Shown here: positions 1 to 64,000 of the stretch, piece after piece
Layout of the letters: each line of letters opens with the position of its first letter
Numbering within the stretch: position 1 is the first letter of the stretch
NCBI RefSeq assembly: GCF_023515955.1
Contig: NZ_CP097322.1
Location: 2,999,501-3,063,500 of the forward strand
DNA length: 64,000 nucleotides
From: Streptomyces sp. RerS4
GTDB lineage: Bacteria; Actinomycetota; Actinomycetes; Streptomycetales; Streptomycetaceae
Reading direction: 5' to 3'
Position numbers and translations under genes: made by a program
The notes under the pieces: model-generated
The model's input: the letters and a program-made list of their open reading frames with translations, nothing else
What the model was told of the DNA's origin: nothing
Databases searched by the model: none

Positions 1-24
1 GGTTCGAAGCCGGGGGCCTGGGTC

Positions 25-87
25 TGTCTTGTGGATCAGGCCGGATCAGGCACCGGGCGTCGCGAGCCCGGCATGATCCACAAGACA
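25..87. repeat. Inverted repeat with nested hairpin
   Basis: A perfect 14-bp inverted repeat (TGTCTTGTGGATCA at 25-38, its complement at 74-87) encloses a second 6-bp stem (CCGGGC/GCCCGG at 54-59 and 65-70). It lies about 90 bp beyond the 3' end of hutF, on that gene's downstream side. The long arms without a T-run look more like a small inverted-repeat element or the edge of an insertion than a simple terminator, but no transposase gene is visible inside the window. Confidence 0.5.
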
Positions 88-111
88 CGGCCTAGCCCCC
101 GGACCCCCGCA

Positions 112-135
112 CCTCAAACGCCGGCGGGGCTGATT
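112..135. repeat. Common Streptomyces intergenic motif
   Basis: The stretch CCTCAAACGCCGGCGGGGCT followed by GATT resembles a short palindromic-type sequence often seen downstream of Streptomyces genes. It sits 43 bp past the hutF stop codon, where transcript ends would be expected. The resemblance is from memory and its role is unknown. Confidence 0.35.
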
Positions 136-177
136 CTTTCAGGGGCTGATTTTTTCAAGGGGTGGGACCGAAAAGCG

Positions 178-1518
178 TCAGCCTCGGACGGCTGCGATGG
201 ATGCGGACAGGGCGGACGGGACGTCCGGGACCAGGGTGTGGGCGCCGTCGCGGACGATGTGGCGGCCGGCGACCACCGTGTGGCGGACATCGGCGGCCGT
301 CGCCGCGAAGACGGCCGTCTCGGCGCCGAGGCGCGGCAGCGGCCCCGCCGTGCGGACGGAGTCCAACGCGATGGTGGTGAAGTCCGCGAGCGCGCCCGCC
401 TCCAGGCGCCCCGCGTCGGGGCGGCCGAGGGCCGCGTGACCGTCGGCGGTGGCGGCCGTCAGCAGCGCGTTCGCCGTCCAGTGCCCCCGCGTGTGGCTGC
501 GCAGCCGCTCGTTCAGCTCCATCGCGCGGGCCTCCTCCAGCAGGTCGATCACCGCGTGGCTGTCGCTGCCCAGGGACAGCGGGCTGCCCGCGCGCTGGAG
601 CCGGCCCGCCGGGCCGATGCCGTCGGCGAGGTCGCGTTCGGTGGTCGGGCACATGCAGGTGCCGGTGGCGCTGCCGCCGAGCAGCGCGATGTCGACGTCG
701 GTGAGGTGCGTGTTGTGGACGCCCGTCGTGCGCGGGCCGAGCACCCCGTGGTCAGCGAGGAGCTGCGTCGGCGTCCGCCCGTGCGCGGCCTGGCAGGCCT
801 CGTTCTCGGCGGTCTGCTCCGAGAGGTGCACGTGCAGGGGCGCCCGCCGCTCCTCGGCCCAGCGGGCGACGGTGGCCAGCTGCCCGGCCGGTACGGCGCG
901 CACGGAGTGGATCGCCGCGCCGATCAGGGCGTGCTCGCGCGGCTTGAGGCCGCTCACCCGCTCCGCCCAGGCGTCCGCGCTGCCGTCGGAGAAGCGCAGC
1001 TGGTGCGGGTTGGGGGCCTCGCCGAAGCCGGCGGCGAGGTAGGCGGTGTCCAGGAGGGTGATCCGGATGCCCGCGGCGGCGGCCGCCTCGATGAGGGCCT
1101 CGCCCATCGCGTTGGGGTCGGCGTACGGGGCGCCGCCGGGCGCGTGGTGGACGTAGTGGAACTCGCCGACGTTGGTGACGCCGGCCAGCGCCATCTCCGC
1201 GTACACCGCGCGGGCCAGCGCGAAGTACGTGTCGGGGGTGAGGTTCTGGGCCACCTGGTACATGAACTCGCGCCAGGTCCAGAAGGTTCCCGAGCCCACC
1301 TGCACCAGCGACCGAAGCGCCCGGTGGAAGGCGTGCGAGTGCGCGTTGGCCAGACCCGGGACGGTCAGGCCGCGCAGCACCTCGGCCCCCGGCGGCGGGG
1401 TCTCGACGCCGGCGCGCAGGGCGGCGATCCGGCCGTCGGCGGAAACGTCCAGGGCGACGCCCGGCTCGACGTGGGCGGCGAGCCAGGCGTGCTCCAGCCA
1501 GTACGTGGTCAGCGGCAC
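178..1518 (-). CDS. hutF: Formimidoylglutamate deiminase (HutF)
   Basis: Amidohydrolase-superfamily enzyme that deiminates N-formimino-L-glutamate to N-formyl-L-glutamate and ammonia in histidine degradation. The 446-aa protein has the metal-binding HxH (residues 60 and 62, in LANAHSHAFH), a later GVHNTHL histidine and a C-terminal SLGSDSHAVIDLLEEAR segment typical of the HutF branch; length is normal for the family. I chose the GTG at 1518 because the protein begins there with the usual strand [13 protein letters not shown], and it overlaps the upstream amidohydrolase gene by 10 bp, implying translational coupling. The reading frame stays open further upstream, but that part is antisense-free overlap with the neighbour and not family-like. 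Last gene of the hut operon here; hutI is not in the window. Confidence 0.9.
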   Translation of the reverse strand: MPLTTYWLEHAWLAAHVEPGVALDVSADGRIAALRAGVETPPPGAEVLRGLTVPGLANAHSHAFHRALRSLVQVGSGTFWTWREFMYQVAQNLTPDTYFALARAVYAEMALAGVTNVGEFHYVHHAPGGAPYADPNAMGEALIEAAAAAGIRITLLDTAYLAAGFGEAPNPHQLRFSDGSADAWAERVSGLKPREHALIGAAIHSVRAVPAGQLATVARWAEERRAPLHVHLSEQTAENEACQAAHGRTPTQLLADHGVLGPRTTGVHNTHLTDVDIALLGGSATGTCMCPTTERDLADGIGPAGRLQRAGSPLSLGSDSHAVIDLLEEARAMELNERLRSHTRGHWTANALLTAATADGHAALGRPDAGRLEAGALADFTTIALDSVRTAGPLPRLGAETAVFAATAADVRHTVVAGRHIVRDGAHTLVPDVPSALSASIAAVRG

Positions 1519-2794
1519 GCGAGTCCTTCCAGTACGTCGGCGAGCGCGAGGACGCCGGCCACGCAGTCGTCCTCGGCGGCGAACTCCCTCGGGGAGTGGG
1601 AGACGCCCGTGGGGTTGCGTACGAACAGCATCGCGGTCGGGACGGCCGCGGAGAGGATTCCGGCGTCGTGTCCCGCTCCGGTGCCGAGCACCGGGACGGC
1701 CCCGCCGAGGATGCGGTTCAGCTCGTCGCGCAGGGCGTGCTCGAACTCCACGACGGGGGTGAACGACTCGCGGACGACGGCGAGGTCGATGCCGTCCCGG
1801 TCGGCCTGTTCGCGGGCGGCCTTCTCGATGGCGGTGACGACCGTGTCGAGGGTGGCCTGGTCGGCGGCGCGGGAGTCGAGCCAGCCGCGCACGAGGGAGG
1901 GGATGGCGTTGACGCCGTTGGGTTCGACGGCGATCTTCCCGAAGGTGGCGACGGCCCCGGCGAGGGCGGCCTCGCGTCGGGCGGCCAGCACCGTCTGCGC
2001 GTACGTCAGCATCGGGTCGCGGCGGTCCACGAGACGGGTGGTGCCGGCGTGGTTGGCCTCGCCGTGGAAGTCGAAGCGCCAGCGGCCGTGCGGCCAGATC
2101 GCGGAGGCGATGCCGACGCGGTCCCCGGACAGGTCGAGGGCGCGGCCCTGTTCGACGTGCAGCTCGACGAAGGCACCGATGCGGGCGAGGCGTTCTGGGT
2201 CGGGCCCGATCGCGTCGGGGTCGTAGCCGGCGCGTTCCATCGCCTCGGGCAGGCGCACGCCGTCGCCGTCGCGCAGTTCGTACGCCTTCTCCTTGCTCAG
2301 CTGTCCGGCGGCGAGCCGGGAGCCGACGCAGGCCAGGCCGAAGCGGGCGCCTTCCTCGTCGCCGAAGTTGGTGATGGCGAGGGGACGGGTGGGGGTCGCG
2401 CCGCGGGCGCGCAGTTCGTCCAGGGCGGCGAAGGAGGAGACCACGCCGAGGGGGCCGTCGAAGGCGCCGCCGTCGGGGACGGAGTCCAGGTGCGAGCCGG
2501 TGACGACGGCGTCCCCGGCGAGGGGGTCGCCGAGCCAGGCCCACTGGTTGCCGTTGCGGTCGATCTCGTACGTCAGGCCGCGCGACTCGGCCTGCGCCCG
2601 GAACCAGGCGCGGCAGTCGGCGTCGGCGCCGGTCCAGGCGTAGCGGCGGTAGCCGCCGCTGCCGCTGTCGCGGCCGATGGGGGCGAGTTCGTTCCACATG
2701 CTGTGGAAGCCCGAGCGTGCCGGGCCGGCGGGGGACCCCGCCCCCGGGGCCCCGGAGGGGGCGCCGGGGGCGGGGACGGCCTCGTGGGAGGGGC

Positions 2795-2798
<4 letters not shown>
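1509..2798 (-). CDS. M20-family amidohydrolase (AllC-like) of the hut operon
   Basis: Zinc-dependent M20 peptidase-family hydrolase of the allantoate amidohydrolase / N-carbamoyl-amino-acid hydrolase type, 429 aa. The metal site is visible: [15 protein letters not shown] (H103, D105, D114) followed by [11 protein letters not shown] with the catalytic Glu pair. It starts with GTG at 2798, which overlaps the hutU stop codon as GTGA, so the two are translationally coupled; about 33 N-terminal residues precede the conserved core that begins near [12 protein letters not shown]. Because it lies between hutU and hutF, its substrate is more likely a histidine-pathway product, such as N-formylglutamate, than allantoate. 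That substrate assignment is inference. Confidence 0.75.
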
Positions 2799-4474
<1,676 letters not shown>

Positions 4475-4505
4475 GGCGGGTGCCTCCTCCGATGTTGGTC
4501 AATCC

Positions 4506-4540
4506 ATTCACATCCTCTCTGGATGAATAGATCCAGTCAA
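4506..4540 (-). promoter_or_regulatory. hutU promoter and overlapping inverted repeat
   Basis: Reading the minus strand, TTGACT (4535-4540) and GAGGAT (4512-4517) are separated by 17 bp, a good sigma-HrdB-like pair. An imperfect inverted repeat (ATTCACATCC at 4506-4515 and GGATGAAT at 4521-4528) covers the -10 region and spacer, where a repressor would block transcription. The RpiR protein encoded at 6008-6850 is one candidate binder, by proximity only. Confidence 0.5.
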
Positions 4541-4578
4541 CAGCTGCGGGCGGGTCCGCCGGATGATGGGATGCGGAC

Positions 4579-5985
4579 ATGGCCTCCGAGACGCACGCAC
4601 ACGTGACGGACGCGCACGATCCCCATGCCTTCACCGGGGCCGCCGACGCCGCTGCCGCCGATGCCGGCGCCGGTGCGCGCCGCGATCGGGCCGTACGGGC
4701 CGCCGTGGAGCGGGGCCTGCTGGACGTCGAGCCGGTGGTCTGCCTGCTCGACGTGGCCGGCATCCGGGCCTCCGCCGCCGCCCTGACCGGCGCCTTCGCG
4801 GCGCACCTGGCGCCCGGCACCCCGGTGCTGCACGCCTTCGCGGTGAAGGCCGCCCCGCTGGTTCCCGTCCTGCGGCTGCTCGCCGCCTCGGGACTCGGCT
4901 GCGAGGTCGCCGGCCCCGGCGAGCTGGCCCTCGCCCGCGCCGCCGGGGTACCGGCGGAGCGGACGGTGCTGGACTCCCCCGCGAAGACGCAGGCCGAGCT
5001 GCGCGAGGCGCTGGCGCTGGGCATCGCCGTCAACGTCGACAACCGCCAGGAGCTGGAGCGACTCGACGCCCTGGTCGCGGCGGCCCCCACGGCCTCCCCG
5101 ATCGGCGTACGGATCAACCCCCAGACGGGCGCGGGCACCATCGACGCCCTGTCGACCGCGACCGCCACCTCCAAGTTCGGCATCGCGCTGCGCGACCCCG
5201 GCGCCCGCGAATGGCTCGTACGGAACTACGTACGCCGTCCGTGGTTGACGCGGCTGCACGTCCACTCGGGCTCGCAGGGCGTGCCGCTGCCGCTGATCGC
5301 GGCGGGGGTAAGGGAACTGCACGCGCTGGCCGAGGAGATCAACGCGGCGGCCGGCCGCCGCCAGGTCGACACGCTGGACATCGGCGGCGGCCTGCCCGTC
5401 AACTTCGCCTCCGACGCCACCACCCCGACCTACGAGGAGTACGCGCGGGCCCTGCGCGAGGCGGTGCCGACGCTGTTCGACGGCTCGTACGGCCTGGTCA
5501 CGGAGTTCGGCCGGTCGCTGCTGGCCAAGCACGGCACGGTGCTCGCCCGCGTCGAGTACACGAAGGTGACGGGGGGCCGTCCCATCGCCGTGACCCACGC
5601 CGGCGTGCAGCTGGCCACGCGCACCGTGTACGCCCCGCAGGCCTGGCCGCTGCGCGTGCTTCCGTACGACGCCAAGGGCGCCCCGAAGACCGGGCCCCCG
5701 CTGGTGCAGGACGTCGCGGGCCCGGCCTGCTTCGCCGGTGACCTGCTCGCGACCGCCCGGCAGCTGCCGGAGCTGGCGCCGGGTGACGTCATCGCCCTCC
5801 CGGACACGGGCGCGTACTTCTTCACGGCCCACTACGGCTACAACAGCCTGCTCCGCCCGGCCGTGTACGGGTTCACCACCGGCGCGCCGCACGGCGTCGG
5901 CTTCGCCCTGGCCCGCCCCGCGCAGTCCCTCGCCGCGCTCGTGGACGAGGCGGGCGGCGCGCTCGGGGACGCGCTGCTGGCGTAG
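4579..5985 (+). CDS. DapDC-like PLP-dependent decarboxylase (fold type III)
   Basis: A 468-aa cytosolic enzyme of the alanine-racemase-fold diaminopimelate/ornithine decarboxylase family. The PLP lysine is K90 in HAFAVKAAP; the phosphate-binding glycine loop is LDIGGGLPV; HVHSGSQ and the C-terminal CFAGD and DTGAYFF blocks form the partner-subunit active site. It is probably not the housekeeping lysA: the C-terminal signature reads CFAGD rather than CESGD and it stands alone rather than next to thrA/hom genes. The substrate cannot be read from sequence. It is transcribed away from hutU and ends 22 bp before the convergent RpiR gene. No strong ribosome-binding site precedes the ATG. Confidence 0.75.
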   Translation: MASETHAHVTDAHDPHAFTGAADAAAADAGAGARRDRAVRAAVERGLLDVEPVVCLLDVAGIRASAAALTGAFAAHLAPGTPVLHAFAVKAAPLVPVLRLLAASGLGCEVAGPGELALARAAGVPAERTVLDSPAKTQAELREALALGIAVNVDNRQELERLDALVAAAPTASPIGVRINPQTGAGTIDALSTATATSKFGIALRDPGAREWLVRNYVRRPWLTRLHVHSGSQGVPLPLIAAGVRELHALAEEINAAAGRRQVDTLDIGGGLPVNFASDATTPTYEEYARALREAVPTLFDGSYGLVTEFGRSLLAKHGTVLARVEYTKVTGGRPIAVTHAGVQLATRTVYAPQAWPLRVLPYDAKGAPKTGPPLVQDVAGPACFAGDLLATARQLPELAPGDVIALPDTGAYFFTAHYGYNSLLRPAVYGFTTGAPHGVGFALARPAQSLAALVDEAGGALGDALLA

Positions 5986-6007
5986 CCGTTCGGGCTGCTC
6001 CGTCGGG

Positions 6008-6850
6008 CTACTCCACGAAGAGCCCGCGCGCCGCCGCCCGGGTGTCGAAGGCCTCCAGGCGGGCCTGGGCGTCCGGCAGCGCGTCCGCCATGGCCTCCAG
6101 CAGCACGCGACCCAGCAGCATCGGCGCGCACGCGGTGTCGAAGGCCAGGCCGGTACCGACGGGCGCCGGGATCAGCAGGTCCGAGTGCCGGGCGACGGGC
6201 GCGAAGGCCGAATCGGCGACGGTCACCACTGTCAGCCCGGCCGCCCGCGCGTGCTCCAGCGCCTCCACGACCTCGCGGGGGTGACGGGGCAGCGCGAAGC
6301 AGAGCAGCGCCGAGGCGCCGGCGCCGACGGCCGCGTCGATGCGGTCGGCGAGCATGGAGCCGCCCTCGTCGAGGAGCCGTACGTCCGGATGCACCTTCGC
6401 CGCGAAGTAGGCGAAGCCACGCGCCTGGGAGGACGCCGCCCGCAGCCCCAGCACCGGCAGCGGCGCGGACCCGGCGATGAGCCGGCCGGCCTCCTCGACC
6501 GGCGTCGGGTCGGCGAGCATCGCCGACAGCCGACGCAGGTTCTCGATCTCGCCCTGGACGGCCTGCTGGTACTCGTTGTACGCCTCCTCGCGCACCGGTT
6601 CCGGCCGCCCGGCGGGCGCCACCTCGCGCAGGTGGCGGCGCAGCGCCGGGTATCCGTCGAAGCCGAGGGCCACCGCGAAGCGGGTCACCGACGGCTGGCT
6701 CACCCCGGCCAGCTCGGCGAGTTCCACGCTGGACAGGAACGGCACCTCGGCGGCGCCGCGCACCATGCAGTGCGCGATCCGCCGCTGGGTCGGCGTCAGC
6801 CGGTGCCCCTCGAACAGCTTCTGCAGCCGCGCGGCCGGGCTGTCGTTCAT
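6008..6850 (-). CDS. RpiR/MurR-family transcriptional regulator
   Basis: A 280-aa DNA-binding protein. The N-terminal HTH_6 domain contains ELAELAGVSQPSVTRFAVALG, typical of RpiR proteins, followed from about residue 125 by a SIS sugar-phosphate-isomerase-type domain (LPVLGLRAASSQARGFAYF and ALLCFALPRHPREVVEALEHA). I chose ATG 6850 because GGGGA lies 6 nt upstream; a second ATG 12 bp earlier (6862) would add four residues. It is convergent with the PLP decarboxylase and near the hut genes, so it may regulate one of these. The effector is unknown; SIS-domain regulators normally sense phosphosugars, although non-sugar roles exist. Confidence 0.85.
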   Translation of the reverse strand: MNDSPAARLQKLFEGHRLTPTQRRIAHCMVRGAAEVPFLSSVELAELAGVSQPSVTRFAVALGFDGYPALRRHLREVAPAGRPEPVREEAYNEYQQAVQGEIENLRRLSAMLADPTPVEEAGRLIAGSAPLPVLGLRAASSQARGFAYFAAKVHPDVRLLDEGGSMLADRIDAAVGAGASALLCFALPRHPREVVEALEHARAAGLTVVTVADSAFAPVARHSDLLIPAPVGTGLAFDTACAPMLLGRVLLEAMADALPDAQARLEAFDTRAAARGLFVE

Positions 6851-6963
6851 GGCCGTCCCCATCCGTCCCGTCCGTCCCCGGTGCGATATTCACTCACGGT
6901 GCACTCTGCATGTGGTTATGCAGCTGGGCAAGCCACGCCCGTGATCCGGACGCGCGACACGAC

Positions 6964-7009
6964 GTACGACGTACGTAGTGCAGCGTACGCAGTACGGCGT
7001 ACGTAGTAC
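6964..7009. repeat. GTAC heptad array (first copy)
   Basis: GTAC occurs at 6964, 6971, 6985, 6992, 6999 and 7006, always a multiple of 7 nt apart; the missing position 6978 reads GTGC. So this is seven (GTACNNN) units with one mutated. It lies in the 227-bp gap between the RpiR gene and the small membrane-protein gene. A second array with the same 7-nt phase is at 19380. No function is known to me. Confidence 0.7.
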
Positions 7010-7077
7010 CTGCACGGTTCGCCGATACGGGTGCTAACCCCAGTGCCCGGCGCCGCGGCCGTTCCTACTGTGGGGGC

Positions 7078-7455
7078 ATGACAGCCGACTCGCCGCAGGT
7101 CCAGGACCTGAAGAAGGAACTCGCCGCGACGCTGGAGGCCCGGCGCGAGCTGGGGCCGGAGTACGAGCCCGCGTTGGTGGAGTCGTTCGTGGAGAAGGTC
7201 GACTCCCAGGTACGCCGCCGGCTCGCCGAGGAGCGCCTGCTGTCCGCCCGGGGCGGCGCGGCCCCGTCCTGGACGGCCGAGGGCGGCCTCGCCGAGCGCT
7301 TCGGCTTCGCGGTCGTGACGCTGGTCCTGGCGATCCCGCTCTCCGCCATCGGCGCCGCGCAGGCGGGCTTCGGCGGCCTCCTGGTCGCCTGGGCGGGCAT
7401 CGTCGGCGTCAACCTCGCCCACACCGGCCGGCTGCGCCGCCGCACCGGGGAGTGA
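7078..7455 (+). CDS. Small conserved membrane protein
   Basis: A 125-aa protein of unknown function. Residues 1-60 are charged and helical (LKKELAATLEARRELGPEY, then a VEKVDSQVRRRLAEER segment). Residues about 78-115 hold two closely spaced hydrophobic helices ending in a basic tail (RLRRRTGE), so the N terminus is probably cytoplasmic. Proteins of this build are common in actinomycetes as cytoplasmic-domain-plus-two-TM proteins, but I do not recognise a named family. ATG at 7078 follows no clear ribosome-binding site. Confidence 0.65.
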   Translation: MTADSPQVQDLKKELAATLEARRELGPEYEPALVESFVEKVDSQVRRRLAEERLLSARGGAAPSWTAEGGLAERFGFAVVTLVLAIPLSAIGAAQAGFGGLLVAWAGIVGVNLAHTGRLRRRTGE

Positions 7456-7836
7456 CCCGCCCGACGCCGGTGTCGATCCACCGGGTCGATCCACCCGGGT
7501 CGATCCACCCGCGTCGAGGAAGTGGCGCGGGGACCGTCGGCACCCCCGGCAAGGCCGGGGGCCGGGACGACGACGGTCCCCGCGCGGGACACGGGCCGGG
7601 TCAGGGCCGTCCGCGTCCATGACGTCCGCGCGCTCCGGGAGCCGCTCCGGAGGTACGCAAGCGCCGTAGGTGGCGCCGGCCGAGGCGGCCCCGGTTCCCC
7701 GGGGTCCCCGCCGACATCCACCACTGTGCCCCGGCCGTGTTAAGCCGGTGCTGCCACCACATGTCGGCTCCGTACCGTTTGCGCGACGCGAATCAACCGC
7801 GGCGTTCCGGCCGGCGCGCACCGTGACGCGTGGTGG
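7456..7836. other. Intergenic region with short tandem repeats
   Basis: No gene supported. Immediately after the membrane-protein stop lie three tandem copies of a 13-14-bp unit (GTCGATCCACC plus CGG) at 7472-7512. A small hairpin (CCCCCGG/CCGGGGG at 7543-7561) may act as a terminator. The remaining 270 bp up to the cbs stop codon hold nothing I can identify; open frames here are ordinary GC-rich shadows. Confidence 0.5.
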
Positions 7837-9225
7837 CTACTTCGCGCCCTTGGCGAGGAACGCCAGCAGGTCCTGCCGGCTGACCACACCGGTCGGCTTG
7901 CCCTCGACCAGCACGATCGCGGCGTCGGCCTCGCCGAGGACGCCCATCAGCTCCGACACCGGCTCACCGGAGCCGACCTGCGGCAGCGGCGGGCTCATGT
8001 GCTTCTCCAGCGGGTCTCCGAGGGAAGCCCGCTGCGCGAAGAGCGCCGCGAGCAGTTCCTTCTCGACCACGGAGCCGATGACCTCGGCGGCCATGACGTC
8101 GGGGTGGCCGGCGCCCGGCTTGACGATCGGCATCTGCGAGACGGCGTACTCGCGCAGCACCTCGATGGCCTGGCCGACGGTCTCCTCGGGGTGCATGTGC
8201 ACCAGCGAGGGGATACCGCCCTCCTTGTCGGCGAGGACGTCGCCGATGCGCGCGGCGGGGCCGGCCTCCTCCAGGAAGCCGTGACCGGCCATCCACTCGT
8301 CGCTGAAGATCTTGCTGAGGTAGCCGCGACCGCTGTCCGGCAGCAGCACGACGACCACGTCGTCGGGGCCGAGGCCCTCGGCGGCGCGCAGCGCGGCGAC
8401 GACCGCCATGCCGCAGGACCCGCCGACGAGCAGGCCCTCCTCCTTGGCGAGGCGGCGGGTCATCTGGAAGGAGTCCTTGTCGGACACCGCGATGATCTCG
8501 TCGGTCACGTTCGGGTCGTAGGCGGTCGGCCAGAAGTCCTCGCCGACGCCCTCGACGAGGTACGGGCGACCGGAGCCGCCGGAGTACACGGAGCCCTCGG
8601 GGTCGGCGCCGATGACCTTGACCTTGCCGCCGGAGACCTCCTTCAGGTAGTTGCCGGTACCGGAGATCGTGCCGCCCGTGCCGACGCCCGCGACGAAGTG
8701 AGTGATCTTCCCCTCAGTCTGTTCCCACAGCTCGGGACCGGTCGTCTCGTAGTGCGAACGGGGGTTGTTCGGGTTGCTGTACTGGTCGGGCTTCCAGGCG
8801 CCCGGCGTCTCGCGCACGAGGCGGTCGGAGACGTTGTAGTACGAGTCCGGGTGCTCGGGGTCGACGGCGGTCGGGCAGACGACGACCTCGGCGCCGTAGG
8901 CGCGCAGCACGTTGATCTTGTCCAGGGACACCTTGTCAGGGCAGACGAAGATGCACTTGTAGCCCTTCTGCTGGGCCACGATGGCGAGTCCTACGCCGGT
9001 ATTGCCGCTGGTCGGCTCCACGATGGTGCCACCGGGCCTGAGGGCACCGCTCTGCTCGGCGGCCTCGATCATCCGGACGGCGATCCGGTCCTTCACGGAG
9101 CCGCCGGGGTTGAAGTACTCGACCTTCGCCAGAACGGTGGCCTGAAGGCCTTCGGTCACACGGTTGAGCTTCACCAGCGGGGTGTTGCCGACGAGGCTGA
9201 TCATCGAGTCGTGGAATTGCACCAT
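7837..9225 (-). CDS. cbs: Cystathionine beta-synthase with CBS domains
   Basis: PLP enzyme that condenses serine with homocysteine to cystathionine in reverse transsulfuration. The 462-aa protein has the fold-II PLP lysine motif GGSVKDRIAVRM, the substrate loop PTSGNTGVGLA, GVGTGGTISGTG, and a C-terminal pair of CBS domains from about residue 335 (VHMHPEETVGQAIEVLREY, VVSRQDLLAFLAKG). I start it at ATG 9225 (MVQFHDSMISLVGNTP). A TTG at 9234 in the same frame would add three residues but contradicts the GGAG that precedes the ATG. Single gene, convergent with the small membrane-protein gene. Confidence 0.92.
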   Translation of the reverse strand: MVQFHDSMISLVGNTPLVKLNRVTEGLQATVLAKVEYFNPGGSVKDRIAVRMIEAAEQSGALRPGGTIVEPTSGNTGVGLAIVAQQKGYKCIFVCPDKVSLDKINVLRAYGAEVVVCPTAVDPEHPDSYYNVSDRLVRETPGAWKPDQYSNPNNPRSHYETTGPELWEQTEGKITHFVAGVGTGGTISGTGNYLKEVSGGKVKVIGADPEGSVYSGGSGRPYLVEGVGEDFWPTAYDPNVTDEIIAVSDKDSFQMTRRLAKEEGLLVGGSCGMAVVAALRAAEGLGPDDVVVVLLPDSGRGYLSKIFSDEWMAGHGFLEEAGPAARIGDVLADKEGGIPSLVHMHPEETVGQAIEVLREYAVSQMPIVKPGAGHPDVMAAEVIGSVVEKELLAALFAQRASLGDPLEKHMSPPLPQVGSGEPVSELMGVLGEADAAIVLVEGKPTGVVSRQDLLAFLAKGAK

Positions 9226-9356
9226 GTTCTCCAAGGAGGGGACTCCACGGGTTCTCCGGGAGGTCGGGCCAGAGTATGCGGAAAGAGATTGACCGACCGG
9301 CCGTACGGGGCAGGTAGGTCAACAACGCCAGACAGGGAAGCGAGGTGGCCTGAAGG

Positions 9357-10382
9357 GTGTCCAGGGCGAGAACGGCCCGCCGGATCGCGGCGGGGGCAGC
9401 GTACGGCGGAGGCGGACTCGGACTGGTCGGCGTGGCCACGGTCGGACTGGTGCTCGCGGAGGTGCAGTTCGCGAAGCGCACGGTCGGCAACGGCCTGCCC
9501 GACCCGCCGCGCGCGGACGGGCTCTACGGGAGCGAGTTCGGCGGGCCGGAACTGAGTCCGGGCCCGCTGCGCATGGGCATGCTGGGCGACTCCACGGCGG
9601 CCGGCCTGGGCGTACGGCGGGCCCGCCAGACCCCGGGCGCGCTGCTGGCCTCCGGGCTGGCGGCGGTCGCGGAGCGGCCGGTGGAGCTGCGCAACGTCGC
9701 CCTGTCGGGCGCGATGTCCGACGACCTGGACCGGCAGGTCGGGCTGCTCCTGGACGGGGACGCCCCGCCCCCTGACGTGTGCGTGATCATGATCGGGGCG
9801 AACGACGTGACGCGCCGCATGCCGCTCACCCAGTCGGTCCGCCTCCTGACGGCGGCCGTCCGGCGCCTGCGGCTCGCGGGCTCGGAGGTCGTGGTCGGCA
9901 CCTGCCCGGACCTGGGCACGATCGAGCCGGTGTACCAGCCGCTGCGGTGGATGGCCCGGCGCGTGTCGCGGCAGCTGGCCGCCGCGCAGACCATCGGCGT
10001 GGTCGCGCAGGGCGGACGTACGATTTCGATGGGGGACCTGCTGGGCCCCGAGTTCGCCGCCAACCCCCGCGAGATGTTCGGCCCCGACTCCTACCACCCG
10101 TCGGCGGAGGGCTACGCGACCGCCGCCATGGCGGTGCTCCCGACGCTGTGCGCGGCGGTGGGCGTGTGGCCCGAGTCGGACCGCCTGGACGTCTCCCGGG
10201 ACGAGGACATGCTCCCGGTGGCCAAGGCCGCGTCGGCCGCCGCCGGCGAGGCGGGTACGGAGGTCACGGGCGCCCGTGGACCCTGGGCGCTGCTCAAGCA
10301 CCGCCGCAGGCGTCGGGTTCCGGCCGAGGAGGTCTCCGAACCGGCCACGAACGCTCCGGCCGCCCTGCCGGAATCGGCCTGA
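9357..10382 (+). CDS. Secreted or membrane-anchored SGNH/GDSL hydrolase
   Basis: A 341-aa esterase/lipase-like protein. Residues about 8-33 form one hydrophobic segment (signal anchor). The catalytic blocks are in order: block I GMLGDSTAAGLGVRR with the nucleophile Ser, block III MIGANDVT, and block V DSYHPSAEGY with the Asp-His pair. The C-terminal 80 residues are charged and low complexity. The start is GTG 9357, weakly supported by GAGG about 10 nt upstream. It lies between divergent cbs and the co-directional thiolase gene (109-bp gap). Substrate unknown. Confidence 0.85.
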   Translation: MSRARTARRIAAGAAYGGGGLGLVGVATVGLVLAEVQFAKRTVGNGLPDPPRADGLYGSEFGGPELSPGPLRMGMLGDSTAAGLGVRRARQTPGALLASGLAAVAERPVELRNVALSGAMSDDLDRQVGLLLDGDAPPPDVCVIMIGANDVTRRMPLTQSVRLLTAAVRRLRLAGSEVVVGTCPDLGTIEPVYQPLRWMARRVSRQLAAAQTIGVVAQGGRTISMGDLLGPEFAANPREMFGPDSYHPSAEGYATAAMAVLPTLCAAVGVWPESDRLDVSRDEDMLPVAKAASAAAGEAGTEVTGARGPWALLKHRRRRRVPAEEVSEPATNAPAALPESA

Positions 10383-10491
10383 GGCACGTCCGCAGGAGCG
10401 ACCGGCATCACATGCCCAGGCCGGTGACCTCGACGGTACGGGGCGGTAACTTCGCATGCGGTCCCGCAACGACGCACCCCTTGGAGTCCCG

Positions 10492-11712
10492 ATGCCCGAA
10501 GCCGTCATCGTTTCCACCGCCCGCTCTCCCATCGGGCGCGCCTTCAAGGGGTCCCTGAAGGACGTCCGTCCGGACGACCTGACCGCCACGATCGTGCAGG
10601 CCGCCCTCGCCAAGGTCCCGGAGCTCGACCCGCGCGACATCGACGACCTGATGCTCGGCTGTGGCCTGCCGGGCGGTGAGCAGGGGCACAACCTGGCCCG
10701 TATCGTCGCGGTCCAGATGGGCATGGACTTCCTGCCGGGCGCCACGATCACCCGCTACTGCTCCTCTTCGCTCCAGACCTCCAGGATGGCCCTGCACGCC
10801 ATCAAGGCGGGAGAGGGCGACGTCTTCATCTCGGCCGGTGTCGAGATGGTCTCCCGTTCGGTCAACGGCTCCTCCGACGGCATGCCCGGCACCCACAACC
10901 CGCTGTTCGCGGACGCCGAGGCCCGTACGGCCGCCGTCGCGCAGAGCGAGGGCGCGTCCTGGCACGACCCGCGCGAGGACGGCCTGATCCCGGACGCGTA
11001 CATCGCGATGGGGCAGACCGCCGAGAACCTGGCCCGTCTGAAGGGCGTGACCCGCCAGGACATGGACGAGTTCGGCGTCCGCTCGCAGAACCTCGCCGAG
11101 GCCGCCATCAAGAACGGCTTCTGGGAGCGCGAGATCACCCCGATCACCACGCCGGACGGCACGGTGGTCTCGACGGACGACGGCCCGCGCGCCGGCGTCA
11201 CCCTGGAGGGCGTCCAGGGCCTCAAGCCCGTCTTCCGCCCCGACGGCCTGGTGACGGCCGGCAACTGCTGCCCGCTGAACGACGGCGCGGCGGCGCTGGT
11301 CATCATGAGCGACACGAAGGCGCGGGAGCTGGGCCTGACCCCGCTGGCGCGGATCGTGTCGACCGGTGTCACCGGCCTCTCCCCCGAGATCATGGGCCTG
11401 GGTCCGGTCGAGGCGTCGAAGCAGGCCCTGAAGCGGGCCGGGCTGACGGTGGGCGACATCGACCTGTTCGAGATCAACGAGGCGTTCGCGGCGCAGGTCA
11501 TCCCGTCCTACCGCGACCTGGAGATCCCGCTGGACAAGCTGAACGTCAACGGTGGCGCCATCGCCGTCGGCCACCCCTTCGGCATGACCGGCGCCCGCAT
11601 CACCGGCACCCTGATCAACAGCCTCCAGTTCCACGACAAGCAGTTCGGTCTGGAGACGATGTGCGTGGGCGGCGGCCAGGGCATGGCGATGGTCATCGAG
11701 CGGCTGAGCTGA
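10492..11712 (+). CDS. Acetyl-CoA C-acetyltransferase (thiolase)
   Basis: Cytosolic thiolase, 406 aa, which condenses or cleaves acetyl-CoA/acetoacetyl-CoA in fatty-acid or branched-chain metabolism. The nucleophilic Cys is in RYCSSSLQTSRMAL, and the C-terminal catalytic His and Cys are in GHPFGMTGAR and CVGGGQGMAM. ATG 10492 has GGAG 6 nt upstream and starts the usual PEAVIVSTARSPIGRA strand. The last codons (Glu-Arg-Leu-Ser-stop) are duplicated in every unit of the 99-bp tandem repeat that follows, so the repeat array grew from the 3' end of this gene. Confidence 0.92.
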   Translation: MPEAVIVSTARSPIGRAFKGSLKDVRPDDLTATIVQAALAKVPELDPRDIDDLMLGCGLPGGEQGHNLARIVAVQMGMDFLPGATITRYCSSSLQTSRMALHAIKAGEGDVFISAGVEMVSRSVNGSSDGMPGTHNPLFADAEARTAAVAQSEGASWHDPREDGLIPDAYIAMGQTAENLARLKGVTRQDMDEFGVRSQNLAEAAIKNGFWEREITPITTPDGTVVSTDDGPRAGVTLEGVQGLKPVFRPDGLVTAGNCCPLNDGAAALVIMSDTKARELGLTPLARIVSTGVTGLSPEIMGLGPVEASKQALKRAGLTVGDIDLFEINEAFAAQVIPSYRDLEIPLDKLNVNGGAIAVGHPFGMTGARITGTLINSLQFHDKQFGLETMCVGGGQGMAMVIERLS

Positions 11713-12427
11713 GCCGGAGCGGAGGGTAGGGGTCGCCCGACGCAGGAGGGCGGCACCTGCCCGCAGCGGTGGCGAGGCTCAGCGCGACAGAAAAGCGAGC
11801 GGCTGAGCTGAGCCGGAGCGGAGGGTAGGGGTCGCCCGACGCAGGAGGGCGGCACCTGCCCGCAGCGGTGGCGAGGCTCAGCGCGACAGAAAAGCGAGCG
11901 GCTGAGCTGAGCCGGAGCGGAGGGTAGGGGTCGCCCGACGCAGGAGGGCGGCACCTGCCCGCAGCGGTGGCGAGGCTCAGCGCGACAGAAAAGCGAGCGG
12001 CTGAGCTGAGCCGGAGCGGAGGGTAGGGGTCGCCCGACGCAGGAGGGCGGCACCTGCCCGCAGCGGTGGCGAGGCTCAGCGCGACAGAAAAGCGAGCGGC
12101 TGAGCTGAGCCGGAGCGGAGGGTAGGGGTCGCCCGACGCAGGAGGGCGGCACCTGCCCGCAGCGGTGGCGAGGCTCAGCGCGACAGAAAAGCGAGCGGCT
12201 GAGCTGAGCCGGAGCGGAGGGTAGGGGTCGCCCGACGCAGGAGGGCGGCACCTGCCCGCAGCGGTGGCGAGGCTCAGCGCGACAGAAAAGCGAGCGGCTG
12301 AGCTGAGCCGGAGCGGAGGGTAGGGGTCGCCCGACGCAGGAGGGCGGCACCTGCCCGCAGCGGTGGCGAGGCTCAGCGCGACAGAAAAGCGAGCGGCTGA
12401 GCTGAAAAAGCGAGCGGCTGAGCTGAC
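11701..12427. repeat. 99-bp tandem repeat, seven identical copies
   Basis: Units begin at 11701, 11800, 11899, 11998, 12097, 12196 and 12295, exactly 99 bp apart and identical as far as I can read. A truncated eighth unit starts at 12394 and ends in a 21-bp doublet (AAAAGCGAGCGGCTGAGCTG repeated). The first unit overlaps the last 12 bp of the thiolase gene. Each unit can fold, with GCTGAGCC near one end pairing with GGCTCAGC near the other and GC-rich stems between. Because 99 is a multiple of 3, all six frames stay open, which explains the spurious long repetitive reading frames on the minus strand. Confidence 0.95.
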
Positions 12428-12766
12428 AACGATCAAGAGAGCGGATGTTTGAGCCGCGACGTAGCGGAGCGTGAGGGGTCGGAAGCCGGTCCAGTCCGGC
12501 CCTCAGGCGCCGCAAGGGATCCTCTAGATCCATGCGGTCTACTGGCACCGATTCCAATCCCGTCGCGGCCGACCTGTGACCGAATCGCCCCCAGGATGTG
12601 ACCTTTGTCCTGGGGGTTCGGTATTTGCCCAGGTCAACCGGCATCCCCCGCAGCCGCTGGGCCCAAAGACCCGTCCGATTCATGACGTAATGCACTGCAC
12701 GCCATTCACAGCACAGGACAAGCTGATGTAGGAATTCGGGGGATCGAATCAATCAGGAGTTAGTCA
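12428..12766. other. Intergenic region with strong hairpin
   Basis: No gene. The main feature is a stem-loop at 12580-12621: an outer CCGAA/TTCGG stem and an inner perfect 9-bp stem CCCCCAGGA/TCCTGGGGG (12588-12596 and 12608-12616). It could be a terminator for the thiolase transcript or a structured leader for the gene at 12767. AGGAG at about 12752 is the ribosome-binding site of that gene. Confidence 0.55.
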
Positions 12767-13579
12767 GTGAGCGCCATGTCTCTTGCCCTGCTGCTGACCA
12801 CGGCCGCTGCCACGGCCGTGGGCGCTGCTGCGCTGCACGCCGTACACGGACTGCGCAAGCAGGTCACGGCCCTGCGCGGTGAGCTGACGGCGTCGGCCCT
12901 CACGCGGGTCGCCACCGTCCCCCACGCCCGCAGCGCCGTCGAGTCCCCCGCCGCCGAGATACGAGCCGCCGTGGCCGAAGCCCTCGCCGAGGAGCGCGAG
13001 CGCGAGCTGGCCGAGGCGCGGGCCTTCTGGGCCGCGCAGGAGGCCCGTGACGCCGCCGACGCCCCCTCGCTGCTGGGCGGCCTGCCCGGCCTCGGTGAGG
13101 ACAGCCCGGTCTTCCTGCCCCGGCAGGCGGACATGGTGGGCCTGGAGCCGGTCCTCGGCGACGACCTCGCCGACGAGTACCCGGAGGATTCGGCCGAACT
13201 GGCCGCCGCCCGCCGGCGCCACCCCTCGCACCCCGACTTCGTTCCGGTCCAGCCGCACCCCGGCGCCGACCACGAGCGGACCGTCAGCCGGCTGGAGGAG
13301 CTCGCGGAGGCCCGTACGGCCCTCGCCGACGTCCGTCCCGGCCCGCTGGGCACGCTCGACGTGTACGTCTTCACGGACGGCACCACGCTCTGCATGACCC
13401 CCGGCCACCGGGAGACGGCGGAGCGCCTCGCCGAGGCCCTGCGTTCGGGCACGGCGCCGGTCCTGCTGGGCGGCTCGGGCATCTCCGGCGCCTACGCCCT
13501 GACCTTCTCCTGCGGTGACGTCGAGGACCCCGACAGCAACGTCTACATCCTCGCGGACCGCGTCATCGCATCGCTCTGA
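12767..13579 (+). CDS. Hypothetical membrane-anchored protein
   Basis: A 270-aa protein I do not recognise. It starts with GTG 12767 (AGGAG 8 nt upstream; an ATG three codons later is badly spaced). Residues 3-25 form a hydrophobic anchor, followed by an Ala/Glu-rich helical stretch (about 45-85) and a compact C-terminal part from about residue 180 containing LDVYVFTDGTTLCMTPGH and SGAYALTFSCGDVEDPDSN. Its last 17 bp overlap the convergent gene at 13563. Probably surface-exposed if the anchor is an uncleaved signal. Confidence 0.65.
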   Translation: MSAMSLALLLTTAAATAVGAAALHAVHGLRKQVTALRGELTASALTRVATVPHARSAVESPAAEIRAAVAEALAEERERELAEARAFWAAQEARDAADAPSLLGGLPGLGEDSPVFLPRQADMVGLEPVLGDDLADEYPEDSAELAAARRRHPSHPDFVPVQPHPGADHERTVSRLEELAEARTALADVRPGPLGTLDVYVFTDGTTLCMTPGHRETAERLAEALRSGTAPVLLGGSGISGAYALTFSCGDVEDPDSNVYILADRVIASL

Positions 13580-13973
13580 CTTCCGCCCGCTCCACCAGCG
13601 CCACGGCCTCGTCCAGCAGTTCGGACGGGGCCTTCGCGCCGTCCCCGACCCCCGCGCCGGCCGAGCCGTCGGCCGAGCCGCCGCCCGCGCCGGTCGAGCC
13701 GTCGGCTGCCGCGGCCAGCGCCTCGGCGAGGTCCTGTCCGGTCACCGCGACCTGATCCCCGACGACGAAGACCCCCGCGTCCGGCACCACCCGCTCGGCG
13801 CCCGCGGCGGGGCCCCCGAGGGCCTCCTCCAGCCGCTGAGCCCGCGACGCGAGCTCCCGGGCCAGTTCCAGCGCCTCGGCGGCCGCACCGCGCTGCAGGC
13901 GGCTCTGCGGGGCGGCGCGCAGCCGGTCGGCGAATCGTTCCACGGCGGCGGTCAGGGGCGAGGTATCGAGCAC
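13563..13973 (-). CDS. Small Ala-rich hypothetical protein
   Basis: A 136-aa acidic, alanine-rich protein of unknown function, starting at GTG 13973 with AAGG about 9 nt upstream. Residues 1-60 are strongly helical (LTAAVERFADRLRAAPQSRL and ELARELASRAQRLEEALGG), the middle is beta-like (VVPDAGVFVVGDQVAVTGQ), then a Gly/Ala/Ser linker and a last helix (APSELLDEAVALVERAEV). The frame continues upstream but only the part from VLDTSPL has protein-like composition. The gene is convergent with, and overlaps by 17 bp, the gene at 12767. Confidence 0.65.
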   Translation of the reverse strand: MLDTSPLTAAVERFADRLRAAPQSRLQRGAAAEALELARELASRAQRLEEALGGPAAGAERVVPDAGVFVVGDQVAVTGQDLAEALAAAADGSTGAGGGSADGSAGAGVGDGAKAPSELLDEAVALVERAEVRAMR

Positions 13974-14075
13974 GCGGCCGACCTTACGCGGCGGCCGGGC
14001 ACCATTGCCAACAGGCGAACGCGCCGGCACGGTGACGTGAAGAGAACAGCACGGCACTACCTTCCGGAGGCGCCC

Positions 14076-14306
14076 ATGTCCGTAGAGTTCTCCGAGCGGA
14101 CCCACCGCAACATGATCGACAGAATCCCCCAGACCACCGGTCGTGACATCTCCGACTGGCTCCGCACCGTCGACGAAGGCCCCTCCCTCGTCCGGTTCGA
14201 GGAGAAGGTCAGCTGGCTGCGCGGCGCGCACGAGCTGTCGTACGGCCAGGCCAAGGCGATCATCCACGAGTACGACCTGCGCAGAGCCGCCCGCAGGTTC
14301 GGCTGA
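14076..14306 (+). CDS. DUF4287-domain protein
   Basis: A 76-aa protein made almost entirely of one DUF4287-like domain: RIPQTTGRDISDWLRTVDE, then a loop and HELSYGQAKAIIHEYDLRRA. Function unknown; such proteins are small cytosolic helical proteins. ATG 14076 has CCGGAGG 5 nt upstream, a strong start. Followed by short GATCCC repeats and a strong terminator. Confidence 0.85.
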   Translation: MSVEFSERTHRNMIDRIPQTTGRDISDWLRTVDEGPSLVRFEEKVSWLRGAHELSYGQAKAIIHEYDLRRAARRFG

Positions 14307-14310
14307 CCCC

Positions 14311-14346
14311 GATCCCCGATCCCCGATCCCGATCCCCGATCTCGAC
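14311..14346. repeat. Short CCCGATC tandem repeats after DUF4287 gene
   Basis: Four to five near copies of a 6-8-bp unit (CCCCGAT / CCCGAT) start 4 bp after the stop codon at 14306. The short slipped unit suggests replication slippage. One of several gene-end repeats in this window. Confidence 0.6.
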
Positions 14347-14359
14347 CCCTCCACACGCG

Positions 14360-14396
14360 GGAAGGCCCCGCGAGCGGTGTGCTCGCGGGGCCTTCC
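14360..14396. terminator. Bidirectional terminator hairpin
   Basis: A perfect 16-bp stem (GGAAGGCCCCGCGAGC at 14360-14375, complement at 14381-14396) with a 5-nt loop lies between the convergent DUF4287 and Bax-inhibitor genes and can terminate both. Confidence 0.88.
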
Positions 14397-14421
14397 CCCT
14401 GCTCAGGGCTTACCGGTACGA

Positions 14422-15276
14422 CTAATCGTCGCCCGAGAGGAGCTGGAACAGGCGCAGCAGCTCCAGGTAGATCCACACCAGGGTCAGGGTGAGGCCGAAG
14501 GCCGCCAGCCAGGCCTCCTCGCGCGGGGCGCCGTAGGTCACGCCGTCCTCGACCTGCTTGAAGTCCAGGGCGAGGAAGCAGGCACCGAGGAGGACACCGA
14601 CGATGCCGAAGACGATGCCGAGGCCGCCGCTGCGGAAGCCGAGACCGTCGCCGCCGCCGAAGAGGGCGAACAGCGAGTTGGCGAGCATCAGCAGGACGAA
14701 GCCGAGCGCGGCCGCCATCACGAAGCCGGTGAAACGGCGGGTGACGCGGATCCAGCGCATCTTGTAGGCGAAGAGCACGGCGGCGAAGACGCACATCGTG
14801 CCCAGGACGGCCTGGACGACCACGCCGGGGCTGATGTAGGTGCTGGTCACCATGCTGATGACGCCGAGGAAGACACCCTCGAACGCCGCGTAGCCGAGGA
14901 TCAGCGCGGGGGACGCCTTGCGCTTGAAGCTCTGGACCATCGCGAGGACGAACGCCACGATCGCGGAGACGATCGCGATGCCGTACGACACGCCCATGCG
15001 GGCGGGGTCGACCGGCAGGGTGATCCAGGCGAGGGTGGCGGTGACGATCAGGGTGCCGAGCGTCATGGCCGTACGGCTCACGACGTCGTCGATCGTCATC
15101 GCGTTGCCGCGGACCGGGGCCGCCGGCATGCCGGTGGTCGGGTCGGTGGCGTAAGGATTCGTCGCGTACGGGTTGGTCGCGGACCCGGCCTGCGCGGTCT
15201 GCGCCTCGAAGCCCGCGTAGCCGCCGTTGTCGCGGCTGAACCCCCGTCGCGAGAAGACCGGGTTACTGCTCCTCAT
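14422..15276 (-). CDS. Bax inhibitor-1/YccA family membrane protein
   Basis: A 284-aa integral membrane protein of the BI-1 (TMBIM) superfamily. After a cytoplasmic N-terminal tail with a repeated Asn-Pro-Tyr-Ala-Thr motif (residues about 33-45), seven hydrophobic segments run from about residue 65 to 282, including the conserved ALGFVLLMLANSLFALFGGG area and final VWIYLELLRLFQLL. ATG 15276 is preceded by GGAGGAG at 5-nt spacing. Family members in other organisms are pH-sensitive Ca2+ leak channels; the role in Streptomyces is unknown. Separated from the tRNA gene by about 158 bp. Confidence 0.88.
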   Translation of the reverse strand: MRSSNPVFSRRGFSRDNGGYAGFEAQTAQAGSATNPYATNPYATDPTTGMPAAPVRGNAMTIDDVVSRTAMTLGTLIVTATLAWITLPVDPARMGVSYGIAIVSAIVAFVLAMVQSFKRKASPALILGYAAFEGVFLGVISMVTSTYISPGVVVQAVLGTMCVFAAVLFAYKMRWIRVTRRFTGFVMAAALGFVLLMLANSLFALFGGGDGLGFRSGGLGIVFGIVGVLLGACFLALDFKQVEDGVTYGAPREEAWLAAFGLTLTLVWIYLELLRLFQLLSGDD

Positions 15277-15434
15277 CTCACTCCTCCATGGCCACCGTGC
15301 GCGGCCTTGCGTCAAGAGTAATGCGCTCGCAAAGAAAGCACCCTACTGCTGGAGGAGGATCTTAGGAGAAGGCGCGGCGACGCGCATGAGGATAAAAGGG
15401 AGATCTGCCCGAGTGCGCGCAGAACGCGCTGAAG

Positions 15435-15516
15435 TGCCCGGAGCCGGACTTGAACCGGCACGGCCCGAGGGCCAGCGAGGTTTAAGCTCGCCGTGTCTGC
15501 ATTCCACCATCCGGGC
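15435..15516 (-). tRNA. bldA: tRNA-Leu (anticodon UAA), bldA
   Basis: An 82-nt class II tRNA on the minus strand. The acceptor arm GCCCGGA pairs with TCCGGGC. The anticodon stem GCGAG/CTCGC closes a 7-nt loop CTTAAAC, giving anticodon TAA. A variable arm with a GGCCC/GGGCC stem and a TTCAAGT T-loop complete the fold. CCA is not encoded. In Streptomyces the only tRNA reading UUA is the product of bldA, which gates translation of TTA-containing genes for aerial growth and antibiotic production. The sequence also agrees with my recollection of the S. coelicolor gene. It lies between the BI-1 gene and the ABC exporter. Confidence 0.95.
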
Positions 15517-15912
15517 AAGGCGCGGCGGGCCCCTGTAGAAAAGCCTTGAACGCTATGCCGAGCCTATCCGGATCCTCCGTGCGCGCAGACGGCCGTCTAT
15601 CCGATGTTGTCTGATTTTATTGGTGATTGAGGGCCCGTCAGGCCCGATAAGTCACGGTCGACCCCCGTCCGGAGGTGACGGTTCGTCGCCCCGTGATTGA
15701 CGGAATTTCGCCGCCCCGCGCCACCCCTCGCGCCACCCCCGGCCTCCCCCGGCCACCCCGGCTTGTCATACCAGAGGAGGATCCTCAGCCGGCCGCGGTC
15801 AGACTCCAGTGGGCCAGGGAACGGTCACCGCGACTGATCCGCGACGGGGTGCGCGGCGGTGACGATGGAAGGGTCCCGCCCCAGGCAGCAGCCGCTCGAC
15901 AGGAGTACCTCC
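15517..15912. other. Region upstream of bldA and the ABC exporter
   Basis: No protein gene supported in these 396 bp. It must carry the bldA promoter (minus strand) and the ABC promoter (plus strand). A TAGGCT on the minus strand (15561-15566), 17 bp from a weak TCTGCG, is a possible bldA -10 box and would give a leader of about 38 nt. An AT-richer patch at about 15606-15650 (TGATTTTATTGGTGATTG) stands out from the local GC content. AGGAG at 15901-15905 is the ribosome-binding site of the next gene. Confidence 0.4.
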
Positions 15913-16686
15913 GTGACCGCCATGAACTACGCCCCGCACACCACCCAGGCCGTGGCCGCCCGCGCGGACCGGCTGTCCAAGGTGTACGGCCAGGGCGAGA
16001 CCCAGGTGGTCGCACTGGACAACGTCTCCGTCGACTTCGCCCAGGGCCAGTTCACCGCGATCATGGGCCCCTCGGGCTCCGGCAAGTCCACGCTGATGCA
16101 CTGCGTCGCCGGCCTGGACACCTTCAGCAGCGGTTCGGTCCGCATAGGCGACACCGAGCTGGCCAGCCTCAAGGACAAGCAGCTCACCCAGCTGCGCCGG
16201 GACAAGATCGGCTTCATCTTCCAGGCCTTCAACCTGCTGCCGACGCTGACCGCGCTGGAGAACATCACGCTGCCGATGGACATCGCCGGCCGCAAGCCCG
16301 ACCGGCAGTGGCTCGACACGGTCATCGAGATGGTCGGCCTGTCCGGCCGGCTCTCCCACCGCCCCACCCAGCTCTCCGGCGGCCAGCAGCAGCGCGTGGC
16401 CGTCGCCCGCGCCCTCGCCTCCCGTCCCGAGATCATCTTCGGTGACGAGCCCACCGGAAACCTGGACTCGCGCTCCGGCGCCGAGGTCCTCGGCTTCCTG
16501 CGCAACTCGGTGCGCGAGCTCGGCCAGACCGTCGTGATGGTCACGCACGACCCGGTCGCCGCCTCCTACGCCGACCGCGTCATCTTCCTCGCCGACGGCC
16601 GCATCGTCGACGAGATGCCGCACCCCACCGCCGACGGCGTGCTCGACCGGATGAAGGCCTTCGACGCCAAGGGCCGCACCAGCTGA
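15913..16686 (+). CDS. ABC exporter ATP-binding protein (MacB/LolD type)
   Basis: A 257-aa ATPase that powers the FtsX-type permease encoded 137 bp downstream. Walker A is GPSGSGKST, the Q-loop FIFQAFNLLP, the signature [15 protein letters not shown], Walker [14 protein letters not shown] and the H-loop VTHDP. I start it at GTG 15913 (AGGAG 7 nt upstream). It is very similar over its whole length to the ATPase at 49606-50394, so the two exporters are paralogues. Substrate unknown; this class moves lipoproteins, peptides or drugs, or works mechanically on the envelope. Confidence 0.92.
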   Translation: MTAMNYAPHTTQAVAARADRLSKVYGQGETQVVALDNVSVDFAQGQFTAIMGPSGSGKSTLMHCVAGLDTFSSGSVRIGDTELASLKDKQLTQLRRDKIGFIFQAFNLLPTLTALENITLPMDIAGRKPDRQWLDTVIEMVGLSGRLSHRPTQLSGGQQQRVAVARALASRPEIIFGDEPTGNLDSRSGAEVLGFLRNSVRELGQTVVMVTHDPVAASYADRVIFLADGRIVDEMPHPTADGVLDRMKAFDAKGRTS

Positions 16687-16823
16687 CCCGGGCCGGCCCG
16701 GCCCGACGGCCGGCGCCCCCGAAGCCCTCCCGAAGCCCCTGACACCCCCCTGCCGCCGCACCGTGCCGCAGCGGGCCACAGCGGGGCTTCCTCCAGACTT
16801 TCCAGCCCCAGGACTGAGACCCC

Positions 16824-19370
16824 ATGTTCCGTACCGCCCTGCGCAACGTCCTCGCGCACAAGGCCAGGCTGCTGATGACGGTGCTCGCCGTCACCCTCGG
16901 CGTCGCCTTCGTCTCCGGCACCCTCGTCTTCACCGACACCCTCAGCAAGGCCATGTCCAACCAGTCCGCGAAGTCCTACGAGGGCGTCGCGGTCTCCGTC
17001 ACCGACTACGGCCGCCCCCGCGGCGAGGACGGACAGAAGCAGGGCGAGCCCGGCATCGGGCAGCAGACCCTCGACAAGATCAAGGCCGTCTCCGGCGTCG
17101 ACACCGTCTCCGGCCGCGTCCAGGGCTTCGCGGGCGTCGGCGACGAGAACGGCCGGCTGATCGGCAGCGGCTGGGCCAACGCCGGCTCCAACTTCGCCCC
17201 CGTCAAGGACGGCAAGGACCCCCGCTACACCTTCACCGACGGCTCCGGCCCGCTCAAGGACGACCAGGTCGCCCTCGACAAGGACAGCGCCGCCAAGGGC
17301 ACGTACAAGGTCGGCGACAAGATCCGCGTCGCCACCAACGGCCCGGTCCGCGAATTCACCCTCACCGGCGTCTTCACCACCGAGGACGGCGCCGTGAACG
17401 CCGGCGGCAGCCTCGTCCTGTTCAACACCAAGATCGCCCAGGAGCTCTACCTCCAGCCCGGCTACTACAGCGAGCTGTCGATCAGCGCCAAGCCCGGCGT
17501 CACCGCCGACCGACTGCTCGGCGACGTCAAGCCGCTCCTGTCGAAGAGCTCCGAGGCCAAGACCGGCGCCGCGCTCGCCGCCCAGCAGGCCAAGGACATC
17601 GAGAAGGCCATGTCCGGCATGAGCACCGGCCTGCTGATCTTCGCCGGTGTCTCGCTCTTCGTCGGCGTCTTCCTCATCTACAACACCTTCACCATGCTGG
17701 TCGCCCAGCGCACCAAGGAACTGGCCCTGCTGCGCGCCATCGGCGCCAACCGCGGCCAGGTCAAGCGCTCGGTCCTCGCCGAGGCCGGCGTCGTCGGCCT
17801 GGTCTCCTCCGTCATCGGTCTGGCCTGCGGCATCGGCCTGGCGGTCGCCATGCGCTCCGCGATGGACCTCTTCGACGCGAAGATGCCCGCCGGCTCGCTG
17901 ATCATCGCCCCGACCACCGTCGTCGTCGCGCTGGTCATCGGCGTCCTGATCACCATGCTGGCCGCCTGGCTGCCCGCCCGCCGCACCGCCCGGATCGCGC
18001 CGGTCGCCGCCATGGGCAGCGCCCACCTCCCCGCGACCATGAAGTCCCTGGTCCTGCGCAACAGCGTCGGCGCCGTCCTCGCCGTCCTCGGCGTCGGCGT
18101 GGTCTTCCTGGGCGTGAGCCAGAAGAGCGACGGCCGCACCACCATCGCGGGCGGTGCCTTCTTCCTCCTCATCGGCCTGTTCGTCCTGCTGCCGATGCTG
18201 TCCCGCCCGGTCATCGCGCTGGTCCGCCCGCTGCTGGTGAAGGTGTTCGGCGTCTCCGGCAAGCTCGCCGCGCAGAACGCCGTGCGCAACCCGCGCCGCA
18301 CCGCCGTCACCGCCGCCTCGCTGACCATCGGCCTGACCCTCGTCACCGCCATGTCGGTCATCGGCATCACCGTCGGCCAGGCAGTCGACAAAGCGACAAC
18401 GCAGAACATCAAGGCCGACTACCGGGTCACCATGGCCGGCGAGGGCATGAACCTCGACAAGTCCGTGCTCCCCGCCCTGGAGAAGGGCAAGGGCGTCACC
18501 GCCGTCTCCCCCAAGACCTCCGAGTACATCAAGCTCGGCGACTCCATGCAGGGGGTCAGCGGCGTGAACCCGACCGCGCTCCCCGAGGTGCTGCGGGTCA
18601 AGACCACCTCCGGGGACCTCGCCTCCCTCGGCCAGGGCAAGCTGATGGTCTCCGACGTGGAGGCCAGGAAGAAGGGCCTCACGGTCGGCTCCACCCTGAA
18701 CGCCGAGTACGACGACGGACAGGGCGGCACCCTCCAGGTCGGCGCGATCTACGAGGGCAAGGGCCACCAGCTCGGCGACTACGTCCTCGACAACAAGGTC
18801 CTCGCCGCGCACAACGAGGAGCAGTACCTGCCCGAGGTGTTCGTGAAGACCTCCGGCGGCACCTCCGAGGCCAACCGGCAGGCCGTGGTCGACGCGCTCG
18901 GCAAGAGCCCCGCCATCAAGGTCGTCAACCAGACCGAGATGCGCGACGAGATGGCCGGGATGATGAACACGGCGCTGAACATCATGTACGGGCTGCTCGG
19001 CATGGCGCTGATCATCGCGGTCCTCGGCGTGATCAACACGCTCGCCATGTCGGTGTACGAGCGCCAGCAGGAGATCGGCATGCTGCGCGCGGTCGGCCTC
19101 GACCGGGGCCGGGTCAAGAACATGATCCGCCTGGAGGCCGTCGTCATCTCCCTGTTCGGCGCGGTGATCGGCATCGGCGTCGGCGTCTTCCTCGCCTGGG
19201 CCGGCGGCAAGACCATCGCGAGCTCCATCCCGGGCTACGCGCTGGTCATCCCCTTCGACCGGATCGCGGTGTTCTTCGCGCTCGCCGGACTGGTCGGCGT
19301 CCTCGCCGCCATGTGGCCGGCCCGCAGCGCCGCCCGGCTGAACATGCTGACGGCCATCAAGACCGAGTAA
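16824..19370 (+). CDS. ABC exporter permease, two FtsX domains
   Basis: An 848-aa permease partner of the ATPase at 15913. A first TM helix (about residues 15-38) is followed by a long extracytoplasmic domain, then an FtsX domain with three TM helices (about 265-400), a central pair of helices (about 420-500), a second extracytoplasmic domain and a final FtsX domain (about 715-840). Typical cytoplasmic motifs AQRTKELALLRAIGANRGQV and YERQQEIGMLRAVGLDRGRV mark the ATPase-coupling helices of each half. Paralogue of the permease at 47033-49609. Confidence 0.92.
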   Translation: MFRTALRNVLAHKARLLMTVLAVTLGVAFVSGTLVFTDTLSKAMSNQSAKSYEGVAVSVTDYGRPRGEDGQKQGEPGIGQQTLDKIKAVSGVDTVSGRVQGFAGVGDENGRLIGSGWANAGSNFAPVKDGKDPRYTFTDGSGPLKDDQVALDKDSAAKGTYKVGDKIRVATNGPVREFTLTGVFTTEDGAVNAGGSLVLFNTKIAQELYLQPGYYSELSISAKPGVTADRLLGDVKPLLSKSSEAKTGAALAAQQAKDIEKAMSGMSTGLLIFAGVSLFVGVFLIYNTFTMLVAQRTKELALLRAIGANRGQVKRSVLAEAGVVGLVSSVIGLACGIGLAVAMRSAMDLFDAKMPAGSLIIAPTTVVVALVIGVLITMLAAWLPARRTARIAPVAAMGSAHLPATMKSLVLRNSVGAVLAVLGVGVVFLGVSQKSDGRTTIAGGAFFLLIGLFVLLPMLSRPVIALVRPLLVKVFGVSGKLAAQNAVRNPRRTAVTAASLTIGLTLVTAMSVIGITVGQAVDKATTQNIKADYRVTMAGEGMNLDKSVLPALEKGKGVTAVSPKTSEYIKLGDSMQGVSGVNPTALPEVLRVKTTSGDLASLGQGKLMVSDVEARKKGLTVGSTLNAEYDDGQGGTLQVGAIYEGKGHQLGDYVLDNKVLAAHNEEQYLPEVFVKTSGGTSEANRQAVVDALGKSPAIKVVNQTEMRDEMAGMMNTALNIMYGLLGMALIIAVLGVINTLAMSVYERQQEIGMLRAVGLDRGRVKNMIRLEAVVISLFGAVIGIGVGVFLAWAGGKTIASSIPGYALVIPFDRIAVFFALAGLVGVLAAMWPARSAARLNMLTAIKTE

Positions 19371-19379
19371 CGCGACCAG

Positions 19380-19418
19380 GTACGGCGTACGCCGTACGAT
19401 GTACGCCGTACGGTGTAC
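19380..19418. repeat. GTAC heptad array (second copy)
   Basis: GTAC at 19380, 19387, 19394, 19401, 19408 and 19415: six perfect (GTACNNN) units, starting 10 bp after the permease stop codon and ending just before the terminator. Same 7-nt phase as the array at 6964-7009. Confidence 0.8.
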
Positions 19419-19428
19419 GTGATGAAGT

Positions 19429-19464
19429 GGCGGGGCCCCGGGGTGCGTACCCCGGGGCCCCGCC
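19429..19464. terminator. Bidirectional terminator hairpin
   Basis: A perfect 16-bp GC-rich stem (19429-19444 with 19449-19464) and 4-nt loop lie between the convergent ABC permease and cyclopropane synthase genes. Confidence 0.88.
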
Positions 19465-19495
19465 GCGTTCCGGCGGGCCGGTCCCCACCCGGTGC

Positions 19496-20878
19496 CTACG
19501 CGCCCCAGACGCGCGTCCGCAGCGGCAGCCCCGAGGTGCCGCCCGTGACGGGGCGGACGGCCAGGACCTGGTTCACGCCGAGGCGGCCGTGCTCGAAGCC
19601 CAGCGCGGACGCCGCCATGTACAGCAGCCACACCCGGGCCCGGCCCGGCGAGGTGAGCCGTACGGCCTCCTCCCAGCGCTCCTCCAGGCGCGCGACCCAG
19701 GCCCGCAGCGTCAGCGCGTAGTGCTCGCGCAGGCTCTCCACGTCGCGGACCTCGAAGCCGGCCCCCTCCAGTTCGCCGACGGTGGTGCCGAGCGGGGACA
19801 GCTCCCCGTCGGGGAAGACGTAGGCGTCGATGAACTCGTCGATGCGGTACGCCTCCTCGTCGGGCTCCGGCGGGCGGGCGATCTGGTGGTTGAGCAGGCG
19901 GCCGCCGGGGCGCAGCAGGGCGTGCAGGGTGCGGGCGTACTCGCGGTAGCGGTCGGCGCCGACGTGTTCGGCCATCCCGATCGAGGAAATGGCGTCGTAG
20001 GGGCCGTCCTTGACGTCGCGGTAGTCCTGCACGCGGATCTCGATCCGGTCGGTCAGGCCGGCCTCGGCGACGCGCTTGCGGGCGTACGCGGCCTGCTCGC
20101 CGGAGAGGGTGATGCCGGTGACGCGGACGTCGTACTCACGAGCCGCGTGCAGGGCCATGGAGCCCCAGCCGCAGCCGACGTCCAGGAGCCGGTCGCCGGG
20201 CTTCAGGGCGAGCTTGCGGCAGACCAGGTCGAGCTTGTCGCGCTGGGCGTCCTCCAGGGTGCCGCCGGGGGTCCAGTAGGCGCAGGAGTAGACCATCGAG
20301 GGGCCGAGGACGTGGCCGTAGAACTCGTTGCCGACGTCGTAGTGGTGGCTGATGGCCGCCCGGTCGCGGATCTTGGTGTGCCGGGGGCCGGAGCGGCGCG
20401 CGACCTCCTCGGAGGGCGGCGCGGGCGCGGGCCAGGGGCGCGCGAGGGCGAGCAGGTCCCGTACGGCGGCCCGGCCGGCCGGATCACGCAGCAGGGCGGC
20501 CGTCCCGGCGGCTTCGCAGGCCCGTACGGGCAGGTGGGGGCGCAGGGCGGCGAGCCGGGCGAGCCCGGTGCGGGCGGGCGTCGGGGCGGCCTCGGGAACG
20601 GGGGCGTGCTCGCGCTCCCAGAGCAGGCCCGCGACCCGGTCCAGTACGTCGAAGAGGTCGCCGTCGACGGTCAGTTCACCGGCCACCCAGGCGCGGGCGA
20701 GGCCCAACTCCCCCGGCTTCCACAGGATCCGACGCAGGGCGCGGCGGTGGTTCAGCACCAGGGTCGGCCCGGTGGGCGGGCCGGCCTCGCTGCCGTCCCA
20801 GGCCCGTATGCGTACGGGCACGGGGGCGCCGAGCAGGGTCTCGGCGAGCGCGGCCAGCCGCGGCGCGGCGTCGGTCAT
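19496..20878 (-). CDS. Cyclopropane-fatty-acyl-phospholipid synthase family methyltransferase
   Basis: A 460-aa SAM-dependent enzyme that would methylenate unsaturated acyl chains of membrane phospholipids. An N-terminal lipid-binding-like domain (to about residue 150) precedes a class I methyltransferase core: ISHHYDVGNEFYGHVLGPSM, SAM loop LLDVGCGWGSMALHAA, then GITLSGEQAAYARKR and ISSIGMAEHVG, all standard for CFA synthases. ATG 20878 has GGAGG 8 nt upstream; the longer open frame is not family-like. Lone gene between two terminators. Confidence 0.9.
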   Translation of the reverse strand: MTDAAPRLAALAETLLGAPVPVRIRAWDGSEAGPPTGPTLVLNHRRALRRILWKPGELGLARAWVAGELTVDGDLFDVLDRVAGLLWEREHAPVPEAAPTPARTGLARLAALRPHLPVRACEAAGTAALLRDPAGRAAVRDLLALARPWPAPAPPSEEVARRSGPRHTKIRDRAAISHHYDVGNEFYGHVLGPSMVYSCAYWTPGGTLEDAQRDKLDLVCRKLALKPGDRLLDVGCGWGSMALHAAREYDVRVTGITLSGEQAAYARKRVAEAGLTDRIEIRVQDYRDVKDGPYDAISSIGMAEHVGADRYREYARTLHALLRPGGRLLNHQIARPPEPDEEAYRIDEFIDAYVFPDGELSPLGTTVGELEGAGFEVRDVESLREHYALTLRAWVARLEERWEEAVRLTSPGRARVWLLYMAASALGFEHGRLGVNQVLAVRPVTGGTSGLPLRTRVWGA

Positions 20879-20939
20879 CGTGGGCACCTCCAGAAAGCTC
20901 CGGTCGAACGCCCTACCCGGTGCGCGCCCCGGACATGCC

Positions 20940-20979
20940 GAAGGGGCCGTCCGCACCACGGATGGCGGACGGCCCCTTC
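20940..20979. terminator. Terminator hairpin after ndh
   Basis: A perfect 15-bp stem (GAAGGGGCCGTCCGC at 20940-20954, complement at 20965-20979) with a 10-nt loop, 53 bp beyond the ndh stop on the minus strand. Confidence 0.85.
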
Positions 20980-21031
20980 AGTGAGGTTCCGTTGAAGCTC
21001 CAGTTCCGCCCCTCTGGAGGGGCGGACCGGG

Positions 21032-22417
21032 TCAGGAGGCCTTGGCCTTCGCGGCCGGTGCCGCGGCGGCGGCCGGAGCCGGCGCCGGCTTGGCGGCCTC
21101 GTAGAACTCCTCGCGCGGGGTCTCCAGGGCTCCGAGGGAGACGACCTCACGCTTGAGGAACATGCCGAGGGTCCAGTCGGCGAAGACGCGGATCTTGCGG
21201 TTCCAGGTCGGCATGGCCATGCCGTGGTAGCCACGGTGCATGTACCAGGCGAGCCGGCCCTTGAGCTTGATCTTCATCTTGCCCATGACGATCATCGCGA
21301 CGCCCTTGTGGAGGCCGAGGCCCGCCACCGCACCCTTGTTGGAGTGCGCGTACTCCTTCTGCGGGAAGCCCCGCATGCCGGAGACGACGTTGTCGCCGAG
21401 GACCTTGGCCTGGCGCAGCGCGTGCTGGGCGTTCGGCGGGCACCAGGCGTTCTCGACGCCGGCCTTGCGGGACGCGACGTCCGGGACCTGGGCGTTGTCG
21501 CCGGCGGCCCAGATGTAGTCGGTGCCCTGGACCTGGAGGGTCGGGGCGGTGTCCACGTGGCCGCGCGGACCGAGCGGCAGGCCGTAGCGGGCCAGCGCCG
21601 GGTTGGGCTTGACGCCCGCGGTCCACACGATCGTGTTGGAGTCGACCTCAAGGCCGTTCTTCAGCATGACGTGGCCGTCGACGCAGGAGTCCATCGAGGT
21701 GTTGAGGTAGATCTCGATGCCGCGCGATTCGAGGTGCTCCTTGCCCCAGGTGCCGAGCTTGGGCCCGACCTCGGGGAGGATCTTGTCGGCCGCGTCGACC
21801 AGGATGAAGCGCATGTCCTCGCGCTTGATCGTGGAGTAGTACTTCGCGGCGTCGCGGGCCATGTCCTCGACCTCGCCGATCGTCTCGGCGCCGGCGAAGC
21901 CGCCGCCGACGAAAACGAAGGTGAGGGCCTTGCGGCGGACGTTCTCGTCCGTCGTGGACTCGGCCTTGTCGAGCTGCTCCAGCACGTGGTTGCGCAGGCC
22001 GATGCCCTCTTCGACGCCCTTCATGCCAATGCCCTGTTCGGCGAGGCCGGGGATCGGGAAGGTGCGGGAGACGGCGCCGAGCGCGATCACCAGGTAGTCG
22101 AAGGGCAGCTCGTACGCCTCGCCGACCAGCGGCGTGACGACGGCGACCTTGCGGTCCTGGTCGATGGTCGTGACCCGGCCGGTGAGAACCTCAGCCTTGG
22201 GCAGCACGCGTCGCAGCGGGACGACGACGTGCCGAGGCGAGATGCTGCCTGCGGCCACTTCGGGGAGGAAGGGCTGGTAGGTCATGTACGAGCGCGGGTC
22301 GACGACCGTGACGGTCGCCTCGCCGTAGCGCATCTTCTTCATGATGCGCTTGGCTGCGTACAGGCCTACGTACCCACCTCCTACAACGAGGATCCTGGGA
22401 CGCTCCGTGGTGCTCAT
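21032..22417 (-). CDS. ndh: Type II NADH dehydrogenase
   Basis: A single-subunit, non-proton-pumping NADH:quinone oxidoreductase of 461 aa bound peripherally to the membrane. The N-terminal FAD dinucleotide fold is ILVVGGGYVGLYAAKRI, the NADH fold FVFVGGGFAGAETIGEVEDM, and quinone-side motifs NAWCPPNAQHALRQAK and AVAGLGLHKGVAMI follow; the tail is Ala/Pro-rich. I place the start at ATG 22417; an upstream GTG at 22435 is in frame but not needed. A Rex-type operator lies about 34-51 nt upstream of the start, implying repression at low NADH/NAD+ and induction when NADH accumulates. Confidence 0.93.
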   Translation of the reverse strand: MSTTERPRILVVGGGYVGLYAAKRIMKKMRYGEATVTVVDPRSYMTYQPFLPEVAAGSISPRHVVVPLRRVLPKAEVLTGRVTTIDQDRKVAVVTPLVGEAYELPFDYLVIALGAVSRTFPIPGLAEQGIGMKGVEEGIGLRNHVLEQLDKAESTTDENVRRKALTFVFVGGGFAGAETIGEVEDMARDAAKYYSTIKREDMRFILVDAADKILPEVGPKLGTWGKEHLESRGIEIYLNTSMDSCVDGHVMLKNGLEVDSNTIVWTAGVKPNPALARYGLPLGPRGHVDTAPTLQVQGTDYIWAAGDNAQVPDVASRKAGVENAWCPPNAQHALRQAKVLGDNVVSGMRGFPQKEYAHSNKGAVAGLGLHKGVAMIVMGKMKIKLKGRLAWYMHRGYHGMAMPTWNRKIRVFADWTLGMFLKREVVSLGALETPREEFYEAAKPAPAPAAAAAPAAKAKAS

Positions 22418-22450
22418 GGAATGAGTATCCAGCACCCTCAGGGGTGATGC

Positions 22451-22468
22451 TCGTGAGCCCCTTCACAA
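22451..22468. promoter_or_regulatory. Candidate Rex operator upstream of ndh
   Basis: TCGTGAG-CCCC-TTCACAA matches the Rex consensus TTGTGAA-N4-TTCACAA at 12 of 14 half-site positions, with the proximal half perfect. It sits just upstream of ndh, a known kind of Rex target, so redox (NADH/NAD+) control of ndh is likely. Confidence 0.65.
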
Positions 22469-22734
22469 GGTGCTGTGAGGTCTCTGCTACACTCCGCCGC
22501 CCACGTGACCCAGATCATGACGCACGACGGGAACCACGGTGCGACGGGAGTCGTTGTTCACCCGGTCTGAACTGGCCCGTAGGCCTGAAACGGAGTCGAC
22601 CGCGGAGGTTCGTCCTTACCTCCGATACGAAACCCGCAGCCTCCGTTCATCGCACAATTGAGCGCCGAAACGGCCCTCTGACCCCCGGAAGGGGCCGGAA
22701 CGGCCCTTCCGTTGACCCGCCGGACGTCTTTTCC

Positions 22735-22752
22735 TTGTGAAGAACTTCACGA
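22735..22752. promoter_or_regulatory. Second Rex-like operator, orphan position
   Basis: TTGTGAA-GAAC-TTCACGA matches the Rex consensus at 13 of 14 half-site positions, better than the site nearer ndh. It lies 318 bp upstream of the ndh start and 170 bp downstream of the ppx stop. An overlapping perfect repeat GAACTTC-AC-GAAGTTC (22742-22757) is also present. What transcript it controls is unclear. Confidence 0.55.
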
Positions 22753-22872
22753 AGTTCGTTCGGACGAGAGGACTTTCGGCCCCGAACGAGCCTCCCCTCA
22801 GACCCCGTCCACCCCCGATCCACCCCCACTCAGCCCCCGGACCAGCCCCTTGCACCGCCGGGCGAAACGGCG

Positions 22873-22903
22873 CAGCGGCGCTCCGGGGTCCGGGGCGCCG
22901 CTG
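22873..22903 (-). terminator. Terminator hairpin after ppx
   Basis: A 9-bp stem CAGCGGCGC (22873-22881) with GCGCCGCTG (22895-22903), extended by an inner CCGG, lies 19 bp downstream of the ppx stop. Confidence 0.7.
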
Positions 22904-22921
22904 TTCCTCTGGGTGAACCGG

Positions 22922-23893
22922 TCAGGACCGCCGCTGATCGGCCACGGCCTCTTCGGCGGTTTTGATGGCGATGCCGTCGAGGATGTCGTGTTCGGAGACG
23001 ACGACCTCGCGGGCGCCGACGCGTTCCATGATGGCCAGCAGGACCAGGGCCCCGGCGCCGATCACGTCCACCCGGCCCGGGTGCATCACCGGGATCGCGG
23101 CGCGCTCGGCGTGGGTGGAGGTCAGCATCCGCTCGCTGATCGCGCGGACCTGGTCGTAGGAGATCCGGGAGTGGTGGATCGCCTCGCTCTCGTACGCGGG
23201 CAGGCCCAGCGCGATGCCGGCCACCGTGGTGACCGAGCCGGCGAGGCCGACCAGGGTGCGGGCCTCCTCCAGCGGGACCGTCTCGGCCGCGAGGTCCAGG
23301 GCCGCCTCGATGTCGGCGCGCATGGCGGCGATCTGCGCCTCGGTCGGCGGGTCCGTGACGACCCCGTCCACGACCAGGTGGCGTTCGGTCATGCGGACAC
23401 AGCCCACGTCCACGGAGCGGGCCGCCCGGACGTGTGTGTCGCCGACGACGAACTCGGTGGAGCCGCCGCCGATGTCCACCACCAGGAACGGCTGCTCCAG
23501 GTGGTCGGCGCCGACGAGCTCCTTGGTGGCGCCGACGAAGGAGAACTCCGCCTCCTGGTCCCCCGAGATCACCTCGGGCTCGACGCCCAGGATCTCCACG
23601 ACGCCGCGCACGAATGCGTCGCGGTTCTCGGCGTCGCGGGAGGCCGAGGTGGCCACGAAGCGCAGCCGCTCGGCGCCCAGCTCCTTGATCACCACCGCGT
23701 ACTCGCGGCAGGCCGCGAAGGTGCGCTCCAGGGCCTCCGGAGCCAGCCGGCCGGTCTTGTCGACACCCTGACCCAGTCGGACGATGATCATCCGTCGGTC
23801 CAGCTCGACGAGCTCACCCGTGGCGGCGTCGTAGTCGGCGACGAGCAGGCGGATGGAGTTCGTACCGCAGTCGATGCCCGCGACCCGCGTCAC
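22922..23893 (-). CDS. Ppx/GppA-family exopolyphosphatase
   Basis: A 323-aa member of the actin-fold Ppx/GppA phosphatases, which remove phosphate from polyphosphate or from pppGpp. The first phosphate loop is AGIDCGTNSIRLLVADYD, then VATSASRDAENRDAF, GDQEAEFSFVGA and the second phosphate loop VVDIGGGSTEFVVGD. It lacks the C-terminal HD domain of long Ppx proteins, as usual for actinobacterial Ppx1/Ppx2. GTG 23893 overlaps the DUF501 stop codon as GTGA, so the two are coupled. Confidence 0.92.
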   Translation of the reverse strand: MTRVAGIDCGTNSIRLLVADYDAATGELVELDRRMIIVRLGQGVDKTGRLAPEALERTFAACREYAVVIKELGAERLRFVATSASRDAENRDAFVRGVVEILGVEPEVISGDQEAEFSFVGATKELVGADHLEQPFLVVDIGGGSTEFVVGDTHVRAARSVDVGCVRMTERHLVVDGVVTDPPTEAQIAAMRADIEAALDLAAETVPLEEARTLVGLAGSVTTVAGIALGLPAYESEAIHHSRISYDQVRAISERMLTSTHAERAAIPVMHPGRVDVIGAGALVLLAIMERVGAREVVVSEHDILDGIAIKTAEEAVADQRRS

Positions 23894-24453
23894 GCGCCCG
23901 CCTCCGCGTCCGTACCCGGGCGCTGCGCCGCCTTGTCCGCGCACGGCGTGACGCAGGCGCCCTTGGCCCACCACTCCGGCAGCATCGCGAGCGCCTCGTC
24001 GCCGAACGGGTTCACCCCGGGGCCCGCGGCCAGCGAGTGGCCGACCAGCACGTGCAGGCACTTGACGCGGTCCGGCATGCCGCCGGCGCTCGGGAAGCCC
24101 TGGAGCACCTCGATGGCGTCGCGCCGCCGGATGTAGTCCTCGTGGGCCTTCCGGTAGGCGGCGGCCAGCTCCGGGTCCTCGGCGAGGCGGGCCTGCATCT
24201 CCTTCATCACGCCGTTGGCCTCCAGCGTGCCGATCGCGGAGGCCGCGCGCGGGCACGTCAGGTAGTACAGCGTCGGGAAGGGGGTGCCGTCGGGCAGCCG
24301 CGGGGCGGTCTCGACGACGTCCGGCTGACCGCAGGGACAGCGGTGCGCGATGGCGCGCAGCCCGCGCGGGGGGCGGCCGAGCTGCTGCTGGAACGCGTCG
24401 ATGTCCGCGTCGGTGGGCTCGGTCCGGTCGGTCTGGGGCGGGGGCGTCTGCAT
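23890..24453 (-). CDS. DUF501-domain protein
   Basis: A 187-aa protein with a DUF501 domain of unknown function. Visible landmarks are the Cys/His cluster AHRCPCGQPDVVET, TLYYLTCPRAASAIGTLEA, and VKCLHVLVGHSLAAGPGVNP near the C-terminal conserved Cys residues. The genes divIC, DUF501 and ppx are neighbours in many actinobacteria, suggesting a shared operon downstream of eno. The ATG at 24453 lacks an obvious ribosome-binding site. Confidence 0.9.
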   Translation of the reverse strand: MQTPPPQTDRTEPTDADIDAFQQQLGRPPRGLRAIAHRCPCGQPDVVETAPRLPDGTPFPTLYYLTCPRAASAIGTLEANGVMKEMQARLAEDPELAAAYRKAHEDYIRRRDAIEVLQGFPSAGGMPDRVKCLHVLVGHSLAAGPGVNPFGDEALAMLPEWWAKGACVTPCADKAAQRPGTDAEAGA

Positions 24454-24554
24454 GCCTGGAGGAAGTCTCTTCGTTCGGTCGTACGGGGTGGGTGGGCCGG
24501 AGCGTGCGCGTCGGTCGGCCGGTCGGTCTCCGGTGCGGTCGGTCTCCGGTGCGG

Positions 24555-25043
24555 TCAGTCGCCGGGGCGGTCGGCCTTGTCGACGCCGTCCCAGACGTTG
24601 GAGTACCAGGGGCGGTCGGACCCGCTCTGTCCGGCGCGGCGGTGTTCCGCGGCCTCGGCGCCGGGGTCGGTCATGATGTAGCCGATCTCCCCCGGGCGCA
24701 GGAAGTGCAGGTGTTTGCGCGCCTGCTGCTCGGCGTAGGCCGGGTCCTGCCAGCGGGCCTTCTCGTCGCGCAGCTGTTCGAGGCGTCTGCGCGCGTCGTC
24801 GGCGGCCCGCTGCTGGTCCGCGATCTCCGAGCGCTGGGAGACGTACTGGCGCATCGGATACGCGAGGGCGACGACCAGCGTACAGAGGACGAGGACCAGC
24901 AGGGCCGCGCGGCCGGTGAGCCGACTGCGGCGGATGTGCCGGCGCGACTGCGAGCGGTAGACGTGCGCGGCGGTCCGCTCGCCGAGTTGCCGCAGGCGGG
25001 TCGCCGTCGAGAAGGTGGAGAACCGATCCCGGTTCCCGGCCAT
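24555..25043 (-). CDS. Septum formation initiator (DivIC/FtsB-like)
   Basis: A 162-aa bitopic divisome protein. A basic cytoplasmic tail of about 45 residues is followed by one TM helix (RAALLVLVLCTLVVALAYP) and an extracytoplasmic coiled coil (SEIADQQRAADDARRRLEQL), ending in the ARKHLHFLRPGEIGYI motif typical of DivIC/FtsB. It should link FtsL and FtsQ at sporulation septa. ATG 25043 has GGGAGG 7 nt upstream. Confidence 0.9.
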   Translation of the reverse strand: MAGNRDRFSTFSTATRLRQLGERTAAHVYRSQSRRHIRRSRLTGRAALLVLVLCTLVVALAYPMRQYVSQRSEIADQQRAADDARRRLEQLRDEKARWQDPAYAEQQARKHLHFLRPGEIGYIMTDPGAEAAEHRRAGQSGSDRPWYSNVWDGVDKADRPGD

Positions 25044-25077
25044 GGTCCCGCCTCCCCTGTGCGCGCGCTACGCAATA

Positions 25078-25114
25078 CGTCCCCGCACACGGTACGGGAC
25101 CGAGTGCGGGGACG
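25078..25114 (-). terminator. Terminator hairpin after eno
   Basis: Stem CGTCCCCGCAC (25078-25088) with GTGCGGGGACG (25104-25114), 30 bp past the eno stop, separating eno from divIC. Confidence 0.75.
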
Positions 25115-25143
25115 CAGGGAAGCCAGGCCCCGGGGCCGGTGGA

Positions 25144-27690
<2,547 letters not shown>

Positions 27691-27694
27691 TCAG

Positions 27695-27724
27695 AAGGTA
27701 GACAGGTCTCTCCCCGATGTTCAA
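27695..27724 (-). promoter_or_regulatory. Candidate promoter of the riboswitch-Rpf transcript
   Basis: On the minus strand TTGAAC (27719-27724) and TACCTT (27695-27700) are 18 bp apart, placing the start of transcription just ahead of the riboswitch. Confidence 0.5.
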
Positions 27725-27897
27725 CGTGCGATTTCGGGGAGAAACCGGCCCACTTGCCCTCCGGGAATGCGCGTTTGCGCAGGTGAGGGGCGGGTTTGCG
27801 GAAGTTCCGGAACGAGACACGCCAGTTGACCGGAAGAGACGCATGTCTCACTTGCCGATAACGGACATTCAAGTCTTTACGGGTGTCCGAACTGCCC
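27725..27897. other. Region between the two Rpf genes
   Basis: No gene or strong hairpin seen. Short AT-richer stretches (around 27855-27890) may be part of the upstream promoter region of the first Rpf gene or the 3' end of the second Rpf transcript. Confidence 0.35.
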
Positions 27898-28953
27898 CTA
27901 TTTCTTGGTTAGATCCAGGTTCTGGCCGGGCTTGATGAGGTCCGCGTCCCCGCCGATGACCTGCTCATTGGCCTTATACAGCTGGTCCCAACCCCCCTTG
28001 AGCCCATTGGCGTCCGCGATGGCCGTCAGGCTGTCGCCCGCCTTCACGGTGTAGGTCGGGGTGGGGGTGGCTGACGGGGCGCCAGGGGCGGCCGGGAGCT
28101 CGATCGCCGCCGGACCGCGGTGCTTGCCGGCGCCGTCGGTCGCCCCGGCGGCCGGGGTCGTGGGCGTGAGGCCCGGGGTGGGCGTGGCACCGGGGGTGGC
28201 CGGGGCGGTCGGCGTCGGGGTGCCGGTCGGGGCCGACGGGTCCGCGGGGCCGGTCGGGGTGGCGGGGGTGGTCGGGGTGCCGGGGAGGGTCGGCGTACCG
28301 GGGGCGGTGGTGGGCGGAACCGACGGGAGGGTCGGCTGCGTCGTGTAGTCCGGCTCGGGCATGACGGGCAGTCCGCTGGAGGGGCCCAGCGGGTAGTCCG
28401 GCAGCACGCTCGGGCTCGGGGCCAGCGGGCCCCGGCCCGGCTGCGCGGTCGGGGCGCCGAAGTCGGTGGGCGTACGGCCGGTTCCGGTGACGGGCACCGA
28501 GTCGTCGGGCCGGGTCGGGGTGGGAGCCACCTGGCCGGGCGTCTTCCCGTCGCCCGGGTCCACGGCGGCGGCCGGGCCGTTCTGGGTCAGGCCGGCGGAG
28601 GCGGCGCACAGCGGCCACGCCTGCGGGCCCTGGGAGGCGAGCACGCGCTCGGCGACGGCTATCTGCTGGGAACGGCTGGCGAGGTCCGGGCGCTCCGCGT
28701 AGGCGAGTCCGCCCGCGTTCTTCCACTGCTCCAGCGTGAACTGGAGGCCTCCGTAGGCTCCACTGCCGGAGTTCGCGCTCCAGGTGCCGCCGCTCTCGCA
28801 GTCGGCGACCTTGTCCCACGTGGCGGTGTCGGCGGCGCTCGCGTTCGTGGCGGCGAGCAGTGGCAGGGCCAGAGCGGAGCCTGTGACTCCGGCGGTGACC
28901 ACGAGTGCGGGTACCTGGCGGGGGCGTCTGTGGCGGCCGTTCCCGGGAAGCAT
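27898..28953 (-). CDS. Second Rpf-like hydrolase with long Pro/Thr linker and LysM
   Basis: A 351-aa secreted protein with the same plan as its neighbour: signal peptide (to about residue 41), Rpf domain with catalytic Glu E53 in VADCESGGTWSA and SGAYGGLQFTLEQW, then an exceptionally long linker of about 170 residues rich in Pro, Thr and Gly, and a C-terminal LysM (TYTVKAGDSLTAIADANG). It is therefore probably a tandem duplicate whose linker grew by repeat expansion. ATG 28953 is preceded by AAAGGTG. It has no riboswitch leader, so its regulation differs from the first copy. Confidence 0.92.
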   Translation of the reverse strand: MLPGNGRHRRPRQVPALVVTAGVTGSALALPLLAATNASAADTATWDKVADCESGGTWSANSGSGAYGGLQFTLEQWKNAGGLAYAERPDLASRSQQIAVAERVLASQGPQAWPLCAASAGLTQNGPAAAVDPGDGKTPGQVAPTPTRPDDSVPVTGTGRTPTDFGAPTAQPGRGPLAPSPSVLPDYPLGPSSGLPVMPEPDYTTQPTLPSVPPTTAPGTPTLPGTPTTPATPTGPADPSAPTGTPTPTAPATPGATPTPGLTPTTPAAGATDGAGKHRGPAAIELPAAPGAPSATPTPTYTVKAGDSLTAIADANGLKGGWDQLYKANEQVIGGDADLIKPGQNLDLTKK

Positions 28954-28991
28954 GAGGATGCACCTTTCGCATAACGGCGGGGTAACGGCAG

Positions 28992-29021
28992 AACCTAGCC
29001 GCCCTCGAACGGATGTCACAA
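28992..29021 (-). promoter_or_regulatory. Candidate promoter of the second Rpf gene
   Basis: On the minus strand TTGTGA (29016-29021) and TAGGTT (28992-28997) are 18 bp apart, about 40 nt ahead of the start codon. Confidence 0.5.
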
Positions 29022-29103
29022 GTTCGAGGGGCGACTGACTACCGGTCAGCCGCCGTTCCGCCGGCGCCCCGCTCCGGCCTCCGTCAGGTCCCGCTCGCGC
29101 CGC

Positions 29104-30399
29104 TCATCCGTTTCGGGGTGTGAAGCGAACCGGAAGGGTGCGCAGGCCACGCATGATCAGTCCGCCGCGCCAGCGCAGGTCCGCGGGGGGAATGGCAAGT
29201 TCCAGATCCGGCAGACGCGTCAGCAAAGTCGCCAACGCCGTCTGCCCTTCGAGACGGGCCAGCGGGGCGCCCAGGCAATAGTGGATTCCGTGCCCGTATC
29301 CAAGGTGCTGATTGTCACTTCGGGAGAGGTCCAGGGTGTCCGGGTCGGCGAACCGTTCGGGGTCGCGGTCGGCCGCCGCGAGGACCACCAGCACCGGGTC
29401 GCCCGTCTCGATGCGGCAACCGCCGAGGGTCAGCGGTTCGGTGGCGAACCGCCACGTGGCGAGCTCCACCGGGCCGTCGTAGCGCAGCAGCTCCTCGATT
29501 CCGGTTTCCAGCAGGGCGCGTTCGCCGGCGGCGAGGGCGGCCTGGAGGCGCTCGCGCTGGAGCGGGTTCATGAAGAGCGAGTGGACGCCGTTGCCGATGA
29601 GGTTGACGGTCGTCTCGAAGCCGGCGAAGAGGAGGATGAAGGCCATGGCGGTGGCCTCGGCCTCCGTCAGGTGGTCCCCGTGGTCGCTGGCGCGGATCAG
29701 GTCCGAGATGAGGTCATTGCCCAGATCGTCCCGCTTGCGGTGGATCAATTCCCCGAGGTAGGTGCGCATCTGCTTCACGGAACGGGCGACGCCGCCGCGC
29801 GGCCCGCCGCCGTGGCGGATCATCATGCCCGCCCAGTCCCGGAAGTCGTCCTGGTCCTCGCGCGGTACGCCGAGCATCTCGCAGATGGCGTAGATGGGGA
29901 GCGGGAAGGCGAACTCGTGGATGAGGTCCGCCTCCCCCTTCGCGCAGAAGCCGTCGATGAGGTGGTCGGTCAGTTCCTGCACGCGCGGGGTGAACTCGGC
30001 GACGCGGCGCGGGGTGAACGCCTTGGACACCAGCCGCCGCAGTCGGGTGTGGTCCGGCGGGTCGATGTTCAGCAGATGCGTCATCAGCTCCGCCTTGCGT
30101 TCCCCCGGAATCCCGGTCTTGCCCTTGGCGTGGGCCGGCTCCGCGTGGTGTGCCGGGTTCTTGCTCAGGCGCTGGTCCGCGAGGGCCTGGCGGGCGTCGG
30201 CGTACCGGGTCACGAGCCAGGCCTCGACCCCGCTGGGGAGCTTGGTGCGGTGCACCGGGGAGTGCTCGCGCAGCCAGGCGTAGGCCGGGTAGGGGTCGGT
30301 GGCGAACTCCCAGTCGAAGAGGGTCGGGCCCTGCGGGGCGCCGGGCGCCTCGGGGTCGGCGGGGTCGGCGGGCTGGTTCGCGGAGGTCTGCTCGTGCAC
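29104..30399 (-). CDS. Cytochrome P450
   Basis: A 431-aa soluble class I bacterial P450. The I-helix oxygen-binding motif is AFILLFAGFETTVN, the ExxR pair lies in GIEELLRYDGP, and the haem-binding Cys loop reads LGYGHGIHYCLGAPLAR. The start is taken at GTG 30399 (VHEQTSANQPADPADPEA); the longer frame is unlikely since it would run into the divergent promoter. Substrate unknown; the sequence resembles CYP107/105-type hydroxylases. No ferredoxin gene is adjacent; the only redox gene nearby is the divergent flavohaemoglobin. Confidence 0.9.
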   Translation of the reverse strand: MHEQTSANQPADPADPEAPGAPQGPTLFDWEFATDPYPAYAWLREHSPVHRTKLPSGVEAWLVTRYADARQALADQRLSKNPAHHAEPAHAKGKTGIPGERKAELMTHLLNIDPPDHTRLRRLVSKAFTPRRVAEFTPRVQELTDHLIDGFCAKGEADLIHEFAFPLPIYAICEMLGVPREDQDDFRDWAGMMIRHGGGPRGGVARSVKQMRTYLGELIHRKRDDLGNDLISDLIRASDHGDHLTEAEATAMAFILLFAGFETTVNLIGNGVHSLFMNPLQRERLQAALAAGERALLETGIEELLRYDGPVELATWRFATEPLTLGGCRIETGDPVLVVLAAADRDPERFADPDTLDLSRSDNQHLGYGHGIHYCLGAPLARLEGQTALATLLTRLPDLELAIPPADLRWRGGLIMRGLRTLPVRFTPRNG

Positions 30400-30455
30400 C
30401 CGACGACGGTATCCCGCCCAGCGCCGCCGACCCGGTATGGGTGGTTCGTCGCGGC

Positions 30456-30472
30456 TGTCCGTAAATCGGACA
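30456..30472. promoter_or_regulatory. Palindromic operator candidate between P450 and flavohaemoglobin
   Basis: A perfect inverted repeat TGTCCG-TAAAT-CGGACA ends 4 bp before the -35 box of the flavohaemoglobin promoter and 57 bp upstream of the P450 start, so one regulator could control both genes. It does not look like a known NsrR or Fur site; the binder is unknown. Confidence 0.55.
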
Positions 30473-30476
30473 TGAC

Positions 30477-30507
30477 TTGACCTCAGCTTCTCCGACGCTC
30501 CTACTTT
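30477..30507 (+). promoter_or_regulatory. Promoter giving a possibly leaderless transcript
   Basis: TTGACC (30477-30482) and TACTTT (30502-30507) are separated by 19 bp. Transcription would begin about 7 nt later, at or next to the GTG at 30515, and no ribosome-binding site is present, so the mRNA is probably leaderless. Confidence 0.45.
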
Positions 30508-30514
30508 CCGTTTT

Positions 30515-31720
30515 GTGGACGTGAGGATCTTGAAAAGCAGTTTCGCGGTGGTGGAGCGACGGGCCGAGCACGCCGTCAAGTTCTTCTACTCGCACCTCTT
30601 CTGGCACAACCCCGAACTACGCGCCCTCTTCCCGGCGTCCCCCGAGGACATGGAGCGCCAACGCGACCGGCTCTTCGCCGCCCTGACCCATGTCGTCGCA
30701 CACCTGGAGAGCGAGTCCCTCGTCCCCTATCTACGCGACCTCGGCCGCGACCACCGCAAGTACCTCGTCGGCCCCGAGCACTACGCCGCCGTCGGCGCGA
30801 GCCTCTTCGCCGCGCTCGCCGAGACCTCGGGCGCCGCGTGGACCCCGGCCGTCGAGAAGGCCTGGACGGAGGCCTACGGGATGATCGCCGACGCCATGAC
30901 CGCCGGCGCCGCCGCGAGCACCGATCCGCCCTGGTGGGACGCGGAGGTCATACGACACCTCCGCTACGGGCGCGACATCGGCGTCCTCACCCTCCTCCCG
31001 CACGCGCCGCTCCCCTATCTCCCGGGCCAGTACGTGAGCGTGAGCAGCGCCCGGGTCCCGACCACCTGGCGCACGTACTGCCTCGGCAACGCGCCCCGCC
31101 GCGACGGCACCGTCGACCTCCACGTCAGCCGGATCGAGGGCGGCCGGCTCAGCACCGTCCTGGTCGGCGAGATCCAACCCGGCGAGACGCTGCGGCTCGG
31201 CGCACCCGGCGGGCGGCTGACCCTGCGCCGCGAGGACCGCCCCGTCACCCTCATCGCCGCCGGAACGGGTTGGGCGCCGATCCGGGCCATGCTGGAGGAC
31301 CTCGTCCAACGCCCTCCCGATCACGACGTGCGCCTCTTCGTCGTCGCCCGCGACGGCGCGCACCTCTACGACCGGCCGCTGATCGAGGAGTACGCCGCCG
31401 GCCTCGACCGGCTCGCCGTCACCTACATCACCCCCGCCCCCGGCCGGCACCGCAACGAGGCCACCGACCGGCTGGCGACCGCGCTCGGCAACCGGGGCCT
31501 GTGGCGCGAGCAGGACGTCCACCTGAGCGGGCCCCCGCAGTTCGTCGAGGAGACGGCCCACCTCCTGGAGGAACTCGGCGCCCGCCCCGAGCGCCTCTTC
31601 TACGACGCCCTCCCCGCCGTCGGCCCCGAACGGGGCCGGCCGCTGGGCTTCGGCGAATGGTTCCTGAACCGCCCCGCCCCCCAGTGGCACAACCCCTCGG
31701 CCCGCGACCCGCGGCCCTGA
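30515..31720 (+). CDS. Flavohaemoglobin-type globin/oxidoreductase
   Basis: A 401-aa fusion of a globin (residues 1-130; B10 Tyr in FFYSHLF, proximal His in RDHRKYLVGPEHY) with a ferredoxin-reductase-like module: FAD domain about 145-240 (LPYLPGQYVSVS and RTYCLGN) and NAD(P)H domain about 245-390 (LIAAGTGWAPIRAML, LSGPPQFVEE). Proteins of this kind detoxify nitric oxide as NO dioxygenases or reduce other haem proteins. RTYCLGN replaces the usual RxYS FAD motif, so flavin binding may differ. The GTG start at 30515 fits a leaderless promoter. Divergent from the P450, to which it could also donate electrons (inference). Confidence 0.85.
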   Translation: MDVRILKSSFAVVERRAEHAVKFFYSHLFWHNPELRALFPASPEDMERQRDRLFAALTHVVAHLESESLVPYLRDLGRDHRKYLVGPEHYAAVGASLFAALAETSGAAWTPAVEKAWTEAYGMIADAMTAGAAASTDPPWWDAEVIRHLRYGRDIGVLTLLPHAPLPYLPGQYVSVSSARVPTTWRTYCLGNAPRRDGTVDLHVSRIEGGRLSTVLVGEIQPGETLRLGAPGGRLTLRREDRPVTLIAAGTGWAPIRAMLEDLVQRPPDHDVRLFVVARDGAHLYDRPLIEEYAAGLDRLAVTYITPAPGRHRNEATDRLATALGNRGLWREQDVHLSGPPQFVEETAHLLEELGARPERLFYDALPAVGPERGRPLGFGEWFLNRPAPQWHNPSARDPRP

Positions 31721-31726
31721 CTCACG

Positions 31727-32848
<1,122 letters not shown>

Positions 32849-32876
32849 CCTCCGAACCTACCTCCGGCCGGCGGCG

Positions 32877-33503
32877 TCAGGCTCCGGCGGGTACGGCCTG
32901 CTCGGGCCGGCTCCGCTGGGTGATCCACGGGGTCTGCTGGTCGCCCAGGAGGATCTGCCGGGCGTCCCAGTGGCCGTAGCGCGGGTTGACCTCGATGTGC
33001 AGGGCCTTCGCCGCCTCGCCCAGCTTGACGAGGGCCTTGTCCTGACTGCCGTAGTGCGCGAAGAGCTTGTCGCGCAGCAGCTTGAAGCGGGTGTCGGCGG
33101 CCATCTGGCCGGGCGTGAGCTGCGCCTGCTCCAGCGCCGCCGCGGCCAGGGCCTTCTCGTCGCCGGCCTGTTCGAGCTGCGCCTTGTGGACGTCCTCGAT
33201 CTCCTTGGGGCTCACGCTCACCCCGGCGTCCTTCGCGGCGCGCTCCAGGACGGCGGTCTGGATCATCTTGTTGAGCTTGAGGCGTTCCAGACCGGCGGTC
33301 GCCCCGATCAGCTGCGCGCCCTGCGCGGAACGGTTCTGCGCCGCGCGGACGTCGTTGACCTGGGCCTGGAGGGCGGAGGTGGTGATCCGTTCACCGCCGA
33401 CGACGGCCGCGGTGCCGGGGCGGGTGTCGGCGGAGCAGGCGGTCAGCAGGGGGGCCGCCGCGAGGAGGGCGACGGAGACGGAGAGCGCTGTGCGACGGTG
33501 CAA
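32877..33503 (-). CDS. SurA N-terminal-domain lipoprotein
   Basis: A 208-aa exported chaperone-like lipoprotein. It uses a TTG start (33503) with GGAGG 5-6 nt upstream. The signal ends in a lipobox LTAC, Cys about 23. The mature part begins with a SurA_N-type segment (VVGGERITTSALQAQVNDVR, then LNKMIQTAVLERAAKDAGVS). No parvulin catalytic domain follows, so it may be a foldase partner rather than an isomerase. It is co-directional with mazG (28-bp gap). Confidence 0.85.
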   Translation of the reverse strand: MHRRTALSVSVALLAAAPLLTACSADTRPGTAAVVGGERITTSALQAQVNDVRAAQNRSAQGAQLIGATAGLERLKLNKMIQTAVLERAAKDAGVSVSPKEIEDVHKAQLEQAGDEKALAAAALEQAQLTPGQMAADTRFKLLRDKLFAHYGSQDKALVKLGEAAKALHIEVNPRYGHWDARQILLGDQQTPWITQRSRPEQAVPAGA

Positions 33504-33679
33504 AGGAGCCTCCAGGGCCGGGAGATTGTGCGTCGGTGCACAAGGCCGTGCGGTGATCGATGGTATGAGGTCAGAGTGGTACGGGCCACCGGTTCGACCA
33601 ACGATTCCGGGGGTGTTGGGGTGCGAGTTCACCCCCCGGCTACCGCCGGGCCCCGCGTTGCCGGCATCGTCGGGCCACC

Positions 33680-36166
33680 ATGTCGATTTCGCAGCTCTCC
33701 CCGCGGCGCGCCGGCCAGGCCGATTCCACCGCCCGGCCCCGGCGTCTCGCAACGCGTCTCGCCCCGCGTCTGGCCACGCTCCGGTCGCGCCTGTCCGGCC
33801 CGCTCCTCGCGGCGCTCGTCACGGCGGTGGCCGTCTGCGCCGGGGACGCCCTCGCGCGCGTGTTCCCGTACGGTTCGCGCCACCGCAGCGTCAACGACCT
33901 CGGCAACCAGTTCGTGCCCTTCCACGCGCACCTGTGGGACCTGCTGCACGGGCGGGCCGAGGGCGGGCTCCTCTTCAACTGGCAGTCCGGCTACGGCAGC
34001 AGCTTCCTGCCCGACTGGGGCACGTATCTGACGAGTCCGTTCGCCGTGCTGGTGGCGCTGTTCCCGCGCGAGGACATCGACCTCGCCGTGTACGCCGTCA
34101 CCGTGCTCAAGATGACCGCCGCGGCGGCCGCGATGGCCTGGCTGCTGCTCACCCAGCGGCGGGGGCTCTGGTGGGCGGCGGGGCTGCTCGGGGCCTCGTA
34201 CGCGCTGTGCGGCTGGTCGGTGATCGAGGCGGCCTACAACCCGATGTGGCTGGACGGGCTGATCGCCTTCCCGCTGCTGTGCCTGACCGGCGAGTGGGCC
34301 CTGCGGACGCGCCGGCCGGTGACCGGGGTGCTGGTGGTGGCCGTCTGCTGGACGGCGAACTTCTACACCGCGTACATGGCGACGCTCGGCGCGGCGCTGG
34401 TGCTGGTGGTGCGGGTGGTGCTGACCCGGGAGGGGGCGCGCGAGCGTGCCCGGGTGGTGGGGCGGGGGGCGCTGACCTGCCTGCTGGGCATCGCCCTGGC
34501 GGCGCCGGTGCTGGTGCCGCTGTTCCTGAGTTCGAAGCAGGCCTATCCGGGGTGGTCGCGGCAGTTCGGGCCGGTGCCGTGGGCGGACCTGTTCGCGCGG
34601 CTGATGCCGGCGACGTACTCCTTCAACTCCCCGGCCGTGTTCGTGGGGACGGGGACGCTGCTGCTGGTGGCGGCGCTGCCGTTCCACCGGGCGGTGCCGG
34701 CGCGGACGCGCTGGTGGTGGGCCGGTCTGGTGGTGGCGGTGGCCCTGTCGTTGCAGTGGGCGCCGACGCATCTGGCCTGGCACGTCTTCGCGACGCCGAA
34801 CGGCAGCGCGTACCGGCAGACCTTCGTCCTGGCCGGGATCGTGGTGATCGCCGCCTGGACGGGACTCGCCTCGGGCCCGCCGGGGCGCAGGGCCCTGGCG
34901 GCGGGCGCGGGCGTGATCACCGTCGCGGTGCTGTGGTCGGCGACGAGCCCGCTGGCCACGGTGCGGGGGGCGGTCCTGCTCTGCGGCGGGCTGGTCCTCG
35001 CGGCCGGCGCCTGGTGGGCGCTGCGCCGCCCTCGCCTGGTGGGGCCGGCGGCGGCCGTCCTCGGGCTCGTCCTGGTCGCGCAGGCCGCGGCGACCACGGC
35101 CCACGGCCACAAGGGCAAGCTCGCCGGACTGGACGACTACCCGTCCTGGGGCCGCGCCCACACCGCGCGGGCCAACGCGCTGGAGCAGGCCGACGGCTGG
35201 CCCGCGTACCGCACCGACGCGGGGCGGCCCGCGCTGTCCGGCAACGATCCGATGCTGCTCGGCGGTCAGGGCGGCGCGTACTACAGCAGTCACACCCCGG
35301 ACGTGTTCACGCGCACGATGGCGGCGCTCGGCGCGGGCTGGACCTCCCGGGGGCGCAACGTGCAGAGCCTCGACAACCCGGTGACGGACGCGCTGTTCGC
35401 CGTCGGGGCGCGGCTGAAGCCGGACGGCACGGTCGTGCGCTCCGCGTCGCTGCCGCTGGTCACCGTCCGCCCGGCGGGCCCGGCCCCCGCGTACGGGGAC
35501 TCCCCCTTCGCGAACCAGGAACTCCTGCTGGGCGCGAAGGTCTACGAGGACCCGCTCGCCCCCGGCGTCTGCCGGGCGGGGACCGACGCCTTCCTGTGGG
35601 CCCCGGAGTACAACGCCACGGCCCGCCTCGCCGACGGCCGGCCCCTGCGGCTGAACGGCAACGTCCCGCGCAACCGGGCGGCGCTCCAGCCGATGGGCCC
35701 TTCGCACGGCCCCGCGTCGCGGCTCGTCTTCGACCGGCCGGCGCCCGCGGCGTGGACGCTCGCCTGCCTGGACCGGGACCGGCTCGCGCGGGCGGTGTCG
35801 ACCCTGCGCGCCTCCGCCGCCACGTCGGTCGCGGTGTCGGACGCGGGTCTACGGGCCACCCTGCCCGCCGGCGGCGCGGGCACGGCGGTGATCTCCGTAC
35901 CGGCCGTCGCGGGCTGGAGCTGCGACGGGCGGCCCGCCTCGGCCCACCTGGGCCTGCTGGCGGTACCCCTGGACGGCCGCGCCACCACGGTGACCTGCTC
36001 GTTCCGCCCGCCGGGGCTGGTGGCGGGCGGGGCCTTGGCGGCGCTGGCCCTTGCGGCCATGGCGGCGCCCGCGGTGATCCGCAGGCGGGCCGCAACGCGG
36101 GACGCGGTGGGTGGAACGCGGGACGCGGTGGGTCCGACGCGGGGCGCGGTGGGTCAGCGCACCTGA
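33680..36166 (+). CDS. YfhO-family membrane protein
   Basis: An 828-aa integral membrane protein of the YfhO (GT-C-like) family: first TM near residues 40-58, a catalytic-type loop with NDLGNQFVPFHAHLWDLLHG, twelve or so further TM helices up to about residue 480, a large extracytoplasmic C-terminal region and a final TM near 775-795. YfhO proteins in other bacteria are linked to teichoic-acid or glycolipid glycosylation. The C-terminal tail is a 21-bp in-frame repeat (RDAVGGTRDAVGPTRGAVG), and its last 13 bp overlap the convergent kinase gene. Confidence 0.85.
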   Translation: MSISQLSPRRAGQADSTARPRRLATRLAPRLATLRSRLSGPLLAALVTAVAVCAGDALARVFPYGSRHRSVNDLGNQFVPFHAHLWDLLHGRAEGGLLFNWQSGYGSSFLPDWGTYLTSPFAVLVALFPREDIDLAVYAVTVLKMTAAAAAMAWLLLTQRRGLWWAAGLLGASYALCGWSVIEAAYNPMWLDGLIAFPLLCLTGEWALRTRRPVTGVLVVAVCWTANFYTAYMATLGAALVLVVRVVLTREGARERARVVGRGALTCLLGIALAAPVLVPLFLSSKQAYPGWSRQFGPVPWADLFARLMPATYSFNSPAVFVGTGTLLLVAALPFHRAVPARTRWWWAGLVVAVALSLQWAPTHLAWHVFATPNGSAYRQTFVLAGIVVIAAWTGLASGPPGRRALAAGAGVITVAVLWSATSPLATVRGAVLLCGGLVLAAGAWWALRRPRLVGPAAAVLGLVLVAQAAATTAHGHKGKLAGLDDYPSWGRAHTARANALEQADGWPAYRTDAGRPALSGNDPMLLGGQGGAYYSSHTPDVFTRTMAALGAGWTSRGRNVQSLDNPVTDALFAVGARLKPDGTVVRSASLPLVTVRPAGPAPAYGDSPFANQELLLGAKVYEDPLAPGVCRAGTDAFLWAPEYNATARLADGRPLRLNGNVPRNRAALQPMGPSHGPASRLVFDRPAPAAWTLACLDRDRLARAVSTLRASAATSVAVSDAGLRATLPAGGAGTAVISVPAVAGWSCDGRPASAHLGLLAVPLDGRATTVTCSFRPPGLVAGGALAALALAAMAAPAVIRRRAATRDAVGGTRDAVGPTRGAVGQRT

Positions 36167-37668
36167 CCCAGCCACTGCAACGTGCGCCGGACCTCCACCG
36201 GAAGGGGGTGACCGGGGCCGTGCAGGCGGTCCGCGTCGAACAGGAGGCGGACCAGGGTGTCGTGGGCCGCCGCGCGGTCGCCGAGGGAGAGCAGCAGGTG
36301 CGCGATCCGCCGGCGGACCTCCAGCGGCAGGCCCGGGTCCGGGTTGGCGTAGTGGTTCTCGAACAGCGGCAGCAGCGAGCGGTACTCGGCGAGCGCCGCC
36401 GCCGGTTCGCCGAGCTGCTCCAGGCACTGGGCGGCGTCGTAGCGGAAGCGCAGCGCCTGCGGGTCGCCCGCGGGGAACTCCTGCGCCAGGCGCCGCAGTT
36501 CCGGCAGGGCGCGGCGGTACTGTCCGTCGTCCATCAGCGTGGCGGCGTACTGCTTGCGCAGGCTGCGGACCACGGGTGAGTGCTCCCCGTGCTCGGCGGC
36601 CGCCGCCGGGAGGATCCCGCCGAGGATGTCCACGGCGCGGGTCAGCTGGCCCTGGTCGAGGAGCTTGCGGGCCTCGTCGACCGCGCCCGGGATGTCCGGC
36701 CGGGCCGGCGCCGGGGGCGCGGTCGGCCGGGGCGGCACGGCCGCGGCCCGGTCGGGCCAGGGGGCCTGGGGGCGCAGGAAGGGCCGGGTCGGGTCGAGGG
36801 GGCCGGTCGGGAGCCGGCTGCCGCGCGTCGGGAGCATCGGCGCGAGGGCCTCGTAGACCTCCTGCGCGGAGGCGGGGCGGTCCTGCGGGTCCTTCGCGAG
36901 GAGGCGCAGCAGCAGCGCCTCCAGCTCCGGCGGGATGTCGGGGCGCTGTCCGCGCACCGGGAGCGGGGGCTCGTACAGGTGGCGGTGCAGCACCCCGAGG
37001 GCGGTGGAGCCGGCGAAGGGGACGTTGCCGCTGAGGAGTTCGTAGAGCAGCACGCCGAGGGCGTACAGGTCGGTGTACGGGCCGACCGCGCCGCCCATGG
37101 CCTGCTCGGGCGCCATGTAGGCCGGGCTGCCGATGGGGGATCCGGTGCTGGTGAGGCGGGTGGTGTCGGTGTCCATGACGGAGGCGACGCCGAGGTCGAG
37201 GACCAGCACGGTGCCGTCGGGGCGGATCATCACGTTGCGGGGCTTCAGGTCGCGGTGCACGATCGGCACCGCGTGCACGGCCGACAGCACGGCGCACAGC
37301 TGCGCCACCACCGCGACGGCCCACGGCCAGGGGTAGGGGTCGTGTTCGGCGAGGTGGTCGGCCAGGTCGGAGCCCTCGACGTAGCCCATGACCAGGAACA
37401 GTTCGTCGCCGTCGCTGCCCGCGTCGTGGACGGTGACCAGGCCCGGGTGGTCCACCTGCGCGGTGACGCGGCATTCGCGCACGAAGCGGCGGCGCAGTTC
37501 CTCGGCGACGGTGCCGGGGCCGGCGACCTTGTCGGGGCGCAGCAGCTTGACGGCGACGCGACGGTCCAGGCGCCGGTCGTAGGCCGTCCACACCTGGCCC
37601 ATGCCGCCCTGGCCGAGGATGGTGGCGAGCTGGTAGCGCTCGCCGATCAGGCGTTCCGAGTGGCTCAC
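36154..37668 (-). CDS. Soluble serine/threonine protein kinase with TPR-like C terminus
   Basis: A 504-aa Hanks-type kinase: glycine loop LGQGGMGQVWTAYD, catalytic Lys K41 (VAVKLL), catalytic loop VHRDLKPRNV, DLGVAS in place of the usual DFG motif, and the activation segment ending SPAYMAPEQ. There is no TM segment or PASTA repeat. The C-terminal 200 residues form helical repeats (LLDQGQLTRAVDILGGIL, YRRALPELRRLAQEFP) resembling TPRs, probably for protein binding. The DFG-to-DLG change still keeps the Mg-binding Asp. Its ATG overlaps the stop of the upstream gene at 37665. Confidence 0.92.
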   Translation of the reverse strand: MSHSERLIGERYQLATILGQGGMGQVWTAYDRRLDRRVAVKLLRPDKVAGPGTVAEELRRRFVRECRVTAQVDHPGLVTVHDAGSDGDELFLVMGYVEGSDLADHLAEHDPYPWPWAVAVVAQLCAVLSAVHAVPIVHRDLKPRNVMIRPDGTVLVLDLGVASVMDTDTTRLTSTGSPIGSPAYMAPEQAMGGAVGPYTDLYALGVLLYELLSGNVPFAGSTALGVLHRHLYEPPLPVRGQRPDIPPELEALLLRLLAKDPQDRPASAQEVYEALAPMLPTRGSRLPTGPLDPTRPFLRPQAPWPDRAAAVPPRPTAPPAPARPDIPGAVDEARKLLDQGQLTRAVDILGGILPAAAAEHGEHSPVVRSLRKQYAATLMDDGQYRRALPELRRLAQEFPAGDPQALRFRYDAAQCLEQLGEPAAALAEYRSLLPLFENHYANPDPGLPLEVRRRIAHLLLSLGDRAAAHDTLVRLLFDADRLHGPGHPLPVEVRRTLQWLGQVR

Positions 37669-38396
37669 CGGCCCGGGTCCTGGATCGCCGTGCTGTTCGG
37701 GTCCTGGTACGGGCCACCGGGCCGCGGGGGCTGCGGGGGACGGTCCGGGTTCTGTTGGCGCAGCAGCTCGCTCAGCTCGTCCAGCTCGGCGCGGACCTGC
37801 CCGAGGCGCGGGGGCGGGGTCGGCTGCTGGTGCTGCGGGGCGGGCTGTTGGGGCTGCGGAGGCTGCTGCGCCTGCTGCGGCTGCGGGCTCTGCGGCGCCT
37901 GCGGGTAGCCGTAGGACGGCATGGTCTGCTGGGACGGCAGGGGCTGGTGCTGCGGCTGGGGCACCGACTGCTGCGGCTGCTGCGTGTACAAGCCCTGCGG
38001 CCCCGGGTACCAGGGCGCGGCCGGGGTCAGGGCGGCAGCGGCGGCCTTCGCCTCGTGGTGACGGATGTCGGACACGAGGTAGTAGACGCAGACCGCGAAG
38101 CCCGTGAAGATCGAGCCACCGGCGCCGACGTTGCCCTGCCAGCCGTTGGTCTCGGCCGTCGGGTCGAGCTCGATGAAGACGATCCAGAGGATCGACAGCG
38201 CCCCGCTCAGCACCAACAGCGCCCAGTCGCGCGCCCTGCGGGTGAGCAGCGCCAGCCGCAGCAGCGCGCCCCAGGCGAAGAAGCCGCAGGTGAGCACGGG
38301 CAGCGCCGTGAACACCACGCGCAGCGTCAACGCCGCCCCGGACAAGGGCCGGTGGCCGTGAGGGCCTTGCTGCGGCGGGAGGCCGGGGGCGTGCAT
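37665..38396 (-). CDS. Membrane protein with Gln/Pro-rich tail, coupled to the kinase
   Basis: A 243-aa protein with three or four TM helices in residues about 25-130 (LRVVFTALPVLTCGFFAWG, ALLVLSGALSILWIVFIEL, then FTGFAVCVYYLVSDI) and a cytoplasmic tail of about 110 residues dominated by Gln and Pro. It starts at ATG 38396 behind CAGGAG. Its end overlaps the kinase start by 4 bp, so it is probably the kinase's membrane partner or substrate. No named family recognised. Confidence 0.75.
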   Translation of the reverse strand: MHAPGLPPQQGPHGHRPLSGAALTLRVVFTALPVLTCGFFAWGALLRLALLTRRARDWALLVLSGALSILWIVFIELDPTAETNGWQGNVGAGGSIFTGFAVCVYYLVSDIRHHEAKAAAAALTPAAPWYPGPQGLYTQQPQQSVPQPQHQPLPSQQTMPSYGYPQAPQSPQPQQAQQPPQPQQPAPQHQQPTPPPRLGQVRAELDELSELLRQQNPDRPPQPPRPGGPYQDPNSTAIQDPGR

Positions 38397-38520
38397 CGCT
38401 GCTCCTGACGGGGCGTACGGAAAAGGGTCGACGCCCTGAGCGTATACAGCCTTTCCGGCCGTTTGTGAGGGGATGCGCGCAACCGTTGCGAGGTCGCAGT
38501 ATCCGCCCGCCCGGGGCACC

Positions 38521-40656
38521 TCAGTCGGGAGTGACGGAGCCGTCGGAGAGCCCGTCGTACAGGCCTTGGACGAGCTGTTCCCCGAGCCGTCCCGCCTGCC
38601 GCAGTACGTCCTCGAACTCGGCGAGCGCGCGGAAGCGGGCCCCGTAGCGGCGCTGTTCGGCCGGCGCGAGGCGGGGCAGCCGCAGGCGCCGTACGTCGAG
38701 CCGGGTGGCGGTGGAGGCGTGGCTGCTGGCGCGGCGGGTGTTGGCGGTGCCGCGCAGGAAGCCGGCGAGGAACCAGGGGTCGAGCGCGGCCGGGTCGGGG
38801 CGCAGGAGTTGGAGGTTGCGGCCGAGGACGGCGCCGGCGCCGCTCGCCGGATCGGCGGTGACGACGCGGGCGATGCCGACGGCGCCGACGACGGGGACGA
38901 CGACGTCGCCGGGTTCGACCACGATCGGCTCCTCGGCGCCGGCCGTCGGGCCGGCCGGGGTGGTCGTGGCGGAGGGCGGGCCGCCGGAGTGGACGTCGTG
39001 TTCGGTGAGCAGGGGCAGTTCGCCGCCGTCCGCGCCGGACGCGGTGGCGGTGGCGGTGCCGGCGCGCAGCAGCAGGGCGCCGGCGCGGGCGAGTTCGCCG
39101 ATGGTGGTCTGCGGCGTGCGGGCGGCGGACCCGTCGGCGGGGGCGGCGGTGGGCGGGGTGAGACGGGCCGCGCGGGAGAGGGTCTCGTCGAGCCGTTCGC
39201 GTACGGCGGTCAGTTCGGCGAGGCCGCCGCCGGCGCCGGGCGGCGGCAGGTGGCGGGCGGGGGTGAGGTCGACCTCGTCGTCCAGCAGCTCCACGACGGG
39301 CACGACCCGGCTCACGCCGGGCACCTCGTCGGTCGCGCCGGTGCGGTCGTACGCGGTCCAGGCGGCCAGTACCGCGTCGTGCACGGCGGGCCACGCGCCC
39401 CGGGGCTGCCCCTGCCCCTGCCCCTCGGGCACCAGGCCGGCGGTGTCCACGAGCAGCAACCCTGCGGGCGCGGGGCCGGCGGGCCGGCGCAGCACCCACA
39501 GCTGGAGCGGGATCCCGTACGGCGGCGCCGCGCCGGCGGGGAGCGAGACGACGGCCCGCAGGGCGCCCCGGCGCAGCAGGTCGGCGCGGATGCGGCGGCC
39601 GGAGCGGCGGGCGGCGACGGCGGGCGGCATGAGCAGCACGGCGGTGCCGCCCTCGCGCAGGTGGGCCAGGGCGTGTTGGACCCAGGCGAGTTCGGATTCG
39701 GTGCGGGCGGGCAGGCCGTACTCCCAGCGGGGGTCGTAGGCCAGTTCCTCGTGGCCCCAGGCGCGTTCGTTGAACGGGGGGTGGCACAGGACGGCGTCGA
39801 CGGCGAGGCCCGCGAAGGTGTCGGCGCGCAGGCTGTCGGCGGCGGCGGCGCGGACCCGGGCGGATCCGTGCAGGGCCAGGCGCAGGGCGGCGAGCGCGGC
39901 CAGTTCGGGCGACACGTCCTCGGCGTGGAGGGCGTCGGCCCCGTCCAGGGCGCGGAGCAGGCCGCCGGTGCCGCAGGCGGGGTCGAGGGCGGTGCGTACG
40001 CCGGGTCCGGCGAGGGCCGCCATCAGGGCGGCGCAGCCGTCGGGGGTGAGGGTGTACTGCCGGGGATTGGCGTCGAGGTGGCGGCCGAGGAGGAACTCGA
40101 AGGCCTTGCGGGCGCCGTCGTCGCGGTATCCGGCCGCGAGTTCGGCGGCGGCGCGCAGGAGCGGGACGGGTGCGCCGCCGGGCCGGCGGCCGAGGGCCGG
40201 GGGGTGGGCGGGGCCGAGGCGGTGGTCGAGCACCTCGGCGGTGGCGTCGGGCAGCAGCGCGGCCATCCGTTCGTCGGAGCCGGCGGTGAGCTCCAACCAC
40301 CGGGCGGGCCGGTCGCGTACGAGGAGCAGTGCGGCGCCGACGTCGACGAGCGCGGCGACGGCTCCGCCGGGGTGGGAGGCGACCTGCTGCCAGACGCGTT
40401 CGCGCAGGGGGACCTCGGCGAGCTTGCCCTGGGCGCGCAGCCAGTTCTCGACGTCGGACAGGGCGAAGGAGGGGCTGGTCTCGGTGCCGCCGACGGGCTT
40501 GGGGAAGTCGGGGTGTCTGCGCCGCCAGTTGCTGACGGCGGCGCGTCCGACGCCGGCCAGGCGGGCGATGCCGGCGGCGGTGACCTCGGCGGTGCGCTCG
40601 GCGGTGACTTCGACGGTGTTCCCTGCGGCGGCGGTGGCCGCGCTGTCCTCCTGCAT
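38521..40656 (-). CDS. Solitary HsdM-like DNA methylase fused to an HsdS-like domain
   Basis: A 711-aa protein built from three parts: an N-terminal helix-turn-helix (ARLAGVGRAAVSNWRRRHPD, about residues 25-50), an N6-adenine-methylase core of HsdM type with the SAM motif DPACGTGGLLRAL and a catalytic-motif equivalent that reads CHPPFNE, and a C-terminal target-recognition-like region (EPGDVVVPVVGAVGIARVV and RRLRLPRLAPAEQRRYG) typical of a type I HsdS half. Canonical motif IV is (N/D/S)PP(Y/F); His replaces the first residue, so activity is doubtful. No restriction subunit is nearby. The start is uncertain: ATG 40656 or GTG 40683, none with a ribosome-binding site. Confidence 0.8.
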   Translation of the reverse strand: MQEDSAATAAAGNTVEVTAERTAEVTAAGIARLAGVGRAAVSNWRRRHPDFPKPVGGTETSPSFALSDVENWLRAQGKLAEVPLRERVWQQVASHPGGAVAALVDVGAALLLVRDRPARWLELTAGSDERMAALLPDATAEVLDHRLGPAHPPALGRRPGGAPVPLLRAAAELAAGYRDDGARKAFEFLLGRHLDANPRQYTLTPDGCAALMAALAGPGVRTALDPACGTGGLLRALDGADALHAEDVSPELAALAALRLALHGSARVRAAAADSLRADTFAGLAVDAVLCHPPFNERAWGHEELAYDPRWEYGLPARTESELAWVQHALAHLREGGTAVLLMPPAVAARRSGRRIRADLLRRGALRAVVSLPAGAAPPYGIPLQLWVLRRPAGPAPAGLLLVDTAGLVPEGQGQGQPRGAWPAVHDAVLAAWTAYDRTGATDEVPGVSRVVPVVELLDDEVDLTPARHLPPPGAGGGLAELTAVRERLDETLSRAARLTPPTAAPADGSAARTPQTTIGELARAGALLLRAGTATATASGADGGELPLLTEHDVHSGGPPSATTTPAGPTAGAEEPIVVEPGDVVVPVVGAVGIARVVTADPASGAGAVLGRNLQLLRPDPAALDPWFLAGFLRGTANTRRASSHASTATRLDVRRLRLPRLAPAEQRRYGARFRALAEFEDVLRQAGRLGEQLVQGLYDGLSDGSVTPD

Positions 40657-40691
40657 GACGGGAGCATACCCGTACACAAGCACGAGATCGC

Positions 40692-40743
40692 TTCACAGCG
40701 TGAATCCAAGAAATCCTGTGAACTTGGTTGACTCGGTTCACAG
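40692..40743. promoter_or_regulatory. Repeated TTCAC/GTGAA operator region
   Basis: Two inverted repeats lie between the divergent methylase-like and lipoprotein genes: TTCAC-AGC-GTGAA (40692-40704) and CTGTGAAC-N12-GTTCACAG (40716-40723 and 40736-40743). The 10-mer TTCACAGCGT occurs twice (40692 and 40737). The HTH domain of the adjacent methylase-like protein is a possible binder. Confidence 0.55.
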
Positions 40744-40756
40744 CGTCTGTTGTGAT
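40728..40756 (+). promoter_or_regulatory. Candidate promoter of the lipoprotein gene
   Basis: TTGACT (40728-40733) and TGTGAT (40751-40756) are 17 bp apart; the second inverted repeat overlaps the -35 box, so binding would repress. Confidence 0.35.
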
Positions 40757-40840
40757 GATCCACGTCAAGCACCGCGTCAGCACGACGAGCGCCGCGCGGC
40801 CCAGCGGGGCCCCGCACACGGCAGGAACAGGAGTACTCCC

Positions 40841-41596
40841 ATGTCCCAGTCCCCCACCCCGCGCACCGGTTGGATCGCCCGCCACAAGGTCCTCACCGGC
40901 TGCGGCGCCGTCCTCACGCTGGCACTGGTGGGAGCGTGCGGCGGCACGGGCACGACCACGACGGACGGCAAGAAGAGCGACGACGGCGGGAAGCCGGCCG
41001 CCTCCTCCCCCGCCGGCGGGTCCGCGAGCGCGGGCAGCGCGAAGCCGAGCGAGGGCGGTCAGAGCTCCAAGCCGGCCGAGGAGAAGAAGCAGGTCGCGAT
41101 CAAGGGCAGCGGAACCTTCCAGGTGGGCTCGGACGTCAAGCCCGGCACCTACCGCACCACCGGCAACAAGGGCATGGGCTGCTACTGGGAGCGCCTCAAG
41201 GACTCCTCCGGCGAGCTCGAATCGATCATCTCGAACGACAACGTGACGGGCGCGAGCTACGTGACCATCGCCGCGTCCGACAAGGTCTTCAAGTCCAACG
41301 GCTGCAAGGACTGGGAGGCCGTCGACCCGAAGGCCACGGGCGGCTCCCCCAAGGTCGAGATCCCCGCCGACGGCGGCATGTTCAAGGTGGGCCTGGACAT
41401 CGCCCCCGGCACCTACAAGTCGACGGGCCCCGCCGAGGGCTCGGCGGGCTGCTACTGGGAGCGGTCCAAGGACGCCGCCCACGGCGTCGACTCGATCATC
41501 TCCAACGAGAACCCCGAGGGCGCGGCGGTCGTCACCATCGCCGCCGGCGACGGCTACTTCAAGACCACGGGCTGCGCCGTCTGGAAGAAGTCCTGA
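40841..41596 (+). CDS. Lipoprotein with two repeated domains
   Basis: A 251-aa exported lipoprotein. The signal ends with lipobox LVGAC (Cys about 33), followed by a Ser/Gly/Lys-rich linker (to about 88). Two homologous domains of about 70 residues follow: the first has GTFQVGSDVKPGTYRTTG...CYWERLKDSS, the second GMFKVGLDIAPGTYKSTG...CYWERSKDAA, each ending in a lone Cys (NGC / TGC) that may pair with the CYW cysteine. Function unknown; such PGTY/CYWER repeats are seen in many actinobacterial surface proteins. CAGGAG precedes ATG 40841. Confidence 0.82.
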   Translation: MSQSPTPRTGWIARHKVLTGCGAVLTLALVGACGGTGTTTTDGKKSDDGGKPAASSPAGGSASAGSAKPSEGGQSSKPAEEKKQVAIKGSGTFQVGSDVKPGTYRTTGNKGMGCYWERLKDSSGELESIISNDNVTGASYVTIAASDKVFKSNGCKDWEAVDPKATGGSPKVEIPADGGMFKVGLDIAPGTYKSTGPAEGSAGCYWERSKDAAHGVDSIISNENPEGAAVVTIAAGDGYFKTTGCAVWKKS

Positions 41597-41619
41597 CCCC
41601 GTCCCGCCCGGCCTCGTGA

Positions 41620-41643
41620 CCGCCCGCGCCGGAACGCGGGCGG
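41620..41643. terminator. Terminator hairpin between lipoprotein gene and mfd
   Basis: Stem CCGCCCGCG (41620-41628) with CGCGGGCGG (41635-41643), loop of 6 nt, between two convergent genes. Confidence 0.8.
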
Positions 41644-41656
41644 CCACACCGGGCGG

Positions 41657-45187
<3,531 letters not shown>

Positions 45188-45419
45188 GAAGGGGGCTTTC
45201 CATCCTGGGGAAGGGTGCGGAGGGGCAACGCGAAGCACCCGACACGTCGAACGGGCCGGGGTTTCCCACCCTACGACGCGGCCGTCGGGCGCGCGCGAAG
45301 GATTCGGACCGCCGGGCGGGGCGGCGCGCGGCGGGGGCGGGTCGGAGGGGTCGGGGGGCGGCGGGTCGGGGTGCGGGGTGGGGCGGGGCTCGCCCGTTCG
45401 GGTGCGAAAATCCGTCCGT

Positions 45420-46889
45420 ATGTCCATAGCCGGGACACCCCCGCCATCCGAGCAGCCCGCCGCCGCCCCGGCCGCGGGCTCCGCGCCGTCCCCGGCGGCC
45501 CGTCGGCTCCGGGACGCGGCCGGGCGCGCGGCGCGCTCGCCGCGGGCCGCGCGCCTGGCCCCGTACGGGCTGACGGCCGTGCTGTTCGTCGCGTACGCGA
45601 CGCTCTCCCTGGCCCGCTACCGGCGGCTGGAGGAGTTCTCCTGGGACCTCGGGATCTTCGAGCAGGTGGTGCGCTCCTACGCCTGGCTCCGGGCGCCGAT
45701 CGCCGACCTGAAGGGGCCGGGCTTCCACATCCTCGGCGACCACTTCAGCCCCGTCGTCGCCCTGATCGCGCCGCTCTACCGGATCTTCCCGACGCCCGTC
45801 ACGCTCCTGGTGGTGCAGGCGGCCCTGTTCGCGCTGTCCGCCCTGCCCGTCACCCGGGCCTCGGTCCGCCTCCTCGGGCAGGCCCGGGGCATCGCCCTCG
45901 GGGCGGCGTACGGACTGTCCTGGGGCGTCCAGCGGGCCGTCGAGTTCGACTTCCACGAGATCTGCTTCGCGGTGCCGCTGCTGGCCTTCGCCCTGGAGGC
46001 GCTCCTCGCGCGCCGCTGGCGGGCCGCGCTGGCCTGGGGGGCGCCGCTGCTGCTGGTCAAGGAGGACCTCGGCGTCACCCTGGCGGCGTTGGCGCTGGTG
46101 GTGGCCTGGCGGGCCCGCGCCGTCGACCGGCGGGCCGCCCGCCTCGCGGCCCTGGTGGCCGTGGCGGGGGTGGCGGTGGCCGCCCTGGTGTTCACCGTCG
46201 TGATCCCGTCGTTCGCCGCCGAGGGATACCCGTACTGGGACAAACTGGAGCAACCGGGTGGCCCGCTGCGCGGCCTCGGCACGAAACTCACCACCCTCGC
46301 CTGGGTGCTGGTCCCCACCAGCGGGCTGCTCGCGCTGCGCTCCCCGCTGCTGCTGGTCGCCGCGCCGACCCTCGGCTGGCGCTTCCTGTCGGGGGACCCG
46401 CACTACTGGTCCACCGACTGGCACTACAGCGCCGTCCTGATGCCGGTCGTCGCGCTCGCCCTGGCCGACGCCCTCGACACCGTCCGGCGCGGCACCCGGC
46501 CGTGGCTGCGCGCCTACTCCCTCCAACTGCCCGGCGCCCTCCTCGCGGCGGCGCTCGCGCTCAGCGCCACCAGCCTGCCGCTGTCCCGCCTCGGGGAGCG
46601 GAGCCTGTACGAGACCCCGGCCCGGGTGGCCGCCGTGGAGGAGCTGCTCGCGCGGATCCCGGACGGGGTGCGGGTGGAGGCCGACAACGCGGCGCTGAGC
46701 CGGCTGACCTCGCGCTGCCGGGTGTTCTGGATCGGCGGCACCCGGGGGCTCCTGCCGACGTTCCTGACCTTCGACAACTCCACCGGCTGGGCCGGGAACC
46801 CCGTCGAGTACGCCGCGAAACAGCACCCGGGGGCGCGGTTCACGCTGGTGGGCGAGGCGGGCGGGGTGGTCCTGCTCGAACGGGTCTGA
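45420..46889 (+). CDS. DUF2079-domain membrane protein
   Basis: A 489-aa polytopic membrane protein with about ten TM helices and the DUF2079 (GT-C-like) landmarks YRRLEEFSWDLGIFEQVVRS, GDHFSPVVALIAPLYRIFP and FDFHEICFAVPLLAFALEA. The acidic residues in the first loop (WDLGIFEQ) resemble GT-C glycosyltransferase active sites, but no activity is established. The last codons begin a 14-bp tandem repeat that continues past the stop codon. Confidence 0.85.
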   Translation: MSIAGTPPPSEQPAAAPAAGSAPSPAARRLRDAAGRAARSPRAARLAPYGLTAVLFVAYATLSLARYRRLEEFSWDLGIFEQVVRSYAWLRAPIADLKGPGFHILGDHFSPVVALIAPLYRIFPTPVTLLVVQAALFALSALPVTRASVRLLGQARGIALGAAYGLSWGVQRAVEFDFHEICFAVPLLAFALEALLARRWRAALAWGAPLLLVKEDLGVTLAALALVVAWRARAVDRRAARLAALVAVAGVAVAALVFTVVIPSFAAEGYPYWDKLEQPGGPLRGLGTKLTTLAWVLVPTSGLLALRSPLLLVAAPTLGWRFLSGDPHYWSTDWHYSAVLMPVVALALADALDTVRRGTRPWLRAYSLQLPGALLAAALALSATSLPLSRLGERSLYETPARVAAVEELLARIPDGVRVEADNAALSRLTSRCRVFWIGGTRGLLPTFLTFDNSTGWAGNPVEYAAKQHPGARFTLVGEAGGVVLLERV

Positions 46890-46946
46890 GCGAACGGGTC
46901 CGATCGAACGGGTCCGATCGAACGGGTCCGATCGAACGAGTCTGAC
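46877..46946. repeat. 14-bp tandem repeat across the DUF2079 stop codon
   Basis: Five copies of CGAACGGGTCCGAT (with minor changes in the first and last) start at 46877, 46891, 46905, 46919 and 46933. The first carries the stop codon of the gene, so the array grew from the coding end, as with the 99-bp repeat at 11701. Confidence 0.85.
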
Positions 46947-46965
46947 CGAGGACGGCGAACACGGC

Positions 46966-47003
46966 GCGGCCCCGGACCGTCCACGGGGACGATCCGGGGC
47001 CGC
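46966..47003. terminator. Terminator hairpin between convergent genes
   Basis: A perfect 11-bp stem GCGGCCCCGGA (46966-46976) with its complement (46993-47003), between the DUF2079 and ABC permease genes. Confidence 0.82.
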
Positions 47004-47032
47004 TCGTGCCGTCCGACGCGCCGCTACCCCCG

Positions 47033-49605
47033 CTACTCGCTCGCGATCGCGTTCAGGACGTTCATCCGCCCCGCCCGGAAGGCCGGGACCAGTGCGGCGA
47101 ACAGACCCACCAGCGCCGAGCCCGCGAACACCGCGAGGATCGTCGGCCAGGGGATCTCCAGCACCTTCAGGCCTTCGAGGGCCAGCAGCCGCTGCGCGCT
47201 CGCGCCCCAGCCCATGCCCAGTCCGAGGCCCAGCAGGGCGCCGAAGAGGGCGATGACCACCGACTCCAGGCGGATCATGCGGCGCAGCTGCCGGCGGGAG
47301 AGGCCGATGGCCCGCATGAGGCCGATCTCGCGGGTCCGTTCGACCACCGAGAGGGCCAGGGTGTTCACGACGCCCAGCACCGCGACGATGATCGCGAGGC
47401 CGAGGAGCCCGTAGACGATGTTCAGCAGCTGGCCGACCTGGTCCTTCAGGGCCTGCTTGTAGTCGGCCTGGTTGCGGACCTTGTACTGCGGGTACTCGGC
47501 CAGCGCCTTCTTGACGTCCTCGTACGCGCTCGCCGCCTGGCCGTCCTTGGCGGAGGCCAGCAGCATGAACGGGCGCGGCAGCCGGTCGGCGGGGACGTTC
47601 GCCCGGGCGAGGGCGGTGCTGATGTACTTGGCGCCCTTGTCGATGTTGCCCTCGTCGAGGGTGATCGCGGCGACCTTCAGCTTGACGGTGTTGCCGCCGG
47701 TGAAGGCCACGCTCAGCTCGTCGCCGACCTTGACGCGGTGGGCGTCGGCGTAGAGCGAGCCGACGGAGATGGCGTTCGTCCCGTACGCCGCCGCGTGCTC
47801 GCCGGCCACCACCTTGCGCCGGAGGTCCTTGGCGTACGTCGGGTCGGTGGCGCTCAGGCGCTCCTCGGTGGCGGCCCCGTCGGGCGCGGTGATCCTGGCC
47901 GGGATCTCGCGGTAGGCGGTGACGTGGTCGAGGCGCCCGCCGGCGCGCATCGCCTGTTCGGCCTGCGCCACGATCGGCTGGCCGGTCTCGGAGCTGACGA
48001 TGTAGTCCGCGCCGACCGACTTGTCGAGTTCGTCGGTGGCGGAGGCCACCATCGAGGAGCCGACCACCGACAGGCAGGCGACCAGCGCCAGTCCGATCAT
48101 CAGCGCGGCGGCGGTGGCGCCGGTGCGGCGCGGGTTGCGCAGCGCGTTGCGTTCGGCGAGCCGGCCGACGGAGCCGAAGGGCCGCAGGACGATCCCGGCG
48201 AGCATGCGGACCACGCCGGCCGCGAGCAGCGGGCCGATCATGATGAAGCCGATCAGCGTGAACAGGACGCCGACGCCCAGCCACAGCGAGCCGGTGGTGG
48301 CCTTGTCGGCGGACACGGCGAGGAACAGCCCTCCGCCGCCGACGGCGGTGACGACCAGGCCGAGGACGGCGCGGATCACACCGGCCTTGCGGTCCCCGGT
48401 GATGCCGGATTCGCGCAGGGCGGCCATCGGGGAGACCTTGCCGGCCCGGCGGCCCGGGACGTAGGCGGAGACGACGGTGACGACGATGCCGAGGACCACG
48501 CCGGCGACCGGGGTCGTCCACATGACCGTCAGGTCGCCGGTGGACATCTTCATGCCCAGCAGGCCCATGAGCTTCATCAGGCCGACGGCCAGGCCGATAC
48601 CGGCCGCCACGCCGAGGAGGGAGCCCACGACGCCGAGCAGGAAGGCCTCGACCAGCACGGATCGGTTGATCTGCCGGCGGTCGGCGCCGATGGCGCGCAT
48701 CAGGCCGATCTCGCGGGTGCGCTGGGCGACCAGCATCGAGAAGGTGTTGAAGATGAGGAAGATGCCGACGAGGAAGGCGATCCCGGCGAAGCCGAGCATC
48801 CCGTACTTCAGGACGTCCAGGAAGGCGCCGACGTCCTTGCGGTTGGCGTCCGCGGCCTCCTTGGCGGTCTGGAGCTTGTAGGGGCCGGCGCCGAGGGCGC
48901 TCGCGACGCTCTGCTTGAGCTGCTCGTCGCTCACCCCGTCCTTGGCGGTGACGTTGACGTGGGTGAACGTCCCGGGGCTGCCGAGCAGGTTCTGCTGGGC
49001 GGTCGGGAGGTCGAAGTAGACGAGGGTCGCGCCCGGGTTGGTCACCTGGAAGGTGGCGATGCCGCTGATCTTCGCGCGGAGGTCGCCGCTGAAGGTGATG
49101 GTGCGCAGCTCGTCGCCGAGGGCGAGGCGGTGCTTCTTCGCCGTATCACTGTCGATCATCACGTCGGTCGGGCCGCGCGGGGCGTGACCTGAGGTGATCT
49201 TCATGGACTTCAGCTCGGAGTCGCTCCAGTTGCCCGCGAGGGTCGGGGCGCCGGTGGTCGAGCCCACGTTCTCGTTCTTGGAGTTGACGACCGTGACGGC
49301 GGCGGAGATGACCCCGCCCTCGGCGGAGCGCACGCCCTGGGCGCCCGCGGCCTTGGCGACGACGGCGCCGTCGAGCGTCTCGGGCTTGCCGGTGTCGGGT
49401 ATCTCCTCCCCGACCTCGGCCTGCTTGGGGCTGACGGTGACGTCGGAGCTGGTGACCGCGAAGAGCTTGTCGAAGGTCGCGGACATCGTGTCCGAGAAGA
49501 CCAGGGTGCCGCAGACGAAGGCGACGGACAGCATGACGGCGATGGCGGAGAGCGCCATCCGGCCCTTGTGCGCGACGAAGTTGCGTCGCGCGGTCTTCAT
49601 GACGG

Positions 49606-49609
<4 letters not shown>
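47033..49609 (-). CDS. ABC exporter permease, two FtsX domains (paralogue)
   Basis: An 858-aa permease with the same arrangement as the one at 16824: N-terminal TM (LSAIAVMLSVAFVCGTLVF), extracytoplasmic domain, FtsX domain with VAQRTREIGLMRAIGADRRQ, a central TM pair, and a C-terminal FtsX domain with VERTREIGLMRAIGLSRRQ. GTG 49609 overlaps the ATPase stop as GTGA, so they are coupled; ATG 49600 is an alternative. Substrate unknown. Confidence 0.92.
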
Positions 49610-50394
<785 letters not shown>

Positions 50395-50725
50395 GGTCTT
50401 CTCCCCTGTTCGTGGTGCTGTGTGGCCGTGTCCGCCCGCGTACGCGCGTCGCCGCCTCGAAGTCTGCGCGGCGGGGGGTGGTCGGCGCGCTGGTGCCCAT
50501 CGCCGTATCCACCGGGGGGTTAACCCCACCCCCCGGGCCCCGCTCGTATGAATCAGTTAAGGACCCGCACGGACTTTCGGCCTCCTCCGCCGGGACGAAA
50601 GACCCCTGGGCCGCAGTGCTGACCAACCCCTAGGGGATGTCCACCCCTCGGGCGATCCGGCGTCAGGGATACCGCCCGGCGCACCCCCGGTGAGATGGTG
50701 TTTCCTCCGGACGAGGGGGGCAGGG
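50395..50725. other. Divergent promoter region of ABC and MFS exporters
   Basis: No gene. Notable small palindromes are GGGGTTAACCCC (50515-50526) and CCCCTAGGGG (50629-50638), either of which could be an operator for one of the divergent exporter genes. No convincing -35/-10 pair stands out. Confidence 0.4.
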
Positions 50726-52351
50726 GTGGGGAGCGCCGAGCAGGGGCCGCGCGCCGCCGGGGAGGACCGGGCCGGCCCGGTCGCGCCCCGCGCGGGAGAC
50801 GTTTCGGCCAACGCCGGAGGCGTTTCGACCCACGCCGGGGGCGAGGCGCCGCCGAGCCGCCCGACGACCCCGGTCGTCGTCTCGTTGATGCTGTGCATGG
50901 GCCTGGTGGCCCTGGACAGCACGATCGTCTCCACCGCCGTCCCACAGATCGTCGGCGACCTCGGCGGGTTCTCCGTCTTCTCCTGGGTGTTCTCCGGCTA
51001 CCTCCTCGCCGTCACCGTCACCCTCCCCGTCTACGGGAAGCTGAACGACACCCTGGGCCGCAAGCCGGTGCTCCTCTTCGGGACCGCGCTGTTCCTGGTC
51101 GGCTCGATCCTGTGCGCCGGCGCCTGGAACATGGCCGCGCTCATCGCCTTCCGGATCGTGCAGGGGCTGGGCGGCGGCGCCCTCCAGAGCACCGTGCAGA
51201 CCCTGGCCGCCGACCTGTACCCCCTCAAGGACCGCCCCCGCATCCAGGCCCGGATGACCACCGTGTGGGCCTCGTCCGCCCTGGTGGGCCCCGCCCTCGG
51301 CGGTCTGCTCGCCCAGTACGCGGGCTGGCGCTGGACGTTCCTGATCAACGTCCCCCTCGCCGGGCTCGCCCTGTGGCTGACCGCCCGCCACCTCGTGGAG
51401 CCCGTACGCTCCCCCGGCCGCCGGGGCCCGGTCGACTGGGCCGGGGCGCTCGGGGTGTTCGTGTGCGGCGCCCTGCTGCTGTTCGCCCTGGTGCAGGGCG
51501 GCGTCGCCTGGCCGTGGCTGTCCGCGCCCTCGCTGGGGCTGCTCGCCGCGAGCGCCGCCTCGGCCGCCGTCGTCGTGCGGATCGAACGCCGGGCGGCGCA
51601 GCCGATCCTGCCCGGCTGGGTCTGGCGCCGGCGCACCATAGCCGCCGTCAACCTGGCCCTCGGCGCGCTGGGCGTGCTGATGATCGCCCCGATGGTGTTC
51701 ATGCCGACGTACGCGCAGACCGTGCTCGGTCTCGGGCCCGTCGGGGCGGGCCTGCTGATGGCGCTCATGACGCTGAGCTGGCCCGTGTCGGCCGCCCTGT
51801 GCCAGCACGTGTACCGGCGCATCGGGTTCCGCGACACCGCCGTCCTCGGGATGTCCCTCGCGGCGGTGATCCTCTTCTCCTTCACCCTGTTGCCGCACCC
51901 CGCCCGCCCGTGGCAGCCCGCGCTCGTCATGCTGCTGCTGGGCGCGGCCCTGGGGCTCTTCCAACTGCCGCTGATCGTCGGGGTGCAGTCGACGGTGGGC
52001 TGGGCCGAGCGGGGCACCACCACCGCGTCGGTGCTGTTCTGCCGCACCGTCGGCCAGAGCGTGGGGGCCGCGCTGCTCGGAGCGGTGGCCAACGCCACCG
52101 TGGCGACCCGGCTGGCGGACGCCCCGGACCCCGACGTCGTACCCGGCCTCCCGGCCCGGCTGGACGACGTATCGCGGGCCCTGGCCGCGCCGGGCGACCT
52201 CTCGCCGGCCGCCTCCCGGCACCTGCGCGACGCGGTGGCGGCGGCCGTGGACCACATCTTCCTCGGCGCCGGCGCCGCCGCGGTGGTGGCCCTGCTGGTC
52301 CTCCTGCTGATGGCCCCGCGCCGGTTCCCGGTCCTCCCCGAGCAACGCTGA
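50726..52351 (+). CDS. MFS drug-resistance-type exporter (EmrB/QacA, 14 TM)
   Basis: A 541-aa major-facilitator transporter of the DHA2 family, using the proton gradient to export drugs or metabolites. Family motifs are DSTIVSTAVPQIVGDL at the end of TM1, GKLNDTLGRKPVLLFG (motif A) and GLGGGALQSTVQTLAADL. About 14 hydrophobic segments are visible. I start it at GTG 50726, with GAGGGGGG upstream; GTG 50690 would add 12 residues. Divergent from the ABC exporter; no regulator gene is adjacent. Confidence 0.88.
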   Translation: MGSAEQGPRAAGEDRAGPVAPRAGDVSANAGGVSTHAGGEAPPSRPTTPVVVSLMLCMGLVALDSTIVSTAVPQIVGDLGGFSVFSWVFSGYLLAVTVTLPVYGKLNDTLGRKPVLLFGTALFLVGSILCAGAWNMAALIAFRIVQGLGGGALQSTVQTLAADLYPLKDRPRIQARMTTVWASSALVGPALGGLLAQYAGWRWTFLINVPLAGLALWLTARHLVEPVRSPGRRGPVDWAGALGVFVCGALLLFALVQGGVAWPWLSAPSLGLLAASAASAAVVVRIERRAAQPILPGWVWRRRTIAAVNLALGALGVLMIAPMVFMPTYAQTVLGLGPVGAGLLMALMTLSWPVSAALCQHVYRRIGFRDTAVLGMSLAAVILFSFTLLPHPARPWQPALVMLLLGAALGLFQLPLIVGVQSTVGWAERGTTTASVLFCRTVGQSVGAALLGAVANATVATRLADAPDPDVVPGLPARLDDVSRALAAPGDLSPAASRHLRDAVAAAVDHIFLGAGAAAVVALLVLLLMAPRRFPVLPEQR

Positions 52352-52411
52352 CTTGTCATGCACGGCGTCAGTGGGTGAGTCTCTTTCCACGGACCGTACC
52401 GGGGGGACCCC

Positions 52412-53278
52412 ATGACAGCCACGTTCTTGGCCTTGGCGTTGTTCGCCGCCCTGACCCTGCCCGTGGGCCTGCGCCTGTACCGCCGGCCGGGCTTCGTCAC
52501 CGGCCGCGACGGCCGCCTCTCCACCTCCACCACCCTCGCGCTGGCCTGGACCGTGATCCTGGTCTGGCTGCTCCTCGCGACCCTCGCCCACGGGCTCATC
52601 GCGGGCGGCGGCGCCGCGTACTTCCGGGGCTCCGACGGCCCGTTGTCCACCCTGACGACGGTGTACCTGCCGCTGCTCGGCGGCCCGTACGTGGCGCTGA
52701 TCGGGGCGAAGGCCGTCGTCGGGATCCGGCTGGAGCACGGCAGCATGGCCAAGCCCGCCCCGAAGTCCCTGCCCGGCGGCCGCCGTCCGTTGCGGGAGCT
52801 GATCGCCGGCGACAGCGGCCGCATCGACCTCGTGGACCTCCAGTACGTCGCCCTGAGCGCGGTCACCATGCTCTACGTGGTGCTGTTCTTCCTGGCCGAC
52901 CCGGCCGCCGGACTTCCCCGACTGCCTTCCGAGATCTGGGCCCTGACGGGCGCTCCGGCCGGCGCGTACCTGGTCAACAAGCTGGCCACCCGCCCCAACC
53001 CGGTCATCACGAACGTCACCGCCGGCGGGGACTTCCTCACCGTGGAAGGCGGCGGCTTCACCGACCCCCACCTCACGGTGAACGACACCCCCCTGACCCC
53101 CACCCAGGACCCCACCACAGGCACCCTGACGACCCCCCTACCCGCCACCCTCCACCCCCCGTTCACGGTGGCGGTAACCTCCCGAGGCCTCCGCAGCGAC
53201 CCGTACACGTACACAGCCCCGGCCGCCCCGGCTCCGGCTCCGGCTCCGGCCCCGACCCCGGACCAGCGCACCGGCTGA
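52412..53278 (+). CDS. Membrane protein with IPT/TIG-like C terminus
   Basis: A 288-aa protein with about four TM helices: residues 3-21, 42-63, a weaker one near 85-105, and 148-165. An extracytoplasmic or cytoplasmic beta domain follows from about residue 192 (NPVITNVTAGGDFLTVEGGGF and FTVAVTSRG), which resembles an IPT/TIG Ig-like fold, and a Pro-Ala repeat tail ends the protein. ATG 52412 follows GGGGGGA. No family name recognised. Confidence 0.7.
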   Translation: MTATFLALALFAALTLPVGLRLYRRPGFVTGRDGRLSTSTTLALAWTVILVWLLLATLAHGLIAGGGAAYFRGSDGPLSTLTTVYLPLLGGPYVALIGAKAVVGIRLEHGSMAKPAPKSLPGGRRPLRELIAGDSGRIDLVDLQYVALSAVTMLYVVLFFLADPAAGLPRLPSEIWALTGAPAGAYLVNKLATRPNPVITNVTAGGDFLTVEGGGFTDPHLTVNDTPLTPTQDPTTGTLTTPLPATLHPPFTVAVTSRGLRSDPYTYTAPAAPAPAPAPAPTPDQRTG

Positions 53279-53324
53279 CCGGCCGGGGGTTCCCGACCCC
53301 GGCCCCGCAGCCACCCCACCCGAC

Positions 53325-54221
53325 CTACCCCTCCGCCGGCGCACGCCCCGTCAGCGCCGCCAGGCTGGAGCGGACGTGGTTCATGTGCGCCCTCATCTCC
53401 TCCTGCGCCTCCGCGTGTTCGCGCAGCACGCGCTCCGTCTCCCGCCCGATCCGCTCCTCCCGCACCCGCGCCTCGGCCAACAGTTCATCGGCCCGCGCCT
53501 GCGCGTCCTCCTGCCCGTGCCGCGCCGACTCCTCCGCCTCCGCGAAGGCCCGCCGCGCCTCCGCGAGCCGCGCCTCCGCGTGCCGCTCCAGTTCGGCCTG
53601 GCGCGCCTCCCACTCCGCCAGGCGCGCCGCCGCCTCCCGTTCGGCCGCGTCCCACCGCTCCACCTGCTCCTGCTCCCGCTCCGCGCGCATCGCCTCCGAG
53701 CGCCGCCGCGTCTCCACCAGCCCCGCCTGGGCCTCCCCCCGCCACGCCGCCGCGTCCTCCCGCGCCTCCGCCCGGATGGCGTCCGCCTCGCGCTGCGCCC
53801 GCAACAGACCCTGCCGCGCCCGTACCTCGGTCTGCTCGCGCACCGCCTCCGCGTCGTGCCGCGCCAACTCCGCGACCCGGTCCGCGTGCGCCTCCGCCGC
53901 GCCCGCCGCCTCGACGGCGTCCGCCCGCGCGTCCGCGCGCAGCACCTGCGCCTCCTCCTCGGCCAACGCCAGGATCCGCCGCGCCCGCTCGCTCAGGTCG
54001 TCGTACGTCTGCGGGGCCAGTGCCGCGACGGCCTCGCGCAGCCGCGCCGCCTCCGCCTCCATCCGCTTGGCCAGGACGGTCAGCCGGGCCACGCGTTCCC
54101 ATGCCTCGTCCCGGCTGCCGGCCAGCCGGGCGAGGTACCGGTCGACCTCCTCCATCCGGTAACCGCGACCGCGCACGGTCGAGAAACCCTGGGGTCCGTG
54201 AGGTGACATGGGTGCACTCAT
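53325..54221 (-). CDS. DivIVA-like coiled-coil protein
   Basis: A 298-aa, almost entirely coiled-coil protein. The N terminus has FSTVRGRGYRMEEVDRYLAR, reminiscent of the DivIVA membrane-binding start. Residues 35-290 are Glu/Ala/Arg-rich heptads. Streptomyces has relatives of this type (Scy, FilP, often annotated cellulose-binding) that form cytoskeletal assemblies at hyphal tips; this one may be a smaller member. Two possible ATG starts, 54221 and 54209. Confidence 0.75.
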   Translation of the reverse strand: MSAPMSPHGPQGFSTVRGRGYRMEEVDRYLARLAGSRDEAWERVARLTVLAKRMEAEAARLREAVAALAPQTYDDLSERARRILALAEEEAQVLRADARADAVEAAGAAEAHADRVAELARHDAEAVREQTEVRARQGLLRAQREADAIRAEAREDAAAWRGEAQAGLVETRRRSEAMRAEREQEQVERWDAAEREAAARLAEWEARQAELERHAEARLAEARRAFAEAEESARHGQEDAQARADELLAEARVREERIGRETERVLREHAEAQEEMRAHMNHVRSSLAALTGRAPAEG

Positions 54222-54286
54222 GCGGGAAGCGCCTCTCTCGCGGGGATTCCCGTCAAGGATGCGTCATTTGGTCACAGAAGCCGGAA

Positions 54287-54327
54287 TGGCCGGGCCGTGA
54301 CCCCGTTCGGGGGCACCGGCCCGGCCA
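54287..54327. terminator. Terminator hairpin after the SUKH-4 gene
   Basis: Stem TGGCCGGGCCG (54287-54297) with CGGCCCGGCCA (54317-54327) and an inner CCCG/CGGG pair, 18 bp past the gene stop. Confidence 0.82.
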
Positions 54328-54344
54328 TTGATCCGATCACCTGA

Positions 54345-56845
54345 TCAGAGCAGTCCGTCCCACATCTGCTCCAGCAGCACCGACCACCAGCTCTCCGGCG
54401 AGGCCAGCGCCGCGCTGTCGAGGCCGGCCAGATTCGCCTGGAAATCGACGGTCCACCGGCCCGCCTGTTCCGGCGTCAGATGCTGGCGCAACCGCCACAT
54501 GTGACCCAGCATCGCCAACGACCGCGCGAATTGCGGCAGGCTCGAATTGACGAACTGCGGCGGTACGGGAGCCCCGCCCGGACCGGCCTCCACCGGCACC
54601 GCCACTATGTGCGCGGTGCCGTACTGCACGCACAGCGCCTTGCCGAAGTCGCTGCCGACGACCAGGTACGAGCCCGCGTCGGACGCCGGCTGCACCTGCC
54701 GCTGCGCGGCGAGTTCGGCCAGCGTCGGCACCGGCTGACCCGGTACGGCCTGCGCCCAGAAGAACGGCCCGAAGTCGACCGGCAGACCGGCCCACATCAG
54801 GGTCTGCGCCACGACGTCCGGCACGCCCTGCCGGGACACCGCCCGCTGGTCGAAGCGGAACACGCCCTGGGGCCCGAACGCGCCCGCCAGTTCCTGCGCG
54901 ATGGCGTCCATCGGGATCGCGGGCTGGAGCGGAACCTGCGGCAGGGGCGCGCGCACCGGCGCGGGACGCGCCGGTCCGTCCGCCACCTGGTGCAGCTCAC
55001 CCTGATGGGTGAGCAGGTGGCGCATGCCCTGCTGACGGCCCGCGTGGTCGGTGCCGTACGGGGCCACGCTCGTGATCCGCACCTGCGGCCACGTCTCCCG
55101 GATCATCCGGGCGCAGTAGCCGCCGGGCAGCTCACAGGAGGCCAGCTCCGTGTGCAGCTCCAGCACCTGCTGCGGCGGCACGTTCATGGCCCGCAGCTCG
55201 TACAGGATCTGCCACTCGGGGTGCGGCGTACCGGGCGCCGAGCGGCGGATCAGCTGCTGCTCCGAACCGTCGGGGGCGCGGTAGCGCAGGACGGCCTGGT
55301 AGCCGGGGCCTACGGTGGGCACGCCGGAGGGCGCCGGCGGCTGCGCCGGACCACCGCGCGGCGGTACCGGCGCCGGACCCGGCGGGCCCGGAGGAGCGGG
55401 CGGCTGCCCCGCACCCGGACCGGCCAGCATGGTCGCGGCGTGCTGCGCCGGGCCACCCGGAGCGCCAGGCGGGCCAGGAGGCCCCACCACGGCGGGACCC
55501 GCCAACATCGTCGCGGCGTGATCCAGACCCCCACCCGCAGCACCGGGAGCGCCCGGAGGCGCGGGCGGCGCCGACGGAGCACCGGGCGGACCGGGAGGAG
55601 CAGGGGGCGCCCCCGCACCCGGGCCGGCCAGCATCGTCGCGGCGTGCTGCGCCGGGCCACCCGGAGCGCCAGGCGGGCCAGGAGGCCCCACCACGGCGGG
55701 ACCCGCCAACATCGTCGCCGCATGATCGAGACCCCCACCCGGAGCGCCAGGAGCACCCGGAGCCGCGGGCGCGGCCGGCGGAGCACCGGGCGGGCCCGGC
55801 GGAGCGGGCGGCGGCACCGTACCAGGGCCGGCCAGCATCGTCGCGGCGTACTGCGCGGAGCCGGCGGGTGCACCGGGAGCCCCGGCGCGGCGGGCGGCGC
55901 GGGCGGCGTCGGCACACCGGGCACACCCGACACACCGGCACCAGCACCAGCGCCGGCACCGGCACCGGCCGCACCGGCCCCCGCCGGCGTACCCGTCCCG
56001 ACGCCCGGTCCACCGGCCGGCCGCGACACCCGGGCCTTGCCCGTCGGCGCGTCGGCGATCTCCGCCGCCTCCGGCGAGGGCCCGAGCACCGGGTGCACGG
56101 CGGTCCTGGGCAGTCGGCTGCCGCCCTCCATCAGCGTGGTCTTCGCCTCGGACGCCACCCCGGACGGCGTCGAGGGCCGGTCCTCCAGGTCGGAGCCGGA
56201 CAGCGGCGGCGCGAACACGGTCGCGGGCAGCGGCACGGAGGCGTCGTCACCGCCGCCGGGGTTGACGTCCGTCCCGGCCCACGGCGTGGACCCGACGGGG
56301 ACCCCGTCGTTCGCCGTCGGCTCGTACGGCACCTCCGCCTCACGGCGCAACGGCACCGGATCGGACGCGGCCGGGCCGGCGGGAACCGAAGCGGCCGAAA
56401 CACCCGCGGGCTCCGGCGCCGAGGGCGCAGAAGGCACCGCCGGCGCGGAAGCCGCAGACCCCGCCCCGCCCGGGATGCCCGCCCGGTCCGCCGCCTCCTG
56501 GAGCCACTCCGGCGGGCTCAGCATGAACGACGTCTGCTCCGAGTCGATCCGCGGCGGCGGAACCGAAGCCTCCGAGGTCGCCGAGGCCACCCCGTACTCC
56601 TCCTCGTAGCGCCGGATCACCTCGCCCACGGGCAGACCGGGCCACAGCGTGACCTCACCGCTGTCCCGCGCGATGACCAGCCGCTGCCGGCCGCCCCCGG
56701 ACACGGGACCGGTCGGCCGGTCCTCCGCCCACACCACGAAACCGAGCCCGAACTCCCGTACGCGCACCTCCCGGTGCTGGTACGCGGGCACGTCCCCGTT
56801 GATCCATTCCTCGGCGCGCTCCTGCGCCTGCGCGAAAGTCACCAC
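54345..56845 (-). CDS. YrhB - XOO_2897-like deaminase - SUKH-4 protein, frameshifted
   Basis: A large multi-domain protein (about 833 aa if the frame is restored). Order: an N-terminal YrhB-type domain (FAQAQERAEEWINGDVP, REFGLGFVVWAEDRP), a long Pro/Ala/Gly linker with five copies of AATMLAGP, a nucleic-acid-deaminase-type domain with HPE (55212-55223) and ELHTELASCELPGGYC (Cys-x6-Cys), and a C-terminal SUKH-4 domain (GSYLVVGSDFGKALCVQYG, PQFVNSSLPQFARSL). The reading frame breaks near 55880: upstream codons continue into Arg-rich nonsense, while the correct linker lies in another frame. One extra C in the CCCC run at 55880-55883 would join them. Either a sequencing or real single-base deletion, or two separate genes. 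Start at GTG 56845. Confidence 0.75.
55437..55860. repeat. 204-bp period repeat inside the SUKH-4 gene
   Basis: The linker-coding DNA repeats with a 204-bp (68-codon) period; for example the GGCGTGCTGCGCCGGGCCAC block begins at 55437 and 55641. It encodes the alternating AATMLAGP-PGPPGAP segments. High repetitiveness makes the frameshift next to it plausible. Confidence 0.7.
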
Positions 56846-56852
56846 TGCGCGA

Positions 56853-57836
56853 TCAACCCTCCACCACGACCGGAACCGATCGCGCGAATCCGCCGTCCAC
56901 CATCAGACCGGCCACCGTCTCCAGCTCCGGCGGGTTGCCCGCCAAGCGCTCCAGGAAGGCATCGAAATCGGCACCGCACGGCAGCAACAGCCGCTCCACG
57001 CGCTCCTGCACCGACCAGCCGTCCCGGTCGCGCGCGTCGTCGTACGGGGAGAACCACACGGAACCGACCCCCTCCCCCCTGACCTTCACCGCGAGCAACC
57101 CGCCCTGGACGAAGGCCACGCACAGGTAGTCCTTCGTCAGGTGGTCCCGCAGACACTTGTTGACGTAGACGAGGTCGTTGACCGCCGCCTCCTCACGCAC
57201 CGTGAAGAACGGCTGGTCCACGAGCAGGCCCAGTTCGACGAGGAGTCCCGTGCCGACCGGCGCGCAGCCGCCGGCCGCCTTCAGGAACGCGCGGTAGGCC
57301 TCGGGCAGTCGGTAGCCGAGGTCCTCCTCGACGCCCTGGAGCTGCTGCTCAGAGACGGACACCACCGTCTTCGGCAGCCCCAGGTGCACCGGGCGCACCT
57401 CCTGCAACGGCCGCGTCCCGCGCTTGTCGTGGTCCACCGGGGCCGTCGCGAGGCCGGCGTGGTGGCGCAGCAGGGCCTTCACCTCGACGGGGACCAGCTC
57501 CATCCGGCGCGTTCCGGCCACGTGGTGCCAGGTCCAGCCGTGCGGGGTGGCCACCGGTCCGACGGTGTCCCACAGCGCGTGGCCGGAGCCGCGCATCGCC
57601 GCGTTCGCGGACACGCAGTCCGTCAGGCGCAACTCGTCGACGCCGAAGCCCTCCGGCGGCTCCGCGATCTCCACGGCCGCGCGCGCGTAGCGCGAGAAGT
57701 CGGGATGGCCGTTCGCGTCCATCCGTACGCCGTGGGGATGCCGAGCGGCCCGGACCGGGTCCGGGAAGTGCACGACCTGCCCCGAGTAAGCGGCGTTGGG
57801 TGGCGCGGCCTGCTGCCCGAGCCGACCTGTCGTCAT
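56853..57836 (-). CDS. WHH-type HNH nuclease domain fused to SMI1/KNR4 (SUKH) domain
   Basis: A 327-aa protein combining a toxin-type nuclease and an immunity-type domain. Residues about 35-132 match the WHH subfamily of HNH/endonuclease VII: HPDFSRYARAAVEI, then TPHGWTWHHVAGTRRMELVP with W103-H104-H105, and the second His cluster LLRHHAGLA. From about residue 160 comes an SMI1/KNR4 domain: VSVSEQQLQGVEEDLGYRLP, EAYRAFLKAAGG, then LVYVNKCLRD. One conserved Gly of the usual HxGG loop is Leu here, so activity may be reduced. Fusion to the immunity domain suggests an inhibited or domesticated enzyme. It ends 8 bp before the SUKH-4 gene, so the two form an operon. ATG 57836 follows GGGGG at 10 nt. 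Confidence 0.8.
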   Translation of the reverse strand: MTTGRLGQQAAPPNAAYSGQVVHFPDPVRAARHPHGVRMDANGHPDFSRYARAAVEIAEPPEGFGVDELRLTDCVSANAAMRGSGHALWDTVGPVATPHGWTWHHVAGTRRMELVPVEVKALLRHHAGLATAPVDHDKRGTRPLQEVRPVHLGLPKTVVSVSEQQLQGVEEDLGYRLPEAYRAFLKAAGGCAPVGTGLLVELGLLVDQPFFTVREEAAVNDLVYVNKCLRDHLTKDYLCVAFVQGGLLAVKVRGEGVGSVWFSPYDDARDRDGWSVQERVERLLLPCGADFDAFLERLAGNPPELETVAGLMVDGGFARSVPVVVEG

Positions 57837-57863
57837 GGCGGTAGCCCCCTGCTGGATCTGGCT

Positions 57864-57893
57864 GGTTCACCACAGCCTGGTTCACCACAGCCT
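57864..57893. repeat. 15-bp direct repeat in the divergent promoter region
   Basis: GGTTCACCACAGCCT occurs twice in tandem (57864-57878, 57879-57893), 28 bp upstream of the WHH-SUKH start and in the gap before the deaminase gene. Tandem 15-bp sites upstream of divergent toxin-type genes are typical of regulator binding sites, but the regulator is unknown. Confidence 0.55.
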
Positions 57894-58080
57894 ATGTGCT
57901 CCGGCAAGAGGCTCACCCGCCCCCGAGGGCGGTACACGCGGACAGGGCGGGAACATCCGAATTGATACGAATCTTCGACCCCGCTTCCACACGACAGGCG
58001 ACATTTGACAGGCTGTGCCGAAGCACGGGGGCGTGCGCGAGACCGGAGACCACCGCCGCCACGGGAGGGAAGAGACGAGC

Positions 58081-58686
58081 ATGTACACGGCGACACCACA
58101 CACGGTGACCCCGAACACGGTGATACCGGACACCACGGCAGGCCGCGCCGACCACGCGGACGCCGTCACCGGAACCTTCACCGAACCCATCACCGCCGAG
58201 CACACCGCCGGCGACCCCCGCCTGCGCTGGAGCAGCACGGGCGACCCGCACACACCGCCCGTCCTGCGCTTCCGCCGCGACGGCATCCTGCCCACCGTCG
58301 CCGCGGCCCTCTCCGTACGCGGCGAGACCCTCACCGGCACGGCGGGCAAGGCCGACCAGCCGCCCGTCCTGCACCCACTGGTCCAGGACTTCCTCGACAC
58401 CCTCAGCAGCGGCCGGCGGGAACGCTTCACCGGCCGGTGCCCCGAGGCCATCCTGCTCTCCCGCCACCTCACCGCCGTCGAGGGCGCCCGCAGCAAGCGC
58501 GCCTCCCGCAAGCCCCTGACGGCGAGCGAGGCCCGCCGCTCCCTGAAGCACTCCCGCATCACCGCCCGCCGCATCCGCGAGGACGGCGACCCCCTCCACG
58601 GCAGCTACGCGCCCCCCTGCCGTTCCTGTGACGCGCTCCTCACCCACTTCGGCGTTCGCCCCGTCGACCTCACCCACCCCGAGTAG
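58081..58686 (+). CDS. YwqJ-type nucleic acid deaminase
   Basis: A 201-aa protein of the deaminase superfamily. The zinc-site motifs are CPE (C120-P121-E122, in FTGRCPEAILLSRHL) with Cys replacing His as usual for YwqJ proteins, and PPCRSCDALL (C180, C183). The N-terminal 60 residues are a Thr/Pro-rich, less conserved part. No secretion signal or trafficking domain. In polymorphic toxins such domains deaminate nucleic acids; here the free-standing gene is followed 5 bp later by SUKH-3, its likely antidote. ATG 58081 follows GGAGGG at 11 nt. Confidence 0.82.
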   Translation: MYTATPHTVTPNTVIPDTTAGRADHADAVTGTFTEPITAEHTAGDPRLRWSSTGDPHTPPVLRFRRDGILPTVAAALSVRGETLTGTAGKADQPPVLHPLVQDFLDTLSSGRRERFTGRCPEAILLSRHLTAVEGARSKRASRKPLTASEARRSLKHSRITARRIREDGDPLHGSYAPPCRSCDALLTHFGVRPVDLTHPE

Positions 58687-58691
58687 CCACC

Positions 58692-59204
58692 ATGACCGCC
58701 TCCTCCGCCTCCTACGACCGCTCCTCGGCCACCCGCTTCGCCGGCCCGATCGACTCCGCGCTGCGCACCGCGGGCTGGGAACCCGGCCGCTGGGACATCA
58801 AGCAGGCCGAGTACTGGGCCGACGCCCTGCGCGACCACACCACACCCGCCGGGCACCGGCACACCGTCTTCCCCGCGGCCGTCGAGGCCTGGGCGGAGTT
58901 CGGCGGGCTCACGGTCACGGCGCCCGGACCGGGCCGGCAGATAGCCCCGGCCCGGGTCCGTATCGATCCGCTGACGGGGCTGCACCTGGCCCGCACCTTC
59001 GCCGACCTCGGCCGCGCCCTGTCGACGCAGCTGTGCCCGCTCGGCGCGGACACCGACGGCGGCTCGCACCTCGCCATCGACCGCGAGGGCCGCGTCTACG
59101 GCATCGACCACACCGGCGACTGGTACCTCGGCGCGAGCCTCGACGACGCCCTCACCCTCCTGCTGACCGGCCTCCAGCCGGCCCGCCTCACCACGGAGCC
59201 CTGA
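58692..59204 (+). CDS. SUKH-3 family immunity-type protein
   Basis: A 170-aa protein with SUKH-3 features: DSALRTAGWEPGRWD start, AWAEFGGLTV, and the C-terminal SHLAIDREGRVYGIDHTGDW followed by YLGASLDDALTLLLTG. SUKH domains neutralise toxin nucleases and deaminases by direct binding; this one is coupled to the YwqJ-type deaminase with a 5-bp gap. Cytosolic. Confidence 0.85.
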   Translation: MTASSASYDRSSATRFAGPIDSALRTAGWEPGRWDIKQAEYWADALRDHTTPAGHRHTVFPAAVEAWAEFGGLTVTAPGPGRQIAPARVRIDPLTGLHLARTFADLGRALSTQLCPLGADTDGGSHLAIDREGRVYGIDHTGDWYLGASLDDALTLLLTGLQPARLTTEP

Positions 59205-59207
59205 CGC

Positions 59208-60497
59208 TCACCGGGCCGGCAGCACCGCCGACACCTTGAACCCGCCCGCGTCCGTGGGCCCGGACACGAACACCCCGCCGAGCCCGAGGACGCGTTCGCG
59301 CATCCCCACGAGCCCGTTCCCGCCGCTCGGCAGCTCGGGCCGGACCACGTCCGCGCCCGTGGGCCCGTTCTCCACCTGCGTGGCGACCTCCCCGTCGCGA
59401 TGCGCGAGCCGCACGACGACCCGTGCGCCGGGAGCGTGCTTGTGACAGTTCGTGAGCGCCTCCTGCACCACCCGGTACGCCGTCTGCTCCACTTCGGCGG
59501 GGTACGCGCACCGGTCGCCCCGCACCACCATCTCGACGCTCATCCCGGCCACCCGGGACTGCTCCACCAGCGCCTCCAGCTCGTCCAGCGAGGGCCCGTC
59601 CTCCCCCACCGCCGGCGCCGCCGCGACGACGGTCGCCGCGGGCAGCGGCCGGACCTGCGGCCGCGCCCGTGACTGCGCCTGTGCCTGCGCGGATCCCGAC
59701 CGCAGCACGCCGAGCATCTCGCGCAGCTCCGTCAACGCCTGGCGTCCCATGTCACCCACCAGCGCCGCGTTGCGCGCCGCCTTGGCGGGGTCCTTGACCG
59801 CCACCGCCTGCAACGCCGCCGCGTGCACCACCATCAGCGACACCCGGTGCGCCACCACGTCGTGCATCTCGCGGGCGATCCGCGTCCGCTCCTCCGTACG
59901 GGCCCACTCGGCGCGTTCCTCGGCCCGGTCCGCGAGCAGCGACAACTCCCGCTCCAGCGAATCGGCCCGCTCCTGGAGGCTCTCCATCAGCCGCCGCCGC
60001 GCGCCCACGTACAGCCCGAGGAGGACGGGCGGCACGGTCAGCGCCACCGCCATGAACCCGGACAGCACCAGCACGAGCGTGCCGTCGGCCTCGACATCGC
60101 CCCGGGTGCGCAGGTAGGTCACCACGAAGGTGGCCGCCAGCGACATCGAGCCGAGGATGGCCAGCACCCGGCGGGGCACCTCGCAGGCGGCCAGGGTGTA
60201 GAGCCCGACCACGCCGAGCACGAAGCCCATCATGGCCGGGGCGACACCGATCCCGACGAGCACCACCGCGACGGGCCACCGCCGGCGCAGCACCAGGGTG
60301 GCCCCCACCACCAGCCCGAACAGCACCGCGACGGCCACCGGCAGGCCCGCCTCGCGGGCGAAGGGCACCCCCTCCGCCGCGCACTCGGCGGCGGACAGCG
60401 CCCCGAGTCCCACGTCCAGGGCGGCCGCCCGCCGCCGCTCCCACCACCAGGGCCCGTCCCGCCCGGCTCCGTCCCGCTCTTCCCCCGTACTGGTCAT
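59208..60497 (-). CDS. NarL-type sensor histidine kinase, unpaired
   Basis: A 429-aa histidine kinase. Four to five TM helices (about residues 25-165) lack an obvious extracytoplasmic sensing loop; a coiled coil leads to the HisKA_3 phospho-acceptor (ARTEERTRIAREMHDVVAH, H212) and a HATPase domain (VVQEALTNCHKHAPGARV, GGNGLVGMRERVLGLGG). The usual NarL/LuxR response regulator should be adjacent, but the neighbours are SUKH-3 and tRNA-Gln, so its partner is elsewhere. ATG 60497 follows GGAC. Stop lies 3 bp after the convergent SUKH-3 stop. Confidence 0.88.
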   Translation of the reverse strand: MTSTGEERDGAGRDGPWWWERRRAAALDVGLGALSAAECAAEGVPFAREAGLPVAVAVLFGLVVGATLVLRRRWPVAVVLVGIGVAPAMMGFVLGVVGLYTLAACEVPRRVLAILGSMSLAATFVVTYLRTRGDVEADGTLVLVLSGFMAVALTVPPVLLGLYVGARRRLMESLQERADSLERELSLLADRAEERAEWARTEERTRIAREMHDVVAHRVSLMVVHAAALQAVAVKDPAKAARNAALVGDMGRQALTELREMLGVLRSGSAQAQAQSRARPQVRPLPAATVVAAAPAVGEDGPSLDELEALVEQSRVAGMSVEMVVRGDRCAYPAEVEQTAYRVVQEALTNCHKHAPGARVVVRLAHRDGEVATQVENGPTGADVVRPELPSGGNGLVGMRERVLGLGGVFVSGPTDAGGFKVSAVLPAR

Positions 60498-60623
60498 GCC
60501 GTCCAGCGTACGGACGAGGTCCGCCGAAGCGCTGCCGGATACCGTCGCATCGAAGGCGGGTGGTGCGGCATAGTAGGGGCTGCACCGCATCCGATCAACG
60601 AATCGGACGCGGCGGACGAACCA

Positions 60624-60694
60624 TCCCGGATCGTCTAAGGGCAGGACAAATGGTTTTGGTCCATTGAATGAGGGTTCGAATCCTTCTCCGGGAG
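60624..60694 (+). tRNA. tRNA-Gln (anticodon UUG)
   Basis: A 71-nt cloverleaf: acceptor TCCCGGA/TCCGGGA, D arm GTCT-AAGGGC-AGGAC, anticodon arm AATGG-TTTTGGT-CCATT with anticodon TTG, T arm GAGGG-TTCGAAT-CCTTC. CCA is not encoded. Followed by a terminator. Confidence 0.95.
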
Positions 60695-60745
60695 CTCGCC
60701 CCACACGGCCGCCGCCACGGCCGTACATACGGCCGTTCGGTCTTC

Positions 60746-60772
60746 GGGTCCCGACCACCATGGTCGGGACCC
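60746..60772 (+). terminator. tRNA-Gln terminator
   Basis: A perfect 12-bp stem GGGTCCCGACCA (60746-60757) with TGGTCGGGACCC (60761-60772) and a 3-nt loop. Confidence 0.85.
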
Positions 60773-60842
60773 GCGTTCGTGGAGGGGTAGGCGGCCCCCG
60801 CTATCCTTCACGGGTCCACCCCCGAAGCCGAAGGGCACACCC

Positions 60843-62291
60843 GTGAGCGCAACCCGCCCGGCAGCCGTCGTCGTACTCGCAGCGGGTGAGGGCACCCGCA
60901 TGAAGTCGGCCACTCCCAAGGTCCTGCACGAGATCTGCGGGCGCTCGCTCGTCGGTCACGTGGTCGCCGCCTCCCGCGAGCTGGACCCCACGCACCTGGT
61001 GGTCGTCGTCGGCCACGCCCGTGAGCAGGTCACCGCGCACCTGGCCGGGATCGACGCCGACGTCCGCACCGCCGTGCAGTACGAGCAGAACGGCACCGGG
61101 CACGCCGTCCGCATGGCCCTCGAAGAGCTCGGCGGCACGGTCGCCGGCACGGTGGTCGTCGTCTGCGGCGACACCCCGCTGCTGACCGGCGAGACCCTCG
61201 CCCGGCTCACCGCGACCCACGAGGCCGACGGCAACGCCGTCACCGTGCTGACCGCCGAGGTCCCCGACTCCACCGGCTACGGGCGGATCGTGCGCGACGC
61301 GGCCACCGGCGCGGTCACCGCCATCGTCGAGCACAAGGACGCCACCGACGCCCAGCGGGCCATCCGGGAGATCAACTCCGGGGTGTTCGCCTTCGACGGC
61401 GCCCTGCTCACCGAGGCCCTCGGCAAGGTCCGCACCGACAACAGCCAGGGCGAGGAGTACCTCACCGACGTCCTCGGCATCCTGCGCGAGGCCGGCCACC
61501 GCGTCGGCGCGGCCGTCGGCCCGGACCACCGCGAGATCCTCGGCATCAACAACCGCGTGCAGCTCGCCGAGGCGCGCGCCCTGCTGAACGCGCGCCTGCT
61601 GGAGCGGGCCATGCTCGCGGGCGTGACCGTCGTGGACCCGGCCGGCACCTTCGTGGACGTGACGGTCACCTTCGGTCAGGACGCCCTGATCCACCCGGGC
61701 ACCCAGCTGATCGGCGACACCCACATCGGCGAGGGGGCCGAGGTCGGCCCGAACACCCGCCTGAAGGACACCCGCGTCGGCGCGCGCGCCCGCGTGGACA
61801 ACACCGTGGCCGACGGCGCCGTGATCGGCGAGTCGGCGTCCGTGGGCCCGTTCGCGTACCTGCGGCCCGGCACCAACCTGGGGCTGAAGGCGAAGGCCGG
61901 CACGTACGTCGAGATGAAGAACGCGACGATCGGCGAGGGCACCAAGGTCCCCCACCTGTCGTACGTCGGCGACGCGACGATCGGCGAGTACACGAACATC
62001 GGCGCGGCCAGCGTGTTCGTGAACTACGACGGCGAGCACAAGCACCACACCACCGTCGGCTCACACTGCAAGACGGGTTCGGACAACATGTTTGTGGCTC
62101 CCGTCACCATCGGGGACGGCGCCTACACGGCCGCCGGCTCGGTGATCACCAAGGACGTGCCGCCCGGCGCCCTGGCCGTGGCCCGTGGCCAGCAGCGGAA
62201 TATCGAGGGTTGGGTGGCCCGCAAGCGCCCCGGCAGCGCCGCCGCGACGGCCGCCCAGTCGTCCGCGGAAGAGGACTCCGGCCGCCGTTGA
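60843..62291 (+). CDS. glmU: Bifunctional UDP-GlcNAc pyrophosphorylase / glucosamine-1-P N-acetyltransferase
   Basis: A 482-aa enzyme giving UDP-GlcNAc, the precursor for peptidoglycan. The N-terminal uridyltransferase has VVVLAAGEGTRMKSATPKVL and GTGHAVRMALEEL; the C-terminal half is a left-handed beta-helix of hexapeptide repeats (IGESASVGPFAYLRPG, IGEYTNIGAASVFVNYDGE) with the acetyltransferase region. GTG 60843 follows AAGGG. Confidence 0.96.
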   Translation: MSATRPAAVVVLAAGEGTRMKSATPKVLHEICGRSLVGHVVAASRELDPTHLVVVVGHAREQVTAHLAGIDADVRTAVQYEQNGTGHAVRMALEELGGTVAGTVVVVCGDTPLLTGETLARLTATHEADGNAVTVLTAEVPDSTGYGRIVRDAATGAVTAIVEHKDATDAQRAIREINSGVFAFDGALLTEALGKVRTDNSQGEEYLTDVLGILREAGHRVGAAVGPDHREILGINNRVQLAEARALLNARLLERAMLAGVTVVDPAGTFVDVTVTFGQDALIHPGTQLIGDTHIGEGAEVGPNTRLKDTRVGARARVDNTVADGAVIGESASVGPFAYLRPGTNLGLKAKAGTYVEMKNATIGEGTKVPHLSYVGDATIGEYTNIGAASVFVNYDGEHKHHTTVGSHCKTGSDNMFVAPVTIGDGAYTAAGSVITKDVPPGALAVARGQQRNIEGWVARKRPGSAAATAAQSSAEEDSGRR

Positions 62292-62424
62292 GGTGAACTG
62301 ACCGGAAACAGGTACGCCCGGGACGGCGTACCGTGATACGTGCACGCAATTCGGCTGGCTCACCGTGTGCGGGACGGACGCACATGGGGGCGAGCAGCTT
62401 CAACACGTCTGAGGAGACAGTGCT

Positions 62425-63402
62425 GTGACCGGGATCAAGACGACCGGCGAGAAGAAGCTGATGCTCTTCTCCGGCCGCGCCCACCCCGAGCTGGCCGAGG
62501 AGGTCGCACACCAGCTGGGAGTCGGCCTCGTGCCGACCAAGGCTTTCGACTTCGCGAACGGTGAGATCTACGTCCGCTTCCAGGAGTCGGCTCGCGGCGC
62601 GGACTGCTTCCTGATCCAGAGCCACACGGCTCCGATCAACAAGTGGATCATGGAGCAGCTGATCATGATCGACGCGCTGAAGCGCGCGTCGGCACGCTCC
62701 ATCACCGTGATCATCCCGTCCTACGGCTACGCCCGTCAGGACAAGAAGCACAAGGGCCGCGAGCCGATCTCGGCCCGCCTGGTCGCGGACCTGCTGAAGA
62801 CCTCGGGTGCGGACCGCATCCTCACGGTCGACCTGCACACCGACCAGATCCAGGGCTTCTTCGACGGCCCGGTGGACCACCTCTCGGCCCTGCCGGTCCT
62901 CGCGGACTACGTGGGCGCCAAGGTCGACCGCACCAAGCTGACGATCGTCTCCCCGGACGCCGGCCGCGTACGCGTCGCCGACCGCTGGTGCGACCGGCTG
63001 GACGCGCCGCTGGCCATCGTCCACAAGCGCCGCGACAAGGACGTCGCCAACCAGGTGACCGTCCACGAGGTCGTCGGTGAGGTCCGCGGCCGCGTCTGCG
63101 TCCTGGTCGACGACATGATCGACACCGGTGGCACCATCTGCGCCGCCGCCGACGCGCTCTTCGCGCACGGCGCCGAGGACGTCATCGTGACGGCCACGCA
63201 CGGCATCCTGTCGGGCCCGGCCGCCGACCGCCTGAAGAACTCCAAGGTCAGCGAGTTCATCTTCACGAACACCCTCCCGGACCCCTCCGACCTGGAGCTC
63301 GACAAGATCACGGTCCTGTCGATCGCGCCCATGGTCGCGCGTGCGGTGCGCGAGGTCTTCGAGGACGGTTCGGTCACGAGCCTCTTCGAGGAGCAGGGCT
63401 AG
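62425..63402 (+). CDS. prs: Ribose-phosphate pyrophosphokinase
   Basis: Makes PRPP from ribose 5-phosphate and ATP for nucleotide, His and Trp synthesis. The 325-aa protein has SYGYARQDKKHKGREPIS, LTVDLHTDQIQGFF, the flexible catalytic loop VHKRRDKDVANQ and the PRPP motif LVDDMIDTGGTI. GTG 62425 has GAGGAG 8 nt upstream. Often cotranscribed with glmU in actinobacteria; the gap here is 133 bp. Confidence 0.97.
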   Translation: MTGIKTTGEKKLMLFSGRAHPELAEEVAHQLGVGLVPTKAFDFANGEIYVRFQESARGADCFLIQSHTAPINKWIMEQLIMIDALKRASARSITVIIPSYGYARQDKKHKGREPISARLVADLLKTSGADRILTVDLHTDQIQGFFDGPVDHLSALPVLADYVGAKVDRTKLTIVSPDAGRVRVADRWCDRLDAPLAIVHKRRDKDVANQVTVHEVVGEVRGRVCVLVDDMIDTGGTICAAADALFAHGAEDVIVTATHGILSGPAADRLKNSKVSEFIFTNTLPDPSDLELDKITVLSIAPMVARAVREVFEDGSVTSLFEEQG

Positions 63403-63411
63403 ATCCTTTTG

Positions 63412-63466
63412 GGGCACGGCCTCCCCGCCGGGTACACTCTGTGAGTTGCTCGGCGAGGGAGGCCGT
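63412..63466 (+). promoter_or_regulatory. Promoter and structured leader before the L25 gene
   Basis: TTGGGG (63410-63415) and TACACT (63433-63438) could be a promoter. A long inverted repeat ACGGCCTCCC (63416-63425) with GGGAGGCCGT (63457-63466) overlaps it and forms a stem with a 31-nt loop, a possible regulated leader or terminator of prs. Evidence is pattern only. Confidence 0.4.
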
Positions 63467-63571
63467 ACCCGTTTTCCGGGACGGACGCTCCGTTATCGAC
63501 GCGCTCTTCGTAGCAGGCCGTTTCGGCCGGGTGACCCAGTCCGCATTTCCGTCACCCCACGAGGAGTGAGC

Positions 63572-64000
63572 ATGTCCGAGATCAAGCTTTCCGCGCAGCT
63601 TCGCGACACCTTCGGCAAGGGCTCGGCCCGTCAGGCCCGTCGTGACTCCCTGACCCCGGGTGTCATCTACGGCCACGGCAACGACCCGAAGCACGTCAAC
63701 GTCGAGGCCCACGGCCTGATGATGGCCCTCAAGACCCCGAACGTCCTGCTCTCCCTGGACATCGCGGGCGCCGGCACCGAGCTGGTCATCCCGAAGGCCG
63801 TGCAGCGTCACCCCCTCAAGCGCACCATCTCCCACGTCGACTTCCTGATCGTCCAGAAGGGCGAGAAGGTCACCGTCGAGGTTCCCGTCGTGACCGAGGG
63901 CGAGCTCGCCGCCGGCGGCAACCTGCTGGAGACCCTCCTCACCACCATCACGGTCGAGGCCGAGGCCACCCACATCCCGACCGAGGTCACCGTCTCCATC
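63572..64000 (+). CDS. rplY: 50S ribosomal protein L25/Ctc (5' part, cut at window edge)
   Basis: 143 codons of a 5S-rRNA-binding ribosomal protein of the Ctc type. SEIKLSAQLRDTFGKGSARQ and RHPLKRTISHVDFLIV are standard L25/TL5 motifs, followed by the start of the Ctc C-terminal domain (KVTVEVPVVTEGELAAGGNL). ATG 63572 follows GAGGAG at 5 nt. The gene continues beyond 64000. Confidence 0.93.
   Translation, partial: MSEIKLSAQLRDTFGKGSARQARRDSLTPGVIYGHGNDPKHVNVEAHGLMMALKTPNVLLSLDIAGAGTELVIPKAVQRHPLKRTISHVDFLIVQKGEKVTVEVPVVTEGELAAGGNLLETLLTTITVEAEATHIPTEVTVSI

Follow-up and report, generated by a model that had tools for sequence, protein, structure and literature searches.

Transcriptional self-control by DNA methylases is known from Type II systems. 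The C5-methylases M.SsoII and M.EcoRII are autoregulating enzymes that repress their own promoters through an N-terminal helix-turn-helix (HTH), a feature comparable to that considered here; they differ in being catalytically active cytosine enzymes that function without a kinase. An N6-methylase and a kinase occur together in the MADS system (Mad1, Mad2 methylase, Mad6 kinase; NCBIfam/PADLOC names), where they are encoded by separate genes.

Repressors with operators in the promoters of defence loci are represented by RptR and CapW/BrxR, small or WYL-domain proteins without a methylase fold (PMC12255303, PMC13373217). In a further system the kinase CapK phosphorylates the repressor CapS, and the immune operons are opened (PMC13373217). 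CapK+CapS is a published precedent for a kinase and repressor pair placed over immune operons.

The locus described here lies in a window (the whole stretch of DNA analysed) of 64,000 nucleotides from Streptomyces sp. RerS4 (NZ_CP097322.1, positions 2,999,501 to 3,063,500). As in CapK+CapS (PMC13373217), a kinase is encoded next to a DNA-binding repressor (a predicted one in our case) that would regulate itself, and defence loci hold multiple sites. The proteins are unrelated: a GHKL kinase and a STAS-wHTH repressor make up the published pair, whereas a Hanks-type (Pkinase-family) kinase and an HsdM-derived protein are found here. We consider it rather likely that the latter is a DNA-binding repressor which descends from a methylase, regulates itself and has a kinase as partner, and that its relatives in genomic islands control DISARM. 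This reading is rated no higher because distant clades of the family lack the operator, the operator overlaps a -35-like element, and some loci of paralogues lack a kinase or DISARM.

The fusion protein (711 aa, minus strand, 38521..40656) was delineated from the list of open reading frames, Pfam, PADLOC, an alignment of orthologues and AlphaFold. With the stop at 38521, the ATG at 40656 is a likelier start than the in-frame GTG at 40683; the sequence ahead of this ATG overlaps a TATGCT box recurring upstream of orthologues. Residues are numbered from the ATG unless the 720-aa numbering (from the GTG) is indicated. Pfam N6_Mtase matches residues 193-417 (720-aa numbering) with E 2.2e-26, and the PADLOC Type I methyltransferase model PDLC03037 is matched with E 3.4e-119. 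The C-terminal end matches PADLOC Specificity_I models weakly, from E 4.1e-6, at residues 587-697 (720-aa numbering).

In the AlphaFold model of the 711-aa protein (pLDDT 80, pTM 0.64), the HsdM-like methyltransferase domain (residues 82-474; 39235..40413, minus strand), delimited by Pfam and the structure match, corresponds to Type I M subunits with Z 28 over 363-377 aligned residues. The intact Vibrio MTase 7eew aligns over residues 86-694 with an rmsd of 27.5, so the domains are oriented differently. The HsdS-like half (PADLOC, AlphaFold) comprises one target-recognition-like region (residues 515-662; 38671..39114, minus strand) and, after it, a long C-terminal helix. The protein shares the HsdM fold and an HsdS-like half with Type I M.S methylases (PacII M1M2S, 7vru/7vs4; Vibrio MTase, 7eew), but it adds an N-terminal HTH, carries HPPF rather than NPPF, has a partner kinase and a dedicated operator, and stands without HsdR or a separate HsdS.

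The N-terminal domain is a winged HTH with a possibly MerR-superfamily-like fold (residues 24-77; 40426..40587, minus strand), placed by the orthologue alignment and by a separate fold and structure search. It was folded and searched apart because the list of structure matches for the whole protein barely tests it. Folded alone, it gave RacA, CarH, BmrR and BldC as best matches, all weak (probability up to 0.98, E 0.07 or worse). The stretch ARLAGVGRAAVSNWRRRH in this domain is nearly invariant among 59 orthologues.

An HTH, an HsdM core and an HsdS-like half in one protein without HsdR had been proposed in the original prediction from the sequence alone; this observation is confirmed, and a search of the whole genome with HSDR_N gave no match. 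Methylase_S, the model for a separate HsdS, likewise gave no match anywhere in this genome, the HsdS-like half being fused. Besides the window protein, N6_Mtase matches there only a PglX-like protein (L002), which falls well short of the cut-off for that family. An open frame of 1533 aa at C1:5421289-5424654 encodes it, and it stays under the curated cut-offs.

Motif IV of active N6-adenine methyltransferases has the form [N/D/S]PP[Y/F]. In the window protein it is HPPF (H292; 39772..39783, minus strand), as originally read in place of NPPF, and the same HPPF occurs in all 137 orthologue alignments that cover motif IV. These came from 137 of 138 loci, which were picked as best matches and are partly non-independent (L001 and L003 represent one gene, and certain species are present in two collections); the sole locus without such an alignment is that of the PglX-like protein. 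The peptide pattern used on named genomes began after the histidine, so it carried no selection for this residue. Among 59 orthologues the longer motif HPPFNxRxWGH is invariant, as are D225, G229 and G231 of motif I (DPACGTGGLL; 39955..39984, minus strand) and D274, while residue 247 is D or E throughout. The SAM-binding motif I and its acidic partners are therefore kept, invariant or conservatively replaced, and SAM binding itself is predicted.

Across 179 proteins of the wider actinobacterial family (duplicates mostly removed) the first residue of motif IV is H in 136, N in 32, D in 4, A in 3, S in 2, and G and E in one each; 7 of the 32 N-type proteins are canonical partner MTases. A tree of 74 rows was drawn from this set with the motif IV columns left out. 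Parsimony gave 13 changes of the motif IV state, 9 of them between N and non-N, N as the cheapest root state and six origins of His from Asn; these counts are approximate, since the tree was built quickly and includes some long branches. The Streptomyces sister clade of paralogues keeps NPPF, with HPPF in one member (L190). Catalysis has therefore not been lost throughout the family, given the NPPF of this island sister clade, a point against the regulator reading.

Some family members with NPPY, HPPY or other motifs (L151-L156, L183, L186, L189, L204) adjoin a second, canonical HsdM with ANPPFGV-EW, of which the start or the whole was seen. This arrangement suggests heteromeric M1-M2 methylases.

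The window protein itself could be an active orphan N6-adenine methylase with His for Asn, the conserved site described below being its target and methylation of its own promoter an epigenetic switch. An active enzyme would account for the invariance of D225, G229, G231 and D274 and of HPPFNxRxWGH, and about six origins of His suggest selection over plain decay; retention of NPPF in the sister clade could be read the same way. However, A, G, S, D and E are likewise tolerated here within the family, having a single site in each genome would be atypical of a methylase, and we know of no catalytic role of His in amino-methyltransferases. An active methylase is therefore considered unlikely. This was one of two readings offered by the original prediction: the conserved SAM-pocket residues still favour it, whereas the fixed His weighs against it. 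Orthologues with Asn or Asp at this position, which the original prediction named as refuting evidence for the regulator reading, were absent from the 137 alignments, but NPPF is found in paralogues. In the window's copy, which belongs to the His-fixed clade, methylation has probably been lost and the SAM pocket kept; SAM binding without methylation by this His-variant is an attractive idea drawn from residue conservation.

The operator-like region noted beside the gene is near-invariant in orthologues, and reversed-pattern controls gave zero. It contains a bipartite operator, TGTGAACCGAGTCAAC as read on the minus strand (40727..40742), which is a direct repeat of GTSAAC with a 9-bp pitch. On the opposite strand the operator includes the -35-like TTGACT of the divergent gene (40728-40733, plus strand). 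A third half-site, TGTGAAC (40717..40723, plus strand), is inverted relative to the operator. Between operator and gene lies a second box, TTCACagcGTGAA (40692..40704, no strand assigned), similar to boxes recurring in many orthologues, and TATGCT (40663..40668, minus strand) is a -10-like element of the fusion gene, recurrent in orthologues on inspection.

The pattern TGTGAA[CT]-N3-GTCAA[CT] is present within 250 bp upstream of the gene in 131/141 orthologue loci and in 18/60 other family loci; among these 18 are three duplicates, as well as three loci closely related to the orthologue clade. Elsewhere in these loci it was matched 6 times (orthologue loci) and 0 times (other loci), and its reversed version was found 0 times in the same two sets. 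More distant clades of the family keep the same HTH helix without such an operator. Conservation may be partly that of a promoter, since the GTCAA half equals the -35 consensus on the other strand. With 3 bp between its two halves, the site is, on inspection, unlikely to be an ECF-sigma promoter.

At the level of whole genomes, 104 have an orthologue of at least 60% identity among the matches listed, and 101 of these contain the 16-mer with at most one mismatch, against 1 of 31 genomes without any family match; of the remaining 64, 13 contain it. These counts refer to presence anywhere in the genome; in G090 the sole site among the matches listed is not beside the gene. The own genome of the window contains the 16-mer once and nothing else within two mismatches, so control by the window's copy may be confined to the locus in which it lies. 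A wider regulon derived from one-mismatch sites was dropped, the recurrent variants TGTGAACCGAGTCATC and TGTGAACCGAATCAAC lying inside coding genes in the stretches viewed.

The copy in the window, a His-variant, belongs to a chromosomal locus that is widespread in the genus and has a single operator. Orthologues of at least 60% identity are present, among the matches listed, in at least 104 of 199 genomes of the genus; any family match was obtained in 168/199 and none in 31/199. A Ser/Thr protein kinase of 504 aa (36154..37668, minus strand), identified by homology search and motif inspection, contains HRDLK and DLG and has a TPR-like tail. Between the regulator and kinase genes stands the gene of a membrane protein (37665..38396, minus strand) with hydrophobic stretches near residues 21-52, 56-79 and 90-108. 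In the 64 long orthologue loci (those with at least 13.9 kb), a kinase homologue is located downstream on the same strand in all 64, at a distance of 635-1011 bp, a homologue of the membrane protein in 63 and mfd upstream in 40.

Outside the orthologue clade, 17 of the 47 distinct family loci have a kinase no more than 2 kb away, in same-strand downstream, divergent or convergent position; one of these loci (L167) is a near relative of the clade, and L159 joins the kinase-bearing loci when a longer stretch is examined. Among the 30 loci without a kinase, 11 had at least 7.6 kb of flank on at least one side and are thus true misses, while the others have short flanks. Applied to 17 control stretches (78 kb) whose place was not matched, the kinase search gave 0/17.

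The divergent gene (40841..41596, plus strand; domain and cluster search) encodes a protein of 251 aa with two Rv1352/Rv1906c domains and an exported-looking N-terminus. A divergent neighbour was called in 134/136 orthologue loci. These neighbours fall into four main unrelated clusters (49, 42, 23 and 15 of 134) while the operator stays constant. A lipobox pattern is present in only 34/134, so not all of them are called lipoproteins.

The sequence TGTGAACNNNGTCAAY was found 36 times in 15 chosen genomes, its reversed control 0 times. Twelve of these genomes were picked for having family genes and three for having none; all 36 sites are in the twelve. By position, 7 sites are assigned to orthologues and 12 to regions upstream of paralogues; 14 fall no further than about 50 kb from a paralogue, and the last 3 lie elsewhere. 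Of the 14 island sites, 5 immediately precede drmA, 4 precede the gene of a large helicase-nuclease and 2 those of kinases; one is beside the start of an Orf5-like gene in reverse orientation, and the other 2 have no assignment. The island stretches were chosen because they had sites, so these positions are a description and no independent test. A few bases past many of the sites, inspection showed a -10-like TAGTAG or TATGTT; these sites thus lie inside a promoter, which fits repression.

In one island (G136) the genes of an NPPF paralogue, of two kinases and of DrmD are consecutive, and DrmMI, DrmA and DrmB are also present. DrmD is located beside kinases in two further islands (L209, L210); it was not found in the stretches around the paralogues of G156 (L211), G029 (L253, L254) and G173 (L252). 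A role of the family protein as the DISARM methylase was discarded, since a DrmMI of its own is present in the only island that was read completely. The best 25 of 30 PADLOC hits of the window protein include no DrmMI model, and the island paralogue L210 gave no PADLOC match to DrmMI models at E up to 1e-20.

Sister proteins beside the same operator in anti-phage islands make the family look like a gene regulator made from a methylase. The operator could instead be bound by some other regulator, the methylase-like protein being just one target among others: a -35-like element overlaps the site, 3 of the 36 sites are far from any family gene found, and the link between protein and site is predicted from sequence. 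This is very improbable, since gene and site co-occur (101/104 versus 1/31 genomes) and, of the window genes searched for (mfd, fusion gene, membrane protein, kinase, YfhO-like, divergent gene), the island loci read yielded only the methylase-like family and kinases.

A direct role in defence has also been considered: the protein would be a subunit that senses DNA, the kinase would act as effector, as in parts of MADS or Pgl, and transcription control would not be the protein's main function. The kinase resembles Mad6 and PglW, the Mad1 model weakly matches the HTH of the fusion protein, a weak resemblance extends to Mad2, PADLOC places the family under methyltransferases, and paralogues sit in defence islands. 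The curated cut-offs are not reached by the window proteins: the methylase-like protein scores 25.7 bits against 720 for MAD2, and the kinase 151 bits against 460 for MAD6. Such a role is improbable: neither HsdR nor HsdS is matched anywhere in the own genome, the locus of the window's copy is common to many genomes of the genus and is no island, and the operator pattern indicates transcription control.

Methylase-derived regulation, the other reading of the original prediction, has thus gained strong circumstantial support from the fixed His, the co-occurring operator, the sister and island sites and the partner kinase. The regulator would descend from a methylase of HsdM-HsdS type, its putatively MerR-like winged helix, perhaps together with the HsdS-like half, binding the TGTGAAC-NNN-GTCAAY operator. 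It would repress the divergent gene as well as the operon that encodes it together with the membrane protein and the kinase, and so set its own level. The Ser/Thr kinase of the same operon probably phosphorylates the regulator, which would alter DNA binding and lead to release. Close relatives that share the operator sit in islands, where they probably keep class 1 DISARM and adjacent nuclease genes repressed until infection or stress occurs. In a fuller version, put forward tentatively, Actinobacteria derived a SAM-sensing pseudo-enzyme repressor from a Type I-like methylase, with a cognate Ser/Thr kinase as its switch; island forms would govern entire DISARM islands by way of a dedicated operator, and a His-variant would have become a permanent chromosomal regulator in many Streptomyces.

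For the DISARM-bearing Streptomyces islands, a concrete candidate regulator, kinase and operator are thereby proposed. If true, this would be a natural case of a restriction-type methylase that lost catalysis and was turned into a transcription factor, with NPPF alive in sister genes. No description of the regulator-kinase pair was found in titles and abstract openings, with few subscription journals covered, of the literature on Streptomyces methylomes and pseudo-methyltransferase regulators, or of that on DISARM with Streptomyces, a kinase or regulators. A literature search for SCO3104, covering few subscription journals, gave no match, and the letters of the operator did not occur in the literature text searched.

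Two further observations concern sites apart from family genes. In L251 (G164:C3) an operator site adjoins another Ser/Thr kinase homologue, on a contig apart from the family genes found. In L228 (G079) three clustered operator-like repeats are located at about 2257-2365, apart from the family gene, and adjoin genes resembling, by eye, those of sugar catabolism.
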